From positions 558,001 to 622,000 of the forward strand of contig NZ_FOBX01000003.1 of assembly GCF_900109945.1 (NCBI RefSeq): a DNA stretch of 64,000 nt. Reading direction: 5' to 3'. A program made the translations under genes and the position numbers. The notes beneath the pieces are model-generated. The model was given only the letters and a program-made list of their open reading frames with translations. It ran no database searches and was not told the origin of the DNA. Of the stretch, positions 1 through 64,000 are shown piece after piece (the first letter of the stretch is position 1; each line of letters starts with the position of its first letter). The DNA is from Bradyrhizobium sp. OK095 (GTDB lineage Bacteria > Pseudomonadota > Alphaproteobacteria > Rhizobiales > Xanthobacteraceae).

Positions 1-2254
1 CCAGCGCGTCGATGTCGGCGCGGTATTGCTCGCCGAACAGCGGAAAGCGTGCCCGCGACCACGCCCAGCGGGAGAAGCTGTGCGCAACCGCACCGGTGAC
101 GAAGCCGCGCGCATGAGCTGTCGCGGCCAGTACGGGCAGCGCCAGCGGTTCTAGGCCAGGCATGGTCAGCTGCCCGTTCTGCCAGCTTGCGGCGTCCCAT
201 TGCCGTGCGCGCGGATCAGTCCTTGCGATGTGCCACAGCTCCAGCGCCGCGGGCCACAGGCCGAAGCGGAAAATGACGCGGGCGGCTTCCCCCGCGGAAT
301 GGGTGCCGACATGCGCGCCGATCGAGGAGCTTGTCGGCGAGCTGATCGCGGGCACCCAGCGCGGATTTTTCTCCGCAGCATCCTGGGTCTTCTGGTCCAT
401 GGTGGAGGGATCGCCTGATGTGACCAGCCCGAGTACGTCATAGCTATCGACGCGGGCGACCGAGACCTCGTCGGCGATGACGCCGAGATGGCTTGCGACC
501 CGGTTGGCCAGCGCCGTGCCGATGCCGTTGCCCATCTCGACATGATCGCAATGGATTTCGATCTTGCCGTCGGGGGCAAGCTCGACGCGTCCGAGCGAGC
601 CGTCCGCGCCGGAGCCATAGTCTTTCGTCACGCAGGCGACGCCGGTGCCGACCAGCCGATCCGACGATGTCTGTTTGAACTGTGCCCGCTGCTGCCAGAT
701 CGGATGCTTCTCAAGCTTGTCGAGGATTTCGGGCGTGCGCACCGAGACGATGTAGGGATTGCCCGTCATGGTCCGGCCGTTCTGGGGCAGCGCATTGCGC
801 CGCCGGAATTCGATCGGATCGAGCTTCAGCTCGGACGCCGCCTCGTCGATCAGGACCTCCAGCGCCGTCATGGCTTGCAGGATGCCGTAGCCGCGCATCG
901 AGCCCGCGCTCACGCCGCGCGAGTGCACCGCGACGGTCCTGACGTCGACCTTTGGAATGTCGTAGATGCCGATCGCGCCCGTGCCCGCGACGACGGCGAC
1001 GCTGGCCGAGAAATGGGCGAGCCCGCCACCGTCGAGTACGTGATCGGCGGCGAACGCCTTGATCTTGCCGGTCGCGCGATCGATGCCGATGCGCGAGCGC
1101 ATCCTGATCGCGTGGCGCTTGATGCCGCCTTGAAACTGCTGGTAGCGGTCATGCGCCAGCCGCACGGGCTTGCCGGGAAAGCAGATCGCGGCGAGCGCGA
1201 CATAAAGGATGAACGGCGTGTGGTCGCGTCCGCCGAAGCCGCCGCCGACATGGGCGAACTGCGCGTTGATGTGCGCCGGCTTGTAGGGCGCGCGGGCTTT
1301 GCCGAACAGATGCGCGATCGACTCCGCCGCCTCGTAGGGCGACTGTACGCCGAGCAGGAGTTCGAGATTGCCGCCCTTATTGCCGCCCTTGCCGTTGTAC
1401 CAGGCGAGCCCGCATTCCGGCTCTAGGAACATCGGGTCGACCGATTGCGTCTCGAACTCGCGGTCGAGCACCAGCATGGTGGCGTCGTCTGCGGCGAGCT
1501 CGGCGCGGATCTGCTCGCCATATTTTGCCGCCTTGGCGTAATCCGCCGGCATCCCCTTGGCGAGTGCCGACCACACCGGCAGCGCCGCGCTCTGCACCTT
1601 CTTCGGCGAGACCCAGCCGGCCTGGATCGGCGAATAGACATCCGGCTTGTCAGGCGAGGGGCCTGCCACGCGGGTGAAGCGGAAGGCCCCGTAATCGGGG
1701 ACGACGACAGGCCCGGTCTCCTCGCCGAATTGGACGAAAGTGCCATCGCGTAGCGCGAGACGCGCCTGGTCGAAGGCGTCGAACTTTTCGAAGATCAAAA
1801 GCGCGACCGGTTGGCCGAGATAGAGCGGCGTTTTGCCGACCGGACAGAACAGGTCGCCGGCGTAGAACTCCGGCACCTGCGTGCCGATGCGGTCGAGATC
1901 ATCAGCGGTCACGACGACGGAGGGTTTCAGTGCGCCCTTCAGGCGGGCGAGGTCCATGCCGGTGTAGACATGCGTGGCGTCGTTGGCGCGCACCAGGATC
2001 GCGTGCGAGGTGGTCTGCGGCCAGCCAGCAAGATCGTTGGCGCGGAAGTCGGAGGCGTAAAGCTTTGCGCCGGTGACTTTGGCGACGCCGTCGACACGGC
2101 CCGCACCTTTTGTCGCGGGGTTGAAATTGCCGCGTCCGGGCAACGTCTCGTGCGCTGCGAAAGGAACGCCCGCCGCCGAAGCCAGATGCGACAGGCTGAC
2201 AGAGATGCCTCCCGCCGATAACCACTTCACGAACGCGCGTCGCGAAGGCCCCAT
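1..2254 (-). CDS. Xanthine dehydrogenase/aldehyde oxidase-family molybdopterin-binding subunit (3' end beyond window)
   Basis: This is the large catalytic subunit of a molybdenum hydroxylase, which oxidises an aldehyde or N-heterocycle using water as oxygen donor. About 751 codons are visible before the reading frame runs off the left edge without a stop. The N-terminus MGPSRRAFVKW with a following hydrophobic stretch looks like a Tat signal, so a periplasmic enzyme is likely. The cofactor-binding motif GGGFGGRDH lies near residue 336 (about nt 1220-1250) and SMRGYG near residue 450. The start is ATG at 2252-2254. The small 2Fe-2S subunit and FAD subunit are not in the window and could lie further left. 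The substrate cannot be told from the sequence; other members of the family act on isoquinoline, nicotinate or simple aldehydes. Confidence 0.88.
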   Translation of the reverse strand, partial: MGPSRRAFVKWLSAGGISVSLSHLASAAGVPFAAHETLPGRGNFNPATKGAGRVDGVAKVTGAKLYASDFRANDLAGWPQTTSHAILVRANDATHVYTGMDLARLKGALKPSVVVTADDLDRIGTQVPEFYAGDLFCPVGKTPLYLGQPVALLIFEKFDAFDQARLALRDGTFVQFGEETGPVVVPDYGAFRFTRVAGPSPDKPDVYSPIQAGWVSPKKVQSAALPVWSALAKGMPADYAKAAKYGEQIRAELAADDATMLVLDREFETQSVDPMFLEPECGLAWYNGKGGNKGGNLELLLGVQSPYEAAESIAHLFGKARAPYKPAHINAQFAHVGGGFGGRDHTPFILYVALAAICFPGKPVRLAHDRYQQFQGGIKRHAIRMRSRIGIDRATGKIKAFAADHVLDGGGLAHFSASVAVVAGTGAIGIYDIPKVDVRTVAVHSRGVSAGSMRGYGILQAMTALEVLIDEAASELKLDPIEFRRRNALPQNGRTMTGNPYIVSVRTPEILDKLEKHPIWQQRAQFKQTSSDRLVGTGVACVTKDYGSGADGSLGRVELAPDGKIEIHCDHVEMGNGIGTALANRVASHLGVIADEVSVARVDSYDVLGLVTSGDPSTMDQKTQDAAEKNPRWVPAISSPTSSSIGAHVGTHSAGEAARVIFRFGLWPAALELWHIARTDPRARQWDAASWQNGQLTMPGLEPLALPVLAATAHARGFVTGAVAHSFSRWAWSRARFPLFGEQYRADIDAL

Positions 2255-2487
2255 GATCAGATCCTTGTACAAGGTTTCGAGGGGCTCACGATGCTGACGG
2301 CATCGCTGCCCGGAAGCTACGCGCTGAAGCTAGCTCGAATCCGACGTGATTCGTCATGCGACGATAGAAAGGGGCAGGGCGTTTATAACCGGTGAATGCA
2401 GCGCACTCCCTGGATGGAATCGTCGTTTCGCGCTTGCTTTAGAATCGAATCGAACTGATGACGGATCGGCAACAGGGGCGAACTCAA

Positions 2488-4077
2488 ATGCAGCACGATC
2501 CGAACGGTGCGTCTTCTGTCACGAGCACGACGAGATTGTCGCGGCGGCAATTGCTTGGTGCGGCAGGAGCGCTGTCATTGATCGGAGGCGCCGCGAACGC
2601 CCAGCACGCCATGCACGACCGTGCGGGCGCATCGCACACCGCGGATATGTCGCCGAAGATGGGCATGGTGCCGGAGAACCCGGTTCCCGCGATGGATCAG
2701 CCGCTGGTCGAGCCCGAGGTGCGCAGGTCCGTCAACGGCGTGCTGAGCACGACCTTGCGTGTCGGCTACGCCTATCGCCAGATCGGCGGCGTCAGGCTCT
2801 ATGTCCGGTCCTATGAGGGCGGCAGCCCCGGTCCGACCTTGCGCATGAAGCCCGGCGAGACGCTGCGGATCAAGATGATCAACGATCTGCCGCCGAACCG
2901 CGATGGCCTGCCCGCCGACATCAGCCATCCGCACCAGTTCAACAACACCAACTTTCATTTCCATGGCGCGCATACGAGCCCGAGCGGGATCTCCGACAAC
3001 GTCATGCGATCGATGGCGCCGGGCTCCAGCTACAACATCGAGATCACGCTGCCGGCCGACCACACCAGCGGCACCTACTGGTATCACCCGCACCACCACG
3101 GCAGCGCCGACATCCAGATGTCGAGCGGCATGGTGGGCGCCGTCATCGTCGAGGGCGATTTCGCCAGCGTGCCGGAGATCACGGCCGCCCGCGAGCGGCT
3201 GCTGGTGCTGACCCAGGTGGTCTACGACGCCAACGGCATGGTCGAGAATTTCGAGACGCTGTTTCCGGAGACGGCGACGCGCTTCCTCGCGATCAATGGC
3301 CAGCGGCGGCCGACAATCGAGATGCGCCCCGGCGAAGTGCAGCGCTGGCGCATCCTCAATGCCGCCTATCAGGACGACATGCTGCTCGACCTCGAGAGGC
3401 ACGATCTGCAGGCGATCGCCTATGACGGCATCCAGCTCGGCGCGGTGCAGCCGCTCAAGCAGGTCCTGATCGCGCCGGGCCAGCGCGCGGACATTCTGGT
3501 GAAGGCGGGCGGCGCCGGGACCTACGCCTTCAACGCGGCGCCCTATGATCAGGGCCATCCGTCGCCGGTCGGTCCGCTGGCGCGGGTCGTGGTGTCGGGC
3601 GCGCCGATGGACATGAAGCTGCCGCGCGCTTTGCCGCCGGCGCCGCTCGCGACCATCAAGGACAGTGAGATCACCAATCGCCGCAAGGTGGTGCTGTCGG
3701 CGACCGCGCCGGAGGCGGATGCCGCCGGGCACTGGCAGGAGTTCGAGTTCTTCGTCGACGGCAAGAAGTTCGACCCCGGACGTATCGACCAGCGGGTCAA
3801 GTTGGGCGCGGTCGAGGAGTGGACCATCGTCAACACGCATGAGCACGACGACCACGTCTTCCACATCCACACCAACCCGTTCCAGGTGGTCTCGGCCAAC
3901 GGCAAGGCGCTGGCCGTGCCGGAATGGCGGGATTCCGTGATCGTGGAACGCAAGGGCGGCCAAGTCGTGTTCCGCTCGCGCTTTGTCGATTTCACCGGTG
4001 TCTACATGCTCCACTGCCACATGATGAACCATGAGGAGATGGGCATGATGCAGACCGTCGAGGTCTATAAGGCGTAA
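2488..4077 (+). CDS. Tat-exported multicopper oxidase
   Basis: This is a periplasmic multicopper oxidase of about 529 residues. The twin-arginine motif LSRRQLLGA precedes a hydrophobic core. All four copper-ligand clusters are visible: HFHG near residue 157, WYHPHHHG near 197-204, HVFHIHTNPF near 455-465 and HCHMMNHEEMGMM near 509-520, the last carrying the type 1 ligands. Three cupredoxin domains fit the length. The N-terminal linker is rich in Met and His (for example HAMHDR and MSPKMGM), as in copper-tolerance oxidases. I prefer the ATG at 2488, which follows AGGGGCG at good spacing, over an in-frame ATG at 2458 with no ribosome site. It stands alone, with no copper chaperone or regulator beside it. 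Confidence 0.9.
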   Translation: MQHDPNGASSVTSTTRLSRRQLLGAAGALSLIGGAANAQHAMHDRAGASHTADMSPKMGMVPENPVPAMDQPLVEPEVRRSVNGVLSTTLRVGYAYRQIGGVRLYVRSYEGGSPGPTLRMKPGETLRIKMINDLPPNRDGLPADISHPHQFNNTNFHFHGAHTSPSGISDNVMRSMAPGSSYNIEITLPADHTSGTYWYHPHHHGSADIQMSSGMVGAVIVEGDFASVPEITAARERLLVLTQVVYDANGMVENFETLFPETATRFLAINGQRRPTIEMRPGEVQRWRILNAAYQDDMLLDLERHDLQAIAYDGIQLGAVQPLKQVLIAPGQRADILVKAGGAGTYAFNAAPYDQGHPSPVGPLARVVVSGAPMDMKLPRALPPAPLATIKDSEITNRRKVVLSATAPEADAAGHWQEFEFFVDGKKFDPGRIDQRVKLGAVEEWTIVNTHEHDDHVFHIHTNPFQVVSANGKALAVPEWRDSVIVERKGGQVVFRSRFVDFTGVYMLHCHMMNHEEMGMMQTVEVYKA

Positions 4078-4199
4078 GCCGCAAGCCGAATTGCGGGATT
4101 TAAGGTCGTGCGAGGGCAAAATCCGGGTCCGGCCGGGCTTTCCCTTGCGGCCCATATGGCCTATTACGCCGCAACGCAACATTCCCCCAAAAAGACCCC

Positions 4200-5822
4200 A
4201 TGATCCGCCTCGACAACGTCAGCAAGCAAGCCGGCCACCAGATCCTGTTCATCGAGGCCTCCGCCGCCCTCAACAAGGGCGAGAAGATCGGCCTCGTCGG
4301 CCCCAATGGTGCCGGGAAGACCACCCTGTTCCGGATGATCGCCGGCGAGGAATTGCCCGACGAAGGGCAGGTCTCGACCGATCGCGGCATCACCATCGGC
4401 TATTTCAACCAGGACGTCGGCGAGATGTCCGGCCGCAGCGCGGCGGCCGAGGTGATGAATGGCGCCGGTCCCGTCAGCGAGGTCGCGGCCGAGCTGCGCG
4501 AGCTCGAGGCTGCGATGGCCGATCCTGACAAGGCCGACCAGATGGACGAGATCATCGCGCGCTATGGCGAGGTGCAGCACGCGTTCGAAGAGCTCGACGG
4601 CTACGCATTGGATGGTCGTGCGCGCGAAGCCCTGTCCGGCCTCGGCTTCAGCCAGGAGATGATGGACGGCGACGTCGGAAAACTCTCCGGCGGCTGGAAG
4701 ATGCGCGTCGCGCTGGCGCGTATTCTCCTGATGCGTCCCGACGTCATGTTGCTCGACGAGCCGAGCAACCATCTCGATCTCGAAAGCCTGATCTGGCTCG
4801 AGAAGTTCTTGCACGATTACGAAGGCACGCTGCTGATGACCTCGCATGACCGCGAGTTCATCAACCGCGTGATCTCGAAAGTCGTCGAGATCGATTCCGG
4901 CTCGCTCACCACCTACGCCGGCGATTACGAATTCTACGAGCAGCAGCGTGCGCTGAACGAGAAGCAGCAGCAGGCGCAGTTCGAGCGCCAGCAGGCGATG
5001 CTCGCCAAGGAAATCAAGTTCATCGAGCGCTTCAAGGCGCGTGCGTCGCATGCAGCCCAGGTGCAGAGCCGGGTCAAGAAGCTCGACAAGATCGAGCGGG
5101 TCGAGCCGCCGCGCCGCCGCCAGACGATCGCTTTTGACTTCCTGCCGGCACCGCGTTCGGGCGAAGACGTCGTTGCCCTGAAGAAGGTGTTCAAGGGCTA
5201 TGGCAGCAAGCGGATCTATGACGGGCTGGATTTCATGATCCGCCGCAAGGAGCGCTGGTGCGTCATGGGCGTCAATGGCGCCGGCAAGTCGACGCTGCTC
5301 AAGCTGATTGCGGGTGCGAGCGAGCCCGACGAGGGCACGGTCGCGGTCGGCGGCAGCGTCAAGATGGGCTATTTCGCCCAGCACGCGATGGATCTGCTCG
5401 ACGGCGAGCGCACCGTGTTCCAGTCGCTCGAAGATCAGTTTCCGACCGCGGGGCAGGGCTCCCTGCGCGCGCTCGCCGGCTGCTTCGGCTTCTCCGGCGA
5501 CGACGTCGAGAAGCGATGCCGCGTGCTCTCGGGTGGTGAGAAAGCGCGCCTCGTGATGGCAAAAATGCTGTTCGATCCGCCGAACTTTCTGGTGCTGGAC
5601 GAGCCGACCAACCATCTCGATCTCGCCACCAAGGAAATGCTGATCACCGCGCTTTCGGATTTCGAGGGCACCATGCTGTTCGTCTCGCATGACCGCCATT
5701 TCCTGGCGACCTTGTCGAACCGCGTGCTCGAGCTGACGCCGGAGGGCATCCACCAGTTCGGCGGCGGTTACACGGAGTACGTCGCGCGCACCGGGCAGGA
5801 AGCGCCGGGGTTGCGGTCGTAG
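4200..5822 (+). CDS. ABC-F family ATPase (translation/antibiotic-resistance type, no membrane domain)
   Basis: This 540-residue soluble protein carries two ATP-binding cassettes and no membrane segment, the layout of ABC-F proteins (EttA, Uup, YheS, YbiT) that act on the ribosome. The first cassette has Walker A GPNGAGKTT near residue 37, signature LSGGWKMRVA near 162 and Walker B LLDEPSNHLD near 182. The second has GVNGAGKST near 356, LSGGEKARLV near 443 and LVLDEPTNHLD near 463. The linker around residues 240-300 is rich in Gln, Arg and Lys, as expected of the P-site tRNA interaction motif. It lacks the long C-terminal coiled coil of Uup. Which ABC-F subgroup it belongs to cannot be settled by eye. 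Confidence 0.93.
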   Translation: MIRLDNVSKQAGHQILFIEASAALNKGEKIGLVGPNGAGKTTLFRMIAGEELPDEGQVSTDRGITIGYFNQDVGEMSGRSAAAEVMNGAGPVSEVAAELRELEAAMADPDKADQMDEIIARYGEVQHAFEELDGYALDGRAREALSGLGFSQEMMDGDVGKLSGGWKMRVALARILLMRPDVMLLDEPSNHLDLESLIWLEKFLHDYEGTLLMTSHDREFINRVISKVVEIDSGSLTTYAGDYEFYEQQRALNEKQQQAQFERQQAMLAKEIKFIERFKARASHAAQVQSRVKKLDKIERVEPPRRRQTIAFDFLPAPRSGEDVVALKKVFKGYGSKRIYDGLDFMIRRKERWCVMGVNGAGKSTLLKLIAGASEPDEGTVAVGGSVKMGYFAQHAMDLLDGERTVFQSLEDQFPTAGQGSLRALAGCFGFSGDDVEKRCRVLSGGEKARLVMAKMLFDPPNFLVLDEPTNHLDLATKEMLITALSDFEGTMLFVSHDRHFLATLSNRVLELTPEGIHQFGGGYTEYVARTGQEAPGLRS

Positions 5823-5830
5823 TTGGGACC

Positions 5831-5862
5831 TGTAGCCCGGATGGAGCGCAGCGCAATCCGGG
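5831..5862. repeat. Short palindromic repeat (GTAGCCCGGAT family)
   Basis: The inverted arms CCCGGAT and ATCCGGG enclose a 13-bp GC-rich loop. The 20-bp left portion, starting ACCTGTAGCCCGGATGG at 5828, recurs exactly at 52707-52726. It lies between two genes ending towards each other, where such REP-like units are common. Confidence 0.7.
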
Positions 5863-5944
5863 TTGGTGCCACGCGGATGGTCGTGCGATGTGGTTGGTCT
5901 AGGATGAGCGCTGATCAGCGCCCATCCGTTCGGGCCTCAATCGT

Positions 5945-8161
5945 TTAGCGCAAAATCTCGCGCAGCACTTCGCCATCGACCCCGTGCGGCCTGACGCCCA
6001 GGATCTGCATGATGGTCGGGGCCACGTCGAGATTGCGCATGCGGCGGATGGTGGTGTTGTCGCGGATCCCGGGGCCGGAGGCGATGAAGGTCGCGCTCAT
6101 GACCGGCAGTTTTGGATCGTGGCCGTGGGCACCGTAGAAATTGGGCATCGACAGCATCGTCGTCGCCGCGCTGAATGCGGCATCGCCGAGCCGGGCGACG
6201 CCGGGGCTTTGGATGCCGTCGAAATTGTAGCCAGGGGCCATCAGCGCGAACACATCGCCAAAATCCTGGCCGATGGTCTTGCTGGTGCACTGCCCGATTC
6301 CGGCCTCGCACTGGAGCGGACGGGTCTCGACCACGGTAAAGAGCCGTCCTGCCTCGAGTGAGCCGTTGAACTTCGGGTTGGGATCGACCGCATTTTTCAC
6401 GGCATCGGTGATCTGCGCGACCAGCGCTGAGTAGGTGGCGGGATCGACGGTGCCGCCGGACTCACGTTGTTGCAGGTTGATGTAGATGTTGGCCGCGGGG
6501 CCCGAGGTGCGGATCGCCAGTTTGGTGGTGTCGATGCCGGCATTCTTCAGAATGTTGGTCATGCTGACCGAGGTGTGGAATGGCGCAAAACCGTGGTCCG
6601 ACACGACGATGACGTTGCTGTCCTCGCCCGCCGCCTCGGTGATCCGCTTCACGGCCTTGTCCGCCGTCTGATAGGCAAAGCGGATATAGGATGCGTAGCG
6701 GGCGACCTTGGCGGGGTCCTGGTTGGTGCCGGTCGAGCTCGGGTCCTTCGGATTGGTGCCCTGACGGGGATCGGTGAGCAGGAACTGGTGCTCGGAGCCG
6801 TCGGGCTGCTCGATATAGACCATCACGAGGTCGGCGTCGGGATGGTTCTTGATCGCCCGCTCGCCGATATCGGCCTGATAACGCACGAAGGTCTTGACCA
6901 TGTCCTCGAACATCGTCTCGATCTCGACGTCGGGGAAATTGGTGAAGCCCGGGCTCAGCCGCTCCGGAATGCGGAAATCAGCCTGCGGACGCCAGAACCC
7001 GACGCTGTTGTTGATGTCGTCGACATCGGCGAGCACGGGCGCATTGCGCGGAATGAAGTTGGCGCCGTAGCGGGCGAAGCGTACCACCGACAAATCAGGC
7101 GCGAGCTGCGAGACGAAGTACGCAGTGCCAACCTTCGCCCCGCTGCCGTCGAAGAAGAATGGCGCGTTCTCGCCGCCGAATTTTGCGTAGGCTGGTCCGG
7201 TCGCCGGCGGCGCGAACGGTCCTGCCGTAATGCCGCGCGTGGTGTCGAAGAAGACCAGAGTGTCGTAGTTGACCTTGTTGTCATTGGTGGTGTCGAGCGC
7301 GGCAATGCGGATCGCGTATTTGAGGTCTTGCGTCGCCGCACTGGTACAGGTTGCGGTCGAAGCCGATGCGCACGAGAACGTCTCGATCGGCGTGGACGTC
7401 GCCAGCACCGGGCTGAATGAAAAGCGGCCGGCCGCCTGCAGCGCCGTGGCCACCGCCGGATCGGCCGCGAAATCCGTTTGGGTGAGCGAAAAGCCCTGGG
7501 CACCGAGGCCGCCGAATGCGCCGAACGGCACGGTGAAGTCGGTGGTGCGGATCGGCTGTGCGGGTTGCACCACCGTGCCGTTGATCGAGATGTCGGCGCC
7601 GTCGCCGCCGGGCCATGTCGCGGTGACCACTTTCTTGCCCTGCTGGCGCAGTTGCACCCACAGTGGCGATGCCGTCGGGTGCGGCGAAGGTCCAAGCGGG
7701 CTCTCGCGATAGCCGCCGATCGGAGCCGCAAAGCCGCTGAGGCTCGATGTGCTGGCCCCGACGATCGCCTGGAAGGTGTTGGAGGGGATGTCGTTGTGGA
7801 CGGCGGTCGAGCCGGTGGCGATTTCGATATGCGAGACCGCGGTGAGGGACGGTGACGCCGTGATGTTCTGCACCGCCACCGCGCCATGGCGGCTCAGCCG
7901 CGCCAAGCCGCCGTCGCGCGGCAGCACGCCTTCCTCGATGAACTGCTTGATGAAATCGGGCTTTGCACCGTCGAGCGAGATGAGGACCACCGGCGGCGAT
8001 CGGCGTCCGTGATGATGCCCCTGATCATGGTCGCCATCGCGCGGACCGTCGGAACCGCGGTCGCGTCCGTTGTCATCCTGATCGGCGTGAACAGGCGCCG
8101 CAGCGCCAGCCAGCGTTGCGGCAAGCGAGATCGAAGATATCAGGAAGAAGAGCTTTTTCAC
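5945..8161 (-). CDS. Secreted alkaline phosphatase-superfamily protein (type I phosphodiesterase/nucleotide pyrophosphatase-like)
   Basis: This 738-residue exported protein belongs to the alkaline phosphatase/phosphodiesterase superfamily. A Sec signal peptide (MKKLFFLISSISLAATLAG, cut near VHADQ) is followed by an Asp/His/Gly-rich acidic segment. Metal-site motifs are visible: VVLISLDGAKPDF near residue 58, the threonine/serine-containing TASPSLTAVSHIEIATG near 103, VVSDHGFAPFHT near 523 and HGHDPKLPVM near 680. The start is GTG at 8161, preceded by a GGGGCGG run. It stands alone and convergent with the upstream ABC-F gene. Family members cleave phosphodiesters or phosphomonoesters; the substrate here is not evident. 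Confidence 0.85.
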   Translation of the reverse strand: MKKLFFLISSISLAATLAGAAAPVHADQDDNGRDRGSDGPRDGDHDQGHHHGRRSPPVVLISLDGAKPDFIKQFIEEGVLPRDGGLARLSRHGAVAVQNITASPSLTAVSHIEIATGSTAVHNDIPSNTFQAIVGASTSSLSGFAAPIGGYRESPLGPSPHPTASPLWVQLRQQGKKVVTATWPGGDGADISINGTVVQPAQPIRTTDFTVPFGAFGGLGAQGFSLTQTDFAADPAVATALQAAGRFSFSPVLATSTPIETFSCASASTATCTSAATQDLKYAIRIAALDTTNDNKVNYDTLVFFDTTRGITAGPFAPPATGPAYAKFGGENAPFFFDGSGAKVGTAYFVSQLAPDLSVVRFARYGANFIPRNAPVLADVDDINNSVGFWRPQADFRIPERLSPGFTNFPDVEIETMFEDMVKTFVRYQADIGERAIKNHPDADLVMVYIEQPDGSEHQFLLTDPRQGTNPKDPSSTGTNQDPAKVARYASYIRFAYQTADKAVKRITEAAGEDSNVIVVSDHGFAPFHTSVSMTNILKNAGIDTTKLAIRTSGPAANIYINLQQRESGGTVDPATYSALVAQITDAVKNAVDPNPKFNGSLEAGRLFTVVETRPLQCEAGIGQCTSKTIGQDFGDVFALMAPGYNFDGIQSPGVARLGDAAFSAATTMLSMPNFYGAHGHDPKLPVMSATFIASGPGIRDNTTIRRMRNLDVAPTIMQILGVRPHGVDGEVLREILR

Positions 8162-8417
8162 GTGACCGCCCCATGCTTTTCGTTGCGCAATCTGTGCGCG
8201 TGTATCTCAAGATGACACGAAGATTATCGAGCGTGTCCGACGACGCGCGTGTGACGCCCAGGCGACGCATCCGCGTCGCGGCGTGAATGCTGTCGCAAGA
8301 GTCCAACTGGAGTGGCTGTTGCACTGGTGATGGGAACTCAGCAACGCAGGCCTGCGCTGACTCGCCTTGAACGCTGCGAACTCGTTCGCTACGCTTGAGA
8401 AAATCAGGAGAAGGCGC

Positions 8418-9293
8418 ATGAAGCAGCTCAGGATCGGCGACATTACCATCGACGCGGTGATCGAACGGGAGGGGCCGTGGCGGCGGCCGCAGGATTTTTT
8501 TCCGGCTTATGACGACAGCGTGTTCAAGCGCCATCTGCCGACCATGGAGCCTGAGGTGTTCGATGCCGCGCGCGGCATGATGGTGATCACCTACCAGACC
8601 TTTGTGGTGCGCACGCCGCGCTACACGATTTTGGTCGACACCTGCACCGGCGAGCACAAGGGGCATCCGCCGCCGTTCGATTTCCCCGGCAAGGAGCGCT
8701 GGCGCAACGAGCTGTTCGCGCTCGGCATCGGCTTCGAGCAGATCGACTACGTCTTCTGCACCCATCTGCACATCGACCACACCGGCTGGAACACGACCTT
8801 GCGCGACGGTCGCTGGGTGCCGACGTTTCCGAACGCGAAATACGTCTTCCACAAGGGCGAGTACGCGGCCTGGGAAGCCGAGAACGCCAAAGGCAACAAT
8901 CCGCCCGGCACGGTCTTCCGCGACAATTGCCTGCCGATCGTCGAGGCCGGGCAGGCGCTGCTCGTCGACGACGACTATGCGCTCGACGACACCGTGACGC
9001 TGACGCCGACCCCGGGGCATTCGCCCTGCCATTGCTGCGTGAACATTTTTTCAAAGGGCCAGCGCGCGGTGGTCGCGGGCGATCTCATGCATCACCAGAT
9101 CCAGTGCCGCGAGCCGGACTGGTCGGCAAAGCCCGATTGGGATGCCAAGCAGTCGGCGGTGTCGCGGCGGAAGTTCTTTGCTTCAGTCGCCGACACCGAC
9201 ACGCTGATCCTGCCGATTCATTTTCCGGCGCCGACGGTCGGCCTGATCAAGCCGCTCGGCGCCGCCTTTGATTATCGCTACAAGCGGGAGTAG
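8418..9293 (+). CDS. MBL-fold metallo-hydrolase
   Basis: This 291-residue metallo-beta-lactamase-fold hydrolase has the metal ligands in the usual order: THLHIDHTGW near residue 116, PGHSPCHCC near 201, AGDLMHH near 222 and the last His in LPIHFPAP near 270. There is no signal peptide, so it is cytoplasmic. ATG 8418 was chosen because AGGAGAAGG lies just upstream; an in-frame start at 8367 has no ribosome site. The layout resembles quorum-lactonase or alkylsulfatase-related MBL proteins of unknown substrate. It runs alone, convergent with the asparaginase gene. Confidence 0.88.
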   Translation: MKQLRIGDITIDAVIEREGPWRRPQDFFPAYDDSVFKRHLPTMEPEVFDAARGMMVITYQTFVVRTPRYTILVDTCTGEHKGHPPPFDFPGKERWRNELFALGIGFEQIDYVFCTHLHIDHTGWNTTLRDGRWVPTFPNAKYVFHKGEYAAWEAENAKGNNPPGTVFRDNCLPIVEAGQALLVDDDYALDDTVTLTPTPGHSPCHCCVNIFSKGQRAVVAGDLMHHQIQCREPDWSAKPDWDAKQSAVSRRKFFASVADTDTLILPIHFPAPTVGLIKPLGAAFDYRYKRE

Positions 9294-9314
9294 GGCGACT
9301 GCTCCACGGACGCG

Positions 9315-10406
9315 CTAGTAAGTGTAGAACATCCGCTGGATTTCCTTGCTGTCGGTCGTCTTGGTCAGCGCCAGCATCAGCAAGATGCGCGCCTTCTGTG
9401 GATTGAGCGTATCCGAGACGATGAAGTCGTGTTCGTCGTCCTTGGCTTCGCCGTTGCGCGCGACGATGCCGTTGCCGACGCGGCTGCTGCGAACGATCGC
9501 GACACCCTTCTTGTGGGCCTCGTCCAGAGCCGGCTCAACCGCTGGCCGGGCAAGGCTGCCGTCACCCGTGCCGGCATGCACGATCCCCTTGGCCCCTGCG
9601 GCGACAAAGGCGTCGATCGCGACCCGGTTCATGTTGGCATAGCCGTAGACGATATCGACTTGCGGGAGTGTATCGAGGTTAGACACGTCGAATTCGGAGT
9701 CCGCCGTGTGCCGGCGCGTCGATTGACGATAGAAGTACGGTTTGTTGCCCTGCATGTAGCCGAGAAAGCCGAGTTCGGGCGTGCGGAAGGTGTCTGCCGT
9801 CGAGGTGTTGTTCTTGGTGACGTCACGAGCCGCGTTGATCTGATCGTTGAGAGCGACGAGCACGCCTTTGCCGACCGCCTCCTCGCTGCCTGCGAGGATG
9901 ACCGCGTTGAAGAGGTTGATCGGCCCGTCCGCACTGATCGCGGTCGACGGCCGCATCGCGCCCACGACGACGACAGGCTTTTTGCTCTTGACGACCAGGT
10001 TCAGGAAATAGCTGGTTTCCTCGATCGTATCGGTCCCGTGGGTGATCACGATCCCGTCGACGTCGTCCTGCGCGAGGAGCGTGTTGACGCGCTTGGCAAG
10101 CTTCAGCCAGTAGTCATTGTTCATGTTCTCGCTGGCGATCTGGAAAACCTGCTCGCCCTTGACGTTGGCCACCGTCTTCAGCTCGGGGACGGCGTTCAGG
10201 AGAGTCTCTATGCCCACGGTCGCTGCGGTGTAACCGACTACGGTGGTGCTGCTCGCCCCGGAGCCGGCGATTGTGCCGCCGGTTGCGAGGACCATGACGT
10301 TGGGTAGACCGACGCCCCTTGCGTTCGCGACTCCAACACCGATGAGCAGCGCGAAGAGCAAGCTCACCGTTGCCGTAATCGGACTACGCACTCGAAGTTG
10401 CCACAT
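9315..10406 (-). CDS. ansB: Periplasmic type II L-asparaginase
   Basis: This enzyme hydrolyses L-asparagine to aspartate and ammonia. The 363-residue protein begins with a signal peptide (residues 1-29). Catalytic residues line up with the E. coli type II enzyme: ATGGTIAG with Thr45, Tyr59 in VVGYTAATVG, ITHGTDTIEE with Thr125 and Asp126, and the Lys in DVTKNN. The export signal and high similarity around these motifs point to the periplasmic class that scavenges amides for nitrogen. ATG 10406 was preferred because AAAGGGA lies 8 bp upstream; the frame is open further upstream but without ribosome sites. PsiF lies upstream on the same strand with a strong hairpin between. Confidence 0.93.
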   Translation of the reverse strand: MWQLRVRSPITATVSLLFALLIGVGVANARGVGLPNVMVLATGGTIAGSGASSTTVVGYTAATVGIETLLNAVPELKTVANVKGEQVFQIASENMNNDYWLKLAKRVNTLLAQDDVDGIVITHGTDTIEETSYFLNLVVKSKKPVVVVGAMRPSTAISADGPINLFNAVILAGSEEAVGKGVLVALNDQINAARDVTKNNTSTADTFRTPELGFLGYMQGNKPYFYRQSTRRHTADSEFDVSNLDTLPQVDIVYGYANMNRVAIDAFVAAGAKGIVHAGTGDGSLARPAVEPALDEAHKKGVAIVRSSRVGNGIVARNGEAKDDEHDFIVSDTLNPQKARILLMLALTKTTDSKEIQRMFYTY

Positions 10407-10587
10407 CTTGACGTCCCTTTCCTGGAAAGCCTCGTCGACGCGCCCCATTTCGCTCAGCACTGCATGATCCGTCAGCCGAGGCGTTCTGTCTAGAGTGGCG
10501 GTGATTTTGCTTTGCGCGCTCCGCGGGAGCGGGATGGCGTCTTCTTCGCCATGCCCGATGTTGGCTTCGTGTGCGCGGAACGCGAAT

Positions 10588-10634
10588 GGCCGAGACATCT
10601 GCGCGAAGACGCACTTCGCGCAGATGTCCCGGCC
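10588..10634. repeat. Strong inverted repeat between psiF-like gene and asparaginase gene
   Basis: Perfect 15-bp arms (GACATCTGCGCGAAG at 10594-10608 and its complement at 10614-10628) surround a 5-bp loop, extended by GGCC outer arms with one mismatch. It starts 55 bp past the psiF-like stop and lacks a T-run on either strand. It may be a dispersed palindromic repeat that also stops or stabilises the psiF transcript. Confidence 0.65.
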
Positions 10635-10689
10635 AGGAGGGAGTTCGTGTGTTGATTGCTCGCTAAAGAAGCCGCGAATTCACAGCGCC

Positions 10690-10938
10690 TTACGCGCCGA
10701 CTTCGCACTTCTTCATAAAGCTGTTCTTGGCGGCGCCGGCGAGCGGCTTGCCGTCGGCGCTCATCGCCTTGGGCGTGCAGGCGTCTTCCTTGCACTTCTT
10801 CATAAAACTGTTCTTGGCGGCGCCGGCGAGCGCCTTGCCGTCCTTGCCGACCGCCTTGCTCTCGCAGGTGTCGTCCGCCAACGCCGAGCCCGCCGCAAAG
10901 GTGGCAACGATCGCAGCCAGGAAAATGCGTTTCATCAT
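10690..10938 (-). CDS. PsiF repeat-containing small exported protein
   Basis: This 82-residue precursor has a clear signal peptide (MMKRIFLAAIVATFAAGSAL) and two near-identical PsiF units. Each unit reads K-x-L-A-G-A-A-K-N-S-F-M-K-K-C, ending near residues 53 and 79, with paired cysteines. PsiF was named from a phosphate-starvation-inducible E. coli gene; its molecular role is not known. AGGGAGA lies at good spacing before ATG 10938. The cysteines suggest disulfide bonds in the periplasm. No PHO-box-like sequence was obvious upstream. Confidence 0.87.
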   Translation of the reverse strand: MMKRIFLAAIVATFAAGSALADDTCESKAVGKDGKALAGAAKNSFMKKCKEDACTPKAMSADGKPLAGAAKNSFMKKCEVGA

Positions 10939-11033
10939 GGGTGTCTCCCTAAACCGAAAAGATGGCGCGCGAATTGGAGACCGGAATCGTGGCGCAATCA
11001 AGCAGGATCGGCACCATCGCCTCCACGTGAGGC

Positions 11034-11930
11034 TCAATTTTTCCAGCGGTCGAGGATCGCTATGGCCTTGACGAGCGCATCGTCCATGGCCGCTTGATTC
11101 CCGGGGGCTGACTGGCGCCGGGACGAGGGCTCGTCGAAATCGTGGGTCGCCCCGGGATAGACGGTGACGTCGATCCGGCTGCCTGATTGCCGTGACCCGT
11201 CTGCGACGTGCTGGCAGATCTGCGGCGAGACCTCCTCGTCATCGGCGCCGAGGAACATGGCGATGGGTGTCGCGGTGGAGATGGTCGGCGCGAGCAGTGC
11301 GGTCTTTCCGCAGCCCGGATAGAACACCAGCGCGCCGTGATAGCCTGATGTCTTGCCACCTTGCCGGATCATCACGTTGAGCGCGGTGCTGCCGCCGTTG
11401 GACCAGCCCTGTAGAAAGATCTGGCTGTCGACCACGTCACCGCGTCCGCGCAGATAAGCGAGCGCACCCTCGGCATCGAGCGGGCGAACCGTCAATTCGT
11501 TGACGTCGGCGCGGTCAGGATCGTCATGGGTGAAGCGGCCGAAGCCGTACGCCTTGCCGCGTGGGCCAAAGCTGTCCGGAAGCAAGGCGAGGTAACCGCG
11601 CGCCGCCCAATATTCACCCCACATCACGTGCCGCCTGGACAGGGTGGTGGCGTCGCAGGGCGAGGTGAGCCCGGCGCCGACAGAGGTGCAGTCGCCGTTG
11701 TCGTTGCTGGAGTAGGGACCGCCGCGGCCATGCAGCATGACGATGGCGGGCCAGGGGCGCGGTGTGGTCGGCTGGAACAGATAGCCGACCAGCGCGGTGC
11801 GGTCGTCGGCGCTGCGAAAATAGACCGTCTGCGGTGCGGCGGAGGCGGCCGCGACCGACAGCAGCGAGGTGACGAGGCCGATGACGATGCGGATGAGATG
11901 ATCTGGCAATTCGGCCCGGCCTCGTCGCAA
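11034..11930 (-). CDS. Dienelactone hydrolase-family alpha/beta hydrolase, exported
   Basis: This alpha/beta hydrolase has an N-terminal hydrophobic export segment (HLIRIVIGLVTSLLSVAAAS), the nucleophile motif GWSNGGS near residue 169, an acid in GADDEEV and the catalytic His in GATHDFD. The family cleaves lactones and esters. The start is uncertain: the stop of the upstream esterase gene is at 11935-11937, and TTG codons at 11930 and a little downstream are the only sensible starts before the signal peptide, so I chose 11930 (about 298 residues). The 4-bp gap to the upstream gene suggests one transcript and perhaps translational coupling. Confidence 0.82.
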   Translation of the reverse strand: MRRGRAELPDHLIRIVIGLVTSLLSVAAASAAPQTVYFRSADDRTALVGYLFQPTTPRPWPAIVMLHGRGGPYSSNDNGDCTSVGAGLTSPCDATTLSRRHVMWGEYWAARGYLALLPDSFGPRGKAYGFGRFTHDDPDRADVNELTVRPLDAEGALAYLRGRGDVVDSQIFLQGWSNGGSTALNVMIRQGGKTSGYHGALVFYPGCGKTALLAPTISTATPIAMFLGADDEEVSPQICQHVADGSRQSGSRIDVTVYPGATHDFDEPSSRRQSAPGNQAAMDDALVKAIAILDRWKN

Positions 11931-11934
11931 CGGC

Positions 11935-12897
11935 TCAGACCCCGCGCGCGAGCAATGCCTTGAAGTCGGCGCGCGCTCGCTGCGCTTCCGCCCGCGCGAC
12001 CTCGGAGGCGTCGCCAAGGCCGAAATAGCCGTGGATCAGGCCGGCGCCTTCATGATGCTTGACCCGCACGCCGGCGGCCTCCAGCGCCCGCGCATAGGCC
12101 GTGCCCTCGTCGCGCAGGGGATCATACCAGGCGGTGGTCACAATTGCCGGTGCCACACCGGCGAGCGATGCGGCGCGCAGTGGCGAGACCCGCCAGTCGG
12201 CGGCCTGGCCGGGATCGGCGAGATAATGGCCGCAAAACCATTCCATCGTGGCGCGCGTGAGGAAGTAGCCGTCGGCATTTTCAGCGCGCGATGGAAAGCG
12301 CGCATTCTCGCGCGCGTCCGCATAGAGGCCGACGATGTCGGTCACGGGATAGACCAGCAGTTGCGCGGCCAGCGTGATGCCGGCATCGCGACAGGTGATC
12401 GCGGTGGCGGCTGCGAGATTGCCGCCGGCGCTGTCGCCGGCAATCCCAAGGCGTTTTGCGTCGCCGCCAAATTCCGCGACGCGGTTGAAGATGTCGCTTG
12501 TGGCAGCGAAGGCGTCCTCGAAGGCGCCGGGAAAGCGCGTCTCGGGCGGGCGCCGATAGTCGACGGAGACGACGACCGCGCCGGTCTCGATCGCGAGATT
12601 GCGCGCCTGCCTGTCATGGGTCTCGAGATCGCCCGCGACCCAGCCGCCGCCATGGAAGAACACCACGGTCGGCGCGGGATTGCTGCCGATGCGATAGACG
12701 CGGGCCGTGAGCGGGCCGGCGCCGCCCTTGACCTTGATGTCCTGCACGGTGTCGACCGGCGGCGGCCGCACGGCCGCGCGCGAGTCAGCCAGTGCACGCA
12801 AGGAATCGCGGGCGCTCTGTGGCGTCATCGCGGTGGGATCGCGCAGCGGCAGCAGCGGAATGATCTGGGCGATGACGGGATCGAGCGGTGCGGGCAT
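11935..12897 (-). CDS. Hormone-sensitive-lipase-family esterase (alpha/beta hydrolase)
   Basis: This 320-residue cytoplasmic carboxylesterase is of the bacterial HSL (family IV) type. The oxyanion-hole motif FFHGGGW lies near residue 79, the nucleophile motif GDSAGGN near 152, the acid in YDPLRDEG near 258 and the catalytic His in IHGYFGL near 289. The family hydrolyses short-chain acyl esters. It is the first gene of a two-gene minus-strand unit with the exported dienelactone hydrolase-like protein, 4 bp apart, and is divergent from the nitroreductase gene. Confidence 0.9.
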   Translation of the reverse strand: MPAPLDPVIAQIIPLLPLRDPTAMTPQSARDSLRALADSRAAVRPPPVDTVQDIKVKGGAGPLTARVYRIGSNPAPTVVFFHGGGWVAGDLETHDRQARNLAIETGAVVVSVDYRRPPETRFPGAFEDAFAATSDIFNRVAEFGGDAKRLGIAGDSAGGNLAAATAITCRDAGITLAAQLLVYPVTDIVGLYADARENARFPSRAENADGYFLTRATMEWFCGHYLADPGQAADWRVSPLRAASLAGVAPAIVTTAWYDPLRDEGTAYARALEAAGVRVKHHEGAGLIHGYFGLGDASEVARAEAQRARADFKALLARGV

Positions 12898-13025
12898 TCG
12901 CTTAAGTCCTCGCTGGGTTCTTGGTCTTGCTTGCGGGTTAGCATAGATTTGGCTGACAGCATCGGCAACCGGTCACGCGTTACAATTGCAATGCCGTGGG
13001 ATGAACGGGCAGGGAGGCCAAACAG

Positions 13026-13703
13026 GTGGAATTCGAAACGCTGGTCCAGTCGCGCCGCAGCGTGCGCGGTTTCAAGAACGAGCCGGTGCCGCGCGCCGTC
13101 GTCGAGGAGATTATCGAGAGCGCCAAGCGCGCGCCGTCGTCGATGAACACACAGCCCTGGCATGTCCACGTGCTCACAGGCGGGCCGCTGGAAGAGCTGC
13201 GCCGCCGCAACATGGAGGAGATGGTTGGCGGCGCCAAGGTCAAGCGCGACATCATCAGCCATGGCGAATATCAGGGCGTGCATCGCACCCGGCAGGTCGA
13301 TATCGCCAAGCAATTGTTCAGCGCGATGGGGATCGCGCGCGACGACAAGCCGATGCGGCAGGACTGGGTGCTGCGCGGCTTCCGCCAGTTCGATGCGCCG
13401 GTCTCGCTGGTGCTGACCTATGACCGCGTGCTCGATCCCGGCGCGGTCTGCCATTTCGATCTCGGCGCACTCTGCTACGGCATCGTGCTCGCCGCGTGGG
13501 ACCGCGGCCTCGGCTCTGTCATCAACGGGCAGGGCATCATGCGCTCCGACATCGTGCGCGAGGTCGCCAACATTCCGGAGGAGGAGGTCATCATGACTTG
13601 CGTCGCGATGGGCTATCCCGACGACAACTTTGCCGCGAACGCGGTTCGCTCGGATCGCGAGGGCAATGACGATTTCGTGCGTTATGTCGGCTTTGCCGAC
13701 TGA
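13026..13703 (+). CDS. Nitroreductase-family FMN oxidoreductase
   Basis: This 225-residue protein has the N-terminal nitroreductase signature: SRRSVRGFKNEPVPRAVVEE, then APSSMNTQPWHVHV near residues 38-51, and the C-terminal GLGS(V)INGQG region. The family binds FMN and reduces nitroaromatics, quinones or related substrates with NAD(P)H, and usually forms dimers. GGGAGG lies a few bases before ATG 13026. It is divergent from the HSL-type esterase gene, so the 128-bp gap probably holds both promoters. The physiological substrate is unknown. Confidence 0.9.
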   Translation: MEFETLVQSRRSVRGFKNEPVPRAVVEEIIESAKRAPSSMNTQPWHVHVLTGGPLEELRRRNMEEMVGGAKVKRDIISHGEYQGVHRTRQVDIAKQLFSAMGIARDDKPMRQDWVLRGFRQFDAPVSLVLTYDRVLDPGAVCHFDLGALCYGIVLAAWDRGLGSVINGQGIMRSDIVREVANIPEEEVIMTCVAMGYPDDNFAANAVRSDREGNDDFVRYVGFAD

Positions 13704-13789
13704 CGCGGGACTCACGGAGGAGATTATTCTCTCGCGGAAATTTTTGGTGTGGGGTCGTTGCTGCCTCTTGCAATCTCGATCGCGCGGGA

Positions 13790-13815
13790 GGAACAATATG
13801 CGGACTGAAAGGTTT
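13790..13815 (+). promoter_or_regulatory. Possible EcfG-type (general stress response) promoter
   Basis: GGAAC at 13790-13794 is followed after 17 bp by GTTT at 13812-13815. EcfG sigma factors of alphaproteobacteria use GGAAC, a 16-17 bp spacer and cGTT. The site would give a transcript starting just before the small gene at 13839. Short motifs such as this occur by chance, so confidence is low. Confidence 0.3.
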
Positions 13816-13838
13816 GTTGCTGGCGCGAGGGAATTGAC

Positions 13839-14042
13839 ATGCGGCGGCTGGCTAGCCTGGTTCGACGGTTGTTCGGTCCGCGACCGCGGCAGGCGATTGA
13901 TGATGATCCAAGTCTTCCCTTCACACCCGATGAGCTCTCCAGGCTGATCCGCAGCGGCAGACGCGAGGACATGAAGTTGCTTGCGGAAGGGTTGGCCTGC
14001 CGCTCTATTCCGCGTCCCGCCAGATATCGCGCGACGCACTAG
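13839..14042 (+). CDS. Small hypothetical protein (67 aa)
   Basis: I do not recognise this short protein. It starts MRRLASLVRRLFGPRP, a basic amphipathic stretch, then has an acidic middle (AIDDDPSLPFTPDELSRLI) and a basic tail. GAGGGA lies a few bases before the ATG. It lies between the nitroreductase gene and the HD-GYP gene, and a possible EcfG promoter is 24 bp upstream of the start. Without a homology search it could still be a chance reading frame. Confidence 0.45.
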   Translation: MRRLASLVRRLFGPRPRQAIDDDPSLPFTPDELSRLIRSGRREDMKLLAEGLACRSIPRPARYRATH

Positions 14043-14069
14043 GTCGGGTTGAAGAGGCGTTTGTCGCGC

Positions 14070-15194
14070 TCACCGCGTGAGCGCGACCTGCTTGAATGAA
14101 CCCACCAGCGCCTTTTCCAGCTTGCCGCTCATTCCGCACAGAATGTTGTAAGCCTCGTTGCGCGGCATTGTCGGCTTGTAGTGGCGGTGCTCGATCAGCG
14201 CCGCAAAAATGTCCGAGATGGTGAGGATGCGCACGATGTCGCCGATGCTCTCGGCGCAGAGCTTATCCGGATAGCCGCTGCCGTCGAGAAATTCGTGATG
14301 ATGGCGCACGGCGTCGAGGATCTCCGGCGAGATCTTGTCGTGGCCCTTCAGGAAGTCATAGCCAGCGGCCGGATGTGTCTCGATCATGGCGCGCTCCTCC
14401 GGATCGAGGCGGCCGGGCTTGTCGAGGATGGCGAGCGGGATCTGCGCCTTGCCGATGTCGTGGAACATGGCGGCCGTATACAGGCGCTCCAGATCGGCTC
14501 TGCCGACGCCGAGGCTCAAGCCGAAATCGATGGCGACGCCGGTGACGAGCAGGCAATGCTGATAGGTTCCCTCGTGGTGGCGCCGCACCGTCGTCAGCCA
14601 TTCCGACAGGCCATGCTGGGTGATGCGCTCGGCGATCTGGCGGCCGGCTTCTTTGGCGCCGTCGACATCGAGCGGCTGGCCGAGGGTGACGGACATGAAC
14701 ATCGATGCGATCGCGGTCGCCGCGGTCTCGACGGCATTGTCCGGCTGCGTCGCGCCACCTGACGGCGCGGATGCATCGTCGGCCAGATCGGTCAGCGCCG
14801 CCAGCAATTTGATCCGGTTGATCGCTCCGGGAAGGACCAGCGTCGCCCCGAGCGCATAGGCCTGCGAAATGCCGACGTGAGAGGCGTGCTCGAGCAGGAA
14901 GATGCGCTTCCTGGCCTTCGCGAACTTGCCGGCCCGATTCTTGATGGCCGCGATGTTGTCGACGTCGCGTAGATCGGCGCGGATGACGATGGCGGACGGC
15001 ACCGCCTGCGACTGCTTGGCGCCGGAGTCCAGCCTTTCGCCCGCAACGATGAAGCGCTCTTCGAGCATCGAGCAGAGCCCCGACAATTTGTCGGAGGAAT
15101 CGGCGAGCACATGCACGAGGGAGCGCGCGGCCTCCGTCTCTCGAAAGCCACCGCCACGATCGACGGGGTTTTGTATGGTTCGCGCGTTCTGCAC
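14070..15194 (-). CDS. HD-GYP domain protein, probable cyclic-di-GMP phosphodiesterase
   Basis: This 374-residue protein has an N-terminal receiver-like region (residues 1-140, without an obvious phospho-acceptor) and a C-terminal HD-GYP domain. Motifs in order are a His-rich first helix (RRHHEGTYQH), HDIGK near residue 244, a following THPAAGYDFL, and HHEFLDGSGYP near 295, the diagnostic GYP signature. The family hydrolyses cyclic di-GMP. The start is GTG at 15194. It is the last gene of a minus-strand unit after a DUF2336 gene and a PilZ gene, 57 bp behind the latter. This suggests synthesis of effector and degrading enzyme from one transcript. Confidence 0.9.
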   Translation of the reverse strand: MQNARTIQNPVDRGGGFRETEAARSLVHVLADSSDKLSGLCSMLEERFIVAGERLDSGAKQSQAVPSAIVIRADLRDVDNIAAIKNRAGKFAKARKRIFLLEHASHVGISQAYALGATLVLPGAINRIKLLAALTDLADDASAPSGGATQPDNAVETAATAIASMFMSVTLGQPLDVDGAKEAGRQIAERITQHGLSEWLTTVRRHHEGTYQHCLLVTGVAIDFGLSLGVGRADLERLYTAAMFHDIGKAQIPLAILDKPGRLDPEERAMIETHPAAGYDFLKGHDKISPEILDAVRHHHEFLDGSGYPDKLCAESIGDIVRILTISDIFAALIEHRHYKPTMPRNEAYNILCGMSGKLEKALVGSFKQVALTR

Positions 15195-15251
15195 GGTCTG
15201 ACCTGGGCGTTGACGTGAGTGGAGTTCAATGCGTGGGTTGAATGTTCGGAT

Positions 15252-15584
15252 CTACTTGCCGTGTGCGAAATTCTGCGCGGTGGCCGGTCGCGGGCCTGCG
15301 GCCTTCCGCTTGCCGTCTGCGGTGACGAAATGGATGCCGGCCGTGGTGCCGTCGATCCAGACCAGCTCGCAGCGCCGGTAGGCGAGGCCCGTCGACGACA
15401 GCACCAGGAAGAACTCCTTGGCCTGGAGCACGTCGAGCGTGCCTTCGACCTCCAGCTTGGCACCGGTCTGCGACACGTCGAGCAGGATACAGCTGCGCTG
15501 CCAGGTGCCGTCCGAGCCCATCAGATTGACAGACTGCCTGTGGTCCATCTTTACGCGAGATGTTTTTCGGCCATCGAATTTCAT
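15252..15584 (-). CDS. PilZ-domain protein, probable cyclic-di-GMP receptor
   Basis: This 110-residue protein is essentially a single PilZ domain. The two ligand motifs are present: RKTSR (RxxxR) at residues 6-10 and DVSQTGAKL (DxSxxG) near 37-42, so cyclic-di-GMP binding is likely. Its ATG overlaps the stop of the upstream DUF2336 gene in an ATGA tetramer, which points to translational coupling. The HD-GYP gene follows after 57 bp. No output domain is attached, so it probably acts by binding a partner. Confidence 0.88.
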   Translation of the reverse strand: MKFDGRKTSRVKMDHRQSVNLMGSDGTWQRSCILLDVSQTGAKLEVEGTLDVLQAKEFFLVLSSTGLAYRRCELVWIDGTTAGIHFVTADGKRKAAGPRPATAQNFAHGK

Positions 15585-16663
15585 CGGTTAACCCCCATCT
15601 TCGTGCCGGCACATGCTGCGATTTCCCCCCAGCGCACGGTCCATTGGCTGGTCGACAAAAGAAGTGTATCGAAGAGGAGTTGCGCGCGTTCGCGCTCTGC
15701 GAAGGAGAGCCGTACACCGCTGCGGTTGCTCAGGATCGCAAGCGTGGTCGCCCAGTTCAGGCGCGACGCGCGGCAGGCCATCACCAGGCCCTCGCAATCG
15801 TCATCGGTCATGATGTGCTCCACGATCTCGATCGGCGCGCCCGACAGCACCGACAGCGCAGTGAAGAGATTGGCGGTCTCGCCGCGGATCGCGAAACGGT
15901 TGACGGTGGAATCGTTGAGCTTACCGACGCGGTTGAGGGCGACGATCTCCGGCCTCGCGCTCGCATAGGCTGCCGGGGAGGGTAGCCTGGCCGTTGCTGC
16001 CGCATTCTGCGGCGGCGGCAGAGCGGAAGCGTTCGGCTTGGCTGACGGCTTCTTGCCGGGGGAGGCGGACAGCAATGTCCGCACGACGATGTCCGGCGTG
16101 CCGGGCCGCAACGCCAGGGCCTTGGTGATCTCGCCATCCTGCTCGGCCCGGGTGATCAGCGCGGCATAGGCCGTGCCGGAGAATTTGGTTCCCGGGTTCC
16201 TGATCAGTGCGAGATGGAGCGCGCTGCCGCCGTGCGCGATCAGCGCCTCGGCGACAACAGGCTCGATGCTGTCGCGGGCGCAGATCGCGAGTTGCTGCCG
16301 CTCGCCGCCCGAGGCTGCGATCATCGCGAGATCGATCGTAGACAGTGTTTGCGATTTGAGCAGGAGTGGACAAGCGATGTCCGGATCGTCGTGCGCAGCA
16401 AGCCGACGCAATGTCTCCTGCGGAGCCACGTTCAGCTCGGCGAGCGCCTTGCTGAGCTGCACCAGCGCGCTGGCCGCGACCCGTTCCGTCAGGCGCAGCA
16501 GGACGCCATCCACCACGCCGACGAGCATCTCCCGGGGATGATCGCGGTTCGTGGCGAGGAGGCGGGTGATGCCTTCGAGGACGCGAACGCAGCGCTCCGA
16601 CGGGCACGCTGCGACCGCGTCTTCCAATTCGACCAGAATATCGGCAGGCGAATTTGCCATCAT
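15581..16663 (-). CDS. DUF2336 domain protein
   Basis: This protein of about 360 residues is of the alphaproteobacterial DUF2336 family, built of short helical, HEAT-like units. Segments such as LAAHDDPDIACPLLLKS and LALIRNPGTKFS look like repeated helix pairs. A Pro/Ala/Lys-rich linker lies near residues 220-245. No catalytic motif is seen. I placed the start at ATG 16663; a TTG at 16702 is an alternative and neither has a clear ribosome site. It heads an operon with a PilZ and an HD-GYP gene, which suggests a role in cyclic-di-GMP signalling or surface behaviour, but the family function is unknown. Confidence 0.82.
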   Translation of the reverse strand: MMANSPADILVELEDAVAACPSERCVRVLEGITRLLATNRDHPREMLVGVVDGVLLRLTERVAASALVQLSKALAELNVAPQETLRRLAAHDDPDIACPLLLKSQTLSTIDLAMIAASGGERQQLAICARDSIEPVVAEALIAHGGSALHLALIRNPGTKFSGTAYAALITRAEQDGEITKALALRPGTPDIVVRTLLSASPGKKPSAKPNASALPPPQNAAATARLPSPAAYASARPEIVALNRVGKLNDSTVNRFAIRGETANLFTALSVLSGAPIEIVEHIMTDDDCEGLVMACRASRLNWATTLAILSNRSGVRLSFAERERAQLLFDTLLLSTSQWTVRWGEIAACAGTKMGVNR

Positions 16664-16966
16664 GGCAGGAGCCTGAATTTGAAATAAATTTCGACGATCC
16701 AACGAGCTTCATTGCGTCCCAGAGGCGTTAATTTGAAACTTAGACTTGGACTCGCCAGGTATCAGCGCACCGCCTGGAGCACTGGAAACGTTATCGAAAT
16801 TTGGCAGGGCACGAACCGTGACTTGTCCTTTGAATTGGACCCCCGCCAACTGATCGAGACCGACCGGCATGATTCTTCCGGTCTGACGGGGCGACTGAAA
16901 GGGAGGAATTCAGATCGGCGGTTTCGCCGGACACGCGTCTTTTCCTGACGCGGTTTTCATTTTGTC
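16664..16966. other. Intergenic region without a recognised gene
   Basis: This divergent gap separates the DUF2336 operon from the AraC-type gene and should hold both promoters. A 78-codon frame at 16712-16948 has no ribosome site and no protein-like composition. No clear dyad or terminator was seen. Confidence 0.5.
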
Positions 16967-17914
16967 ATGACCAGCAATGATGATGCGCCAGCGCTGGCGC
17001 CAAAGACATTTCGCTTTTCAGATGTCGACGAGTTTCGCAACGCGATCCGTGGGCTGAATTTCGAATTCACGCCGTTCGTGCGCAAGATCGCGGCCGAACA
17101 GACCATCCTGCAATTGCCCGGCTGCGACGTGAACGTGACGCTGGCCTTTCCGCGTGCGGTGGATGCGCAACTTGTCGCAGATTGCACGGCCGTTGGTTTT
17201 GCGATGGACGACCTTGACGTGCCCATCCGCTTCAACGGCGCGCAGCGGAGCCGCGCGGTCATCGTCATCGGCAGCAGCGGGGCGGCCTACAACACCATCG
17301 AAGAGGTGCAGCGGCAAATCGCCTCGGTCGTGTTCCGCCCCGAGGTGAAGGATCGCGGCTGGCCCGAGACCAATTCCAGCTTCAAGATTTTCGAGACCAG
17401 TCCGCTCGCGCTGCATTGGCTGCGAAGGGCGGTCAGGGAGGTGGTGGCGGCCGCGTCTGAGCCCATCGATCCCGCTGAGGTCGCCCTGAAGGCCGCGGCG
17501 ATGAAGGAGACGCTGTTCGGTGCCGTCGATGCGGCGTTCGCCAACATCGTGCCCGCGCGCTGGACTCAGCGGCCGAACGACGAGCGTCAGTTCAAGATGT
17601 TCCAGGACATCCGCGCCCTTCTGTCCAACGATCTCGCCCAGCCCATCTACAGCGAGGAGATGGCGCGCAAGCTTGGCCTCTCCGTTCGCACCTTGCACGA
17701 CGTCGTCCGCCGCTATCGCGGGATGAGCCTGCACCGTTATTTGCGCTTGCGGCGCCTGTGGCTGGTGCGCCGGCGGCTGCTCGCGGGGGCCGAGAGCGTC
17801 AAGGCCGTCGCGCTGGCGTTCGGCTTCTGGCATCTCAGCGACTTCTCCAGAAGTTATCGCGACCAGTTCGGCGAGACGCCGTCGCAAACGCTCGCGCTCG
17901 GCCGGAGCCGATAG
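16967..17914 (+). CDS. AraC-family transcriptional regulator
   Basis: This 315-residue regulator has a C-terminal double helix-turn-helix of the AraC/XylS type. The first helix pair is around SEEMARKLGLSVRTLHDVVRR (residues 225-245) and the second around SVKAVALAFGFWHLSDFSRSYR (near 285-305), ending FGETPSQTL, the family signature. The N-terminal 200 residues are an effector or dimerisation domain resembling the AraC-binding-like group. ATG 16967 follows a short T-rich leader. The FMN reductase gene begins 44 bp downstream on the same strand, so the two may be co-transcribed; the regulated target is unknown. Confidence 0.9.
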   Translation: MTSNDDAPALAPKTFRFSDVDEFRNAIRGLNFEFTPFVRKIAAEQTILQLPGCDVNVTLAFPRAVDAQLVADCTAVGFAMDDLDVPIRFNGAQRSRAVIVIGSSGAAYNTIEEVQRQIASVVFRPEVKDRGWPETNSSFKIFETSPLALHWLRRAVREVVAAASEPIDPAEVALKAAAMKETLFGAVDAAFANIVPARWTQRPNDERQFKMFQDIRALLSNDLAQPIYSEEMARKLGLSVRTLHDVVRRYRGMSLHRYLRLRRLWLVRRRLLAGAESVKAVALAFGFWHLSDFSRSYRDQFGETPSQTLALGRSR

Positions 17915-17958
17915 CAATGGGATAGGCCCGCCGCTGCTTTTCGTGCTAGCTTCCGCCC

Positions 17959-18549
17959 ATGAGCAATCGCATCCTCGTCCTCTACGGTTCCTACCGTTCC
18001 GACCGCATGGGCATCCGCCTTGCAAACTTTGTCATCGATCGCCTGCGCAGCCGCGGCGAGGAGGTCGAGTTCATCGACGCCAAGGCGATCGGCCTGCCGA
18101 TGCTCGACCGCATGTACAAGGAACATCCCAAGGGTTCAGCGCCCGAGGCGCTGGAGAAGCTGGCCGGACAGATCCGCGACGCCGACGGCTTTGTCTTCGT
18201 CACCGGCGAATACAATTGGGGCATTCAGCCGGGCTTGAAGAACCTCACCGACCACTTCCTGGAGGAGTGGTTCTGGCGACCGGCCGCGATCGTGAGCTAT
18301 TCCGCCGGCCGCCTGTCCGGCGCGCGCGCCTCGACCGCCTGGCACGGCACGTTGTCGGAGATGGGCATGGTGGTGGTCTCGAGCACGATCGGCGTCGGCC
18401 CGATCGGGCAGACGCTGTCGGCGGACGCTGAGCCGATCGGCGAGGGCGGCAAGGCGCTGGAGCGCTCGTTCCCGCGCTTTGCCGATGATCTCAATTGGTG
18501 GATCGAGGCCGCGAAAGCGCAGCGGGCGCGGAAAGCGCCGCCGTACTAG
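17959..18549 (+). CDS. NADPH-dependent FMN reductase-family protein
   Basis: This 196-residue flavodoxin-fold protein starts [20 protein letters not shown], the phosphate-binding loop of the NADPH-dependent FMN reductase family. The later segments [19 protein letters not shown] and [12 protein letters not shown] are typical flavin-contact regions. The family reduces FMN, quinones or azo compounds. Its TAG stop shares a CTAG palindrome with the stop of the convergent chemoreceptor gene. It lies 44 bp behind the AraC-type gene on the same strand and may be in its transcript. Confidence 0.9.
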
Positions 18550-20627
18550 GCAGCCCTGACCTCACCGAGGAAGCGGTCGAACTGTCCGGCGAGATCGCGC
18601 GACTGCGTCGAGAGCTGCTCGGCCGCGCCCAGCACTTCGCGGGCGGCAGCGCCGGTGTCGTCGGCGGCGCGCTGCACACCTGTGATGTTGGTGTTGACCT
18701 CCTGGGTGCCGCGGGCGGCCTCCTGGACGCTGCGCGAAATCTCCCTTGTGGCCGAGCCCTGTTCCTCGATCGCAGCGGCAATCGCGGTGCCGATCTGGTC
18801 GATCTCGGCGATGACGTCGGCGACGTTGCGGATCGCGGTCACGGTCTCGTCGCTGGCGGCCTGGATCGCGGTGATCTGCTCGGAGATTTCGGTCGTCGCC
18901 TTGGCGGTCTGGCCGGCCAGCGATTTCACTTCGGACGCGACCACCGCAAAGCCGCGGCCGGCTTCGCCGGCGCGGGCGGCCTCGATCGTGGCGTTGAGAG
19001 CGAGAAGATTGGTCTGCTCGGCGATGCTCTGGATCAGCGTGACGACGTCGCCGATCTTCTGGGCGCCCTCGGCGAGCGCGCGCGCGGTATCGCCGGTGCG
19101 GCGGGCGTTGTCGACGGCGCGGGCCGCGATCTCGGTCGATTGTGCGACCTGACGGCCGATCTCGGAGATCGAGGAGGTCAGCTCTTCGGTGGCGCTCGCG
19201 ACCGTCTGCACGTTGCTCGAGGTCTGCTGGGAGGCGGCGGCGACGACCGCGGCCTGGCTGTTGGTCTGGGCTGCGGTCGAGGTCATCGACTGCGCCGTGC
19301 TCTCCATTTTTGACGACGCCTGCGACAGGCCGCCGACGAGCTCGGTGACCTTGGCTTCGAACGCGCGGGTGAGCCCGTCGAGCGCCTGGGCGCGGCGCAT
19401 CTTGCCGTCGTTCTCGGCCTGCTTCTCGGCTGTGAGCCGGTCGGCGCGGATCATGTTGTCCTTGAACACCTGGACAGCCGCGGCCATCGCCCCGATCTCA
19501 TCTGAGCGCGCGGCACCGGGGATCTCTTCGGCAACGTCGCCGTCGGCGAGCCGCGACATCCGGCTCGTCAAGCTGACGATCGGAGCGCAGACGCGGCGGC
19601 GGACCATCACGATGAGCCCGGCACTGGCGATCAGCACGGCGACAAGGCCGACGAGCGCGATCGTGAAGCTGGTACGGGCGGCGGAGGAGGCGCCGGCGAG
19701 GATCTGCTCGGCATTGTCGTAGAAGGCGTCGCGGACGTCGATGATGGTGCTAAGGCCGCGCTGCGTGGCCGTGAAATAGGTATCGACGTCGTGCTCGTAC
19801 TTGCCGGTGATCGCACCGTCCTTCACCAGCTTGAGCTCGCGGCCGAACTCCTCGAGATAGATCGCGTTGAACTTCTCCAGCGCAGCGGCGACGTTCGCAG
19901 GCGTTGCCGGATTGCCGCGCAATTCCTGCAGCGTCATCACGATCTGGTCGTTGCGGCCCTGCGAGCGGCTGATATCGGCCTTCTCCGCGTCGGTCGCCGG
20001 TTTCTTGCCGCCGACGAGATTCTTGTGCAGGCTGGAGTTGAAGCCGCCGACGTCACGCAGCGTCATCGCGACGTTGGCATAGCTGGCCTGGCGGTAGGCG
20101 TCGCCGTTGAGGATCGCCATGCGGCGGACCTGCTCGTTGAGCAAGGCGGTCACGCTGCCGTTGAGCACGGCGTTTTCGCCGACGATCTTCTTGGCGGCGT
20201 CCTTGCGCAATTCCGCCGGTCCCGCCATCGCCTTGTCGATGGCCTCGCGCAGCGCGCTGAATTTCGAATTGATGCCGTCGATGTTGCTGGCGGTGGTGGT
20301 GCCGTCGTCGAACGGACCGGGCAGCTCCTTGCGCAGCGCGTTCATCTTGTCGCGGGCGCCGTCGGTCTGCTTGCGCAGCTTGTCGTGCTCGGAAAGCTGC
20401 GCGGGGTCGTAAGTCGCGGGCCCGTAGAGAATGTTGGTGGCAAAGCCGCGCTCGGGGTTGAGGTAGCGCGGAATGTCGCTGACGGCGCGGACGATCGCGA
20501 GCCGGCCTTGCGCCTCGGTGATCCGCTCCATCGTCTGGTACTTGGTCACGGCGACATAAACGGCGAGGCCGCCGCCGACGGTCGAGAGCGAGACGATGGC
20601 GGTGGTCAGGAGCGTACCGATTTTCAT
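18546..20627 (-). CDS. Methyl-accepting chemotaxis protein
   Basis: This 693-residue transmembrane chemoreceptor has one membrane segment at residues 7-29, a periplasmic region of about 290 residues, and a second segment near 318-340. A HAMP domain follows ([21 protein letters not shown]), then a long cytoplasmic signalling domain. The conserved hairpin region [14 protein letters not shown] lies near residue 560. The periplasmic part is all-helical and carries no recognised small-ligand domain. The C-terminus ([12 protein letters not shown]) lacks an NWETF-type CheR tether. It is convergent and overlaps the FMN reductase gene by 4 bp. No che genes are nearby, so it is an orphan receptor. Confidence 0.93.
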
Positions 20628-20686
20628 GATTTATCCGGCATTGGCGCAGGGAGAAAATTATTCTGCGCAACGATAGGTAGCCGGTG

Positions 20687-20701
20687 TTAACCAGGGGTTT
20701 A
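20687..20701. promoter_or_regulatory. CtrA-like half-matched box upstream of chemoreceptor gene
   Basis: TTAACCAGGGGTTTA reads TTAA, 7 bp, TTTA, one mismatch from the alphaproteobacterial CtrA consensus TTAA-N7-TTAA. It lies 60 bp upstream of the chemoreceptor start. CtrA controls motility and chemotaxis genes in related bacteria, so the position is sensible, but the match is imperfect. Confidence 0.35.
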
Positions 20702-20742
20702 CGCTCCCGGCCGCCATGCCCTATCCGCATGCGTCCATTCGT

Positions 20743-21528
20743 CTAGGCGTAGGTCGCGCTCACGATTCCCAGCGGACCGAAATCGGCGACGTAAGTCTCG
20801 CCAGCCTTCGGCCGCAGCATGCCGGTGAGGGTGCCGGTGCTGATGGTTTGCCCCGCCTTGAGCCCGATGCCGGTCCGCGACAGCTCGTTCGCGAGCCAGG
20901 TCAGCGGCACCAGCGGATGATCGATCGCCTCCGCAGCGCTGCCGCGGCGTCTCTCGATACCGTTGCAATTGAGCACGACCTGCTGGGTCGCGATGTCGCG
21001 GCTGCGCCAGTCGGCGATGGGCTCGCCGAGCACGATCGTGCCTGATCCGGCGCCGTCAGCCAGGATCGCCGGCATCGGCGGAAACGCCGCGTCGTGCACG
21101 AAGCGGCATTCGGCGAGCTCAATGCCGGGGTGCAGCGAGGCAACGGCATCGCCGATCTCTTCGATAGAGTAGGGTTTTGCGCGCGGCGGCAAATCGGCGC
21201 CGAGACGGGCCTGAAACTCGACTTCCGGAATCGGGCTGCACTGCCGGGCATGCTCGACACTCGCGGGCGAGGCCTGGATCAGGGGCGCGAACACGCGGCC
21301 ATAGATCGGCGAGGAGATGCGAAGCTGGCGCTGAAGCCCGGGCTTCATGCCGGCGATCTTCCAGCCGACGACGCCCCAGCCCAATTCCTCCTCCACCATC
21401 TGCGCGACGCGGTACGCGGTGTCGGCATCCGGCGGCACCAGCTGCGCATCGAGGCCGCTCTGTTGCCGGCTCTCGCGGCGCAGAGTGGCGAGGTGGCGTG
21501 CGAGCTCGCGTTGTCTAGACAAATCCAT
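20743..21528 (-). CDS. 2-keto-4-pentenoate hydratase-like protein (MhpD/FAH superfamily)
   Basis: This 261-residue protein resembles the hydratase/decarboxylase branch of the fumarylacetoacetate hydrolase superfamily. Typical features are GWKIAGMKP near residue 57, the metal-binding region EVEFQARLG near 101, and the C-terminal GTLTGMLRPKAGETYVADFG. The family hydrates 2-hydroxypenta-2,4-dienoates or decarboxylates 4-oxalocrotonate in meta-cleavage pathways. It lies 12 bp behind a TetR gene on the same strand and is probably co-transcribed with it. Opposite lie a tautomerase-like gene and a crotonase gene, which together suggest degradation of an unsaturated keto acid. Confidence 0.85.
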   Translation of the reverse strand: MDLSRQRELARHLATLRRESRQQSGLDAQLVPPDADTAYRVAQMVEEELGWGVVGWKIAGMKPGLQRQLRISSPIYGRVFAPLIQASPASVEHARQCSPIPEVEFQARLGADLPPRAKPYSIEEIGDAVASLHPGIELAECRFVHDAAFPPMPAILADGAGSGTIVLGEPIADWRSRDIATQQVVLNCNGIERRRGSAAEAIDHPLVPLTWLANELSRTGIGLKAGQTISTGTLTGMLRPKAGETYVADFGPLGIVSATYA

Positions 21529-21540
21529 CGTGCATCCATT

Positions 21541-22152
21541 CTACTTGGTTGTGCGGGCGAGGGCGGCGGACAGGATCGTCTCCAGCTCCTCGTGAACCTG
21601 ATCGAGCGCGGCCGCGCTGCGGTTCGCGCGGCACATCGCGACTGTTCCCTCAATCGAGGCGACGACGAGTGTTGCGAGCCGCTCCGCGCGTTCCGCAGCC
21701 AGCCCTTCGCGCAGCAAGGAGGTGCGCATAAGCTGTCGCCAATCCGCGAACACGCCGTCGGCAAGATCGAGCAGATGCTGCTGCGCCGCCGCGTCGTCCT
21801 TGTCGGAGGCTTCGCCGACATAGCGGTCGACGGCGACGGCGAGCACCGGGCAGCCTGCCTCGAAGCCGGTCGCTTCCAGCCGGCGGCGCCACGATGCGAC
21901 GAAAGCCTTGAGGCCGCCGATCACGCCGCGTTCGTTCATGGCCTTCTCCAGGGGAATGGACACCTGCTTGCCGGCGAAGGTCACGGCTTCGGCGATCAAT
22001 TGCCGCTTGCCGTCCGGGAAGTGGTGGCTGATCGAGCCGCGCGGCGTCGCGGTATGGCGGACGACATCGCGCATGCTGGTGGCGTTGACGCCGCGCCGGC
22101 TCATCAGGTCGGCGGTGCCTGCGATCATCTTGTCGCGTGTGGTTATTGTCAT
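21541..22152 (-). CDS. TetR/AcrR-family transcriptional regulator
   Basis: This 203-residue repressor has an N-terminal TetR helix-turn-helix: AGTADLMSRRGVNATSMRDVV then GSISHHFPDGKRQLIAEA (residues 10-55). The C-terminal helical region resembles the LmrA/YxaF group and contains a Cys in GFEAGCPVLAVAVDR. ATG 22152 has only a weak GGGA ribosome site. Two TATGAC-based dyads lie within 90 bp upstream, overlapping the promoter of the divergent tautomerase-like gene, and are the likely operators. It is followed after 12 bp by the hydratase-like gene. Confidence 0.92.
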   Translation of the reverse strand: MTITTRDKMIAGTADLMSRRGVNATSMRDVVRHTATPRGSISHHFPDGKRQLIAEAVTFAGKQVSIPLEKAMNERGVIGGLKAFVASWRRRLEATGFEAGCPVLAVAVDRYVGEASDKDDAAAQQHLLDLADGVFADWRQLMRTSLLREGLAAERAERLATLVVASIEGTVAMCRANRSAAALDQVHEELETILSAALARTTK

Positions 22153-22185
22153 CGGGAGTCCCGCGATTGGCTGCCTCCATCTAGA

Positions 22186-22203
22186 CTATGACGCTTGACA
22201 TAG
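22186..22203. promoter_or_regulatory. Candidate TetR operator, second (imperfect) site
   Basis: CTATGAC and GACATAG flank GCTT. The half-sites TATGAC/GACATA match the perfect site at 22217 except for one base in the right half. It overlaps the TTGACA -35 hexamer at 22195-22200 of the divergent tautomerase-like gene. Confidence 0.6.
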
Positions 22204-22216
22204 GCAAGCCGTGCTG

Positions 22217-22238
22217 GAATATGACGGGTGTCATATTC
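22217..22238. promoter_or_regulatory. Candidate TetR operator, perfect dyad
   Basis: Perfect 9-bp arms GAATATGAC and GTCATATTC are separated by GGGT. It covers the probable -10 region (AATATG at 22218-22223, 17 bp from TTGACA) of the plus-strand gene and lies 64 bp upstream of the TetR start on the other strand, fitting autoregulation and repression of both transcripts. Confidence 0.75.
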
Positions 22239-22254
22239 GTTGAAAGGGTGCACC

Positions 22255-22737
22255 TTGACCATCATCACCGTGACCGCGCCTGCCGGACGGCTCGACCTGG
22301 TGCAGCGCCGCGTCCTTGCGGAAAGCCTGACCGATGCCGTGCTTGTGCCGGAAGTCGGCCAGGACGCACCGGCGGCGCGAATGGGCTTTCAACTTCATTT
22401 CCACGACCTGCCGCCTGACCGCATGGCGATTGGCGGCCGGCTCCTGTCCGACCAGAGCACTCCGCGCGACATCATCGTCGTCACGATCGCAGTGATGAAC
22501 GCGGCCTGGCCTGCCGAGGTGCGCGCGGAGGTGATCCGCAACGTGCTGGCGCGGCTTGCGGATGCTTGTGGTGTGTCAGCACCGTCGCCAACCTGGTGGG
22601 TCAATTTCGAGATCATCGACGAGGGGAGCTGGGGATCGCGCGGCGGCGTGCTGTCGATCCTTCAGCTTCTGGACTCCGGTGTGTTCACGCCGGAGCGGAT
22701 CGAGGCGATCCGCGCGGCGATTCAGCCGCCGGCCTGA
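22255..22737 (+). CDS. Tautomerase-superfamily-like protein lacking the N-terminal proline
   Basis: This protein of about 160 residues resembles tautomerase-fold proteins: an initial beta strand (TIITVTAPAGRLDL), a helix, and a second similar strand-helix unit (IIVVTIAVMNAAWPAEVRAE). Members of the superfamily use Pro1 as catalytic base. Here the TTG start at 22255, chosen because GAAAGGGTG lies at good spacing, gives Met-Thr, so Pro1 is absent. A longer frame reaches further upstream but would cross the operator. The neighbours (a keto-acid hydratase-like gene and a crotonase) fit a role in unsaturated acid metabolism, but the missing proline makes activity uncertain. Confidence 0.68.
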   Translation: MTIITVTAPAGRLDLVQRRVLAESLTDAVLVPEVGQDAPAARMGFQLHFHDLPPDRMAIGGRLLSDQSTPRDIIVVTIAVMNAAWPAEVRAEVIRNVLARLADACGVSAPSPTWWVNFEIIDEGSWGSRGGVLSILQLLDSGVFTPERIEAIRAAIQPPA

Positions 22738-22778
22738 CTTGCTGCCAAAACCAACAGATCAAATCCGGAGAGAAACGA

Positions 22779-23555
22779 ATGAGCGAAGGTCAGATCCGCA
22801 CCGAGGTGCACGGCCATGTCTTCAAGATCGTCATCGACAATGCCGCGAAGAAGAACGCGTTCACGCCGGCGATGATGGAGCAATTGTCCGATGCGCTGAC
22901 CGAACTGCACGACAACGAGGCCTACCGCGTCGGCGTGACCTGTGCCGAGGGCAGGGATTTCACCGCCGGCCTCGACATGCCGAAATTCTTCGGGCCGACC
23001 GCGGAGAAGAGGAACATCAAAGAGGGCAATATCGATCCGTTCGGGCTCAACAAGCGCTGCCGCAAGCCTGTGATCACCGCCGTGCAGGGCATCGTCTTCA
23101 CCATCGGCATCGAGCTGATGCTTGCCGGCGATATCGTCGTGGCGGCTTCAGATGCGCGCTTCTGCCAGATGGAAGCCAAGCGTGGCATTGCCCCGCTGGG
23201 CGGCGCGCATTTCCGCTTCCTCACGCGCGCCGGTTGGGGCGATGCGATGTATCATCTGTTCCTGTGCGACGAGTTTTCGGCCGAGCGCGCTCACGCGATT
23301 GGCCTCGTGCAGGAGGTGGTGCCGCCGGGAGAGCAGGTCGAGCGGGCGATGGCGCTCGCCGCCATCATCGCGCGCAACGCGCCGCTTGGCATTCAAGTGA
23401 CCAAGGAAGCCGCGGCCAGATACATCGAAGGCGCCGAGGCGGCGGCGATCGCCTACATCCCGAAAATCCGCGACCGCGTGCTCGGCAGCGCCGACGCGAA
23501 GGAGGGCATTCAGTCCTTCATCGAGCGTCGCGCAGCAGTCTTTCAAGGGCGCTGA
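22779..23555 (+). CDS. Enoyl-CoA hydratase/isomerase-family (crotonase) protein
   Basis: This 258-residue crotonase-fold protein has the CoA/oxyanion segment GRDFTAGLDMPKF near residue 63 and the segment GIELMLAGDIVVAASDARF near 110-130. Both acidic residues that act in enoyl-CoA hydratase are kept, in IELML and in QMEAKRG. The family adds water to, or isomerises, 2-enoyl-CoA. ATG 22779 is preceded by GGAGAG. It follows the tautomerase-like gene by 41 bp and is probably co-transcribed and controlled by the same TetR. The exact substrate is unknown. Confidence 0.9.
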   Translation: MSEGQIRTEVHGHVFKIVIDNAAKKNAFTPAMMEQLSDALTELHDNEAYRVGVTCAEGRDFTAGLDMPKFFGPTAEKRNIKEGNIDPFGLNKRCRKPVITAVQGIVFTIGIELMLAGDIVVAASDARFCQMEAKRGIAPLGGAHFRFLTRAGWGDAMYHLFLCDEFSAERAHAIGLVQEVVPPGEQVERAMALAAIIARNAPLGIQVTKEAAARYIEGAEAAAIAYIPKIRDRVLGSADAKEGIQSFIERRAAVFQGR

Positions 23556-23558
23556 TCG

Positions 23559-23996
23559 CTACGCCGGCGGATCGAGCTTCGCCAGGATCTGCAGCGTCGC
23601 GCCATCGCGCTGGCCTGCGAAATAGCGGGCGAGCGCCTCGCCGAAAACGGGCTCGTCGGACACCGCGCCGAACAACGTCATCGACGAGCGGAATTTGGCA
23701 TCATCGGGCGCACCGAGGATTGCGTTGATGGTGCGTCGCTCGACGGCGAGCACGAGGCGGGTGCATTCGATCAGGCGCGGGCCGAGCACAGGGTGGGCGA
23801 GGTAGGCTTCGGCCTCCGCTCGGGAGCCGATGGCGTAGCGCTGGGACATGGCGCTGAAGCCCATGCCTGCGACCTGCGGGAAGACGAACCACATCCAGTG
23901 GCTTTGCTTCCGCCCCTGGGCCAGCTCCCCCTGGACGGTGCGAAAAACCGGGTTTTGGGCCTGAACAAACCGGTCTAGGCCAAAAGGATCGGTCAT
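23559..23996 (-). CDS. DUF1810 family protein
   Basis: This 145-residue cytoplasmic protein has the typical DUF1810 run: a start DPFGLDRFVQAQNPVF, then QSHWMWFVFPQVAGMG near residue 38, and SQRYAIGSRAEAEAYLAHP. The family has about 140 residues and is related to calpastatin-annotated proteins; no biochemical activity is assigned. ATG 23996 gives the normal family length; a longer frame upstream has no support. It is convergent with the crotonase gene, 3 bp apart, and divergent from the DUF2778 gene. Confidence 0.9.
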   Translation of the reverse strand: MTDPFGLDRFVQAQNPVFRTVQGELAQGRKQSHWMWFVFPQVAGMGFSAMSQRYAIGSRAEAEAYLAHPVLGPRLIECTRLVLAVERRTINAILGAPDDAKFRSSMTLFGAVSDEPVFGEALARYFAGQRDGATLQILAKLDPPA

Positions 23997-24118
23997 TGGA
24001 TACCCCCGGGCTGCCTCGTCGGCCGCGATTATGCCTAACTTTTGGCTCCCAATGTGGTAGCTGGTATAGAGTCTCCGGGTGGGGGTGGGTCCCCCCGGGG
24101 GTCGATTTTGGGGATCTG

Positions 24119-25138
24119 ATGGTTTCCGACCGCGCAAGCGCCGAGAGGCTGTTGTCGCGCCGCCGTATTGGGCGAGCGGAGACGATTCTGCTGTCTTTGG
24201 CTGCCGTCGCGCTGGCGCTGGGGGCCGCTGCCTGGGTTGCTGACATCGGCGGCTCGAGCGCGCTCGTTTCCGCCGCGTTGCCGCCGTCCAATGCGCCTTC
24301 CTTTGAAGACCGTTTCACCTCGCTGTCGAGCAATCCGTCCGCGCGCGACATCGGGCTGCGGACGCTGGAGCGCTCCGCCCTGAGCGCGGTGCAGCTCAAG
24401 CTGCGCGATGCCAGGGCGATGCTGGCCGAGAAACTTCAGGGCAACGACTGGCGCACGACCCTGACCGATGACGACCGGCACGTGGTTGACGAGACCAGGC
24501 CGTCACAGCGCGCCGACGCCGTCCCGATGCCGCGCTCGCGCCCGACCCAGGCGGACTTCGCCTCCCAGATCGCCTCTAGCCAGGCCTTTGCCGATGCCAA
24601 TCCCAGGGTCGACAACCGCAACTTCTTCGAGAAATTCACCGACAAGATCAAACTGGCTTCGCTGACGCCCGACAGCGGCCTGCTCGGCAGGGCGCCGGAT
24701 CTCATGGCCCTCGGCTACGATTCGCGGACGGCGGTCTATGACATCTCGGCCAAGGCGCTTTACCTGCCGAGCGGCCTCGCGCTGGAAGCGCATTCGGGCA
24801 TGGGCGCGCTGATGGACGATCCTCAGCATGTCGACCAGCGCATGGTTGGCGCGACCCCGCCCGCGACCTACGATTTGAAGCCGCGCGAAAAGCTGTTCCA
24901 CGGCATCCGCGCTCTGCGCTTGACGCCCACTGACGGCACCAGCGCGCTCGGCCGCGTCGGTCTGCTCACCCACAATTTCATGCTCGGGCCGCGCGGCGAT
25001 TCCAACGGCTGCGTCTCGATCAAGGACTATGATCGTTTCATGAAGGCCTATGATAATGGCGAGTTCAACCGCCTGGTCGTGGTGCCGAGCCTGGGCGGAT
25101 CGGCGACCGCCTCGCAGCGCGCGAGCACCGACTCCTGA
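24119..25138 (+). CDS. DUF2778 protein, L,D-transpeptidase-like exported protein
   Basis: This 339-residue protein has one N-terminal membrane segment (residues 18-38, ILLSLAAVALALGAAAW), a low-complexity linker, and a C-terminal DUF2778 domain. Near residue 300 it has LGPRGDSNGCVSIKDYD, where the Asn-Gly-Cys resembles the catalytic Cys motif of L,D-transpeptidases. Cell-wall remodelling in the periplasm is therefore plausible. ATG 24119 follows GGGGATC. It is divergent from the DUF1810 gene, and the 120-bp gap between them is very G-rich. Confidence 0.83.
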   Translation: MVSDRASAERLLSRRRIGRAETILLSLAAVALALGAAAWVADIGGSSALVSAALPPSNAPSFEDRFTSLSSNPSARDIGLRTLERSALSAVQLKLRDARAMLAEKLQGNDWRTTLTDDDRHVVDETRPSQRADAVPMPRSRPTQADFASQIASSQAFADANPRVDNRNFFEKFTDKIKLASLTPDSGLLGRAPDLMALGYDSRTAVYDISAKALYLPSGLALEAHSGMGALMDDPQHVDQRMVGATPPATYDLKPREKLFHGIRALRLTPTDGTSALGRVGLLTHNFMLGPRGDSNGCVSIKDYDRFMKAYDNGEFNRLVVVPSLGGSATASQRASTDS

Positions 25139-25217
25139 TCTTTGCTCCGGATATTTGCCTGCCACGGCGGGGCTGCCGTTTTCCCTTCGTTAAGCCGTCA
25201 TCGTCCAGAAGCAGCCC

Positions 25218-25475
25218 ATGAGTGATCCCCAAAACTCCGAGACCCCGCTGCGCACGACGTTCAAGATCAAGCTGAACGGCGATACGCTGGCGATCGCGAC
25301 CGTCGGCCAGGCCTATCAATTCCTCACCAACTTCAAATCGGTCGAGTGGATGGAATTCCGCGCCCTGCATGAGGACGCCGTCGCGTCGCTGCAAGGTGCC
25401 GCCGATAACGCCATGCTCGCGGTGCAGGCGACCAACGCCGTGCGCGCGCTGTTCGTGAGTGCGAAGCTGCTCTGA
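25218..25475 (+). CDS. Small conserved-looking hypothetical protein (85 aa)
   Basis: I do not recognise a named domain. The protein is soluble and well balanced in composition, with a beta-rich start (TTFKIKLNGDTLAIATV) and a helical remainder (MEFRALHEDAVASLQGAADNAM). It reads like a genuine small rhizobial protein. It follows the DUF2778 gene by 79 bp on the same strand and could share its transcript. A dispersed palindromic repeat starts 10 bp after its stop. Confidence 0.7.
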   Translation: MSDPQNSETPLRTTFKIKLNGDTLAIATVGQAYQFLTNFKSVEWMEFRALHEDAVASLQGAADNAMLAVQATNAVRALFVSAKLL

Positions 25476-25484
25476 CGGTGCCTT

Positions 25485-25620
25485 CGTGGCCCGGATTGCG
25501 CTGCAGCGTGCAACGCTGCTGCGCAGAGCCGGGACCCAGAGATCACAGAGCCAGTGGAAGCATGGGCCCCGGCTCTGCAGCGCAACGTTGAAGAAGCGCT
25601 GCGCTGCGTCCGGGGCACCA
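25485..25620. repeat. Long palindromic dispersed repeat, copy A
   Basis: This is about 136 bp of GC-rich imperfect inverted repeat. The 40-bp stretch 25498-25537 is identical, on the opposite strand, to 37186-37225. Inner arms GCAGAGCCGGG and CCCGGCTCTGC lie about 40 bp apart. It sits between two genes ending towards each other. Confidence 0.85.
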
Positions 25621-25633
25621 GAGCGTTCGGCGA

Positions 25634-27490
25634 TCAATACCTGTCGTCGCCACGCCCGTCGTCGTCATCGTGGAAGTCGTGGTCGCCGCCTCGGCTGAAA
25701 CCGGGATCGACGCACGCAAAGTTGCCGGCGTCATTGGTCATGCCGCTGCCCTTGTAGGCCGCGATCTTCGGATAGACGCAGAGCGGCCGCGTGCCGCTGG
25801 CCGGGAAGTTCATCGCGACGCGCGGATCGAACAGTCCACCGGCCGGGTAGGGCGAGGTGGCGTTGGTGTTGGTCGCGACGATACGTTCCGGCGCGATGCC
25901 GTTCTCGACCCAGTCGGTGATGGCCTTGAGCTCGTTGCCGGCGAAGCTCGCGGTGGCCGCGCCGCCGCCGCAATGAGCCATGTTCGGCACCATGAACAAC
26001 CGCGCGAAATCGGCCGCGCGACCGCTCATGTGCCGGTCCATGTGGCGATACCAGCGGGCGATCGCAGCACCCGAGAAGATGCCGTCATTGACGGAGGAGG
26101 AGATGATCAGCTTGCCGCCGCGTGCCTTGAACGGCCGCAAATCGGTCGAGACCGCGGCCATGAAGTCCATGCTGCTTTCGGGATAGGCCTGGGTCTTGTT
26201 GAAGATTTTTGGCGCGTCGGTGTCGAAGTTGAATTTGAACACGAAAGCTTCCTGGCCGTTCGGCCCGTTGACGGGCGTGACCACGGGCGGGGTCTGGAAG
26301 ATCATCGGGATCGCGCCTGCGCCGAGCGTCAGGTTGATGGCGGTGTTGACACCAGGCACCGGCGCGGTGACGACGTTCCAGAGTTGCCAGCCCGCGCCGG
26401 GCGCGGTGGGCGGCGTCCAGATGCCGGCATCCCAGAACCAGTTCGAATAGAGCCGTTGTCCCCTTGAGTTGACCGGCCCGGCGTAGATCTTCTTCAACGC
26501 GTCGACTTGCTTGGCCGTGAGGCACGTGCCGCCATGCGGCGTGCTGCCATGCGAGCCGGAGCCGCAGGTGTAACTGGCGAGCGCCGGATACACCTTCTTC
26601 GCCGTGCAGGCGTGATAATTGTCGATGATGCCGTCGACGAGGCCATCGAGCGCGTCGCAGGCGCTCAGGATCGCGGCCGAGGCCACCTGGAGATCTTGCA
26701 CGGGAAACGTGTCGGGAATGAACGGTTGTCCGTTGACGTCGTTGCTGGTTGCGAGCGTGCCGAGCACCTGCTCGTTCCAGGCTTCCGCGAGGCCCGCCTG
26801 CGGCAGGTTGAAGCCGGGATTTTGCGAGATCACGCCGTCGAACAGCCAGGGGAAGCGCTGCGACGCCACCATCGCGTCGCGGCCGCCGTTCGAGCAACCC
26901 ATGATGTAGGAGTAGACGGTGTCGAGGCCGTAGAAATAGGAGATGATCTCTTTCGAGATCGTCGCGGTCTTCTCGATACCGTTGTAGCCGTAGTCCCGGC
27001 GCGCCTGCGCGTCGATGGCGAAATGCGCGGATCCTCCCGCATTGGCATCGTCGTCTTGATGTCCGCCGACGACATTGCCGGGGTTGTCCTCGTGGCCGCC
27101 ATCATCGGCGGCGACAGCCCAGCCCTGGCCGAGCTCGACACCGGCCGCACCTTGCGGATCGGCATTGAGGCTGCCGTCGGTGCCGCCGCCGCCCATCATC
27201 TCGAAACGGCCATGCCAGGTATTGGGCAGGTTGAGCGCAAAGCCGATCCCGTAGGTGAAATGATCGGGGTCCTGCGTCGAGACGCGCTTGTTGATGATGC
27301 CGATGACGTTGCAATAACCGGACTTCTGGGTCGCGCTCAGGATCTGCGTGTTCGCCAAAGTGAGGCCGGTGAGGGCGGTACAGGAGGCGCGCGGCGCGAC
27401 GCCGCCCGGCGGCAATTCATGTGCGGCGGCATGGGTGCCGAGAGACGCCCATGTGGCGATGATCGTCGAGGCGAGGAAAAGTCGTTTCAT
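25634..27490 (-). CDS. Tannase/feruloyl esterase-family exported protein
   Basis: This 618-residue secreted serine esterase has a signal peptide (MKRLFLASTIIATWASLGTHA). The nucleophile motif MGCSNGGRDAM lies near residue 193, followed by FDGVISQNPGFNLP, a tannase-family signature. The C-terminal NDGIFSG and MAHCGGG segments carry the expected Asp and His. Paired cysteines fit an exported enzyme. The family cleaves ester bonds of tannins, feruloylated plant polymers or mono-aryl esters, fitting a soil or plant-associated bacterium. ATG 27490 was chosen because GGGAGGG is 8 bp upstream. The C-terminus ends in a short Asp/His-rich tail (DHDFHDDDDGRGDD), possibly metal-binding. Confidence 0.9.
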   Translation of the reverse strand: MKRLFLASTIIATWASLGTHAAAHELPPGGVAPRASCTALTGLTLANTQILSATQKSGYCNVIGIINKRVSTQDPDHFTYGIGFALNLPNTWHGRFEMMGGGGTDGSLNADPQGAAGVELGQGWAVAADDGGHEDNPGNVVGGHQDDDANAGGSAHFAIDAQARRDYGYNGIEKTATISKEIISYFYGLDTVYSYIMGCSNGGRDAMVASQRFPWLFDGVISQNPGFNLPQAGLAEAWNEQVLGTLATSNDVNGQPFIPDTFPVQDLQVASAAILSACDALDGLVDGIIDNYHACTAKKVYPALASYTCGSGSHGSTPHGGTCLTAKQVDALKKIYAGPVNSRGQRLYSNWFWDAGIWTPPTAPGAGWQLWNVVTAPVPGVNTAINLTLGAGAIPMIFQTPPVVTPVNGPNGQEAFVFKFNFDTDAPKIFNKTQAYPESSMDFMAAVSTDLRPFKARGGKLIISSSVNDGIFSGAAIARWYRHMDRHMSGRAADFARLFMVPNMAHCGGGAATASFAGNELKAITDWVENGIAPERIVATNTNATSPYPAGGLFDPRVAMNFPASGTRPLCVYPKIAAYKGSGMTNDAGNFACVDPGFSRGGDHDFHDDDDGRGDDRY

Positions 27491-27921
27491 GTCATGCCCT
27501 CCCAGTTTCATCATGGATGATTGAACGAAAGCGCCCGGCGCGTTGCCAACGGGCGAAACGTCGCGTGGTCAGAAATTTTTGCAGAAATGCTGTTGGGAGA
27601 CAGGCGCGCCGCGCCGGCGATGAGCCGCGCCGCCGTTTCAGTGGCGCGCAAAACCATTCCGCCGCGATGCGCTGTGGCATGCGGATCGGTGCCCAGCCCT
27701 GATGACGGCACGGACGTTCGCTCCCCTTGAAACCGCTCGTGGTACGGCAGGTTTTCACGATCCTTAGGCGAGCGATGTTGCCGTGTCAACATGACGCATC
27801 GCGCGATATTGCCATGCAACCTGTCGTAGAAGCTGTAGGCGCGGAACGAAGTTCCGCCCGGCTTCTCCATTCCACCGCGTTGCGTTAGGTTAGCTGTCCG
27901 AATCCTTGAGGACACGGCCGG
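27491..27921. other. Intergenic region without a recognised gene
   Basis: This divergent gap between the tannase-family and MarR-type genes holds no convincing frame. One small dyad, GCGGAAC/GTTCCGC at 27841-27857, lies 64 bp before the MarR start and could be its operator. Nothing else was identified. Confidence 0.5.
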
Positions 27922-28509
27922 ATGCGCCTGCACCGGCTCTGCGAAAGATGTGCGTCGATGCGGCCAGCCAAGGCACGGGTGAAGAAACGGATCGCGGGAC
28001 CGCAGCGGGCGGCACGCGCGACAAAGCCGTCGCGCTCGCCGCCGCGCACCGCGTCCGGCGCGACATCGCCCCGGGCGAAACCGCTTGCCCTGGGCGACCT
28101 CTCGCAATTGCTGGGCTATTCCATCCGTCGGGCGCAGCTCTGGATCTTTAGGGAGTTCAGCCGGCAATTGGCGGCCTTCGAGATCAGTCCTGCCCAATTT
28201 TCCGTGCTCTGCGTCATCGACTCAAATCCCGGCGTCAATCAGCTTGCCGTGGCGCAGCTGTTGTCGATCGAACGTGCCGGGCTCGGCAGGCTGGTGGATC
28301 ATCTGGAAGGTCGTGGCCTGGTGCGACGCAGCGCGTCGGCGATCAACCGCCGCTATTACGTGCTCTATCTGACCGTGGCCGGAACGGCGCTGCTGGGCCG
28401 GCTGAGGCCGGCGGCCGCCGAAAGCGACAAGGCGCTGGCCGCCAAGATCGGACCGCGCGCCTACAAGGAATTGCAGCGGGCGCTGTCGACCTTTGTCGGG
28501 GACGCCTGA
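27922..28509 (+). CDS. MarR-family transcriptional regulator
   Basis: This 195-residue protein has a basic, low-complexity N-terminal extension of about 55 residues followed by a MarR winged helix. The DNA-recognition region is QLAVAQLLSIERAGLGRLVDHLEGRGLV (residues 109-135), with the wing at RRSASAINRRYYVLYLT. ATG 27922 follows GAGGA; an internal ATG at 27958 is also possible. The TRAP binding-protein gene begins 142 bp downstream on the same strand and is a likely target. MarR proteins usually respond to small aromatic or keto acids. Confidence 0.87.
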   Translation: MRLHRLCERCASMRPAKARVKKRIAGPQRAARATKPSRSPPRTASGATSPRAKPLALGDLSQLLGYSIRRAQLWIFREFSRQLAAFEISPAQFSVLCVIDSNPGVNQLAVAQLLSIERAGLGRLVDHLEGRGLVRRSASAINRRYYVLYLTVAGTALLGRLRPAAAESDKALAAKIGPRAYKELQRALSTFVGDA

Positions 28510-28651
28510 GCGATCCGCGGCGGTCCCGTTTTGGCGGGTCGCCCCTTCCTTATCATGGCTTGAACTGCGTGGCAGGAACGGGCAAACGGTCCGCGAAGAC
28601 CGTGGCCTACGCCACCCATTTCAAGCCTGACGTCAAGGGAGAGACCCCATC

Positions 28652-29743
28652 ATGGAACGCCGTACATTCCTCAAGGGCGGCGCGGTTGCCGGCGCGACGA
28701 CGCTGGTTGCTGCACCTGCGATCGCGCAGAGCGCGCCAGAGATCAAATGGCGCCTGACCTCGAGCTTCCCGAAGTCGCTCGACACCATCTACGGCACCGC
28801 GCAGACGTTTGCGAAATACGTGGCCGAGGCCACCGACAACAAATTCCAGATCCAGACCTTTGCGGCCGGCGAGATCGTTCCGGGCCTTCAGGCGCTGGAC
28901 GCCGTCAGCACCGCCAGCGTCGAGATGGCGCAGACGCCGCTCTATTTCTATATCGGCAAGGAGCCGGCGCTGGCCTACGCCACCGGCGCGCCGTTCGGCA
29001 TGAACCATCGCCACCAGGAATCCTGGTGGCATTTCGGCGGTGGTGCCGATCTCGCCAACGAGGCGCTCAAGCCGTTCAAGGCGCACGCCATCCTCTGCGG
29101 CAATTCCGGCACCCAGATGGGCGGTTGGTTCCGCAAGGAGATCAAGACGGTCGACGATCTCAAGGGCCTCAAATTCCGCATCGCCGGCATGGGCGGCCAT
29201 GTGCTGGCCAAGCTCGGCGTGGTACCGCAGCAGATCGCGGGCGGCGACATCTATCCGGCGCTGGAGAAGGGCACGATCGACGCGGTCGAATTCGTCGGTC
29301 CCTATGACGACGAGAAGCTCGGCTTCCAGAAGGTCGCAAAATACTATTACTTCCCCGGCTGGTGGGAAGGCGGCGCCATGCTGCACATGATCGTCAACGA
29401 CGAGAAATGGGCGAGCCTGCCGAAGCAGTATCAGGCGATCGTCAACCAGGCTGCCTCCGCGGCAGGCGCCTGGATGCTCGAAAAGTACGACAGCGTGAAT
29501 CCGGCAGCCCTGAAGCGGCTGCTGGCAAATGGCGCGGAGCTGAAGGCGTTCCCGCAGCCGGTGATGGAAGCCTGCTACACCGCGACCCAGGAACATCTGA
29601 ACGAGCTCGCCGCCAAGAGCGATTTGTTCAAGCGCACCAAGGACAGCCACGACGCCTATATGAAGGAGCTGCTGTTCTACACGCAGATCGCGGAGAATTT
29701 TTACGACAACTATCTGCTCAGCAAGATGCGCAACAAGAGCTGA
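28652..29743 (+). CDS. TRAP transporter solute-binding protein (DctP/TakP-type), orphan
   Basis: This 363-residue periplasmic binding protein has a Tat-like signal (MERRTFLKGGAVAGATTLV, cut near AIAQSA). TRAP features are WRLTSSFPKSLDTIYG at the start, the GLKFRIAGMGGHVLAKLG segment near residue 175 with the conserved Arg, and GTIDAVEFVGPYDD near 208. The layout resembles the TakP group that binds alpha-keto acids. No DctQ or DctM membrane subunits lie nearby, so it must use a transporter encoded elsewhere or act as a sensor partner. A MarR gene precedes it on the same strand. Confidence 0.9.
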   Translation: MERRTFLKGGAVAGATTLVAAPAIAQSAPEIKWRLTSSFPKSLDTIYGTAQTFAKYVAEATDNKFQIQTFAAGEIVPGLQALDAVSTASVEMAQTPLYFYIGKEPALAYATGAPFGMNHRHQESWWHFGGGADLANEALKPFKAHAILCGNSGTQMGGWFRKEIKTVDDLKGLKFRIAGMGGHVLAKLGVVPQQIAGGDIYPALEKGTIDAVEFVGPYDDEKLGFQKVAKYYYFPGWWEGGAMLHMIVNDEKWASLPKQYQAIVNQAASAAGAWMLEKYDSVNPAALKRLLANGAELKAFPQPVMEACYTATQEHLNELAAKSDLFKRTKDSHDAYMKELLFYTQIAENFYDNYLLSKMRNKS

Positions 29744-29754
29744 TTGCGAGAAGA

Positions 29755-29778
29755 GGGCGCGGTGCTTACGCCGCGCCC
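29755..29778. terminator. Bidirectional hairpin between convergent genes
   Basis: Perfect 8-bp GC arms GGGCGCGG and CCGCGCCC surround an 8-bp loop. The hairpin covers the stop codon of the minus-strand ATPase gene and begins 12 bp after the TRAP gene stop. No clear T-run follows. Confidence 0.5.
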
Positions 29779-30539
29779 AGTCCCAGCTTCGCGTAAATCC
29801 GCCTTGCATAGGAACCGAACGCATCCGTCGTCTTCAGCGGAAGATCGCGCGGGAAGGGCAGCTCGATCGGGAAGTAGTCGGCCATCTTCGCCGGACCCGC
29901 GGTCAGCACGGCGCAGTGCGAGGACAGGAACACCGCTTCCTGGATCGAATGGGTGACGAAGATGATGGTCTTGCCGCTCTCGCGCCAGATCCGCAGCATC
30001 TCCAGATTCATCTGCTCGCGCGTCAGCGCGTCCAGCGCGCCGAACGGCTCGTCCATCAGGATCAGCTTTGGATCGTGGATGAAGGCGCGCGCGATGGCGG
30101 TCCGCTGCTGCATGCCGCCGGAGAGCTGATGCGGATATTTCTGTTCATGGCCTGAAAGGCCAACGAGGTTGAGCAGGTCGCGCGCCCGTTCGCGCGCGGC
30201 CTTGATCGGCAAGCCCACGATCTCGGCCGGCAGCAGCACGTTGTCCAGGATGGTGCGCCATTTCAGCAAAAGCGCCTGCTGGAACACCATGCCGATGTCG
30301 CGGGTCGGATCGAACGGGCTGTTGGCGTTGCCGATCGTCACCGTGCCGCCGTCGGCGCCGTGCAGGCCGGCCAGGATCTTCATCACTGTGGTCTTGCCGC
30401 AGCCGGAGGGGCCGACCAGCGACACCAGCTCACCTTCCTGCACGTCCATCGTGACATCGGATACGGCGAGGAACTCTGCGCCGCCGCTGCGATAGACCTT
30501 TCGGACGCCTTGCAGGCTGATGAACGGAGCGGAGCTCAT
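29766..30539 (-). CDS. ABC transporter ATP-binding protein (nitrate/sulfonate/pyrimidine-type importer)
   Basis: This 257-residue cytoplasmic ATPase belongs to the importer group that includes TauB, SsuB and ThiZ. It has Walker A GPSGCGKTT near residue 43, the Q-loop at GMVFQQALLL, signature LSGGMQQRTA near 140, Walker B LILMDEPFGALD near 160 and the switch His in FVTHS. The ATG at 30539 overlaps the stop of the upstream lyase-like gene as ATGA; an ATG at 30548 is also in frame. It is the last gene of a five-gene minus-strand operon that begins with the permease. Confidence 0.92.
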   Translation of the reverse strand: MSSAPFISLQGVRKVYRSGGAEFLAVSDVTMDVQEGELVSLVGPSGCGKTTVMKILAGLHGADGGTVTIGNANSPFDPTRDIGMVFQQALLLKWRTILDNVLLPAEIVGLPIKAARERARDLLNLVGLSGHEQKYPHQLSGGMQQRTAIARAFIHDPKLILMDEPFGALDALTREQMNLEMLRIWRESGKTIIFVTHSIQEAVFLSSHCAVLTAGPAKMADYFPIELPFPRDLPLKTTDAFGSYARRIYAKLGLGAA

Positions 30540-31591
30540 GCCAGCCATTTATCCAGATTGGCGGCGACGAAGGAATCATCGCTGAGGTCGGCATGCTCGC
30601 GCGTGACGCGGTCGATCTCGTCCTTCTGGCCGGGGCTGAGGCCCTCGTTTGGATCGAGGCACCACAAACCTTTCATCAGGCCCTGGCGCCGCAGCACTTC
30701 GTGGCAGCCGGCGATGCAGCCGTGAAAATTATTGGCGACATCGAAGAAGGCGCTGTTGCAGTCGGTGACGCGGGCATCGAGCGCGAGCAGATCGGCCGGC
30801 ACGCTGTCCTTGTGCCGCGCCGCCTTGCAACGCTCGAACTGTTTGATCGCGCTCGCGGTCCAGACTGACCAGTGGCCGAGCAGGCCGCCCTTGAAATAGG
30901 TGCGCGTGGTGATGCCGTTGTCGCGCAGGTCGAACGGCAGCATCAAATCGAGCAGGATGTGATCGTCATTGCCGGTGTAGAGCGCGACGCGGTCGAGCGC
31001 GCCGGCCGCCGCGACGCCGCGCAAAACATCAAGAGTCCTGTAGCGGTTGAACGGCGCGATCTTGATCGCGATGACATTGTCGATCGAGGCAAAACGCTGC
31101 CAGAACCGGCAGGACAGGATGACGCCGCCGACGGCCGGCTGAAGATAGAAGCCAACCAGCGGGATTTCGGCGGCGACCGCCGTGCAATGCGCAATGATCT
31201 CGTCCTCGGAGGCGCTCTTCATCGCGGCGAGGCTGAGGAGACCTGCGTGATAGCCGATGTCGCGCGCGGTGCGGGCTTCCGCGACAGCCTGGTTGGTTGG
31301 ACCTGCGAGGCCGGCGACCATCGCCAGCGGACGCTTGGTCCAGCTGGCAGCAGTCTCGGCGGCAAGCTCGAGCACGGGCCGATACAGGCCGACATCGCGG
31401 ATCGCGAACTGCGTGGTGTGCACGCCGACGGCAAGGCCACCTGAGCCTGCGTCGATGTAATAGCGCGTCAGGGCGCGCTGATGCCTTTTGTCGAGCTCGC
31501 GCTCGGCGGTGAGCGCCAGCGGATGCGCCGGCATCACGGTGCCCTCGGCGATCAGCTTGCGGATGTCGGCGTTGATCTGGCTGTGGTGCAT
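30536..31591 (-). CDS. Dihydrodipicolinate synthase-family protein (DapA/NanA-like aldolase)
   Basis: This 351-residue protein is a TIM-barrel of the Schiff-base aldolase/lyase family. The conserved GSGGLAVGVHTTQF near residue 48-62 matches the substrate-loop region, and the lysine in NVIAIKIAPFNRY near 175 is the likely Schiff-base residue. It is longer than DapA itself (about 290) and clearly not the lysine-pathway enzyme; relatives cleave or dehydrate sugar acids and keto acids. It is translationally coupled to the ABC ATPase gene and lies 6 bp behind the GNAT gene. This suggests it acts on the imported compound. Confidence 0.88.
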   Translation of the reverse strand: MHHSQINADIRKLIAEGTVMPAHPLALTAERELDKRHQRALTRYYIDAGSGGLAVGVHTTQFAIRDVGLYRPVLELAAETAASWTKRPLAMVAGLAGPTNQAVAEARTARDIGYHAGLLSLAAMKSASEDEIIAHCTAVAAEIPLVGFYLQPAVGGVILSCRFWQRFASIDNVIAIKIAPFNRYRTLDVLRGVAAAGALDRVALYTGNDDHILLDLMLPFDLRDNGITTRTYFKGGLLGHWSVWTASAIKQFERCKAARHKDSVPADLLALDARVTDCNSAFFDVANNFHGCIAGCHEVLRRQGLMKGLWCLDPNEGLSPGQKDEIDRVTREHADLSDDSFVAANLDKWLA

Positions 31592-31597
31592 GATGTC

Positions 31598-32419
31598 CTA
31601 TCCGAATTCAGGGCCGGCGACGGCGAATGGCATTTCCTCAACCATGGCGGTGGCGGGGCCGAACCGCATACGCTGAAACGGCCTCTCGATGGTCCAGCCA
31701 GACCCGGTCAATCCTTCCAGGAACGCGGCTTGCGAGGCGACGGCATCGATCAGAAGCGGGCCGGTCTCGGATCGTGTGATCGCATGAACCAAGGCCAACG
31801 CTGTTGCGGCATGATCGGCAAACAGCGGGCCGATATGGCGGGCGGTCCGGCCGTCGCGAACCAGCGCGATTGCGCCATGCGCGGAGACGATGCGCGAGCC
31901 CGAGCGCTGCGCGAAGGCGGAGAGGAGGGCGGTCCGGTCGAAACCGGTGGCGCGCCGGTCCCGCGCGCTCAGCGCATCGATGGTCGCGGATGAAGACGGC
32001 GGGGCTTCGGCTCGGCCGAGATTCGCCAGCTTCAGCCGGCGCAATTGCAGCGTCGGCGTGAAGCCGAGCGGCCCGTAGACGGCGGCGCCGTCGGGTGTCG
32101 CATCGAGCCAGCTGGTCAGGCCGTTCTTGCGCGCGGTCTCCAGGCAGGCATCGACGAGGCGCGTGGCAAGGCCGAGGCGGCGATGGGTGCCTGATACCAG
32201 CACCATGCTGATCCAGGCGTTGTTGCCGGAATAGGGCAGCAGCGCGGCCGTGGCGACCAGCCGGGTCCCGTCACGAATGCCGAACACGACGCCGTCGTGT
32301 AGGAAGATACGCCAGTCCTCCTCGGTCTGGTTCCAGTGCGCCTCCGTCGACAGCACCAGCCCGGCGATCGCATCATCGACGCCGAGCTTGAGGATCGGCG
32401 GACCGTCAGTAGCGGCCAT
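31598..32419 (-). CDS. GNAT-family acetyltransferase with C-terminal extension
   Basis: This 273-residue protein has an N-terminal GNAT domain with the acetyl-CoA loop HRRLGLATRL near residue 80 and a following segment AVYGPLGFTPTLQLRRL. A C-terminal region of about 130 residues resembles the second domain of YitH-like acetyltransferases. The acceptor is unknown. Its start overlaps the stop of the epimerase-like gene by 14 bp, so it is part of the TetR-controlled operon and may modify the imported substrate or an intermediate. Confidence 0.87.
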   Translation of the reverse strand: MAATDGPPILKLGVDDAIAGLVLSTEAHWNQTEEDWRIFLHDGVVFGIRDGTRLVATAALLPYSGNNAWISMVLVSGTHRRLGLATRLVDACLETARKNGLTSWLDATPDGAAVYGPLGFTPTLQLRRLKLANLGRAEAPPSSSATIDALSARDRRATGFDRTALLSAFAQRSGSRIVSAHGAIALVRDGRTARHIGPLFADHAATALALVHAITRSETGPLLIDAVASQAAFLEGLTGSGWTIERPFQRMRFGPATAMVEEMPFAVAGPEFG

Positions 32420-33443
32420 CGCGCACCTCGTATTTGGTGGGCTTGCCGAGGCTCGGCATGGCGCGTGAGACCCAGTCGGCCGTCCAGGCGATCAGCTGCT
32501 CGGTGTCGACCACCGGCAGGCCGAACAGCTCGACCGCTTTCGACGTGTCGGTGAGCCACGCGGTCGGCTCTTCCTTGCCTGTCAGGACCGGCGCGCGACC
32601 GAAGCGGGCACCAAATCTTGCGGCGAGATCGCGCACCGCAAGAATCTCGTGGCCGCTGACATTGATCGGCGTGGTCGGGGCGGTGCAATGCGCGAGGCAC
32701 CGCAGCGCCTGCGCGGAGGCATCGCCCTGCCAGATGAAATTGACATGGCCAAGGCTGACGTCGATCGGCGTGCCCGTCAGCACTTTTGTGGCGATGTCGT
32801 GCAGCACGCCGTAGCGCATGTCGATCGCGTAGTTGAGGCGGAACAGCCGTCCCGGCGTCGAGAACCTGCGCGAAAAATATTCGAACATGCGCTCGCGGCC
32901 GACGCAGGACTGGGCGTATTCGCCGGGCGGGTTCGGCGCCATCTCCTCGGTCGCGCCTTTGCCGCCGACGGGCACGAACGGATAGATGCAGCCGGTCGAG
33001 AACGCCACGATCCGCGACGACGGAAAGGCCTGCGCGACCAGCGCCGGCACATGCGCGTTCATCGCCCAGGTCAGCGACAAATCGCCCTCGGCGCCGAATT
33101 TGCGGCCGGCCATGAAGATGATGTTGGGTGCCTTGGGGAGGGCCTGAATTGCGCTCTCGTCCATCAGGTCGCAATTGATGGTCTCGACGCCGCGGGCGTG
33201 CAGCCACTCCTTCACACCGGCTTCGCTGAAGCGCGCCACGCCGATGACGCGGCGATCCGGCACGGCTGCCTTCGCGAGCCCCGCCAGCGTCGGGCCCATC
33301 TTGCCAGCGACGCCGAGGATCATGATGTCGCCCTCGACCTTTTTGAGATCGTCGATCAGCGCCTGGGAGGGCCGGCACAGGAGATCGTCGAGGGCTGCGA
33401 TATCGGGAATGGTCTTCGGCAGGTTGTCGCGGGTGAGAAGCAT
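32406..33443 (-). CDS. NAD-dependent epimerase/dehydratase-family protein
   Basis: This 345-residue protein has an extended-SDR Rossmann fold with the dinucleotide loop GVAGKMGPTLAG near residue 42. The segment SRIVAFSTGCIYPFVP near 140 carries the catalytic Ser region. The usual YxxxK is not clear: YAQSCVGRE stands where it is expected, so the active site may differ. ATG 33443 was chosen; a longer frame upstream would overlap the permease gene. It lies 10 bp behind the permease and overlaps the GNAT gene. A sugar or polyol-type substrate is plausible but not shown. Confidence 0.85.
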   Translation of the reverse strand: MLLTRDNLPKTIPDIAALDDLLCRPSQALIDDLKKVEGDIMILGVAGKMGPTLAGLAKAAVPDRRVIGVARFSEAGVKEWLHARGVETINCDLMDESAIQALPKAPNIIFMAGRKFGAEGDLSLTWAMNAHVPALVAQAFPSSRIVAFSTGCIYPFVPVGGKGATEEMAPNPPGEYAQSCVGRERMFEYFSRRFSTPGRLFRLNYAIDMRYGVLHDIATKVLTGTPIDVSLGHVNFIWQGDASAQALRCLAHCTAPTTPINVSGHEILAVRDLAARFGARFGRAPVLTGKEEPTAWLTDTSKAVELFGLPVVDTEQLIAWTADWVSRAMPSLGKPTKYEVRDGRY

Positions 33444-33453
33444 GGGGCGGTCC

Positions 33454-34224
33454 TTAGCTTTGCCTGGCATCGCCGACCACGAACATGCGTTCGAGGACGA
33501 GCACCAGGCCGTAGAGGGCGACGCCAAGCAGCGTCAGCAGCACGACGGCCATCACCATCGCGGGCGTGTCGAGCGAGGACTGCACCTGGATCATGAGGTA
33601 GCCGAGCCCGCGCTCGGAGGCGATGAACTCGCCGACGATGGCGCCGGCCACCGCGAGGATGGCGCCGACCTTCATGCCGGAGAAGATGAAAGGCAGCGAA
33701 CCCGGCAGCTGGATCTTGCGGAACAGCGTCCAGCGCGAGCCGCGCAGCGATTTGACGAGATCGAGGAGATCGGGCTCGACCTCGCGCAGGCCCCGCGCGG
33801 TGGTGAGCAGGATCGGGAAGAAGCAGATGCTGAAGGCGATCAGGATGTTCGGCACGATGCCGTAGGAGAACCAGACGATCAGCAGCGGGCCGAGCGCGAC
33901 CTTCGGGATCATGTTCAGCGTCACGAACAGCGGCAGCAGCGCCACGCTCAGCAGCGGCGCCCAGCTGAAGATCACCGCGAGCGCGACACCGACGAAGGCG
34001 CCGAGCGCGAAGCCGCCGAGGATCTCGATCGCCGTCACCAGCGTATTGGCGCCCCAGGCATAGTTCGCGGTTCCCAGCGTCTGAACCGTCGCCAGCGGGG
34101 AGGGCAGGATGAATTTCGGCACGTGGAAGGCGTCGACCAGGACCTGCCAGAGCACGAGCACGGCGAGGTGCACGATCAGGATGATCGCAAAGCTGCGTGC
34201 GGTGTGTGCCCCGTCGGCTGCCAC
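33454..34224 (-). CDS. ABC transporter permease (nitrate/sulfonate/pyrimidine-type importer)
   Basis: This 256-residue inner-membrane protein of the BPD_transp_1 family has about six membrane segments (first at residues 11-33). The cytoplasmic coupling loop, around DLVKSLRGSRWTLFRKIQLPGSLPFI (near 160-185), carries the EAA-like motif that meets the ATPase. The start is GTG at 34224, preceded by AGGGAG. It heads a five-gene operon, and a TetR operator candidate lies 67 bp upstream, over the likely -35 region. Its binding protein is encoded divergently at 35056. Confidence 0.9.
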   Translation of the reverse strand: MAADGAHTARSFAIILIVHLAVLVLWQVLVDAFHVPKFILPSPLATVQTLGTANYAWGANTLVTAIEILGGFALGAFVGVALAVIFSWAPLLSVALLPLFVTLNMIPKVALGPLLIVWFSYGIVPNILIAFSICFFPILLTTARGLREVEPDLLDLVKSLRGSRWTLFRKIQLPGSLPFIFSGMKVGAILAVAGAIVGEFIASERGLGYLMIQVQSSLDTPAMVMAVVLLTLLGVALYGLVLVLERMFVVGDARQS

Positions 34225-34290
34225 CTTCTGCTCCCTGTTGTCCGCGGCCTCGCTGCCACAACGGCAGCCTAACCGTCCTTGACCTAAGTT

Positions 34291-34306
34291 TCAACTAGTT
34301 GGTTGA
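34291..34306. promoter_or_regulatory. Candidate TetR operator in front of the ABC permease operon
   Basis: TCAACTAGTTGGTTGA forms the dyad TCAAC-N6-GTTGA. It matches 13 of 16 positions of the site at 34957-34972 (other strand). It overlaps a TTGAAA hexamer on the minus strand, 17 bp from TAGGCT, and touches the stop codon of the TetR gene. Confidence 0.7.
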
Positions 34307-34954
34307 TTAGGGCCGGAGCGAATGCAGCACGAGATCGACGACATGGCGTCGCCGGGCGCGGCGCTGGGCGCGGCTCGACAGGTCCTTGCTGAAGATCGCC
34401 GACAGCGTCGGCGTGTTGGAGAAGAAGAAATAGCTTAGGCCCGCAATGGAGATATAGAGCTGGACGGGGTCGATCCCCTTGCGGAAGATGCCGCTGCGCA
34501 CGCCTTCATGGAGGATGTGGGAGACGCTTTTGACCAACGGCGAATGCATCGCTTCCAGCCGGGTCGAGCCGCGGACATGGCGGGCGCCGCCGCGGTTCTC
34601 GTCGTTCAAAAGCACGATGAAATCGGGGTTGGCCGCGAGGTGATCGAATGAGGCCTCGATCAGCTTCCGGATCGCCTTGTCGGGCGGCAGGCCCTCGAGA
34701 TTGAGCTTGCGCTCCTGCTCGCGGATGTCCTCATAGACCCATTCGAGCACGGCGAGGTACAGCGCGTCCTTGTCGCCAAAGTAGTGATAGACCAGCTGCT
34801 TGTTGACGGCCGCGCGCTCGGCGATCTCGTCGACGCGGGCGCCCGCAAAGCCGTGCTTGGCGAACTCCAGCCGCGCCGCGGTGAGCAGCTTCTTGCGGGT
34901 GGCGACGGGATCGCGCCGCTGCGGCACCGTGTCGCCTGAACGTTTTGCGGGCAT
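34307..34954 (-). CDS. TetR-family regulator with RutR/YcdC-like C-terminal domain
   Basis: This 215-residue regulator has an N-terminal helix-turn-helix (TAARLEFAKHGFAGARVDEI and AVNKQLVYHYFGDKDALYLA). The C-terminal part has the pattern of the RutR/YcdC group: NPDFIVLLNDENRGGARHV and IDPVQLYISIAGLSYFF. E. coli RutR senses uracil, but this protein's ligand is unknown. I prefer ATG 34954; a TTG at 34975 would put the operator inside the coding region. It lies between the permease operon and the divergent binding-protein gene, with one 16-bp operator candidate on each side. Confidence 0.9.
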   Translation of the reverse strand: MPAKRSGDTVPQRRDPVATRKKLLTAARLEFAKHGFAGARVDEIAERAAVNKQLVYHYFGDKDALYLAVLEWVYEDIREQERKLNLEGLPPDKAIRKLIEASFDHLAANPDFIVLLNDENRGGARHVRGSTRLEAMHSPLVKSVSHILHEGVRSGIFRKGIDPVQLYISIAGLSYFFFSNTPTLSAIFSKDLSSRAQRRARRRHVVDLVLHSLRP

Positions 34955-34956
34955 TT

Positions 34957-34972
34957 CCAACCAAACAGTTGA
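34957..34972. promoter_or_regulatory. Candidate TetR operator in front of the binding-protein gene
   Basis: On the minus strand this reads TCAACTGTTTGGTTGG, close to the site at 34291. It overlaps TTGACA at 34969-34974, the best -35 hexamer for the binding-protein gene at 35056, and lies directly upstream of the TetR start, so it could also autoregulate. Confidence 0.7.
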
Positions 34973-35055
34973 CAAGTGGAGGGCGGACTTGTTGCATTGG
35001 TATCCTCACATGGGGAGAGCGACAAGCCGGGTCGCGGGCAATGAGGAGAGATGCG

Positions 35056-36072
35056 ATGAAGCATTTGCAGGCGGTGGGCTCGGTTCTCGGCTTGGCCTTG
35101 ATGCTCGGTTTACCGGCGGTGCCGGCGGGCGCGGGTGAGGCGGTGAACCTGATCCTGAACTGGACGCCGACGGCCGACCATTCGCCGTACTACTACGCCA
35201 AGGCGCAGGGCTGGTACGAGAAATCAGGCATCGACCTCACCATCGAGACCGGCAAGGGCTCCGGCGTCTCCGCCGCCAAGGTGGGCTCTGGCGGCTCGCC
35301 GTTCGGCGTCGCCGATCTCGCCACCATGCTGGTGGCCAAGAGCAAGGGCGCCGACACGGTGGCGGTGATGAGCGTCTACGCCAACACCGGACAGACGTTT
35401 TACTGGCTGAAGAGCTACGGTGTGAACGGCGTCAAGGATTTTGCCGGCCACAAGATCGGCAATCCGCCGGGCGATGCCTCGCGCGTGATGTGGCCGGCCT
35501 TCGCCAAGGCCGCAGGGCTCGCGCCCGATGCGGTCGGCTTCGTCAATATCGGGCCGACCGCGAAGATCGCGGCGCTGAAAAGCCACACCGTCGACATCAT
35601 CAGCGACTTCTACAACGAGCACGATCTGAAGGTGATCGAGTTCGGGCCCGACCTCGGCTACGTCAACTGGAAGGATATCGGGCTCAACCCCTACGGCAAC
35701 TCGCTGATCGTCAACGGCGCTTATCTGCAGAAGAACCCGAAGCTGGTCGAGGAGTTCGTGCGCATCTCGCAAAAAGCCTTTGCGGCTTGCGTCGCCGACG
35801 TCACGCCGTGCCTGAAGGCGCTGCTCGACCAGGCCTCCGGTCTCGACAAGGAGAACCAGGAGCGTCAGTGGGAGCGCATCAAGTTCCTGATGACGGATGA
35901 GTTCACGACCACCAAGGGTCTCGGCTGGATCGACGGCGAGCGGATGAAGAAGGACTACGAGCTGGTCCAGGCCTATCTCGGCATGGAGAAGCCGTTCGAC
36001 GTCTCGACGGCATTCACGACCAAGATGCTGGATCCCGCCGTCAAGATGGATGCGAGCAAGGTGAAGAAGTAG
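35056..36072 (+). CDS. ABC transporter substrate-binding protein (NMT1/ThiY-like)
   Basis: This 338-residue periplasmic binding protein has a signal peptide (MKHLQAVGSVLGLALMLG, cut near GAGEA). The mature start LILNWTPTADHSPYYYAKAQ and the loop GKGSGVSAAKVGSGGS are typical of NMT1/THI5-like binding proteins for pyrimidine precursors and similar compounds. Two cysteines (CVADVTPC) may form a disulfide. ATG 35056 follows GAGGAGA. It is divergent from the TetR gene, and its permease and ATPase are in the neighbouring minus-strand operon. The ligand is unknown. Confidence 0.9.
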   Translation: MKHLQAVGSVLGLALMLGLPAVPAGAGEAVNLILNWTPTADHSPYYYAKAQGWYEKSGIDLTIETGKGSGVSAAKVGSGGSPFGVADLATMLVAKSKGADTVAVMSVYANTGQTFYWLKSYGVNGVKDFAGHKIGNPPGDASRVMWPAFAKAAGLAPDAVGFVNIGPTAKIAALKSHTVDIISDFYNEHDLKVIEFGPDLGYVNWKDIGLNPYGNSLIVNGAYLQKNPKLVEEFVRISQKAFAACVADVTPCLKALLDQASGLDKENQERQWERIKFLMTDEFTTTKGLGWIDGERMKKDYELVQAYLGMEKPFDVSTAFTTKMLDPAVKMDASKVKK

Positions 36073-36077
36073 AGGGG

Positions 36078-36100
36078 GCGCGGCCTGACTGCGGCCGCGC
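36078..36100. terminator. Hairpin between convergent binding-protein and panB genes
   Basis: Perfect arms GCGCGGCC and GGCCGCGC are separated by 7 bp. It lies 5 bp past one stop and 4 bp from the other, so it probably ends both transcripts. No long T-run is present. Confidence 0.5.
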
Positions 36101-36104
36101 ATCG

Positions 36105-36926
36105 TCAGCTTTTCTTCATCTCGTAGACGTGTTCAGGCCCCGGAAAGGCGCGTGACCGCACGTCGGCTGCGTACCCCTCGATGGCCGCTTCGATCGCCGG
36201 ACCAAGATTGCCGTAACGCCTGACGAATTTCGGAGTTCGCGGCGATAGCCCGAGCATGTCCTCGAGCACCAGCACCTGGCCGTCGCAAGCCGCGCTCGCG
36301 CCGATGCCGATGGTGGGAATGGCTATGGTCTCGGTGATCTTGCGCGCCAGCGGTTCAGCCACGGCCTCGACGACGACCGAGAATGCACCGGCATCAGCGA
36401 CGGCCTTCGCATCGTCCTCGATCGGCCCCCAGTCCATCTCGCTGCGCCCTTGGGCCCGGAACGAGCCGAGCGTGTTGATGGATTGCGGCGTCAGGCCGAC
36501 GTGTCCCATCACCGGGATGCCGCGCCCGGACAGGAACGCGATCGTCTCCGCCATGCGCACGCCGCCTTCGAGCTTCACGGCGCCGCATTGCGTCTCCTTC
36601 ATGATCCGCACGGCGGAGTTGAACGCCTGCTCCCGGGAGGCTTCATACGATCCGAATGGCATGTCGACGACGACGAGGGCCTGCTGCGAGCCACGCATCA
36701 CTGATGCGCCCTGAAGAATCATCATGTCGAGCGTAACCGGCACCGTCGTCTCAAAACCGTGCATGACGCTGCCAAGGGAATCGCCAACCAGAATGACGTC
36801 GCAATGCCGATCCACCAGCGCGGCCGTATGCGCGTGATAGGACGTCAGCATCACGATCGGCTCGGCTTGCTTGCGTGCACGGATATCCGGCGCGGTCTTG
36901 CGCCTGATGGCGGACTGAACTGACAT
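36105..36926 (-). CDS. panB: 3-methyl-2-oxobutanoate hydroxymethyltransferase
   Basis: This enzyme adds the hydroxymethyl group from methylene-tetrahydrofolate to alpha-ketoisovalerate to give ketopantoate, the first committed step of pantothenate and CoA synthesis. The 273-residue protein has the PanB motifs [25 protein letters not shown] near residue 48, [12 protein letters not shown] near 118 and [14 protein letters not shown] near 200. These include the Mg and substrate-binding acidic residues. ATG 36926 follows GGAGCC. panC is not next to it. It is a housekeeping gene standing alone between the ABC cluster and the min operon. Confidence 0.95.
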
Positions 36927-37103
36927 GCGCGGGCTCCATATCCGGGGACGCGGATCGAAGCCAGATGCCATGAACCTGTCAACGCGGGATGATCGGGGCC
37001 GCGATCACAATGGACGGCGCGCGAGGCGAGGGTGCATAGCCTGCCTCAACGTCGCTGCGCTCGCGATGAGGAGGTTGAGAGAGCGAGCCCCACGCGCCTC
37101 TCT

Positions 37104-37236
37104 CGTGCCCCGGGCGCAGCGCAGCGTCCCTTGACGGTGCGCTGCAGAGCCGGGGCCCATTTCGCCGGAGTAGGCCGTGTGGCATGGGTCCCGGCTCTGC
37201 GCAGCAGCGTTGCACGCTGCAGCGCGTCCGGGACAC
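37104..37236. repeat. Long palindromic dispersed repeat, copy B
   Basis: This is an inverted-orientation copy of the element at 25485. Bases 37186-37225 are identical to the complement of 25498-25537, and the flanks are about 80 % alike. The middle (37160-37180) has diverged. Confidence 0.85.
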
Positions 37237-37282
37237 GCGGCTGGCTAACCGGCCCCCACACCCACGTAACCCCACGGAGAAA

Positions 37283-37297
37283 TTAACCAGCCATTAA
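37283..37297. promoter_or_regulatory. CtrA-type box upstream of minCDE
   Basis: TTAACCAGCCATTAA matches the alphaproteobacterial cell-cycle consensus TTAA-N7-TTAA exactly, followed by CC. It lies 53 bp before the minC start. CtrA control of min genes has been described in Sinorhizobium, so the position is meaningful. Confidence 0.7.
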
Positions 37298-37349
37298 CCA
37301 TATCGGCGGCATCGTTAACCATTCAATAACAGGGAACGAGTCGGCCGCT

Positions 37350-38048
37350 ATGGAGGCTGCAGCAAAAGTCCAACGCCAAATGGTGCGCCTGCGCGGGCGT
37401 TCCTACGTAGCCTTCGTGTTCGTGCCGACGGTTCCGATCCAGGATTGGCTCCTGGAAATCGACACCACCATCGCGCGCTCGCCGGGCTTCTTCGCCGGCC
37501 GGCCCGTGGTGCTCGACCTGTCCTCGGTCGACCTCAGCCAGTCCGGTATCGGCCACCTGCTTACCAGCCTTCAGGATCGCAACATCCGCGTGCTCGGGAT
37601 CGAGGGCGTGGACGAGGGCCGACTGACAGCGATGATGCCGCCGCTGCTCTCGGGCGGACGCAGCTGCGTGATCGAGCCGACCGCGCCGAAGAAACCTGAA
37701 GCGAAGGCCGAGACGAAGCCGACATCGTTGCTGTTGGAGACCCCGGTGCGTTCCGGCCAGACCGTGATCTTCCCGGAAGGCGACGTCACCATTCTGGGTT
37801 CGGTCGGCTCCGGCGCGGAAGTCGTCGCCGGTGGTTCCATCCACATCTACGGCGCGCTGCGCGGCCGCGCCATGGCGGGCGTGAACGGACACACCAGCGC
37901 GCGCATCTACTGCCAGAAGATCGAGGCCGAACTGCTTGCAATCGATGGGTTTTATCAGACCGCCGACGATATCGACGCTGCCTTGCGCGGCAAGCCGGCC
38001 CAGGCCTGGCTGCAAGGCAACACCATGCGAATTACCGCGCTGAACTGA
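37350..38048 (+). CDS. minC: Septum site-determining protein MinC
   Basis: MinC inhibits FtsZ ring assembly away from midcell. The 232-residue protein has an N-terminal domain (1-105) and a linker rich in Lys, Ala and Glu (near 115-128). The C-terminal right-handed beta-helix begins at RSGQTVIFPEGDVTILGSVG and contains the conserved GGSIHIYGALRGRAMAG (near 160-185), the MinD-binding surface. It is followed after 19 bp by minD, in the standard minCDE order. Divisions of polar-growing rhizobia still use this system. A CtrA-type box lies upstream. Confidence 0.96.
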   Translation: MEAAAKVQRQMVRLRGRSYVAFVFVPTVPIQDWLLEIDTTIARSPGFFAGRPVVLDLSSVDLSQSGIGHLLTSLQDRNIRVLGIEGVDEGRLTAMMPPLLSGGRSCVIEPTAPKKPEAKAETKPTSLLLETPVRSGQTVIFPEGDVTILGSVGSGAEVVAGGSIHIYGALRGRAMAGVNGHTSARIYCQKIEAELLAIDGFYQTADDIDAALRGKPAQAWLQGNTMRITALN

Positions 38049-38067
38049 CCAGAAGGAGATTTTTGAG

Positions 38068-38883
38068 ATGGCCAAGGTACTGGTCGTGACATCAGGCAAG
38101 GGCGGCGTCGGCAAGACCACGACGACCGCAGCGCTGGGAGCTGCGCTGGCGCAACGCGGCGACAAGGTCGCCGTCGTCGATTTCGATGTCGGCTTGCGCA
38201 ACCTCGACCTCGTCATGGGCGCCGAACGCCGCGTGGTGTTCGACCTCATCAACGTGGTGCAGGGCGTCGCAAAACTCCCGCAGGCGCTGATCAAGGACAA
38301 GCGGCTGGAGAACCTGTGGCTGCTGCCGGCCTCGCAAACCCGCGACAAGGACGCGCTGACGGAAGAGGGCGTCGGCAAGGTCATCGACGATCTGCGCAGC
38401 CGTTTCGACTGGGTGATCTGCGACAGCCCGGCCGGCATCGAGCGCGGCGCCTCCATGGCGATGCGTTTTGCCGACGAAGCCGTGATCGTCACCAATCCGG
38501 AAGTCTCCTCGGTGCGCGATTCCGACCGCATCATCGGCATGCTCGATTCCAAGACCGTGCGGGCCGAGAAGGGCGAGCGCGTCGAGAAGCACATCCTCAT
38601 CACCCGCTACGACCCCTCCCGCGCCGCGCGCGGCGAGATGCTGACCATCGAGGACATTCTGGAAATCCTTGCAACGCCCTTGCTCGGCATCATCCCCGAG
38701 AGCCAGGACGTGCTGCGCGCGTCCAACGTCGGCACACCGGTGACGCTGTCGAATGCGGACGGCGCCCCCGCGCGGGCCTATATCGATGCGGCGCGGCGCC
38801 TCTGCGGCGAGACTGTCGCCATGCAGGTGCCGACCGAGCGCAAGGGTTTCATGGATCGTCTGCTGCGACGGAGGGCTGCATGA
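38068..38883 (+). CDS. minD: Septum site-determining ATPase MinD
   Basis: MinD is a membrane-attached ATPase that recruits MinC and is released by MinE. The 271-residue protein has the deviant Walker [15 protein letters not shown] at residues 11-24, the switch region [11 protein letters not shown] near 39 and [10 protein letters not shown] near 119. The C-terminus ends in a short amphipathic helix ([12 protein letters not shown]) that inserts into the membrane. AGAAGGAGA lies before the ATG. Its TGA overlaps the minE ATG. Confidence 0.97.
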
Positions 38884-39161
38884 GCATGGGTCTGCTCCGG
38901 CTTCTCCGCGGCAACAAGGCCTCTGCACCCGTCGCACGCGAACGGTTGCAGATCCTGCTTGCCCATGAACGCGGACTGCGCGGCCAGCCCGATCTGCTCG
39001 GTGTGCTGCGTGAGGAAATTTTGGCCGTCGTGTCCAGGCACGTGACGCTGGACCCGACAAAAGTCATCGTGCGGCTCGAGCGCGGCGACGAGGTCTCGAC
39101 CCTCGAGGTCGATATCGAAGTGCCCAACGATTTCGAGCGCAAGAAAGCGGCGGTCGCGTAG
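38880..39161 (+). CDS. minE: Cell division topological specificity factor MinE
   Basis: MinE stimulates MinD ATP hydrolysis and drives pole-to-pole oscillation. The 93-residue protein starts with the membrane-targeting segment [13 protein letters not shown]. The anti-MinCD region ([14 protein letters not shown]) and the topological-specificity domain ([20 protein letters not shown]) follow. The ATG overlaps the minD stop in ATGA. A terminator hairpin follows 39 bp after the stop, closing the operon. Confidence 0.96.
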
Positions 39162-39200
39162 GGGACGCGACTGACGACGACCCATTTTGGGGTGGGTGAG

Positions 39201-39233
39201 AAGGCGGTCCGCTGGGCATAGCGGGCCGCCTTT
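39201..39233 (+). terminator. Rho-independent terminator of minCDE
   Basis: The 13-bp arms AAGGCGGTCCGCT and AGCGGGCCGCCTT, with one G-T wobble, enclose a 6-bp loop and run into CCTTTGTCGTTTG. It lies 39 bp after the minE stop. Confidence 0.75.
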
Positions 39234-39248
39234 GTCGTTTGGGCCAGC

Positions 39249-39274
39249 GGAACGGCACAAGCGGTAAGACCGTT
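39249..39274 (+). promoter_or_regulatory. Possible EcfG-type promoter of small gene at 39336
   Basis: GGAAC at 39249-39253 and CGTT at 39271-39274 are separated by 17 bp, fitting the general stress response promoter of alphaproteobacteria. A transcript would start about 55 bp before the ATG at 39336. Confidence 0.4.
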
Positions 39275-39335
39275 ATCCCGGACCCGCGGAGCGCCGAGCC
39301 GGGCGCCGCGGTGTCCTTCAAACGGGAGAGCGCTC

Positions 39336-39521
39336 ATGATGTCCGAGGTCCAGGTCCATACCGTCGCGCGACAGATGCTGGAGCAGCACGGTTTTGCAGC
39401 GATCGCGAAGGCGGCCGAGCAGGCCCAGGCCTGCGAGGGCCGCGGCGAGGCTGATGAGGCCAGGGAATGGCGTCACATCGCGGACGCCATGAAGATCATG
39501 CGCGGGCCCGCCCACAGCTGA
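39336..39521 (+). CDS. Small conserved-looking protein (61 aa)
   Basis: This small soluble protein reads MMSEVQVHTVARQMLEQHGF and continues as one long, Ala/Glu-rich helix pair ending WRHIADAMKIMRGPAHS. The balanced composition and the GGGAGAG ribosome site 8 bp before the ATG argue for a real gene. I know no function. A possible EcfG promoter lies upstream, so stress induction is conceivable. It is convergent with the histidine kinase gene, 6 bp away. Confidence 0.72.
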   Translation: MMSEVQVHTVARQMLEQHGFAAIAKAAEQAQACEGRGEADEAREWRHIADAMKIMRGPAHS

Positions 39522-39527
39522 GCGCGG

Positions 39528-41639
39528 TCAGTTCCGCCCGGTTCCATCCTTGATCATGTCGAGGACGCGGCTTGACAGCGCCTCGACCACGAACGGCTTT
39601 GTCAGCACCTGCATGCCGGGCGCGAGCTGGCCGTTGCCGATGATGGCATTCTCCGCATAGCCGGTGATGAAAAGCACTTTCAACGCGGGCCGCGTCGTGC
39701 GTGCGGCATCCGCGAGCTGGCGGCCGTTCATGCCGCCGGGCAGGCCGACATCGGTGATGAGCAGGTCGATCGTCGCCTCGGATTGCAGGATGTTCAGGCC
39801 GGTCGGCCCGTCATGGGCCTCGAGCACGTTGAAGCCGATCTCTTCCAGCGCATCCGTCAGCAGCATGCGGATCGACGGCTCGTCGTCGACGACCAGAATG
39901 GTGTGGTCCGCCTGCGGGCGCGCCGCCGTCCGGGTGGCGAGCGCCGACGGCTTGTCAGCCTCCTTGCCGTAGTGGCGCGGCAGATAGAGGCACATGGTGG
40001 TGCCCTGGTTTACCTCGGAATAGATACGAACCTGTCCGCCCGATTGGCGCACGAAGCCGTAGACCATGGAGAGGCCAAGGCCGGTGCCCTGGCCGATCGG
40101 CTTGGTGGTGAAGAATGGGTCGAAGGCGCGCTCGATGATGTCGGGCGTCATGCCGGTGCCGGTATCGGTGACGCAGAGCGAGACGTACTGGCCGGGCGTA
40201 AGGTCACGCTCGCCGGCGCCATGCTCGTCGAGCCAGCGGTTCGCGGTCTCGATTGTGAGCCGGCCGCCGCCGGGCATCGCGTCGCGGGCGTTGATGCAGA
40301 GGTTGAGCAGGGTATTTTCGAGCTGGGAGGCATCGATCAGCGTCGCCCACAATCCGCCGGCGGTGACCACCTCCACCGCGATCTCGGGGCCGACTGTACG
40401 ACGGATCATGTCCTCCATGCCCATCACCAGGCGGTTGAGGTCGGTCGGTTTGGGATCGAGCGTCTGCCGTCGCGAGAAGGCCAGCAAGCGGTGCGTCAGG
40501 GCGGCCGCGCGCTTGGCGGCGCCTTGCGCTGCTGTCACATAGCGGTCGATCTCGTTGACGCGGCCCTGGCCCAGTCGCGTCTGCAACAGCTCCAGCGAGC
40601 CGATGATGCCGGTCAGCAGATTGTTGAAATCGTGCGCGATGCCGCCGGTCAGCTGGCCGACCGCTTCCATCTTCTGCGACTGGCGTAGCGCCTCTTCGGC
40701 GTGACCGAGGCGCTCCTGCTCCCTAAGGCGGTCGGTGACGTCGTAGGTGAACTGGTAGGCGCCAAGAAGCCGACCGTCGCCATCACGCAGGCTGGCGAAC
40801 CGCATTTCGTAGAAACGGCGGGCGCGCCCGGGATCGCCGAACTCGGCGACTTCAACGAACACCTCACCGGTGAGGGCCCTCGACCAGACCGCGCGGACGG
40901 CGTCGCGATGCTCGGGTTGATCTTCAAGCAGCTCAAGCATGTTGTCACCGACCTTCGGCATGATACCGAAGATACGATGAAATTCCCGGGCGGAGGCGCC
41001 GTTGATCGCGAGCCATCGGAAGCCGGGGTCGACAACCTGCACGAAGGCATCGGTACCCTCGACGATGTCGGCGAGCAGCTTGCGTTCGGCGACCGCCGCG
41101 ACCACGCGTGCTTCCAGCGTCTCGTTCAAGCGCTGCAGCTCCCGCTCGGCCCGCTTGCGCGCCGTGATGTCCTGGAATAGCACGGCGACCTGCTTGCGGC
41201 TGGCGGGCTCGACACGAAAGGCGGCCAGTTCGAGGTAGCGGCCGGTTGCGATCAGCTCGCGCTCGAAGCGGATCGGCTGGCCCGTCCGCAGCACGCCGCC
41301 ATAGAGCTCGACCCAGCCCTCGGCTTCGCCCGGCACCATCTCGCGGACTTTCTGGCCGACCACATTGGGAATGCCGGCATGCTGGGTGTAGGCGGGATTG
41401 GCTTCGACGTGGACGTAGTCGCTGAGCGGACCGTGCGGGCCGTCGAAGAACTCGATGATGCAAAAGCCTTCGTCGATCGAGTTGAACAGCGTCCGGTAAC
41501 GCTCCTCCCGCTCGGCGAGCGCCGATTCCGCCTTCTGTCGCTCGGTCAGCACAGCCGCTCCGAGCGCCCTAAGGCGTGCGTTTTCCTCCTCAAGCGCCTT
41601 GAGACGGCGTTGAAGGTCCTCAGACTCGATCGAGTTCAC
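39528..41639 (-). CDS. Hybrid sensor histidine kinase with PAS domains and C-terminal receiver
   Basis: This soluble hybrid kinase of about 703 residues starts with a coiled coil ([18 protein letters not shown]). Two PAS domains follow (near 50-170 and 200-310), then a HisKA domain with the phospho-acceptor His in [11 protein letters not shown] near 350. An HATPase domain has [11 protein letters not shown] and [11 protein letters not shown]. The C-terminal receiver has Asp in [12 protein letters not shown]. No membrane segment is seen, so it senses a cytoplasmic signal. The start is uncertain: GTG 41639 is preferred, and an in-frame ATG lies about 60 bp upstream. No partner regulator is adjacent. 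Confidence 0.9.
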
Positions 41640-41776
41640 ACGTGCTCGCGGTTGGCTTTTCCACGGGCCGCCCCTCGGCCCCCGGACTGACGGCATTCTA
41701 GCGGGCATCCGCACTGCGGCAAAGCCACCCAACTCAACGCCGCCGGAACCGGCAAGTTCCCGGCGTTGTCGCGGCC

Positions 41777-42028
41777 TCAGCGCTCGCCCTGATCGGCGCC
41801 TTGCGTGCCGGACTTGTGCTGCGTCTGCGGCTGGCCGTGCTCGCTCGTCTCCTTGCAGGGGAGCTGCTCCCACGATCCATCGGGCGCCTGCTGATAGGCG
41901 CTACAGGACGATGACGAGGTCGGTTTGTCCTCGCCCTTCTGCGCGTCGGTATTCCTGGCCATGGCCGGGGCAGTCAGCACGGAGCTGGCCACGAAAGCGC
42001 CGGCGAAAACGAGATGGGCAATTCGCAT
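41777..42028 (-). CDS. Small exported hypothetical protein (83 aa)
   Basis: An 83-residue precursor with a signal peptide (MRIAHLVFAGAFVASSVLTA, cut near AMARN). The mature part is hydrophilic, with two cysteines (SCSAYQQ and QLPCKET) that could form a disulfide and a Gln/His-rich tail. AGGAGA lies 6 bp before ATG 42028. It resembles the many short secreted Cys-pair proteins of Bradyrhizobium; no function is known. Confidence 0.75.
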   Translation of the reverse strand: MRIAHLVFAGAFVASSVLTAPAMARNTDAQKGEDKPTSSSSCSAYQQAPDGSWEQLPCKETSEHGQPQTQHKSGTQGADQGER

Positions 42029-42082
42029 GGGGGTCTCCTGTTCGAAGAGCCGCATGCTGCCGAGGAATGTGACGATTATGGG

Positions 42083-42105
42083 CCGCGGCAAGGGTTCCGC
42101 CGCGG
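42083..42105 (-). terminator. Hairpin downstream of exported-protein gene
   Basis: The arms CCGCGGC and GCCGCGG lie 9 bp apart, about 25 bp past the stop of the gene at 42130 on the minus strand. No T-run follows, so it is a weak terminator candidate. Confidence 0.35.
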
Positions 42106-42129
42106 CGTGCTTAACAGCGCGAGATACCG

Positions 42130-42534
42130 CTAGCCGCCCTTGCTGCGGATCAGGCCGGCTGTCTTCTGTTTCTCGCACCAATTGCTCATACCGAGCCGGC
42201 GCTGGTCGAGATCGGTCATCTGGGTCGCGACGGCGACCTCCGCCATGATGTCGTCGGCCTGCTTCTCGCCCATCTTGCCGCCGGTGTGCATCCAGGCGAT
42301 CGCCTTGCGCACCTGCTCGGTGGTGCCGTCGGGCAGCTGCATCTGCTGTGCCCGCTGCACCAGATCCTGGTAGGCGACATCGGTGCCCGGGCATTCGACC
42401 TTGGCGGCGAAGGCCTGCAAGACCATCGTCACATAGGTCGAGCGCGGATGGTCGTCAGCCGCCTGGGCTGGAGCGGCGATCAGCAGCAGGCTTCCCATCA
42501 AAAACAGGTCTGCCATCAGAAAACGCGTGCGCAT
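42130..42534 (-). CDS. Exported hypothetical protein (134 aa)
   Basis: A 134-residue precursor with a signal peptide (RFLMADLFLMGSLLLIAAPA, cut near QAADD). The mature part is helical with two cysteines (VECPGTD and SNWCEKQ) and no recognised motif. ATG 42534 lies after GAGGAT; a frame open further upstream would run across a tandem 14-bp repeat. I do not recognise the family. The small gene at 41777 follows 101 bp downstream on the same strand. Confidence 0.72.
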   Translation of the reverse strand: MRTRFLMADLFLMGSLLLIAAPAQAADDHPRSTYVTMVLQAFAAKVECPGTDVAYQDLVQRAQQMQLPDGTTEQVRKAIAWMHTGGKMGEKQADDIMAEVAVATQMTDLDQRRLGMSNWCEKQKTAGLIRSKGG

Positions 42535-42555
42535 CCTAGGGTATCCTCCTCGATT

Positions 42556-42583
42556 TTTTTGCAAGGCTATTTTTGCAAGGCTA
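42556..42583. repeat. Perfect tandem 14-bp repeat
   Basis: TTTTTGCAAGGCTA occurs twice in direct tandem, 22 bp upstream of the exported-protein start. Such a duplication could shift promoter spacing by slippage. Confidence 0.85.
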
Positions 42584-42678
42584 GCGTCCGGCGCGCCGCT
42601 CCGCAATGGTGCCGGGCCGCAATTGTCGCGCCCCGTTGCGGTGCGCTAAATTGGCGGCTCCCGGACCCGGAGCGCGAC

Positions 42679-43461
42679 ATGAGCCTGTTCAGCACGCCGT
42701 TCGATCCCGTCACCGACACGGCGCTCGTCACCGGCGCCGGCAACGGCATCGGCCGCGCCATCGCGCAGGCCCTGGTCGGCGAGGGCGTCCGGACCGTATT
42801 CGCCGATATCAGCGCGGAACGGGTGACTGCCGCGATTGCCGCGAGCGAGAGGCCCGAATTGGCGGTGCCCTGGGTCGGCGATCTCGCGAAGTTAGACGCC
42901 TGCGATGCGCTGCTGGCCGCCGCACATGCTGCGCTGGGCGAGGTCTCGCATTTCGTCCACAGCGCCTCGCCGCCGCGGCGCGAGGCCGATCATGCGCTGG
43001 CGGTCGATCGCAGGACCTGGCAGGAGATGCATGCCGTCAACCTCGATGCCGGCTTTCATCTGGCGCTCGGGATCGCAAAGCGGCTGATTGCAGCGAAGCG
43101 GCCCGGCTCGTTCCTGTTTCTCACCTCGCTGCATGCGGGCACGCCGCGCAATCTGCCGCATTACTCGACGGCGAAGGCGGCGATGGCGATGCTGGTGAAG
43201 GAGCTTGCGAAGACCTTTGGGCGCCATGACATCCGCGTCAACGCGCTGGTGCCGGGTGCGATCGCGGCCGGCGGATTCGTCGCGGATGCTTCGCTGGCGA
43301 AACACATTCCGCTCGGGCGTCTCGGCGCGGCTGATGACCTCGCGCCAATGGCGCTCACGGTATTGTCGAACAAGCTCTCGGCTTACGTCACCGGCGCAGC
43401 CTTCGTCGTCGACGGCGGATTGTCGCTGACGAACTGGTTCGAGCCGCCGCTGTTAGATTAG
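42679..43461 (+). CDS. Short-chain dehydrogenase/reductase
   Basis: This 260-residue classical SDR oxidoreductase has the NAD(P) loop TGAGNGIGRAIA near residue 20. FLTSLHAG supplies the catalytic Ser region near 150, and YSTAK holds the catalytic Tyr and Lys near 162. Asp in VFADIS at the end of strand 2 favours NAD. ATG 42679 is preceded by CGGAGCG. The substrate is unknown. Its stop overlaps that of the convergent DUF6894 gene in TTAG. Confidence 0.92.
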   Translation: MSLFSTPFDPVTDTALVTGAGNGIGRAIAQALVGEGVRTVFADISAERVTAAIAASERPELAVPWVGDLAKLDACDALLAAAHAALGEVSHFVHSASPPRREADHALAVDRRTWQEMHAVNLDAGFHLALGIAKRLIAAKRPGSFLFLTSLHAGTPRNLPHYSTAKAAMAMLVKELAKTFGRHDIRVNALVPGAIAAGGFVADASLAKHIPLGRLGAADDLAPMALTVLSNKLSAYVTGAAFVVDGGLSLTNWFEPPLLD

Positions 43462-43688
43462 CGCTGCCAGGCCGGAACGGGATCGAGCGGGGTGCGATAG
43501 ACCTCGTTCTGATCGCGGTCGGTGACGCGCACAGCGCAGCCCTTCTGCTGCAACTCCGGCTTCACCTGCGACAGCTCGGTGGCCAGTTGAACAGCGCGAT
43601 CGGAGGCAACCTCGATGTCCTCGAGGATGATTCCACCCTGGTTCTTGAACTCTTCACCAACCACGAGATCGAAGGAGTAGTAAGGCAT
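43458..43688 (-). CDS. DUF6894-type small protein
   Basis: This 76-residue soluble protein starts MPYYSFDLVVGEEFKNQGG, the pattern of the small rhizobial DUF6894 family. It continues with a DIEVASDRAVQLATEL helix and a beta-hairpin ending VYRTPLDPVP. GGGGAA lies 7 bp before ATG 43688. The family is abundant in Bradyrhizobium and has no known function; stress association is only conjecture. Confidence 0.82.
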   Translation of the reverse strand: MPYYSFDLVVGEEFKNQGGIILEDIEVASDRAVQLATELSQVKPELQQKGCAVRVTDRDQNEVYRTPLDPVPAWQR

Positions 43689-44092
43689 CCGAATTCCCCG
43701 ATGTGACGACCCAAATCCTGAAGAGGAGTCTTCAAGAGAAGCCTTCAACGGAAGTCTTCAACACATGCCGGATGATATCACTGAGTCTATGATTTTCGAA
43801 TGAACGGACCGCACAATCTCTGTGCCTATGGCGCAGAAATGATGTGCAACATTCGAGTGCATTAAGATTTTATTAAACATGTCAGCGCGATCATGAGGCA
43901 TGGAATTGCAGCAGAACCGGACTCCGGGAACCGGCAGCTGCAAGAGAAGGCCGGCGGCATAGATCCCGACGGCCTTTTCTCTTGGTCGTGTCTCCTGGAT
44001 CGACGCATCGATCTCCGTGGTCGCCCGGACTTTTGCGCATCACATCGAGTCGGACAGCTTGCGCGACGTTGCGACAGCCGCGCCGTGTCGTT
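43689..44092. other. Intergenic region with a terminator-like hairpin
   Basis: This 404-bp gap between two minus-strand genes holds no convincing frame. Its left part (43800-43890) is unusually AT-rich for the window. The only structure is the hairpin at 43944-43981. Confidence 0.5.
43944..43981. terminator. Terminator-like hairpin
   Basis: The arms GAGAAGGCCG and CGGCCTTTTCTC enclose 16 bp. The plus strand ends in CCTTTTCTCTTGG and the minus strand in CCTTCTCTTG. It may end the transcript of the gene at 44093, or an unannotated RNA on the plus strand. Confidence 0.5.
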
Positions 44093-45073
44093 CTAGCGCA
44101 GCGGCATCGGTGGACGCACGACAGGTCCATCGTCATCGGCAACGGCTTGTGTCGTTGTAACAGGTGCAACCGGCGGCGGGACCGTAGCGGCCTGCGAAGG
44201 CGGCGGAGGTGCGAGCGGTGTCGGCGGATACGCCGGCATATAGGTCTGCGTCGCCGCAGGCTTCGGCTTGCGAACCGGCGGCGGCGCAGGACGCGGCGGC
44301 AGCGCGGACATGCGTGCGCGCGGATCGACCGGCCTCGTCTCAGCCACGGGCTTCGGCGCGGAGGGCTTCGCCATCTCGCGTGCCATCTGCTCCTGTCCGG
44401 TCTTCAACTCGGCGATATCAGCCTTGAGCGTTTCGATCTGCTGCGCCATCGCGGCGAGATCGCGCGTCATCGATTGCACCGACTGCGTAGCATCGGACGG
44501 CGCTGCTGCGGGCACGGCCGCAGCCTGGGCCACAGGGAGCGGCGCAGATTGATCGGTTGCAACTTCCGCCGCGGGCCGGGCGGCCTGCGCAGCGGCGACC
44601 GGTGATGTCTGCGACGTCGAAGGCAGCAGCGAGGCCAATGCCGGCGTCCATTCGGCGAGCATTTGCCTGGCCGTGTCGCCGTGTTGCTCCCAGGCGATCG
44701 TTGCGGCCGCGCTGCCGCCCGCAAACAGGAACGTGACGAAGGCACCGCGCAGCCATTTGCCGGCGGAGGATCGCTTCTGCCTGTTGTGACCATCACCGGC
44801 CGCGACGCGTATTGCGGTGTCGACCGAGGGCACGGCCGCCTGCGGTTCCGAAACTGGACTGAGATTCGGCTCGGGATGGACCTTGGGCTCCGGCGCAAAC
44901 TTCGGCTCCGGGCGGGGCGTGATGTCGGGCGCCAGCGCGGGGGCAACGCTGATGGGGCGCGAGGCCAATACCATCTCGGGCGAAATCTGAACCGCGTCGT
45001 GCGGATCGTTGTCCTTGACCGCGTCCTTCACGATCTCATCGACGATTTGCTTGCTGTTCAGCGTTGCGAGCAT
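44093..45073 (-). CDS. Single-pass membrane protein with coiled coil and Pro/Ala-rich tail
   Basis: This protein of 326 residues has a cytoplasmic Pro/Glu-rich N-terminal part and one membrane segment near residues 120-137 (AFVTFLFAGGSAAATIAW). An Ala-rich linker, a coiled coil (LAAMAQQIETLKADIAELKTG, near 215-240) and a Pro-rich C-terminal tail follow. No catalytic domain is seen. AAGGAG lies before ATG 45073. The layout suggests a cell-envelope scaffold, but I know no function. The low-complexity tail makes homology calls unreliable. Confidence 0.78.
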   Translation of the reverse strand: MLATLNSKQIVDEIVKDAVKDNDPHDAVQISPEMVLASRPISVAPALAPDITPRPEPKFAPEPKVHPEPNLSPVSEPQAAVPSVDTAIRVAAGDGHNRQKRSSAGKWLRGAFVTFLFAGGSAAATIAWEQHGDTARQMLAEWTPALASLLPSTSQTSPVAAAQAARPAAEVATDQSAPLPVAQAAAVPAAAPSDATQSVQSMTRDLAAMAQQIETLKADIAELKTGQEQMAREMAKPSAPKPVAETRPVDPRARMSALPPRPAPPPVRKPKPAATQTYMPAYPPTPLAPPPPSQAATVPPPVAPVTTTQAVADDDGPVVRPPMPLR

Positions 45074-45239
45074 CGCAGCTCCTTTGGTCGTCCGCATTGG
45101 CGCGAGCCGGTCTGGTGAGGTGAGCCCGTCCCGGCTCTGATGATGCACGAGTCCAGCCGGGTTTGACCAAAGCAAGGCGAGGGGATGGAGATGATGCGAC
45201 GCTCTTCCGCCGTTTGTGGTGATGGAACCCGTTCTGCCC

Positions 45240-45255
45240 AACACGTGGACGTGTT
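45240..45255. promoter_or_regulatory. Perfect 16-bp palindrome upstream of L,D-transpeptidase gene
   Basis: AACACGTGGACGTGTT has 7-bp perfect arms around GG. It lies 82 bp before the transpeptidase start, in a divergent gap, so it may be an operator of either gene. No cognate regulator is obvious. Confidence 0.4.
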
Positions 45256-45336
45256 CCCAATTGCCTTGCTTTCAGCATGATTTGGGCAGCATGTCGCGAC
45301 GCTGGGGGCGCTGCTATCGCTATCGGGGGGCCGGCG

Positions 45337-45990
45337 GTGCCAAGATTTCTACTTGCTTTGTTCGTCGTTGCCTTGCTGCCGCTCGGCGGCTGCATGCAGA
45401 CGACGCTTTCTCCATCGACAGATGCGAGCATGACGGCGCGCGACCGCCAGTTGCTCTCCCATGCGCCTTACGCCCAGGCAAACGTGCCCGAGCAATATCT
45501 CCGTCACGTCGTCGATTATCCGCGCAAGGAGCAGCCGGGCACGATCCTGGTCGATACCGACGCGCGCTACCTCTATTTCGTGCTGCCCGATGGCAAGGCG
45601 ATCCGCTACGGTGTCGCGGTCGGCGAGGAAGCCATGGCTTTCTCAGGCGTGGCGCGCGTCGGCCGCTTGGCGGAATGGCCGGACTGGGTTCCGACGGCGG
45701 AGATCCAGGCGCGGCTCGGGCCGTATCCGGCGCGGGTGACTGGCGGCCCCGCCAATCCGCTGGGCGCGCGCGGCATCTATCTCTATGCCGGCAACAAGGA
45801 CACGCTCTACCGCATCCACGGCACCAACCAGCCCGAATATATCGGACAGGCGATCTCGTCGGGCTGCATCCGGATGCGCAACGAGGACGTGATCGATCTC
45901 TACGACCGCGTGAAGCTCAATTCGACCGTTGTCGTGCTGCCGCCCGGACAGAACGCGCAGGTCGAGGCGGGCAGGAGCTGGCGCGGCTAG
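45337..45990 (+). CDS. L,D-transpeptidase (YkuD) lipoprotein
   Basis: This probable lipoprotein of 217 residues has the lipobox LPLGGC near residue 16-21 when the GTG at 45337 is used; GGGGGG precedes it at proper spacing. An ATG at 45277 is possible but would place an unusual leader before the signal. The YkuD domain holds the motif YRIHGTNQPE near 163 and AISSGCIRMRNED near 180 with the catalytic Cys; the usual His of SHGC is Ser. L,D-transpeptidases cross-link peptidoglycan or attach lipoproteins. It acts in the periplasm. Confidence 0.9.
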   Translation: MPRFLLALFVVALLPLGGCMQTTLSPSTDASMTARDRQLLSHAPYAQANVPEQYLRHVVDYPRKEQPGTILVDTDARYLYFVLPDGKAIRYGVAVGEEAMAFSGVARVGRLAEWPDWVPTAEIQARLGPYPARVTGGPANPLGARGIYLYAGNKDTLYRIHGTNQPEYIGQAISSGCIRMRNEDVIDLYDRVKLNSTVVVLPPGQNAQVEAGRSWRG

Positions 45991-46110
45991 GCGCGCTCAC
46001 TCAGGCGTGAATGCGCGCAGGGGCTGGCGATCCCTGAAGAGTGAATTGCTTCACAGGGGATACGCTGGTTTTGCGCTATGCCTCGATGGCCGGTTGCCAT
46101 TGGAGGCATC

Positions 46111-46308
46111 ATGCAAAAGTTTCTTGATCGATTGAATGAAAGCGACCGCCGGGTCGTCCGCAAATGGCGGCTGGCGTCCCTCGGCTTTTATGGATCAATC
46201 CTGGCCGGAATGGTCGTGTACACGGCGCTGCATGGGAGTCCGGAGGTCAATTATGCCTCGGTTGATGCCACAGCTCATCCGAAGGTCATGAGCGCACCAC
46301 GACACTGA
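46111..46308 (+). CDS. Small single-pass membrane protein (65 aa)
   Basis: A 65-residue protein with a basic N-terminus (MQKFLDRLNESDRRVVRKWR) and one membrane segment (LASLGFYGSILAGMVVYTAL). The C-terminal tail is short and polar. GGAGG lies 5 bp before the ATG, a strong ribosome site. I know no function. Its stop lies 21 bp from the stop of the convergent secreted-repeat protein gene. Confidence 0.7.
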   Translation: MQKFLDRLNESDRRVVRKWRLASLGFYGSILAGMVVYTALHGSPEVNYASVDATAHPKVMSAPRH

Positions 46309-46329
46309 ACACAACGCTCTGGTCGGGCC

Positions 46330-46764
46330 TTACTCTTCGGGCCGGGCAATTCGCCATTGCAGCGTCGTCGCATTGCCGTTGACGTCGCCCGGTGCCTTGT
46401 CGGCGGGCGAGGTGTAGAGCGGGCGGTAGCGGTAGGCCCACATCTTGCTGCCGTCGTTGCGGCTGATCACGGTGAAGTCGCCGACAGCCTTGGCGTCGGT
46501 CGTCGCGGCCAGCGGAAACCAGCTCTCGATACACTTGCCGTTGCAGTTCGAGCTCTTGCCGTTGGTGTCGCGCTCATAATAGTAGAGCGTCATGCCCTTG
46601 AGATCGACCAGCTTGGGGCCCTGCTTGGTCAGGACCACCTTCGCCGGTGCGGTCGTGGCCTCGGGCTTCGGCGCAGGAGCAGCTTCGCCGCCGCCATGAC
46701 CGTTCGCGAGCGCAGGAACGCTCGAGAGCACGATGACCGCGGCCGCAATGTGGAACCTGAACAT
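46330..46764 (-). CDS. Exported protein with secreted-repeat (YxYxxD lipoprotein-15-like) domain
   Basis: A 144-residue precursor with a signal peptide (MFRFHIAAAVIVLSSVPALA) and a Gly/Ala/Pro/Glu-rich linker. A domain follows with GMTLYYYERDTNGKSSNCNG and WFPLAATTDA, the pattern of the secreted-repeat family once annotated as lipoprotein with Yx(F/W)xxD motif. It has a cysteine pair NCNGKC. No function is known for the family. ATG 46764 follows GGGAG. A perfect CtrA-type box lies 24 bp upstream. Confidence 0.83.
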   Translation of the reverse strand: MFRFHIAAAVIVLSSVPALANGHGGGEAAPAPKPEATTAPAKVVLTKQGPKLVDLKGMTLYYYERDTNGKSSNCNGKCIESWFPLAATTDAKAVGDFTVISRNDGSKMWAYRYRPLYTSPADKAPGDVNGNATTLQWRIARPEE

Positions 46765-46787
46765 CCGAAACTCCCGAAACGGCAAAG

Positions 46788-46802
46788 TTAATCGCGCGTT
46801 AA
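46788..46802. promoter_or_regulatory. CtrA-type box upstream of secreted-repeat protein gene
   Basis: On the minus strand it reads TTAACGCGCGATTAAC, an exact TTAA-N7-TTAAC. It begins 24 bp before the start codon at 46764, close enough that bound CtrA would cover the promoter. Confidence 0.55.
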
Positions 46803-46885
46803 GCGCAGAATGTTGCCGACGATAGCAGCCGAAGGTTAGTTCCTGGTTTCGCGGCGCTGCGACAAATACGTACCCGGATACGGGA

Positions 46886-47350
46886 TTATACCTGCGCTTC
46901 GCGCAAGGGGGCGCGGCTGAGCTCGTTGCCGGCCGCGATGGCCTTTCGCAACAGCCGCATCAGCTCCTCTCCTTCCTTCGCGCTGAGGCCGCGTAGCATG
47001 ATGCGCTGGGCCGATTCCACCGTCGGCGTGATCTTGCGCAGCGTGCGCCGGCCCTCGTCGGTGATATCGAGCTCGCGGGCGCGGCGATCGCGGCTACTGG
47101 CGCGGCGCTCGGCAAGGCCCTTCGCCACCAGGCGATCGATCACGCCAGTGATGGTGGTGCGGTCGTAGGCGATCAGGCCTGCAAGCGTCACCTGGTCGAG
47201 CCCGGGATTGGCCTTGATGGTCGCGAGGGCTGCGTATTGCACCGGCGTCAGATCGAAGCCGGCTTCGCCAACCTCGGCCAGGAACACCGCAACCGCGATC
47301 TGCTGGAACCGGCGCGCCAGATGCCCGGGCATATCGTTGGGGTCGCTCAC
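46886..47350 (-). CDS. MarR-family transcriptional regulator
   Basis: This 154-residue winged-helix regulator has the MarR core: FDLTPVQYAALATI, then the recognition region TLAGLIAYDRTTITGVIDRLVAKGL (near 55-80) and the wing RRASSRDRRARELDITDEGR. The start is GTG at 47350, with AGGAG 7 bp upstream. It is divergent from a 3-hydroxybenzoate 4-monooxygenase-like gene. A dyad between the -35 and -10 of that gene is the likely operator, so the ligand may be an aromatic acid. Confidence 0.92.
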   Translation of the reverse strand: MSDPNDMPGHLARRFQQIAVAVFLAEVGEAGFDLTPVQYAALATIKANPGLDQVTLAGLIAYDRTTITGVIDRLVAKGLAERRASSRDRRARELDITDEGRRTLRKITPTVESAQRIMLRGLSAKEGEELMRLLRKAIAAGNELSRAPLREAQV

Positions 47351-47386
47351 CGAATTCTCCTGAAGGGGAAGGGAGGGCTGTGATCG

Positions 47387-47415
47387 TTGACAAGTATACT
47401 GATAGTCAGCATACT
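47387..47415 (+). promoter_or_regulatory. Promoter of mobA-like gene with MarR operator in the spacer
   Basis: TTGACA (47387-47392), 17 bp, CATACT (47410-47415). The dyad TATACTGA/TCAGCATA (47395-47413, one mismatch, 3-bp centre) lies across the spacer and -10. A MarR protein bound there would block RNA polymerase. Confidence 0.75.
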
Positions 47416-47454
47416 GATCAATATCAAAGCAAGACGTTGACGGGAGAGGTGCTC

Positions 47455-49377
47455 ATGCAATTCCATCTTGATGGATTTCAGCCTGGCGATCCCGAAATCG
47501 CAGACCCCACCGCGCGCATTCAGGCCTCCGGCGCTGCGGGTGCCGTGCCCACGGAGGTCGACGTCCTCATCGTCGGTTGCGGGCCGGCTGGCCTGACGCT
47601 CGCGGCCCAGCTTGCACAATTTCCTGACATCAAGACCTGCATCGTCGAGCAGAAGCCAGGCCGCTTGCTGGTCGGGCAGGCCGACGGCATCGCCTGCCGT
47701 ACCATGGAGATGTTCCACGCCTTTGGCTTCAGCGAGCGCGTGCTGAAGGAGGCCTGTTGGGTCAACGAGACCACGTTCTGGAAACCGGACGAGCGGTGGC
47801 CTGAGAAGATCATCCGCAGCGGCCGGGTGCAGGACGTCGAGGACGGGCTGTCGGAATTCCCCCACGTCATCCTCAACCAGGCGCGCATCCACGACGGCTT
47901 TCTCGACATCATGCGCAAAGCGCCGGCCAAGCTCGAGCCCCATTACAGCCGCCGCCTGCTGGACCTCCATGTCGATCCGGCCGCGGGCACGAGCGATCAT
48001 GCCGTGACCGTGCGCCTCGAACGCGTCGATGCCGGCAACGAAGGCAAGGTCGAGACCATCAAGGCGCGCTATGTCGTCGGTTGCGATGGCGCACGCAGCA
48101 CCGTGCGCAAATCGATCGGCCGCGAGCTGCATGGCGATTCGGCCAATCACGCCTGGGGCGTGATGGACGTGCTGGCGGTCACCGATTTTCCCGACATTCG
48201 CTTCAAGAGCCTGATCCAGTCGGCGAAGGACGGCAGCCTGCTCATCATTCCGCGCGAAGGTGGCTACATGGCACGCCTCTATGTCGAACTCGCAAAGCTC
48301 GACGTCGGCGAGCGGGTCGCGAACCGCAACATCACCGCCGATGACGTGATTGCGAAAGCGCAGCGGATTCTGAAGCCGCATACGCTGGAGGTGAAGGAGA
48401 TCGCCTGGTGGTCGGTCTACGAGATCGGCCAGCGCCTGACCGACAAGTTCGACGACGTGCCGGAGGCCGAGATCGATACGCGCCTGCCGCGCATCTTCAT
48501 CGCCGGTGATGCCTGCCATACCCACAGCCCGAAGGCGGGGCAGGGCATGAACGTCTCGATGCAGGACGCCTTCAATCTCGGCTGGAAGCTCGCCACCGTG
48601 CTGCGGAAGCAGTGTGCGCCGAGCCTGCTGCATTCCTACTCCGCCGAGCGGCAGGCGGTTGCGAAGGAGTTGATCGATTTCGATCGCGAGTGGTCGGGGA
48701 TTCTGGCTTCCGCGGCGAAAGCGGGCGGCGCCGATGCGGCCAAGACGCAGGATTATTTCGTCAAGCATGGGCGCTACACAGCGGGCACGGCGACGCACTA
48801 TCGCGCGTCGGTCCTGACCGGCGCGACATCGCATCAGCATCTCGCCGAAGGTTTCGCCATCGGCACGCGCTTTCATTCAGCGCCGGTCATCCGGCTGGGA
48901 GACGCCAAGCAGGTCCATCTCGGCCACGCGTCGCAGGCCGACGGCCGCTTCCGCATCTACGCGTTTTCGCCCGCGGAAGATCCTGCGGCGGCAGGCTCAG
49001 CCATTCGCGCGTTGTGCAATTTCCTCACCGAAGCCAGGGAGTCGCCGGTCAGGCGATATACGCCTGTCGGAGCCGACATCGACAGTGTGATCGACCTGCG
49101 CGCGGTGTTCCAGCAGGATCATCGCCAGCTTGCCATCGAGGCGATGCCGTCCCTGCTGCTTCCGCCCAAAGGTCGCTATGGCTTGCTCGACTACGAGAAG
49201 ATGTTCTGTCGGGATCCCAAGAGCGGCCATGACGTCTTCGACATGCGCGGTATCGATCGCAAGGCCGGCTGCATGGTGGTGGTGCGGCCGGACCAGTACG
49301 TCGCGACCGTGTTGCCGCTCGGCGACTTTGCCGGGCTCGCGTCGTATTTTGACGGGTTCTTGCTCCAGGCGAACTGA
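47455..49377 (+). CDS. mobA: FAD-dependent aromatic hydroxylase, probable 3-hydroxybenzoate 4-monooxygenase
   Basis: This 640-residue flavoprotein has the phenol 2-monooxygenase layout: FAD loop VLIVGCGPAGLTLA near residue 35, GCDGARSTVRKSIG near 205, and IAGDACHTHSPKAGQGMN near 350, then a C-terminal thioredoxin-like domain. The size and sequence fit 3-hydroxybenzoate 4-monooxygenase (about 639 residues), which makes protocatechuate from 3-hydroxybenzoate with NADPH and O2. Phenol or resorcinol hydroxylase is the alternative. ATG 47455 is preceded by GGGAGAGG. It is divergent from a MarR gene, which probably controls it. The protocatechuate pathway genes are not in the window. Confidence 0.87.
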   Translation: MQFHLDGFQPGDPEIADPTARIQASGAAGAVPTEVDVLIVGCGPAGLTLAAQLAQFPDIKTCIVEQKPGRLLVGQADGIACRTMEMFHAFGFSERVLKEACWVNETTFWKPDERWPEKIIRSGRVQDVEDGLSEFPHVILNQARIHDGFLDIMRKAPAKLEPHYSRRLLDLHVDPAAGTSDHAVTVRLERVDAGNEGKVETIKARYVVGCDGARSTVRKSIGRELHGDSANHAWGVMDVLAVTDFPDIRFKSLIQSAKDGSLLIIPREGGYMARLYVELAKLDVGERVANRNITADDVIAKAQRILKPHTLEVKEIAWWSVYEIGQRLTDKFDDVPEAEIDTRLPRIFIAGDACHTHSPKAGQGMNVSMQDAFNLGWKLATVLRKQCAPSLLHSYSAERQAVAKELIDFDREWSGILASAAKAGGADAAKTQDYFVKHGRYTAGTATHYRASVLTGATSHQHLAEGFAIGTRFHSAPVIRLGDAKQVHLGHASQADGRFRIYAFSPAEDPAAAGSAIRALCNFLTEARESPVRRYTPVGADIDSVIDLRAVFQQDHRQLAIEAMPSLLLPPKGRYGLLDYEKMFCRDPKSGHDVFDMRGIDRKAGCMVVVRPDQYVATVLPLGDFAGLASYFDGFLLQAN

Positions 49378-49498
49378 CGAGTTCCGTCCGCGTACAATTT
49401 AAGAAAGTTCTTCGCGGGCAGATTTCATCGATCGTAACAGGTCTACTCAAAGCTGTAAGCATCCACTCGGGGCAGCGGGGCACGGGAGGATGACGACG

Positions 49499-49777
49499 AT
49501 GAGACAGAACCAGGCGGAGACGCGCCGCCAAAATGTCGCGAAGCGGTCGATGACCAAAGAGGCCAAACAGCTGTCCGGCCTGATTGCCGGACTACGCAAA
49601 TCCCTCGATGGGATTCACAAGGAGCGGATTGGCACAAAGCTCACCGGTGCCGAGATGGGTCTTCTCGATGAGCGCCGCAACAATCTGTTGCTGACGATCG
49701 CAGCGCTGGACGACCGCCTTTCGGCGGTGCAGGGACTGATCGATCTCGGCCGTCCCCACGTCATTCGGGTTCATTAG
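49499..49777 (+). CDS. Small coiled-coil protein (92 aa)
   Basis: A 92-residue soluble, basic protein that looks like two helices of a coiled coil: EAKQLSGLIAGLRKSLDGIH and LDERRNNLLLTIAALDDRLS. The first 25 residues are Arg/Gln-rich. ATG 49499 was chosen because GGGAGG lies 8 bp before it; an ATG at 49490 touches the same ribosome site. I recognise no family. It stands 121 bp after the hydroxylase gene. Confidence 0.65.
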   Translation: MRQNQAETRRQNVAKRSMTKEAKQLSGLIAGLRKSLDGIHKERIGTKLTGAEMGLLDERRNNLLLTIAALDDRLSAVQGLIDLGRPHVIRVH

Positions 49778-49790
49778 CGTATATTGACCG

Positions 49791-50069
49791 CTATCGGCTC
49801 CGTCGCGGCGGCGACGGGATCGGGCCCGGCTGCCGGCTCTGCGCGGCATAGGGATTAGGGTAGCACTGTGCTGATTGTCCGGAAGCGGTCGCCGCGCACT
49901 GCGCCATCGTCGTAAAACTGCAATCAATGGTGCTGCCGTCGACGGTGTAGATCTCCATGCAGACGGGATAGCGCGGATCGTAGGTCTGTGCAGCTGTTGG
50001 CGTTGCGCCGAACAGGCCTGCAGCAAGCAAGCCCGCGGCAAGCGGAATCGCATTCATGATGTCTGGCAC
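49791..50069 (-). CDS. DUF3551 small exported protein
   Basis: A 92-residue precursor with a signal peptide (MNAIPLAAGLLAAGLFGATP). The mature core reads DPRYPVCMEIYTVDGSTIDC, then FTTMAQCAATASGQSAQCY, the four-cysteine pattern of the rhizobial DUF3551 family. The family is expanded in Bradyrhizobium and has no known role; disulfides are likely. The start is GTG at 50069 with GGAGG upstream; an in-frame ATG follows four codons later. It is convergent with the coiled-coil gene. Confidence 0.85.
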   Translation of the reverse strand: MPDIMNAIPLAAGLLAAGLFGATPTAAQTYDPRYPVCMEIYTVDGSTIDCSFTTMAQCAATASGQSAQCYPNPYAAQSRQPGPIPSPPRRSR

Positions 50070-50208
50070 GATCAACCTCCGTCGCTCGGTCGGAACCAAA
50101 GCACAATGCTGCCGTGGATGGCACCAAATTGCCACGCTCCCGGCGAATTGCCGCCAAAGCCCGCTGCCACGACGGAAACGGGTGCGGGGCAACGCAAGGG
50201 GATGCGCA

Positions 50209-50388
50209 TTGGCCTATAAGATGGTCGCAGAACGCGACAATGCAAAGTACAGTGTCGCCCGCGAGAGCCGGCTGCTCATCGTGGCGAAGGCAAAGGTGTG
50301 GGCGAGCGAGGGATGGCAGGTCGTCATCACCGACCAGGACGGCAAGGCCTATACACCGCCCGAATTCGATCAGTTGCTGGCGGCCTGA
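50209..50388 (+). CDS. Small hypothetical protein (59 aa)
   Basis: A short soluble protein reading AYKMVAERDNAKYSVARESR then LLIVAKAKVWASEGWQVVIT and ending DGKAYTPPEFDQLLAA. The alternation of helix and strand looks protein-like, and AAGGGG lies 8 bp before the TTG at 50209. The alternative start is ATG at 50221. I recognise no family by name. A rhizobial palindromic repeat follows 13 bp after its stop. Confidence 0.65.
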   Translation: MAYKMVAERDNAKYSVARESRLLIVAKAKVWASEGWQVVITDQDGKAYTPPEFDQLLAA

Positions 50389-50401
50389 CCGCCGGCAGGG
50401 G

Positions 50402-50506
50402 CTAAAGCGCGATAAGATCGGGATGAATCGTCATCGCGCTTTAGGTTGTTGTTTGCGCATGATCTTTTCGGAAAACCGCTTCGCACTTTTCCGGATCATG
50501 CTTTAG
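50402..50506. repeat. Two-hairpin rhizobial palindromic repeat
   Basis: Hairpin 1 has 12-bp arms CTAAAGCGCGAT and ATCGCGCTTTAG (50402-50444). Hairpin 2 has GCATGATC/GATCATGC with inner CGGAAAA/TTTTCCG (50457-50501), then CTTTAG again. The two are joined by a T/G-rich link. The layout matches the different repeat at 60936 and the palindromic mosaic elements known in Rhizobiales. Confidence 0.85.
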
Positions 50507-50516
50507 GGGACGCGAT

Positions 50517-50867
50517 TTGGCGACGCTCATGCGGTCGGGGCGCGATGTGATCGGGGCCCTGTTGACTCTCGCAGCCGTCGCCGCGCTGACGACGGTCGCG
50601 TCCGCGCAAAATCTCGATGCCGGCAAGCCGGCCGAAAAGCTGTTTGCCGACGGTTGCGCGACCTGCCATCGCAGCCCGCGCGGTCTTGCCAAGGGGCGCA
50701 TGAGCCTGACGCTGTCCTGGTTCCTGACGGACCATTACGCGACCAGTTCCGACACCGCCAAGGCGCTCGCCGCATATCTGCAGTCTGTCGACGGACCGCC
50801 GCCGCGTGCCCCGGCGAAGTCCGGTGCAAAGCCGTCCAAATCCGCGCCGCGTCCGCCAAAGCCGTGA
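50517..50867 (+). CDS. Small exported protein with one cytochrome c heme motif
   Basis: A 116-residue precursor with a signal peptide (cut near ASAQN) and one c-type heme motif CATCH near residue 48. A methionine in KGRMSL could be the sixth ligand. The C-terminal 25 residues are Pro/Lys/Ala-rich and basic. It is a small mono-heme cytochrome c-like protein. The start is TTG at 50517 with AGGGGA upstream, or ATG at 50529. A second CxxCH protein is encoded 225 bp downstream. Confidence 0.82.
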   Translation: MATLMRSGRDVIGALLTLAAVAALTTVASAQNLDAGKPAEKLFADGCATCHRSPRGLAKGRMSLTLSWFLTDHYATSSDTAKALAAYLQSVDGPPPRAPAKSGAKPSKSAPRPPKP

Positions 50868-51091
50868 CAAGCCGCTAGTCACCGCCCGCGACGATCGCGC
50901 ACGTCCATCTCTTCAATCAAAAATAGAATGATTGTAGAGACCACTGAGAGGTGGTATTAAACCTCAAGTAGTTTAAGTCACGAGAGCAACCGAGGCGTCC
51001 CGTCGGACATATCTCGGAATTTGGTCGCACATCACATTTTGAGCTCGGGCGGGAGACGGGGCGGTTGAGCTCGTATCCGTGAGGACCTCCC

Positions 51092-52702
51092 ATGAAGCAT
51101 TGGCAGTCTTTGGCCCTGATGCCGCTCGCGATCGCCGTGGCGATGCTGGCGGCGCCGTTGCGGCCCGCCGCGCAAACGCAAAGCCCTCAGCCGCAAGCCG
51201 CTGCACCGCCCTACATTCCGCAGGCCAAATTCTGCGCCAATGGCAGCAATGGGCTGTGCGCGATCGTGCCGGCTTATATCGGGCCCGATCCCGTGCTGAG
51301 CCAGACGCAGGGCTATAACGGCCTCTACGGCCAGCCGCCGCAGAGCGAAAAGGCGGATGCGCAATCGCCGTTCGACAACATGGCCTGGCAGATGTTCGTC
51401 GCGCTCAACTGGGTCGCGAGCGGCGTCAAGGACCCGGCGGCGCAGGGGCTGACGCAGCCGGGCCGGCGGGTCTGGCAGACCTATCCGACTGTGTCTTCGC
51501 TGTTCGGCAATGCGCCTGTCATCGCCGGCTGCCCGCAGGCGCTGGCCTTCCCGATCTTCCATATCGGTTCGGACGGCAAGGGCCAGCCGAAGCCGAACAA
51601 CGAGGAATATCTGCAGGCCGCGACCAACAAGCCGCTGATCGACGTCAACGGCAACTGGACGCTGTTCGAGCGGCGCGTCAACGAGATCGAGGCGCAATAT
51701 CTGCGCGCGCCGGGCGGCCAGAAGTCACAGACGCTGACGACCAAGGCCGGACAGCTCAATTTCATCAAGAGCAATCCCGGCGGTGCCGAGTTCACGTCGT
51801 CGGCCACGGTGCCCGATGGCACCAATGGTTCGATCGAGATCAAGGCGTCCTGGCGCATCCTCGATCCGTCCAAGGATGATCCGTCAAAATTCTTCACGCA
51901 GAACATCCTGCTTGCGGTGTCCGGCGATCTCGTGCGTGACGGCGGTCCGTTCTGCCGCAGCGAGCGCGTGGGGCTCGTCGGCATGCACATCCTCGAGCGC
52001 AATCCGGTCGACAAGAACAATCCGGCACTGCGGCCGCAATGGATCTGGGCGACGTTCGAGCATGTCGACAACGCGCCGCTCGCAAACGCTCCGTGCAATG
52101 TCGCGGATGGCTGCGGGACCGACAAGGCCACGAACTGGATCAACCAGCCGAGCTGCGGGCCGGCAACTGCAGCGCCAGGATCGCATTTCTCGTTCTTCAA
52201 CACCGCTGCGCCGTCGGGCCTCGGCACCAATATCGCGCCGCAATCGCCCGGAATCAGCAAGACGACATTCCCGTGGAATCCGCGCAAGCCGTACGCGCAA
52301 GGCGGCACGACCAGCGCGACCGCGCAGCCGCAGGCCGTGCGCTGCTGGCGAATCTACCCGACCACGAGCACCCTCAACGAGCAGTGGCGGATGGCGCTCG
52401 GCTCGCTCAAGAGCGTGTTTGGGAATTACATGCTGGTCGGCACGCAATGGGGCGGCAATGTCGAGCCGCCGACGCCGCCGAATCCGGTTCCGTTCAATGC
52501 CGTGCCGGGCATGCTCTCCAACATGACGCTCGAGACTTACATCCAGAACTATCTCGACAATGGTGCCGCAGGTCCGGGCTCATGCGTGAGCTGCCACAAT
52601 TTTGCGACGCTCGTGGACAACAAGACCTCGGCGAATTTCAGCTTCCTGCCGGGTATCGTGGATTCGAATTCGCTACGCGCCAAGATCAAGACGGCGCCGT
52701 GA
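51092..52702 (+). CDS. Large exported protein with a C-terminal heme c motif
   Basis: A 536-residue precursor with a signal peptide (residues 1-28, cut near AAQTQ). The bulk has no motif I recognise; it is rich in Asn, Gly, Pro and aromatic residues, with NMAWQMFVALNWVASG near residue 95 as a distinctive segment. Several cysteines are spaced along the chain. The C-terminal 60 residues hold one CVSCH heme-binding motif (near 498) followed by NFATLVDN. Heme c attachment in the periplasm is likely. TGAGGA lies 8 bp before the ATG. Confidence 0.8.
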   Translation: MKHWQSLALMPLAIAVAMLAAPLRPAAQTQSPQPQAAAPPYIPQAKFCANGSNGLCAIVPAYIGPDPVLSQTQGYNGLYGQPPQSEKADAQSPFDNMAWQMFVALNWVASGVKDPAAQGLTQPGRRVWQTYPTVSSLFGNAPVIAGCPQALAFPIFHIGSDGKGQPKPNNEEYLQAATNKPLIDVNGNWTLFERRVNEIEAQYLRAPGGQKSQTLTTKAGQLNFIKSNPGGAEFTSSATVPDGTNGSIEIKASWRILDPSKDDPSKFFTQNILLAVSGDLVRDGGPFCRSERVGLVGMHILERNPVDKNNPALRPQWIWATFEHVDNAPLANAPCNVADGCGTDKATNWINQPSCGPATAAPGSHFSFFNTAAPSGLGTNIAPQSPGISKTTFPWNPRKPYAQGGTTSATAQPQAVRCWRIYPTTSTLNEQWRMALGSLKSVFGNYMLVGTQWGGNVEPPTPPNPVPFNAVPGMLSNMTLETYIQNYLDNGAAGPGSCVSCHNFATLVDNKTSANFSFLPGIVDSNSLRAKIKTAP

Positions 52703-52706
52703 GGCA

Positions 52707-52726
52707 ACCTGTAGCCCGGATGGAGC
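52707..52726. repeat. Half copy of GTAGCCCGGAT repeat
   Basis: A 20-bp exact match to 5828-5847 (ACCTGTAGCCCGGATGGAGC). The right half of the palindrome is missing, and the sequence passes directly into the 3' end of the TetR gene. Confidence 0.7.
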
Positions 52727-52728
52727 CG

Positions 52729-53298
52729 TTACGCTCGCCGATAAGTCTGCGCAATCAGTCGGTCGTGCACCGCGCGCAAATCCGCGCTCATCCGCGTCTG
52801 TCCCGTCGTGACAAAGGACAGCCACGCGCCGTCGGCGGCGAGCCGCACGACATGAAGCTCGGGCGCGGCGTCGGTGGCGCGATGACGTTTCAGGCGCGCC
52901 TTCATCCAGTCGTTCCAGAGCCGGCGCAGTGACGGGTCGGTGACCACGACCATGCTCAGCGCCGCCCAAGGCGTGGCGAAACCGAACGCGCTGCCGGTGA
53001 ACACCGCATTGACATAGGCGCGCGTAAAACTGCCGCGCGGCTTGGGGTCGGCTTCAACGGCGGCGTCGATCTCGGCATCGACGCGGGCAAGCAGGTCGGC
53101 GAACAGCCCCTCGATCAGCGCTTGCTTGCTCGAAAAATGATGAAACAGCCCGCCCTTGGTGACGCCGGCCGCTGCCGCCACCGCCTGTACCGTGACGCCG
53201 GAGACGCCGTGGTCCATGGCAATCGCAGCTGCGTGGTCGAGCAGGGCGCGCCGGACCTGCTCGGGCTGCTTGGCGCGGGTATAGGCGCTGGCCGGCAT
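52729..53298 (-). CDS. TetR-family regulator of the SMR pump
   Basis: This 189-residue repressor has the TetR helix-turn-helix: AAAIAMDHGVSGVTVQAVAA and AGVTKGGLFHHFSSKQALIE. The C-terminal half is helical and contains YVNAVFTGSAFGFATPW, probably the ligand pocket. Its ATG overlaps the stop of the SMR gene as TGATG, so the two are translated from one message. A dyad upstream of the SMR gene is the likely operator, giving feedback control. QacR-like detection of cationic drugs is plausible. Confidence 0.9.
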   Translation of the reverse strand: MPASAYTRAKQPEQVRRALLDHAAAIAMDHGVSGVTVQAVAAAAGVTKGGLFHHFSSKQALIEGLFADLLARVDAEIDAAVEADPKPRGSFTRAYVNAVFTGSAFGFATPWAALSMVVVTDPSLRRLWNDWMKARLKRHRATDAAPELHVVRLAADGAWLSFVTTGQTRMSADLRAVHDRLIAQTYRRA

Positions 53299-53642
53299 CA
53301 ATGCGCCGTCGTCTGCGAGAACAGGTTGATGACCACGACCCCTGAGACGATCAGCCCAATGCCGACGAATGCCGCGGCGTCCAGCATCTGGCGGAACAAC
53401 ACGAAGGAAACGGTCGCGGTCAGGATGATGCCGACGCCGCCCCAGATCGCATAGGCGATGCTCAGCGGAATGACCCGGATCGCCACCGACAGCGCATAGA
53501 ACGAGGCGACATAGAACAGCACCATGGCGAGTGTCGGCCACGGCCGCGTGAACTGCGCGGATTGCTGCAGGAAGGCGGACGCCGTCACCTCGAAAACGAT
53601 GGCGAGGGCAAGAGCTGCGTAGGCATTGAAGGCGGAGGTCAT
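53298..53642 (-). CDS. SMR-family multidrug efflux protein (EmrE-like)
   Basis: This 114-residue inner-membrane protein has four membrane helices. The membrane-embedded glutamate is in AIVFEVTASAF (residue 16), as in EmrE, and the loop VIPLSIAYAIWGGVGIILTA holds the family signature near 60-80. SMR proteins exchange protons for quaternary ammonium compounds, dyes or guanidinium as dimers. ATG 53642 gives the normal family length; a longer frame upstream runs through the operator. It is coupled to the downstream TetR gene. Confidence 0.92.
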   Translation of the reverse strand: MTSAFNAYAALALAIVFEVTASAFLQQSAQFTRPWPTLAMVLFYVASFYALSVAIRVIPLSIAYAIWGGVGIILTATVSFVLFRQMLDAAAFVGIGLIVSGVVVINLFSQTTAH

Positions 53643-53669
53643 GACAAGCTCAGGCGTAGCACGCGAAAG

Positions 53670-53687
53670 ATACCGCGCGGTAGGTAT
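53670..53687. promoter_or_regulatory. Candidate operator for the SMR-TetR operon
   Basis: TACCGCGCGGTA (53671-53682) is a perfect 12-bp palindrome, and ATACC/GGTAT (53670-53687) forms a second overlapping dyad. It lies 28 bp upstream of the SMR start codon, inside the probable promoter. Confidence 0.7.
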
Positions 53688-53774
53688 GTTTAGCACGCAG
53701 AACATGGCTTTTGTCGGGGAGGAAATATCACGTGTGAGTGACGAGCCTGCGACAGGCGCGGAACGCCGCACGAA

Positions 53775-53802
53775 GCCGCCGTGCGATGAATCGTGCGGCG
53801 GC
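53775..53802 (-). terminator. Hairpin downstream of O-methyltransferase gene
   Basis: The 13-bp arms GCCGCCGTGCGAT and ATCGTGCGGCGGC (G-T pairs included) surround GA. It lies 31 bp past the methyltransferase stop on the minus strand. A run of nine G (53806-53814) lies next to it. Confidence 0.45.
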
Positions 53803-53833
53803 TCCGGGGGGGGGCGCAGCTGTTCGTGCGGCG

Positions 53834-54523
53834 TCAGTTGATTCGCACCGAGAGTTCGACGTCCTCGGCAAATGGCGTGGACATATAGCCGCTTCCGGGT
53901 GCGCGCACCCGCGCCAGATAGTCGGGGCTGTCGTCGGCGTTGTCGGCAACGATGATTGCGCCCGGCCTGAGATGGCCTTCGACCAGATCCAGGATCTCAG
54001 GGTAGAGCGCCTTGGCGCCGTCGAGCAGCACGAGATCGATCGTCTCAGGCAGATCGGCGCTGAGCGTGTTCAGCGCATCGCCTTCGCGGATTTCGACGAG
54101 ATCGATCAGTCCGCCCGCCGACAGGTTCTCCCGCGCCCGCGCCGCCTTGGAGGGCTCGAACTCGCTGGTGATGAGGCGGCCACCGCCATTGTCGCGTAAG
54201 CCCGCAGCAAGGTGCAGGGTCGAGATGCCGAATGACGTGCCGAACTCGACGATCGTTCTGGCCCGCGAGCTGCGCGCGAGCATGTAGAGCAGGTGACCCG
54301 TCTCGCGCGAGACCGCGAGTGGGTCGTCCTTCAGGAGTCCATAGAGCTCCGCGTAATCGGTCTTGCTCCGCATCATCCGCGTCACCCGCGTCCGGTCTGC
54401 GTCGGACAGGTTGGCGACGGCGGCCTGCGTTGCGCCGCGCGCGGCTTCTGCCTCGAGGAACAGGCGATCCAGCAGCGGTGCAAGTGATGTGATGGCAAGC
54501 GAAGTCATAGTCGGGGTGGTCAT
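53834..54523 (-). CDS. O-methyltransferase-like SAM-dependent methyltransferase
   Basis: This 229-residue class I methyltransferase resembles the COMT/DUF1442-like O-methyltransferases. The SAM-binding loop is TIVEFGTSFGISTLHLA near residue 82. The acidic residue of strand 2 is in LITSEFEP, and IDLVLLDGAKALYPEILDL near 155 carries the metal-binding Asp. Substrates are usually catechols or small hydroxylated compounds. ATG 54523 follows GGAGA. It is divergent from a TetR gene with a dyad between them. Confidence 0.9.
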   Translation of the reverse strand: MTTPTMTSLAITSLAPLLDRLFLEAEAARGATQAAVANLSDADRTRVTRMMRSKTDYAELYGLLKDDPLAVSRETGHLLYMLARSSRARTIVEFGTSFGISTLHLAAGLRDNGGGRLITSEFEPSKAARARENLSAGGLIDLVEIREGDALNTLSADLPETIDLVLLDGAKALYPEILDLVEGHLRPGAIIVADNADDSPDYLARVRAPGSGYMSTPFAEDVELSVRIN

Positions 54524-54571
54524 AGGAAGTCTCCACATTCGCGAAAAAGCTGCGCGCTTGCGCTGAGGCCG

Positions 54572-54595
54572 AAATACGACTAATTCGTCGCATTT
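54572..54595. promoter_or_regulatory. Candidate TetR operator between methyltransferase and regulator genes
   Basis: The arms AAATACGAC and GTCGCATTT (one mismatch) flank TAATTC. It lies 49 bp before the methyltransferase start and 26 bp before the TetR start, so it could control both directions. Confidence 0.7.
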
Positions 54596-54620
54596 CCTAT
54601 TCGCATTACCTGGACACGCC

Positions 54621-55265
54621 ATGGCCGACCGTCGAAGCCGTTCAATTTCCTCACGAAAACAGCCGCAACAGGCCCGCTCCAACGAGCTGGTGGCGGCCAT
54701 TCTGGACGCCGCTGTTCAGGTCCTGGCGAAGGAGGGCGCGCAGCGTTTCACCACGGCGCGGGTGGCTGAGCGGGCCGGGGTGAGCGTCGGATCGCTCTAC
54801 CAATATTTTCCGAACAAGGCGGCGATCCTGTTCCGGCTCCAGAGCGACGAGTGGCGGGGAACGAGCGAGCTTTTGCGCGGCATTCTCGCGGACCGGACGA
54901 AGCCGCCACTGGTGCGGCTGCGCGCATTGGTCCATGCCTTCATTCGTTCGGAATGCGAGGAGGCTGCGATCCGCGGCGCGCTCAGTGACGCCGCACCGCT
55001 CTATCGCGACGCGCCTGAGGCGCAGGACGCGCGAGCAGCTGGCGAGGGCATTGTCGCGGCCTTCATGCGGGAGGCATTGCCAAAAGCCCCGGATGCGACG
55101 CGCATGCTCGCCGGCGCGCTGATCAAGACGACGCTGAGCGAGGTCGGCAAAAGGTTCTCGGAGACGCCGCGCAACGAGGCGGAGATCGCGCGTCATGCCG
55201 ACGGGATGGCCGACATGTTCTGCGCCTATCTCGGCGAGCTTGCTGGGCGCCGAAATCATTCCTGA
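54621..55265 (+). CDS. TetR-family transcriptional regulator
   Basis: This 214-residue regulator has a basic N-terminal tail (MADRRSRSISSRKQPQQARS). The helix-turn-helix is FTTARVAERAGVSVGSLYQY then FPNKAAILFRLQ (residues 42-75), a typical TetR domain. The C-terminal helical part resembles the TetR_C_39-like group of alphaproteobacteria. It is divergent from the O-methyltransferase gene, with a dyad in the 97-bp gap. The inducer is unknown. Confidence 0.92.
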   Translation: MADRRSRSISSRKQPQQARSNELVAAILDAAVQVLAKEGAQRFTTARVAERAGVSVGSLYQYFPNKAAILFRLQSDEWRGTSELLRGILADRTKPPLVRLRALVHAFIRSECEEAAIRGALSDAAPLYRDAPEAQDARAAGEGIVAAFMREALPKAPDATRMLAGALIKTTLSEVGKRFSETPRNEAEIARHADGMADMFCAYLGELAGRRNHS

Positions 55266-55357
55266 CATCCGCGTTTGCGGGCCAATATCGTTTCTGATCT
55301 GGCCGGATCATGAGTTAGCCTCGGCTCGTCGTCCATCCAGCCATCGAGCGCCGCGCC

Positions 55358-55999
55358 ATGCATGTCCTCCGTCCCCAGTTCCGCATCGAGGAGCAGCGCG
55401 CGCTGGAATTCGCAGGTCAGCGCGGTTTCGGCATGATCGTGGCGGCGGATGAGCGCGGCCCGCGTGCCTCGCATGTGCCGTTCGTGCTGGCCGAGCGCGA
55501 TGGCCGCGCCATCGTGCAGATCCATTTCACGGCCAAAAATCCGCTCGTGCCGCTCGCGGACGGCACCAGGCGCTTCCTGCTGATCGTTGCCGGCGACGAT
55601 GCCTACATTTCCAATGACTGGTATGCTTCGCGCGACAATGTCTCGACCTGGCTCTACGAGGCGGTGCATCTGTCGGGCGTCGCGCATCCGCGCGAGCTGG
55701 ATGAGAATCGCGGCCATGGCGATGCGCTGCTTGCGGTCTCCGAGGCGCGTTTGCCGAAGCAGCCCTGGGACCTCGCTCAGATGGAGCCGGACAAGCGCGA
55801 GACCATGTTGGCCGCGATCCGTGTCATCGATCTCGCGGTGGACAGCGTCGAGGGGCAGGCCAAGCTCAACCAGCACAAGAGCGATGCGGATCATGTCGCG
55901 GTCGCGGGCCGGTTGGCGCGGTCGGAGGAGACTGGACACCGGCGGCTGGCGCGAAAGATGCAGGCGCTGCGGCCGGGGCTTGGGTATGATTTTTCGTGA
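55358..55999 (+). CDS. PaiB-like FMN-binding protein
   Basis: This 213-residue protein belongs to the PaiB/FMN-binding split-barrel family (negative regulator of sporulation and protease in Bacillus). Features are MHVLRPQFRIEEQRALEFAG at the start, SHVPFVL near residue 40, IVQIHFTAKNPL near 50-60 and the C-terminal HKSDADHVAVAGRLA. Members bind FMN or heme; the function in alphaproteobacteria is unclear. It stands 92 bp after the TetR gene and 48 bp before the pyridoxal kinase gene on the same strand. Confidence 0.9.
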   Translation: MHVLRPQFRIEEQRALEFAGQRGFGMIVAADERGPRASHVPFVLAERDGRAIVQIHFTAKNPLVPLADGTRRFLLIVAGDDAYISNDWYASRDNVSTWLYEAVHLSGVAHPRELDENRGHGDALLAVSEARLPKQPWDLAQMEPDKRETMLAAIRVIDLAVDSVEGQAKLNQHKSDADHVAVAGRLARSEETGHRRLARKMQALRPGLGYDFS

Positions 56000-56047
56000 T
56001 TGGGGCTACGCTTGCGTCGCTCAACATTTGACCTTACGGACCTCTGC

Positions 56048-56860
56048 ATGCTCGTGATCTCCATTCAAAGCCAGGTGGTCCACGGCCATGTCGGCAACAG
56101 CGCGGCCGCCTATGCCATGCAGGCGGAGGGCGTGAACGTCGCGGCAGTGCCGACGACGCTTCTGTCGAACCATCCGCGCTATCCGACCTTGCGCGGACGC
56201 GTGCTGGAGACCGAGCTCGTCGCCGATCTCCTCAAGGGCGTCGAGGAACGCGATCTCGTCGATGAGGCCGCGGTGCTGGTGACCGGCTATCTCGGCTCGC
56301 CCGGCAATGCCGCCGTCGTCGCTGATTTTGTCGAGCGAGCCTTGATCCGCAATTCGAAGCTGATCTATCTCTGTGACCCCGTGATCGGCGACGACGGCCG
56401 CGTCTATGTCGCCGACGGCATTTTGGACGTGGTGCGGCACCGGCTGCTGCCGGCCGCCAACCTGACGACGCCGAACCAGTTCGAGCTCGAGCTGCTCTCC
56501 GGCATCACGATTGCCGACGCTGCGGGCCTGCGCGCGGCCTGCACGGCGCTCGCGGGGAGCGGCCGCACCGATGTCGTTGCCACCGGCTGCACGCTCACGG
56601 ACACGCCGGAGGGGCAGGTGGAGACGATCCTGTGCGCGGATGGCCAACTGTCGCGCTTTGCGACGCCGCGCCTGCCGATCCGCCCCTCAGGCACTGGCGA
56701 TCTCCTCACCGGCCTGATTGCGGCGCATCTGGCCAAGGGCAAGGCGATGGAGGCGGCGGTGCGGCTCGCAGTCGAAACCATTTTTGCGGTGCTGGTGCGC
56801 ACGCAGGAAGCAGGGACAGCCGAGATGCGCCTCGTGCCGCTGCCGGCGCGGAAGCAGTAA
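56048..56860 (+). CDS. pdxY: Pyridoxal kinase
   Basis: This enzyme phosphorylates pyridoxal in the vitamin B6 salvage route. The 270-residue protein has the ribokinase-type fold with ISIQSQVVHGHVGNSAAAYA at the N-terminus, the YLCDPVIGDDG motif near residue 120, and RPSGTGDLLTGLIAAHL near 215-232, which binds ATP and carries the catalytic Asp. PdxY is usually about 285 residues, slightly longer. ATG 56048 is the start. It may share a transcript with the PaiB-like gene upstream. Confidence 0.92.
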   Translation: MLVISIQSQVVHGHVGNSAAAYAMQAEGVNVAAVPTTLLSNHPRYPTLRGRVLETELVADLLKGVEERDLVDEAAVLVTGYLGSPGNAAVVADFVERALIRNSKLIYLCDPVIGDDGRVYVADGILDVVRHRLLPAANLTTPNQFELELLSGITIADAAGLRAACTALAGSGRTDVVATGCTLTDTPEGQVETILCADGQLSRFATPRLPIRPSGTGDLLTGLIAAHLAKGKAMEAAVRLAVETIFAVLVRTQEAGTAEMRLVPLPARKQ

Positions 56861-56864
56861 CCGT

Positions 56865-58154
56865 TCAGGTCGCGCGCTTGCCGGCCGATTGCGCCGACTT
56901 CTGCGGCTTGGCCGGGCTCTTCTGCTCACGCGCCGCCTGTGCCTTCGGCGGCTTGGCGCTCGCCACAGCCCGAATCTTCTTCGACTTGACGCTGGTGGCT
57001 TCCTTGGTGACAGCGCCACGCTTCGAGATGTATTCCGCGCCGTCGATGGGGCCGACATGCGGCGGATCGCGGCCGAGATAGGGCCGGCCGATGCCGAGCG
57101 CCTTGCCATTGGTGTCGACCCATTTCCACAGCACCTCGGTCGAGACCCAGCGTTGCGCGCGGTTGTTGCCGGCGGTCGAGACGATGTCGGCCGCCATGCC
57201 GTGGCCGTAGCCGCCGCGCGTGCTGCCGCCATGATAGGAGCGGTCGGACGCCGCCTTCAGGCCGCTCGCGATCGACTGGCGATAATCGTCGCGGAACGCG
57301 CTGGTGATGCCCGGCGAGAGGCCGGCGGCCTCAGCTGCGAGCAGCGTGCGAAACAGTTTCTGCTTGAAGCTGCGATCCATGCCGCCGATCACGTAGTCCA
57401 TCATCGCCTTGCCGGCGTGCTCGGCCGCCTTGGGATCCTTCCAGCCAAAATCCTCGTCGACGAGTTTTGTGAAGCTGCGCATCACCGTGACCATCTTGCC
57501 TTTGCGCTTGACGGTGACGGCGCGGCGGTCCTCGACCTTGATCGAGTCTTCCTTGGGCGTGCGCTGGTAGAGCGCCCAGAGATAGCGGTCGATGCAGGCG
57601 TCCATGACGAAACATTCGTCGAGCACCGCGACGGTGTCGGCGGACGGCGACGCCTTGCTCGCGACAGCGGCCGGTCCGCTCGCGATGGAAGCGGGCGACA
57701 GCGCATCCGTCGTCACGATCTCGGTGGGGTCAGCGGAGGCGAGTTTTATCGCGGGCTCCGATGCCGGTGCTGCCTCGCTGACGGCGGCTTCCGGCTCGGG
57801 CGAAATCTGCGGTGCCGGCGGCGCTTCCGCCGGCAAGATCAGTGCCGGATCGGCGGATGCGAGCTTGATCGCAGGGGTGGGGGCTTCGGGCACCGATTCA
57901 ACGGGCGCTGGCGTTGCGGCGACTGCAGCCGCGATGTCGGCTGTCAGCGCGATGCCATCCTCGATGGCCGCGGCGCGCGGAACGTCGGCGAGCTCGAGAC
58001 GGCTGACATCTTTCGCGCGCGAGACGGCGGCCGCATTGGCGCCGCTGCTCTCGATGAGAGCTGGAGCGTAAGCCGACAGAGAGAGTGCCAGCCAGCCGGC
58101 CATGACGGCCGAGGGGCACGAGACTGCCACCAGAAGAGACCGCCGATCATTCAT
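56865..58154 (-). CDS. Exported M15-like peptidase protein with low-complexity linker
   Basis: A 429-residue protein with an N-terminal signal anchor (residues 10-27). A long Ala/Pro/Ser-rich linker (30-170) repeats AIKLASADP twice. A folded domain of about 200 residues holds SAFRDDYRQ, HGGSTRGGYGHGMAADIV with His and Asp, and DPPHVGPIDG with a further His. This is the zinc-ligand layout of VanY/M15 D,D-carboxypeptidase-like enzymes. The C-terminal 50 residues are Lys/Ala-rich. It is probably a peptidoglycan hydrolase in the periplasm. ATG 58154 follows GGAGG. Confidence 0.82.
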   Translation of the reverse strand: MNDRRSLLVAVSCPSAVMAGWLALSLSAYAPALIESSGANAAAVSRAKDVSRLELADVPRAAAIEDGIALTADIAAAVAATPAPVESVPEAPTPAIKLASADPALILPAEAPPAPQISPEPEAAVSEAAPASEPAIKLASADPTEIVTTDALSPASIASGPAAVASKASPSADTVAVLDECFVMDACIDRYLWALYQRTPKEDSIKVEDRRAVTVKRKGKMVTVMRSFTKLVDEDFGWKDPKAAEHAGKAMMDYVIGGMDRSFKQKLFRTLLAAEAAGLSPGITSAFRDDYRQSIASGLKAASDRSYHGGSTRGGYGHGMAADIVSTAGNNRAQRWVSTEVLWKWVDTNGKALGIGRPYLGRDPPHVGPIDGAEYISKRGAVTKEATSVKSKKIRAVASAKPPKAQAAREQKSPAKPQKSAQSAGKRAT

Positions 58155-58465
58155 GATCCCTGCCTCCAAAAGGTTCTCACCGAACCAGTTTGCACAGCTA
58201 GCTTACGCGGTGCGTCCATTGTTCGGAGGACGATGTGGCGGCGCAATGGCGCAATTCGGCAAAAACGGGCTTTTCGGGCAGGTGTTGCCCGCGGGCAACG
58301 CGAGTTCCACTGCGGTTCCAGGAGGCCGGCAACGTCTGAAAAGGCCGGCAAATACAGCGTTCATTGTCGTCAAATTGAAGTGGCTGGATTTACTCAATCT
58401 TGGATTGTGGTCTGGCATTTCTCTCGTGCCGGCAATGTCCGGTAGAACTGGGAAGGACGCGAGTC
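58155..58465. other. Intergenic region with a perfect 16-bp palindrome
   Basis: This 311-bp divergent gap has no supported gene. It contains GTTGCCCGCGGGCAAC (58284-58299), a perfect 16-bp palindrome, 182 bp before the Flp pilin start and 130 bp before the M15-like start. It may be an operator. Confidence 0.5.
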
Positions 58466-58636
58466 GTGAAATTGAAATGCCTGTTGGCCGAATTTGCCGC
58501 CGATGAATCCGGCGCCACCGCGATCGAATACGGCCTGATCGCAGCGGGCATCGCGCTCGCCATCATCGAGATCATCTACGCGCTCGGCACCAATCTCGTG
58601 GCAAAGCTGCAAGCGCTGGCGACGGCGCTGAAATAG
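58466..58636 (+). CDS. Flp/Fap-family type IVb pilin
   Basis: A 56-residue prepilin. After a short leader (VKLKCLLAEFAADESG) comes the prepilin peptidase site and the conserved ATAIEYGLIAAGIALAII helix with the Glu-Tyr pair of Flp pilins. The start is GTG at 58466 with AAGGA upstream. Flp pilins form tight-adherence (Tad) pili, but no cpa/tad assembly genes are in the window, so it depends on a locus elsewhere. Confidence 0.92.
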   Translation: MKLKCLLAEFAADESGATAIEYGLIAAGIALAIIEIIYALGTNLVAKLQALATALK

Positions 58637-58826
58637 GGCGGAGCGCTCGATCCCTCGCGTCCGGAGGCCTGGAGTGCTGAGGTCGCGCTGGGCCGCGCGC
58701 AACTCGTTGTGACAGTTAACCATTGCGCCCATGCGCGGGGCGCGATGTTGCGATGCAGCAATGCATGTCGCAATGCAGCAAATCAGGCTTAAATGTGCTC
58801 CGAGACTTACCTTTGGAGCATCACCA

Positions 58827-59081
58827 ATGAACAAGAAGACTTTGTCGATCGCAGCCGCCGCCCTCGTCATCGCGGGCTCGACTGCCACCTTCGCCGCCGA
58901 GCTGCCGGCCTATGAGGCGGGCGGCATTCCGGTTTCGCCCGTGCAGGTCCGCGTGCTCGGTGCCAACAATGTCGAGCAGCAGGTGACGGCGCCCGCCACC
59001 AGCGTGACGGCGCTTCAGGCCAGCGTCCTGACGCCACGCAAGCTGAAGACCGCGACGGTGACCACGGGCTCGGCCCGCTAA
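58827..59081 (+). CDS. Small exported hypothetical protein (84 aa)
   Basis: An 84-residue precursor with a signal peptide (MNKKTLSIAAAALVIAGSTA, cut near FAAEL). The mature part is short and Ala/Val/Thr-rich with no cysteine, without a recognised motif. GGAG lies 8 bp before the ATG. Its function is unknown. A clear Rho-independent terminator follows 76 bp after the stop. Confidence 0.72.
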   Translation: MNKKTLSIAAAALVIAGSTATFAAELPAYEAGGIPVSPVQVRVLGANNVEQQVTAPATSVTALQASVLTPRKLKTATVTTGSAR

Positions 59082-59157
59082 CCAGCCTGCACGGTTCCGT
59101 GGGCATCGTGCCTACCGCAAGATTCGGGTTTTAAGAAGGCCTCGTCTCGCATTGAAG

Positions 59158-59191
59158 CCGCGTTCCCTTAAGGGGAGCGCGGTTTTTCTTT
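59158..59191 (+). terminator. Rho-independent terminator
   Basis: The arms CCGCGTTCCC and GGGGAGCGCGG around TTAA are followed by TTTTTCTTT. It is the strongest intrinsic terminator in the window and ends the transcript of the small exported protein gene. Confidence 0.8.
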
Positions 59192-59393
59192 GCCGTCGGG
59201 AATGATGCAGTTTCCTGCGTGCGTGCGCGGATCGAGAAGCGCGGACGAAAAAACAATCGCGCGCTCTCTGCGTTGTGTACGGCGGTTCAAGACGAGTGTG
59301 ATCTTCTTAATAGTTGTTTTGGAAATCGCGGCGCCTGATGCGGGCGCCGCATGCGTATTGAGCGGCCAATTATAGAATCATACTGGAGCCGTC

Positions 59394-59540
59394 ATGCCCG
59401 TTGCGCAAAAAGCCGTTGTTGCCAGCACCTCGCCGCGTGAGTTCATCGTCAGGCATCTCGCGATGTTCGCCGCCGCCGCGTTGTTCGTGTTCGTGCTGAG
59501 CCTGACCTACGGCCTCGATCTCAGCCCCGGGTTCTTCTGA
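59394..59540 (+). CDS. Small single-pass membrane protein (48 aa)
   Basis: A 48-codon gene between the terminator and the DMT transporter. It starts MPVAQKAVVASTSPREFIVR and continues with one membrane segment (HLAMFAAAALFVFVLSLTYG), ending DLSPGFF. TGGAG lies 6 bp before the ATG. The clean hydrophobic segment and ribosome site support it. I know no function; similar tiny membrane proteins are common in rhizobia. Confidence 0.68.
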   Translation: MPVAQKAVVASTSPREFIVRHLAMFAAAALFVFVLSLTYGLDLSPGFF

Positions 59541-59629
59541 TCACTGCGCCCATGTGGGGCTGCGGCCGCGTGCCAGCCCTGCAAGCAAATGGGTTGAGCC
59601 GCAGCCGCTGCCGACGTATCGCTTGATTC

Positions 59630-60550
59630 ATGGATCAGCGGACGAGCGGCGCTGACGCTCTCATTCACGGGAAGGATGCGGCACCGGCGCTTCTTGGCGT
59701 CGTCTGCGGCCTGTCGGCGGCGCTGTTCTGGGCGCTCGGCTTTGCCGGCACGCGGCATGGCCTCAAAATCGGCTTCACGCCGGTCGATCTGCTCGCGCAT
59801 CGCTACGTCTGGTCGGGGATCGCGTTCCTGCCGCTGGTGTTGCGCGCGGGTGTCTCCGATCTCTGCGGCATCGGCTGGGGCAGGGGCCTCGTGCTGATGG
59901 TGCTCGGCGGCCCCGTGATGTCGCTGATCTCCTACACCGGCTTTCAGTACGTGCCGCTCGGCCATGGCAGCGTGATCCAGCCGTCCTGCGCCACGCTCGG
60001 CGGCCTCTTGCTCGCAGCCCTGTTCCTGAAAGAGAGGATCTCCGCCTCGCGCTTCGTGGGCGCGCTGGTGATCGTCGGCGGGCTCGGTGTGATCGGCGCG
60101 GAATCGATCGGCCATATCGGCGCCGACGGCGTGCAGGGCGATCTGATCTTCGTGCTGACAGGATTGATGTTCGCAGGCTTCGGCGCGCTGCTGCGCGGCT
60201 GGCGTGTCTCCGCCGTGTCGGCGGCGCTCGTCATCAACGTGCTGTCGCTGCTGTTGCTGCCGGTCTATCTCTGGAGCGTTGGGCTCGCGCGCATCATGGC
60301 GATCGGAATCGGCGAAAACGCCATCCAGGCGCTGGCGCAGGGCGTGCTCGCCGGCCCCGCCGCGCTTTATCTCTACGCCGTCTCGGTCCAGCGCCTCGGC
60401 GTCGCCCGTGCTGCGGTGTTTCCGGCTTGCGTGCCAGCGTTGACGCTGCTCACCGGCTGGCTCCTGCTCGGCGAGCAGCCGACGATGTTGCAGACCGCGG
60501 GCCTTGCGACAGTGCTGTGCGGATTTTATCTGGCGCAACGGCAGCGGTGA
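59630..60550 (+). CDS. DMT-superfamily (EamA) transporter
   Basis: A 306-residue inner-membrane protein with about ten helices in two EamA repeats. The first begins near LLGVVCGLSAALFWALGFAG and the second near GDLIFVLTGLMFAGFGALLR. Typical signature residues are GHGSVIQPSCATLGGLLLAA near 115-130 and the Pro-containing VFPACVPALTLLTGWLLLGE. The family exports or exchanges amino acids, nucleotides and other metabolites. The substrate is unknown. It ends 16 bp from the convergent phnA stop. Confidence 0.92.
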   Translation: MDQRTSGADALIHGKDAAPALLGVVCGLSAALFWALGFAGTRHGLKIGFTPVDLLAHRYVWSGIAFLPLVLRAGVSDLCGIGWGRGLVLMVLGGPVMSLISYTGFQYVPLGHGSVIQPSCATLGGLLLAALFLKERISASRFVGALVIVGGLGVIGAESIGHIGADGVQGDLIFVLTGLMFAGFGALLRGWRVSAVSAALVINVLSLLLLPVYLWSVGLARIMAIGIGENAIQALAQGVLAGPAALYLYAVSVQRLGVARAAVFPACVPALTLLTGWLLLGEQPTMLQTAGLATVLCGFYLAQRQR

Positions 60551-60566
60551 GTTCGTAGCCCGCAGC

Positions 60567-60917
60567 TCACGCCTTCTTCACGAACTCCGATTTCAGATTC
60601 ATCGCGCCGATGCCGTCGATCTTGCAGGCGATGTTGTGGCCGTCGGTGGCCTCCTGGAGGCGGATGTTGCGGACCTTGGTGCCGCCCTTGACGACCGATG
60701 AGGAGCCCTTGACCTTGAGGTCCTTCATGACGATGACGCTGTCGCCGTCGGCGAGCACATTGCCATGCGCATCGCGCACGCCGGCCTCCTGCGCGACCGG
60801 TGCGGCCGCGTCGCCCGCAGCGCTCCATTCATGGGCGCATTCGGGGCAGATCCAGAGATCGCGGTCCTGGTAGGCGTGCTCCGAGCTGCAATTCGGGCAT
60901 TTCATCGGTTCGGTCAT
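60567..60917 (-). CDS. PhnA/YjdM-type zinc-ribbon protein
   Basis: This 116-residue protein has an N-terminal zinc ribbon ([12 protein letters not shown] then CPECAHEW). The PhnA core domain has [20 protein letters not shown] and ends in [10 protein letters not shown], the usual YjdM C-terminus. It was once named for alkylphosphonate use, but the role is unsettled; it is not phosphonoacetate hydrolase. GAGG lies before ATG 60917. It is convergent with the DMT transporter gene. Confidence 0.93.
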
Positions 60918-60935
60918 TGCTTGCCTCGTCACCCC

Positions 60936-61043
60936 TAGAGCCTTTCCCGTTCCGATTTCATCGGAACGGGAAAGGCTCCAGGTTTTTGTTTTTGCGCGTT
61001 TTCTTTACGCGAACCGGTACCCACTTCGCTCGAAAACGCTCTC
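60936..61043. repeat. Two-hairpin palindromic repeat, second type
   Basis: Hairpin 1 has perfect 18-bp arms (60938-60955 and 60961-60978, starting GAGCCTTTCCCG) around a 5-bp loop. A T-rich link follows, then hairpin 2 with GCGTTTTC and GAAAACGC (60996-61039). Same architecture as the element at 50402 but with different sequence. It lies upstream of phnA and the PilZ-HTH gene. Confidence 0.87.
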
Positions 61044-61230
61044 ACGGGCGCGCCGCACGCATTCCGCCGGAAAAGATGGTTTTGGAGCAATTCCTTTACC
61101 ATGGCGTCCGGTCGGGTTTGAAGTGCTGGAACCTTAGGAATTCAGGAAAAATTCCGCGGTATCCATGTCCTGACATGACGGATGCGCCGGACACGCCGTT
61201 CGACGCATCCCACACATCATTGGAGCTGTC

Positions 61231-61767
61231 ATGAGCGAGTATCGCGCTGCCGTCAGACATCACACGCTGAGGACCGGATTGGTCGAGTTCGACAACGGCG
61301 CCGGCAGCCTCGTCAGCGTGCCCTGCACGATCCGCGATGTCTCCGGCAGCGGCGCGCGGCTGCAGCTCAACAGCTCGGCATGGGTGCCGGAGCAGTTTGC
61401 GGTGATCTTCTCAGGCGGACTGCGCAAGGCCTGCCGGCTCGCCTGGCGCAAAGAGAGACTGATCGGCGGCGCGTTCGCGGACGGCTATGCGAGCCCGGAC
61501 GAGCAGGCCGCGATGATGACCGCGGACGAGCAGTCCCGGCACCGGCTCGGGATCGGCGCGCGCGTCAAGGCTGCGCGCGAGACCCGCGGCTACACGGAAT
61601 CCCAGCTCGCCGAGCGCATCGGCGTCACATCAGGCTTTCTGGCGCTGGCCGAGCAGGGCGAGGCGGACATTCCGCTGTATCAGCTGATGCACATCGCTGA
61701 TCTGTTGATGGTCGGTCTCGACGGGCTTGTGGCCGGCCCGGCGCCCGAGGACGTCGACGCGGCCTAG
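61231..61767 (+). CDS. PilZ domain fused to an XRE-type helix-turn-helix
   Basis: A 178-residue protein with an N-terminal PilZ domain (about 1-90) and a C-terminal Cro/CI-type helix-turn-helix (about 105-160). The PilZ ligand motifs are complete: RAAVR (RxxxR) at residues 5-9 and DVSGSGARL (DxSxxG) near 36-41. The HTH reads RVKAARETRGYTESQLAERI, then GVTSGFLALAEQG. This predicts a DNA-binding protein switched by cyclic di-GMP. The last 20 residues are acidic. ATG 61231 follows TTGGAG. It stands alone, between a repeat and a FkbM methyltransferase gene. Confidence 0.85.
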   Translation: MSEYRAAVRHHTLRTGLVEFDNGAGSLVSVPCTIRDVSGSGARLQLNSSAWVPEQFAVIFSGGLRKACRLAWRKERLIGGAFADGYASPDEQAAMMTADEQSRHRLGIGARVKAARETRGYTESQLAERIGVTSGFLALAEQGEADIPLYQLMHIADLLMVGLDGLVAGPAPEDVDAA

Positions 61768-61984
61768 CAACCACAATATCGAAAACAACCCCATGCACAG
61801 TAGCCAAGTCGTTGAATTCGCAAGCGGCTGCGGATTTTACGAAATTTAGCTTGCTCCGTCGGGCAAAACAGGCGCATGATGGCATCGTGGCGAGAGGCGG
61901 GGCGGACGCCGATCGCGGGACAAGCTTCGCGCAAGCGGGCCTTGGAATAGTGGGATCTACTTCTTTCTGAGAGGAGATTCCACC

Positions 61985-62800
61985 ATGCCTATCGCGGGGC
62001 AAAAGCTGGCCTTCGTGTTGACCTCGTCCAACCATGGCACGATGATCGTCAATCGCTTCGACTATCGCATGGTCGGTCCCGACCGCGGCTACGGCGTCGG
62101 CTTCCAGATCCTGGAGACGGCCGCGTTCGATCCGGGCGAAGTCAAGATCGCGCTCGAACTGCTGGCCTTGCGGCGGAAGCACCACGGCGACGGGGTGATC
62201 GCCGTCGACTGCGGCGCCAATATCGGCGTCCACACGGTCGAATGGGCTTCGGCGATGACGGGCTGGGGCTCGGTGATCGCAATCGAAGCCCAGGAGCGGA
62301 TCTACTACGCGCTTGCCGGCAACATCGCCATCAACAACTGCTTCAACGCGCTCGCGGTGAACGCGGCCGTGTCGTCGGTGTCAGGCACGATGCAGATTCC
62401 GAACCCGAACTATTTTCTGCCGTCGAGCTTCGGCAGCCTGGAATTGCGGCAGCGCCCGAACAACGAATTCATCGGCCAGCCGATCGACTATGCCGACAAC
62501 ACCGTCATTGTCCGGACCATGACGCTGGACGAGCTCAATCTGCCGCGCCTCGATTTCATCAAGATCGATATCGAGGGCATGGAGATGGAGGCCCTTGAGG
62601 GTGCGCAGGAGACGATCCGGAAACATCGCCCGATCCTGTTGATCGAAAAGATCAAGACCGACAACCGGCAGCTCGAGCAGTGGCTACGCGACAACGGCTA
62701 CGAGCCCATGGCGATGGGAATCAACGTTCTCGCCGTGCATCAGAGCGATGCGAGCTTGAGGGATATGATCCCGCCTCAAGGCGCGCGGCCGGCAGCCTGA
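61985..62800 (+). CDS. FkbM-family methyltransferase
   Basis: A 271-residue SAM-dependent methyltransferase of the FkbM type. The SAM loop is VIAVDCGANIGVHTVEW near residue 70 and the acidic strand-2 region is VIAIEAQERIYYALAGNI. The FkbM C-terminal motif DFIKIDIEGMEMEALEGAQ lies near 190-208, followed by RPILLIEKIK. The family methylates hydroxyl groups of sugars, macrolides or lipids. GAGAGGAG lies 9 bp before the ATG. No glycan cluster is adjacent, so the acceptor is unknown. Confidence 0.9.
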   Translation: MPIAGQKLAFVLTSSNHGTMIVNRFDYRMVGPDRGYGVGFQILETAAFDPGEVKIALELLALRRKHHGDGVIAVDCGANIGVHTVEWASAMTGWGSVIAIEAQERIYYALAGNIAINNCFNALAVNAAVSSVSGTMQIPNPNYFLPSSFGSLELRQRPNNEFIGQPIDYADNTVIVRTMTLDELNLPRLDFIKIDIEGMEMEALEGAQETIRKHRPILLIEKIKTDNRQLEQWLRDNGYEPMAMGINVLAVHQSDASLRDMIPPQGARPAA

Positions 62801-62927
62801 CACGCGCGGCCTCGCGATGGCTTCGCAAGCCGAGAGCCCGGCTCGGGTCACGTTCCCGCAAGCCGAGAACAAATTCGCTTGCCTTGCCTGGCGTCCTTTT
62901 GCACTCTCGTCGCAAGGAGGCCATCGC

Positions 62928-63200
62928 ATGAAGAAAATGACTGTCGCATGTGCTCTCGGAACGGCCCTGGTGTTGTGCAGCCTCGGGACGTCCGTTGCTG
63001 AAGCCCGGGCGCGGAAGGTGCAGATCGTTCGCGAACGGCTGCGGGTTGATGTCCCGGTGATCAGGCCGACGCCGTGGGATTACAATGTCGTTCCACGCTA
63101 TCGCTATCGCCCCGAAGACGACCGCGTCGATCCCTACGGCCCGCCGCTGGTGCCGTCGTATGTCCGCTATGAGGCGTGGCGGTGGCCGTATTGGTGGTGA
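62928..63200 (+). CDS. Small exported basic/Tyr-rich protein (90 aa)
   Basis: A 90-residue precursor with a signal peptide (MKKMTVACALGTALVLCSLG, cut near VAEAR). The mature part is Arg/Tyr/Pro-rich (VVPRYRYRPEDDRVD) and ends AWRWPYWW. It resembles the many short secreted Tyr/Trp-rich proteins of Bradyrhizobium with no known role. AAGGAGG lies 8 bp before ATG 62928. Confidence 0.75.
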   Translation: MKKMTVACALGTALVLCSLGTSVAEARARKVQIVRERLRVDVPVIRPTPWDYNVVPRYRYRPEDDRVDPYGPPLVPSYVRYEAWRWPYWW

Positions 63201-63325
63201 AAGCCACCGACGGATACGGAATGGAATAGACCTCCATTTGCGTTGCCAGGAATCGACTAAACGTCTCGCGCGGCTGCAAAGGCGCGGTTCCATTCCTATA
63301 TGAGCGAAAGCCCATACAGGATGCC

Positions 63326-63652
63326 ATGCCCGACAAATCAGCGAAATCCGCAAGCCCCATGATCGTGCGGCCGCGCCGCTTGGCGCCGGTGCTGGTGTGC
63401 CGCAAGTGCCTCAAGCGCAGCGACGAGGGCGCCGATGTCAGGCGCGCGCTGAAGTCCGAGTTGAAAGCGAACCGGCGCGAGGGCAGCAAGCCGGCCAAGC
63501 TGGTCATGACCGCTTGCTTCGGACTGTGCCCGAAACAATCAGTCGTGGTCGCGAGCGGCGCCAGTCTGACACGGCAGGAATATGTGCTGGTGGCGAATCG
63601 CGATCAGGTTCCGCATGCGATCGCGCTTCTGAACGGCGAGGGCGAGGGATGA
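63326..63652 (+). CDS. Ferredoxin-like (thioredoxin-fold, CxxC) protein
   Basis: A 108-residue soluble protein. Four cysteines are arranged as VCRKCLKRSDEG near residue 26 and TACFGLCPKQSVVV near 64, which fits a thioredoxin-like 2Fe-2S ferredoxin domain. Its remaining sequence fits the small (2Fe-2S) ferredoxin-like group of Rhizobiales. AGGATGCC lies before ATG 63326. A cluster has not been shown here, and zinc binding is an alternative. It may donate electrons to an unknown partner. Confidence 0.72.
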   Translation: MPDKSAKSASPMIVRPRRLAPVLVCRKCLKRSDEGADVRRALKSELKANRREGSKPAKLVMTACFGLCPKQSVVVASGASLTRQEYVLVANRDQVPHAIALLNGEGEG

Positions 63653-63682
63653 TCCGCGTCGCCAGACCTGATGCGGTCGGCT

Positions 63683-63901
63683 TCACCGGGCCTTGATGGG
63701 GAATCGCTTCGGCGTGGGCGATTTCGACGTCAGAAGTTTCAGCGTAATGCCGTGCTGCCCGGCGCGGGCTCTCACGGCCTTTTCGCTCCGTGCGAGGGTG
63801 CTGGCGATCTCGTGGGCGCGCATGCCGGACTCCGCCATAGCCTTGAGCCGCTCGTGTTCCTCGGCCGTCCAACGTTTCACCAACGGCCAGGTCGACTGCA
63901 T
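63683..63901 (-). CDS. Small SANT/Myb-like helix-turn-helix protein (72 aa)
   Basis: A 72-residue basic protein reading VKRWTAEEHERLKAMAESGM, then AHEIASTLARSEKAVRARAG, close to the SANT/Myb-like or gcvA-type helix-turn-helix of small rhizobial proteins. The Trp and spaced hydrophobics favour a three-helix bundle that binds DNA. Its ATG is at 63901, with GGAGAAG 10 bp upstream. The function is unknown. It is convergent with the ferredoxin-like gene. Confidence 0.75.
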   Translation of the reverse strand: MQSTWPLVKRWTAEEHERLKAMAESGMRAHEIASTLARSEKAVRARAGQHGITLKLLTSKSPTPKRFPIKAR

Positions 63902-63961
63902 CAGTCCGCTTCTCCCGCGACGAGTTTCCGCTTTGGGATAGCGGGGTGGCGCGGCAGCGTA

Positions 63962-63977
63962 TGTTCACTTGTGAACA
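63962..63977. promoter_or_regulatory. Perfect 16-bp palindrome near window end
   Basis: TGTTCACTTGTGAACA has 7-bp perfect arms around TT, and a further half-site GTGAACA lies at 63987-63993. It is 61 bp upstream of the small HTH gene start and may be an operator for it or for a gene beyond the edge. Confidence 0.5.
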
Positions 63978-64000
63978 AGAGAGACTGTGAACAAGGGAGA

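Follow-up and report, generated by a model that had tools for sequence, protein, structure and literature searches.

The locus examined here lies in a 64,000-nucleotide window (the whole stretch of DNA that was analysed) from Bradyrhizobium sp. OK095, and it raises the question of what an ABC importer, a lyase-like protein, an oxidoreductase and an acetyltransferase are doing together beside a TetR-type regulator. The first-pass annotation had proposed that they form a complete uptake-and-first-steps pathway for one compound under TetR control. Our reading, to which we assign a rough probability of 55%, is that the genes form an operon, repressed by TetR, for taking up and catabolising one small compound. 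The features involved are as follows.

29766..30548, minus strand: ABC transporter ATPase, nitrate/taurine/NMT1 type (PF00005, ABC_tran, 110.8 bits)
30536..31591, minus strand: DHDPS/NAL-superfamily lyase of an uncharacterised subfamily (PF00701, 33.7 bits against a cut-off of 22.1; model pLDDT 93.3; motif counts below)
31598..32419, minus strand: GNAT acetyltransferase (Acetyltransf_1 and Acetyltransf_18, Pfam)
32406..33443, minus strand: extended SDR oxidoreductase lacking the YxxxK lysine (YAQSC; PF01370, Epimerase, 33.1 bits against a cut-off of 20.9; model pLDDT 93.9)
33454..34224, minus strand: ABC transporter permease, GTG start (PF00528, BPD_transp_1, 93.9 bits)
34291..34306, no strand assigned: predicted TetR operator 1, TCAACTAGTTGGTTGA, in the gap between the tetR stop and the permease start
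34307..34954 or 34975, minus strand: TetR repressor, TetR_C_29 type (PF17938, 136.1 bits; PF00440, TetR_N, 54.7 bits)
34957..34972, no strand assigned: predicted TetR operator 2, TCAACTGTTTGGTTGG on the reverse strand, just upstream of the tetR ATG at 34954
about 35041..36072, plus strand: NMT1-type periplasmic binding protein (PF09084, NMT1/THI5-like, 135.1 bits against a cut-off of 20.5)

Within the unit the permease, SDR, GNAT, DHDPS-like and ATPase genes follow one another in that order; tetR lies upstream of the permease gene on the same strand, and the binding-protein gene is divergent. The DHDPS-like gene overlaps the ATPase gene by 4 bp if the latter starts at its inner ATG at 30539 (13 bp with its longer start) and is separated from the GNAT gene by 6 bp; the GNAT and SDR genes overlap by 14 bp, and gaps of 10 and 82 bp separate the SDR gene from the permease gene and the permease gene from tetR. 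Gene calls and Pfam matches agree with the gene set, order and spacing first noted, and also with the NMT1-like label of the binding protein. The check then proposed, a comparison of gene order across related genomes, recovers the window order at 23 of the 24 loci from the Bradyrhizobium group and at 9 of 68 other loci, a sample biased by consisting of the nearest relatives. Among those 68 loci, 61 carry an SDR gene; the remaining 7 have no SDR near the lyase, and 5 of these have at least 3 kb of sequence on both sides. The lyase-SDR pair also occurs in Actinomycetota, Bacillota and Planctomycetota, and the uptake-plus-enzyme unit, probably TetR-controlled, is kept in near and distant genomes.

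The enzymes also travel together at the level of whole genomes. In a sample of 240 Alphaproteobacteria, the class of the window and including its own genome, the DHDPS-like protein (E ≤ 1e-60) and the SDR (E ≤ 1e-40) occur in exactly the same 19 genomes, and neither is found in the other 221 at these limits (Fisher 1.5e-28, a value that ignores kinship; the 19 genomes represent 15 families). The GNAT is present in 18 of the 19 and in 1 of the 221. Two of the 19 keep both genes although they lie far apart (165 kb in G241, more than 3 Mb in G087); in three more genomes they are on different contigs, a separation that contig breaks may explain. The recurring order and this matching presence and absence argue that the grouping is not due to chance, and since the lyase and SDR match throughout the sampled genomes, and the GNAT nearly so, the three enzymes probably serve one pathway. 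That the substrate follows from no known operon, as the first-pass annotation had said, holds up: our searches brought to light no characterised operon with the same gene order, no description of the operon or its parts in open-licence PMC literature (titles and abstract starts, among the matches listed), and no curated NCBIfam equivalog cut-off reached among the matches listed for the module proteins.

The lyase model superimposes on the DHDPS fold, a TIM barrel, with Z 33.3 and rmsd 2.3 over 295 aligned residues, and the Schiff-base lysine (K177) is kept in all 54 aligned members. A tyrosine aligns with the catalytic tyrosine in 52; the other two are without it. In the keto-acid members of the superfamily (DapA, NanA, KdgD) the carboxylate is bound by a GxxGE loop. 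Across the 54 aligned members VHTTQF stands in place of this loop, with one position varying (H58, T60, Q61 and F62 are invariant), whereas the G-E pair is retained in all 10 distinct own-genome paralogs that could be aligned; four further paralogs fall outside the alignment. Given this replacement, the keto-acid substrates of the lyase family, to which the first-pass annotation had pointed, say little about this enzyme, and loss of the G-E pair makes ordinary keto-acid chemistry doubtful; we therefore rejected an ordinary keto-acid lyase as the default assignment. The loop change also counts against the alternative that the operon encodes a known type of non-phosphorylative sugar-acid pathway (dehydrogenase, dehydratase and 2-keto-3-deoxy-acid lyase), with the DHDPS-like protein as its ordinary aldolase or dehydratase. 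The fold and Schiff-base lysine are as such a pathway would have them, and neighbours in other genomes include enolase-like, Gfo/Idh and 2-hydroxyacid dehydrogenase enzymes; the lyase, however, matches nothing in NCBIfam at E ≤ 1e-5, its sequence retrieves only distant relatives among solved structures, and the window operon has neither an enolase nor a sugar-acid dehydratase. We regard this alternative as unlikely.

The SDR is altered as well. Its model matches the fold of TerB (Z 30.7, rmsd 2.6, 291 aligned), and the GxxGxxG glycines (G46, G49 and G52, in a numbering that counts two residues before the ATG) are present in all 49 aligned members, as is the active-site tyrosine (Y178). The lysine of YxxxK is found in none of the 49, its position being held by Cys in 47 and Val in 2; there is an invariant lysine, K117, after the fourth strand. 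The epimerase-like label describes the fold and no more. Judging from these motifs, the enzyme might differ from a normal dehydrogenase. As to a uronate (Udh-KdgD) pathway, in which the SDR would be a uronate dehydrogenase and the lyase KdgD, no uronate dehydrogenase is named among the SDR matches listed, and KdgD (4ur7) turns up for the lyase in the fold comparison alone.

Neighbouring genes in other genomes add further enzymes. An enolase-like enzyme is encoded in 28 of the 68 other loci, a TIM-barrel epimerase in 25 and, in fewer loci, an amidase (a cluster found in 11, one member scanned) or a Gfo/Idh enzyme; serine dehydratase or ammonia-lyase genes occur in L031, L039 and L105. Of the 19 sampled genomes with the pair, 6 have no enolase-like enzyme, and its only match in the own genome belongs to a different cluster; the operon in the window may therefore be just part of the pathway. 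Uptake and enzymes do stand in one unit, as first proposed; the word complete goes too far, with some relatives adding the enolase-like enzyme, the epimerase, or an amidase or Gfo/Idh enzyme. Going by these neighbours in other genomes, the substrate may be sugar-acid-like with nitrogen, probably in an amide or amine.

The importer and regulator bear on a different alternative: that the operon takes up and breaks down a pyrimidine or related heterocycle, with importer and regulator derived from pyrimidine systems and the enzymes acting on the ring or a side chain. The solved protein nearest to the NMT1-type binding protein is an unnamed one (4nmy, E 9e-17), and a thiamin-pyrimidine-precursor binding protein (3ix1, E 8e-16) is also among the nearest. 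Elsewhere, however, the lyase-SDR pair also adjoins CUT1 sugar, TTT and MFS transporters, and the importer beside the same enzymes varies among bacteria. On the weakly resolved lyase tree (54 rows) transporter type requires 20 changes, a count in which 9 rows without an assigned transporter form one state and which falls if the starred branches alone are used. A taurine or aliphatic sulfonate importer was rejected, as binding protein (51.9 against a cut-off of 163.5, and 26.8 against 304.25), permease (78.7 against 347) and ATPase (taurine ATPase, its best NCBIfam model, 205.9 against 357) all score below the equivalog or subfamily cut-offs; none is reached in the best 25 of 180 NCBIfam matches of the ATPase.

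The best NCBIfam model of the regulator is RutR (TIGR03613), with a score of 57.6 bits where the cut-off is 368. The description RutR-like is accordingly right only as to distant kinship, and we rejected orthology on this score, which also counts against a pyrimidine pathway. In favour of one, RutR is still the best model, and the palindrome CAACCAnnTGGTTG, which each of the two promoter gaps contains and most TetR-bearing relatives also have, resembles the RutR box, with which it would have ACCAnnTGGT in common. A gene for a carbon-nitrogen hydrolase, from the family to which beta-ureidopropionases belong, recurs in 3 of 68 loci (L102 scanned); no dihydropyrimidinase or dihydropyrimidine dehydrogenase was found among the scanned neighbour proteins, which cover part of the clusters. 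On balance a pyrimidine pathway seems very improbable.

From its distribution, the palindrome is probably the TetR operator. A palindrome of this type occurs in 47 of 55 TetR-bearing loci, among them 24 of the 32 that do not belong to the Bradyrhizobium group, and 8 of the 55 have no near palindrome. Operator-like palindromes number 95 in the 81,849 bp around module genes versus 42 in 958,583 bp elsewhere, an enrichment that is partly circular because the consensus was derived from such sites. With one mismatch allowed, 2 of 100 window shuffles reached at least the observed number of pattern matches; the own genome, at up to one mismatch on both strands, has 75 matches versus 9 for a reversed control pattern. 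Besides the two module sites it has three exact matches, one within an ORF (C25:1024068), one inside a long ORF (C34:58154) and one upstream of an ORF that matches no Pfam family (C5:41854). Neither gap yielded a promoter in a simple scan for sigma-70 sites. The tetR start is probably the ATG at 34954, with TTG 34975 possible. Operator 2 would lie inside tetR if translation starts at the TTG; on its other side the binding-protein gene begins about 70 bp away.

We propose that TetR would bind the palindromes in both gaps and silence tetR itself, the gene for the binding protein and the permease-SDR-GNAT-lyase-ATPase unit until released by a pathway ligand. The NMT1-type importer, or other importers beside the same enzymes in other bacteria, would bring the compound in. 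The SDR may oxidise a hydroxyl (or reduce a ketone) with NAD(P), the DHDPS-superfamily enzyme may form a Schiff base between K177 and a ketone, followed by C-C cleavage or elimination of water, and the GNAT may acetylate an amine of the substrate or product; most likely, we infer, oxidation of a hydroxyl by the SDR comes first, and its product is what the lyase cleaves or dehydrates. That the SDR and lyase are instead non-catabolic, modifying or detoxifying a compound with the GNAT as detoxifier and the importer for salvage, is highly unlikely: the GNAT is there and TerB, the nearest fold to the SDR, is a biosynthetic oxidoreductase, but the genes nearby in other genomes have a catabolic look (amidase, epimerase, dehydrogenases) and importer and enzymes stand under one predicted operator. 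Beyond the uptake-and-catabolism operon itself, we put forward tentatively, at a little under even odds, that it represents a new catabolic route with an obligate core, an SDR working without the YxxxK lysine and a DHDPS-superfamily enzyme whose substrate-recognition loop is new, served by interchangeable importers.

That about 8% of the genomes sampled from the class have a strict pair and near-strict trio of enzymes to which no reaction is assigned points to an environmental nutrient whose breakdown is apparently undescribed. With two active sites altered, sharp predictions can be made for biochemistry, and the predicted operator offers a direct reporter for finding the inducer. Once the function is solved, several hundred genes could be named correctly, the lyase having at least 591 matches of the kind now named dihydrodipicolinate synthase family.

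Closest to home is a sister cluster in the own genome (C46:761989-770404), in which a TetR-NMT1 ABC system accompanies enolase-like, Gfo/Idh, DUF993 and TIM epimerase genes. Its proteins are 48% (TetR), 28% (binding protein), 35% (permease) and 48% (ATPase) identical to those of the window, and it has DUF993 and Gfo/Idh where the window operon has lyase and SDR. DUF993 compared with the lyase gives an hhalign probability of 8.2% (E 0.0042), and we found no paper on it in open-licence PMC literature; no site with at least 9 of 12 matches lies beside the sister tetR. Like RutR, the E. coli pyrimidine regulator, the window regulator belongs to the TetR family; unlike the RutR system, for which PMC10891134 describes an approximately 16-bp palindromic site, the window operon has no rut genes and its regulator falls far below the RutR equivalog cut-off. 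The SDR resembles extended SDRs, the nearest solved being TerB (6nd7/6d2v, 21% identity), in its Rossmann GxxGxxG and active-site Ser and Tyr, whereas TerB keeps in the alignment the lysine that the family of this SDR replaces. The lyase shares with the DHDPS/N-acetylneuraminate lyase superfamily (DapA, NanA, HOGA, KdgD, L-KDA dehydratase) the TIM barrel, the Schiff-base lysine and, in most members, the tyrosine, at 14-22% identity to solved members among the matches listed; it differs from them in its VHTTQF loop and in conserved YTGNDD and GGLLG motifs.

The seven genes that the first-pass annotation had listed at 29766-36072 were all found in the window sequence (ATPase, DHDPS-like lyase, GNAT, SDR, permease and TetR on the minus strand, with a divergent NMT1-type binding protein on the plus strand), and the gaps and overlaps described there were reproduced, with exact values that vary with the choice of start codon. 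None of the matches listed for the window proteins reached its NCBIfam cut-off (for the ATPase, the list covers the best 25 of 180). The lyase (30536-31591, minus strand) is 97% identical to that of a named Bradyrhizobium strain; of 35 further genomes sampled from the genus, 28 have orthologs at least 83% identical, and one of 24 sampled genomes of the same order holds a relative (61% identity). The surroundings include a gene for a TRAP (DctP) binding protein that converges on the operon (28652-29743, plus strand), a tannase/feruloyl esterase family protein (25634-27514, minus strand) and, nearby, a MarR regulator gene (27922-28509, plus strand).

To characterize co-occurrence, we drew 240 alphaproteobacterial genomes evenly, own genome included, with presence limits of our own choosing for the lyase (E ≤ 1e-60) and SDR (E ≤ 1e-40) and a limit of E ≤ 1e-12 for GNAT. 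The lyase is present in 19 genomes and the SDR in the identical 19; these counts are uncorrected for kinship, but the 19 spread over 15 families. Neither enzyme was found at these limits in the remaining 221. GNAT accompanies the pair in 18 of the 19 (it is absent from genome G074) and appears as a weak match in 1 of the 221. The window-type binding protein occurs in 14/19 vs. 1/221 genomes, and an enolase-like enzyme in 13/19 vs. 5/221. Lyase and SDR lie less than 10 kb apart in 14 of the 19 genomes, 165 kb apart in G241 and more than 3 Mb apart in G087, where GNAT accompanies the SDR and the binding protein accompanies the lyase; in G103, G146 and G290 they are on separate contigs, possibly through contig breaks. 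This co-occurrence, seen even where the two genes are far apart, is our strongest evidence that lyase, SDR and GNAT serve a common pathway.

Gene order was compared in 92 loci, comprising the best 80 of at least 591 lyase relatives from a scan of genome contigs and 12 loci from 43 plasmid records; since only the best 80 were kept, the counts are skewed to close relatives. The full order, binding protein (divergent)-TetR-permease-SDR-GNAT-lyase-ATPase, occurs in 23 of the 24 loci from the Bradyrhizobium group and in 9 of the 68 remaining loci, the latter including Tistrella, Sulfitobacter, Microvirga, Ferrovibrio, Maritimibacter, Pseudochrobactrum and Xenophilus. Together with co-occurrence in the 19 genomes, this bears out the proposed grouping of a probably TetR-controlled importer with three enzymes, on stronger support than could be had from the window alone. 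Within the lyase neighbourhood, an SDR is present in 61 of the 68 loci outside the group; in five of the seven exceptions the lyase is flanked on either side by 3 kb or more, and among all loci with such flanks the SDR is found in 53 of 58. Locus L122, from the actinomycetote Enemella, carries all seven gene types, with TetR at the opposite end and a lyase 62% identical to that of the window; this proteobacterial-type cluster suggests either inter-phylum transfer or a mixed assembly. In plasmid loci from Rhodococcus, Streptomyces, Glaciihabitans, Prescottella, Nonomuraea, Mesobacillus, Paenibacillus and Aquisphaera, the SDR adjoins the lyase and the transporter is of a different kind, or none was recognised.

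Importers adjoining the same lyase are exchangeable: another NMT1-like ABC system with a permease of about 37-45% identity, a tripartite tricarboxylate transporter, a CUT1 sugar ABC system or an MFS protein. On a 54-row lyase tree, transporter type requires 20 changes against a shuffled mean of 28.9, with the nine rows lacking an assigned transporter scored as a separate state; the tree was built quickly and leaves 20 of its 51 internal branches open, and its well-supported branches alone force fewer than 20 changes. As 0 of 200 shuffles were as low as 20, transporter type also clusters with descent.

Both gaps beside the TetR gene carry a palindrome of the type CAACCAnnTGGTTG (34291-34306 and 34957-34972), a predicted TetR operator whose sequence seems similar to the E. 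coli RutR box. With up to one mismatch, the pattern has four matches in the window vs. 0.83 expected (2 of 100 shuffles reach four): both exact sites, one of these again when read in reverse, and a fourth match at an unrelated position. Across 55 TetR-bearing loci we counted 95 sites within 81,849 bp of sequence close to module genes vs. 42 in 958,583 bp elsewhere, overlapping tandem sites being scored separately and the consensus itself being derived from such sites; at least one site lies near module genes in 47 of the 55, and in 24 of the 32 that do not belong to the Bradyrhizobium group. Sites also occur at loci with a different importer (L074, L079, L085, L091 and L092). In the own genome (7.85 Mb, 51 contigs), neither of two sister TetR_C_29 genes has an adjoining site with at least 9 of 12 matches. 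A palindrome, TCAACCGAATGGTTGA, at C5:41854-41869, upstream of an ORF that gave no Pfam hit, is possibly an additional TetR target, or chance. A third TetR_C_29 regulator, at C13:165099 (L152:8076-8723), adjoins MFS-like and esterase-like genes, named by weak similarity or by eye.

The own genome also holds a sister cluster, and three loci hold members of an enolase-superfamily-like family:

C46:761989-770404 (L147:1987-10405), sister cluster
L031:4764-6239, enolase-superfamily-like family member
L099:6625-8079, enolase-superfamily-like family member
L147:5324-6721, enolase-superfamily-like family member

The sister cluster encodes a TetR, permease, NMT1 binding protein, ATPase, enolase-like protein, Gfo/Idh protein (so labelled by eye, from likeness to a protein of locus L077), DUF993 protein and TIM-barrel epimerase, and looks like a parallel pathway with a related regulator and importer. 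For DUF993, no paper was found in the open-licence PMC literature. Members of the enolase-superfamily-like family have about 465-492 residues, Pfam matches under cut-off or none, and KxK and acidic motifs recognised by eye; the family is present in 18 of the 240 genomes.

The adjacency of a probably oxidising SDR and a Schiff-base lyase suggests that the SDR makes the carbonyl on which the lyase would then act. A polyhydroxylated acid would fit as substrate, perhaps one bearing an amide or amine; neighbours elsewhere are compatible with this assignment, not proof of it. They include a roughly 480-residue enolase-like enzyme (28/68 loci), a xylose-isomerase-like epimerase (25/68), an amidase cluster (11/68, one member scanned) and, in a few loci, a Gfo/Idh protein, a 2-hydroxyacid dehydrogenase and a serine ammonia-lyase or dehydratase. 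On the other hand, the substrate may be a pyrimidine-like compound, with which a neighbouring carbon-nitrogen hydrolase (3/68, one scanned) is compatible. A MetE-C-like (Meth_synt_2) gene is present in four loci (L077, which was scanned, L086, L095 and L110).

The predicted lyase model (pLDDT 93.3) adopts the DHDPS fold (Z 33.3, rmsd 2.3, 295 aligned), and K177 and Y149 align to the Schiff-base Lys and catalytic Tyr in 54/54 and 52/54 sequences, respectively. Where the DHDPS superfamily has a GxxGE loop, however, the window lyase family reads VHTTQF, with H58, T60, Q61 and F62 in 54/54 and T59 variable. The G-E pair is kept in 10 of 10 distinct own-genome paralogs aligned (11 rows, L148c and L002 being one gene; four further Pfam hits were left out). 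The keto-acid label initially given to the lyase is misleading. So is the epimerase label for the SDR (32406-33443, minus strand): its active-site Tyr is kept in 49/49, whereas the Lys of YxxxK is replaced by Cys (47/49) or Val (2/49). K117, invariant and located after the fourth strand, might substitute for this Lys. The predicted SDR model (pLDDT 93.9) is closest to TerB (Z 30.7, rmsd 2.6, 291 aligned, 21% identity). The novelty lies in the strict pairing of two enzymes whose active sites are altered, together with the proposed operator.
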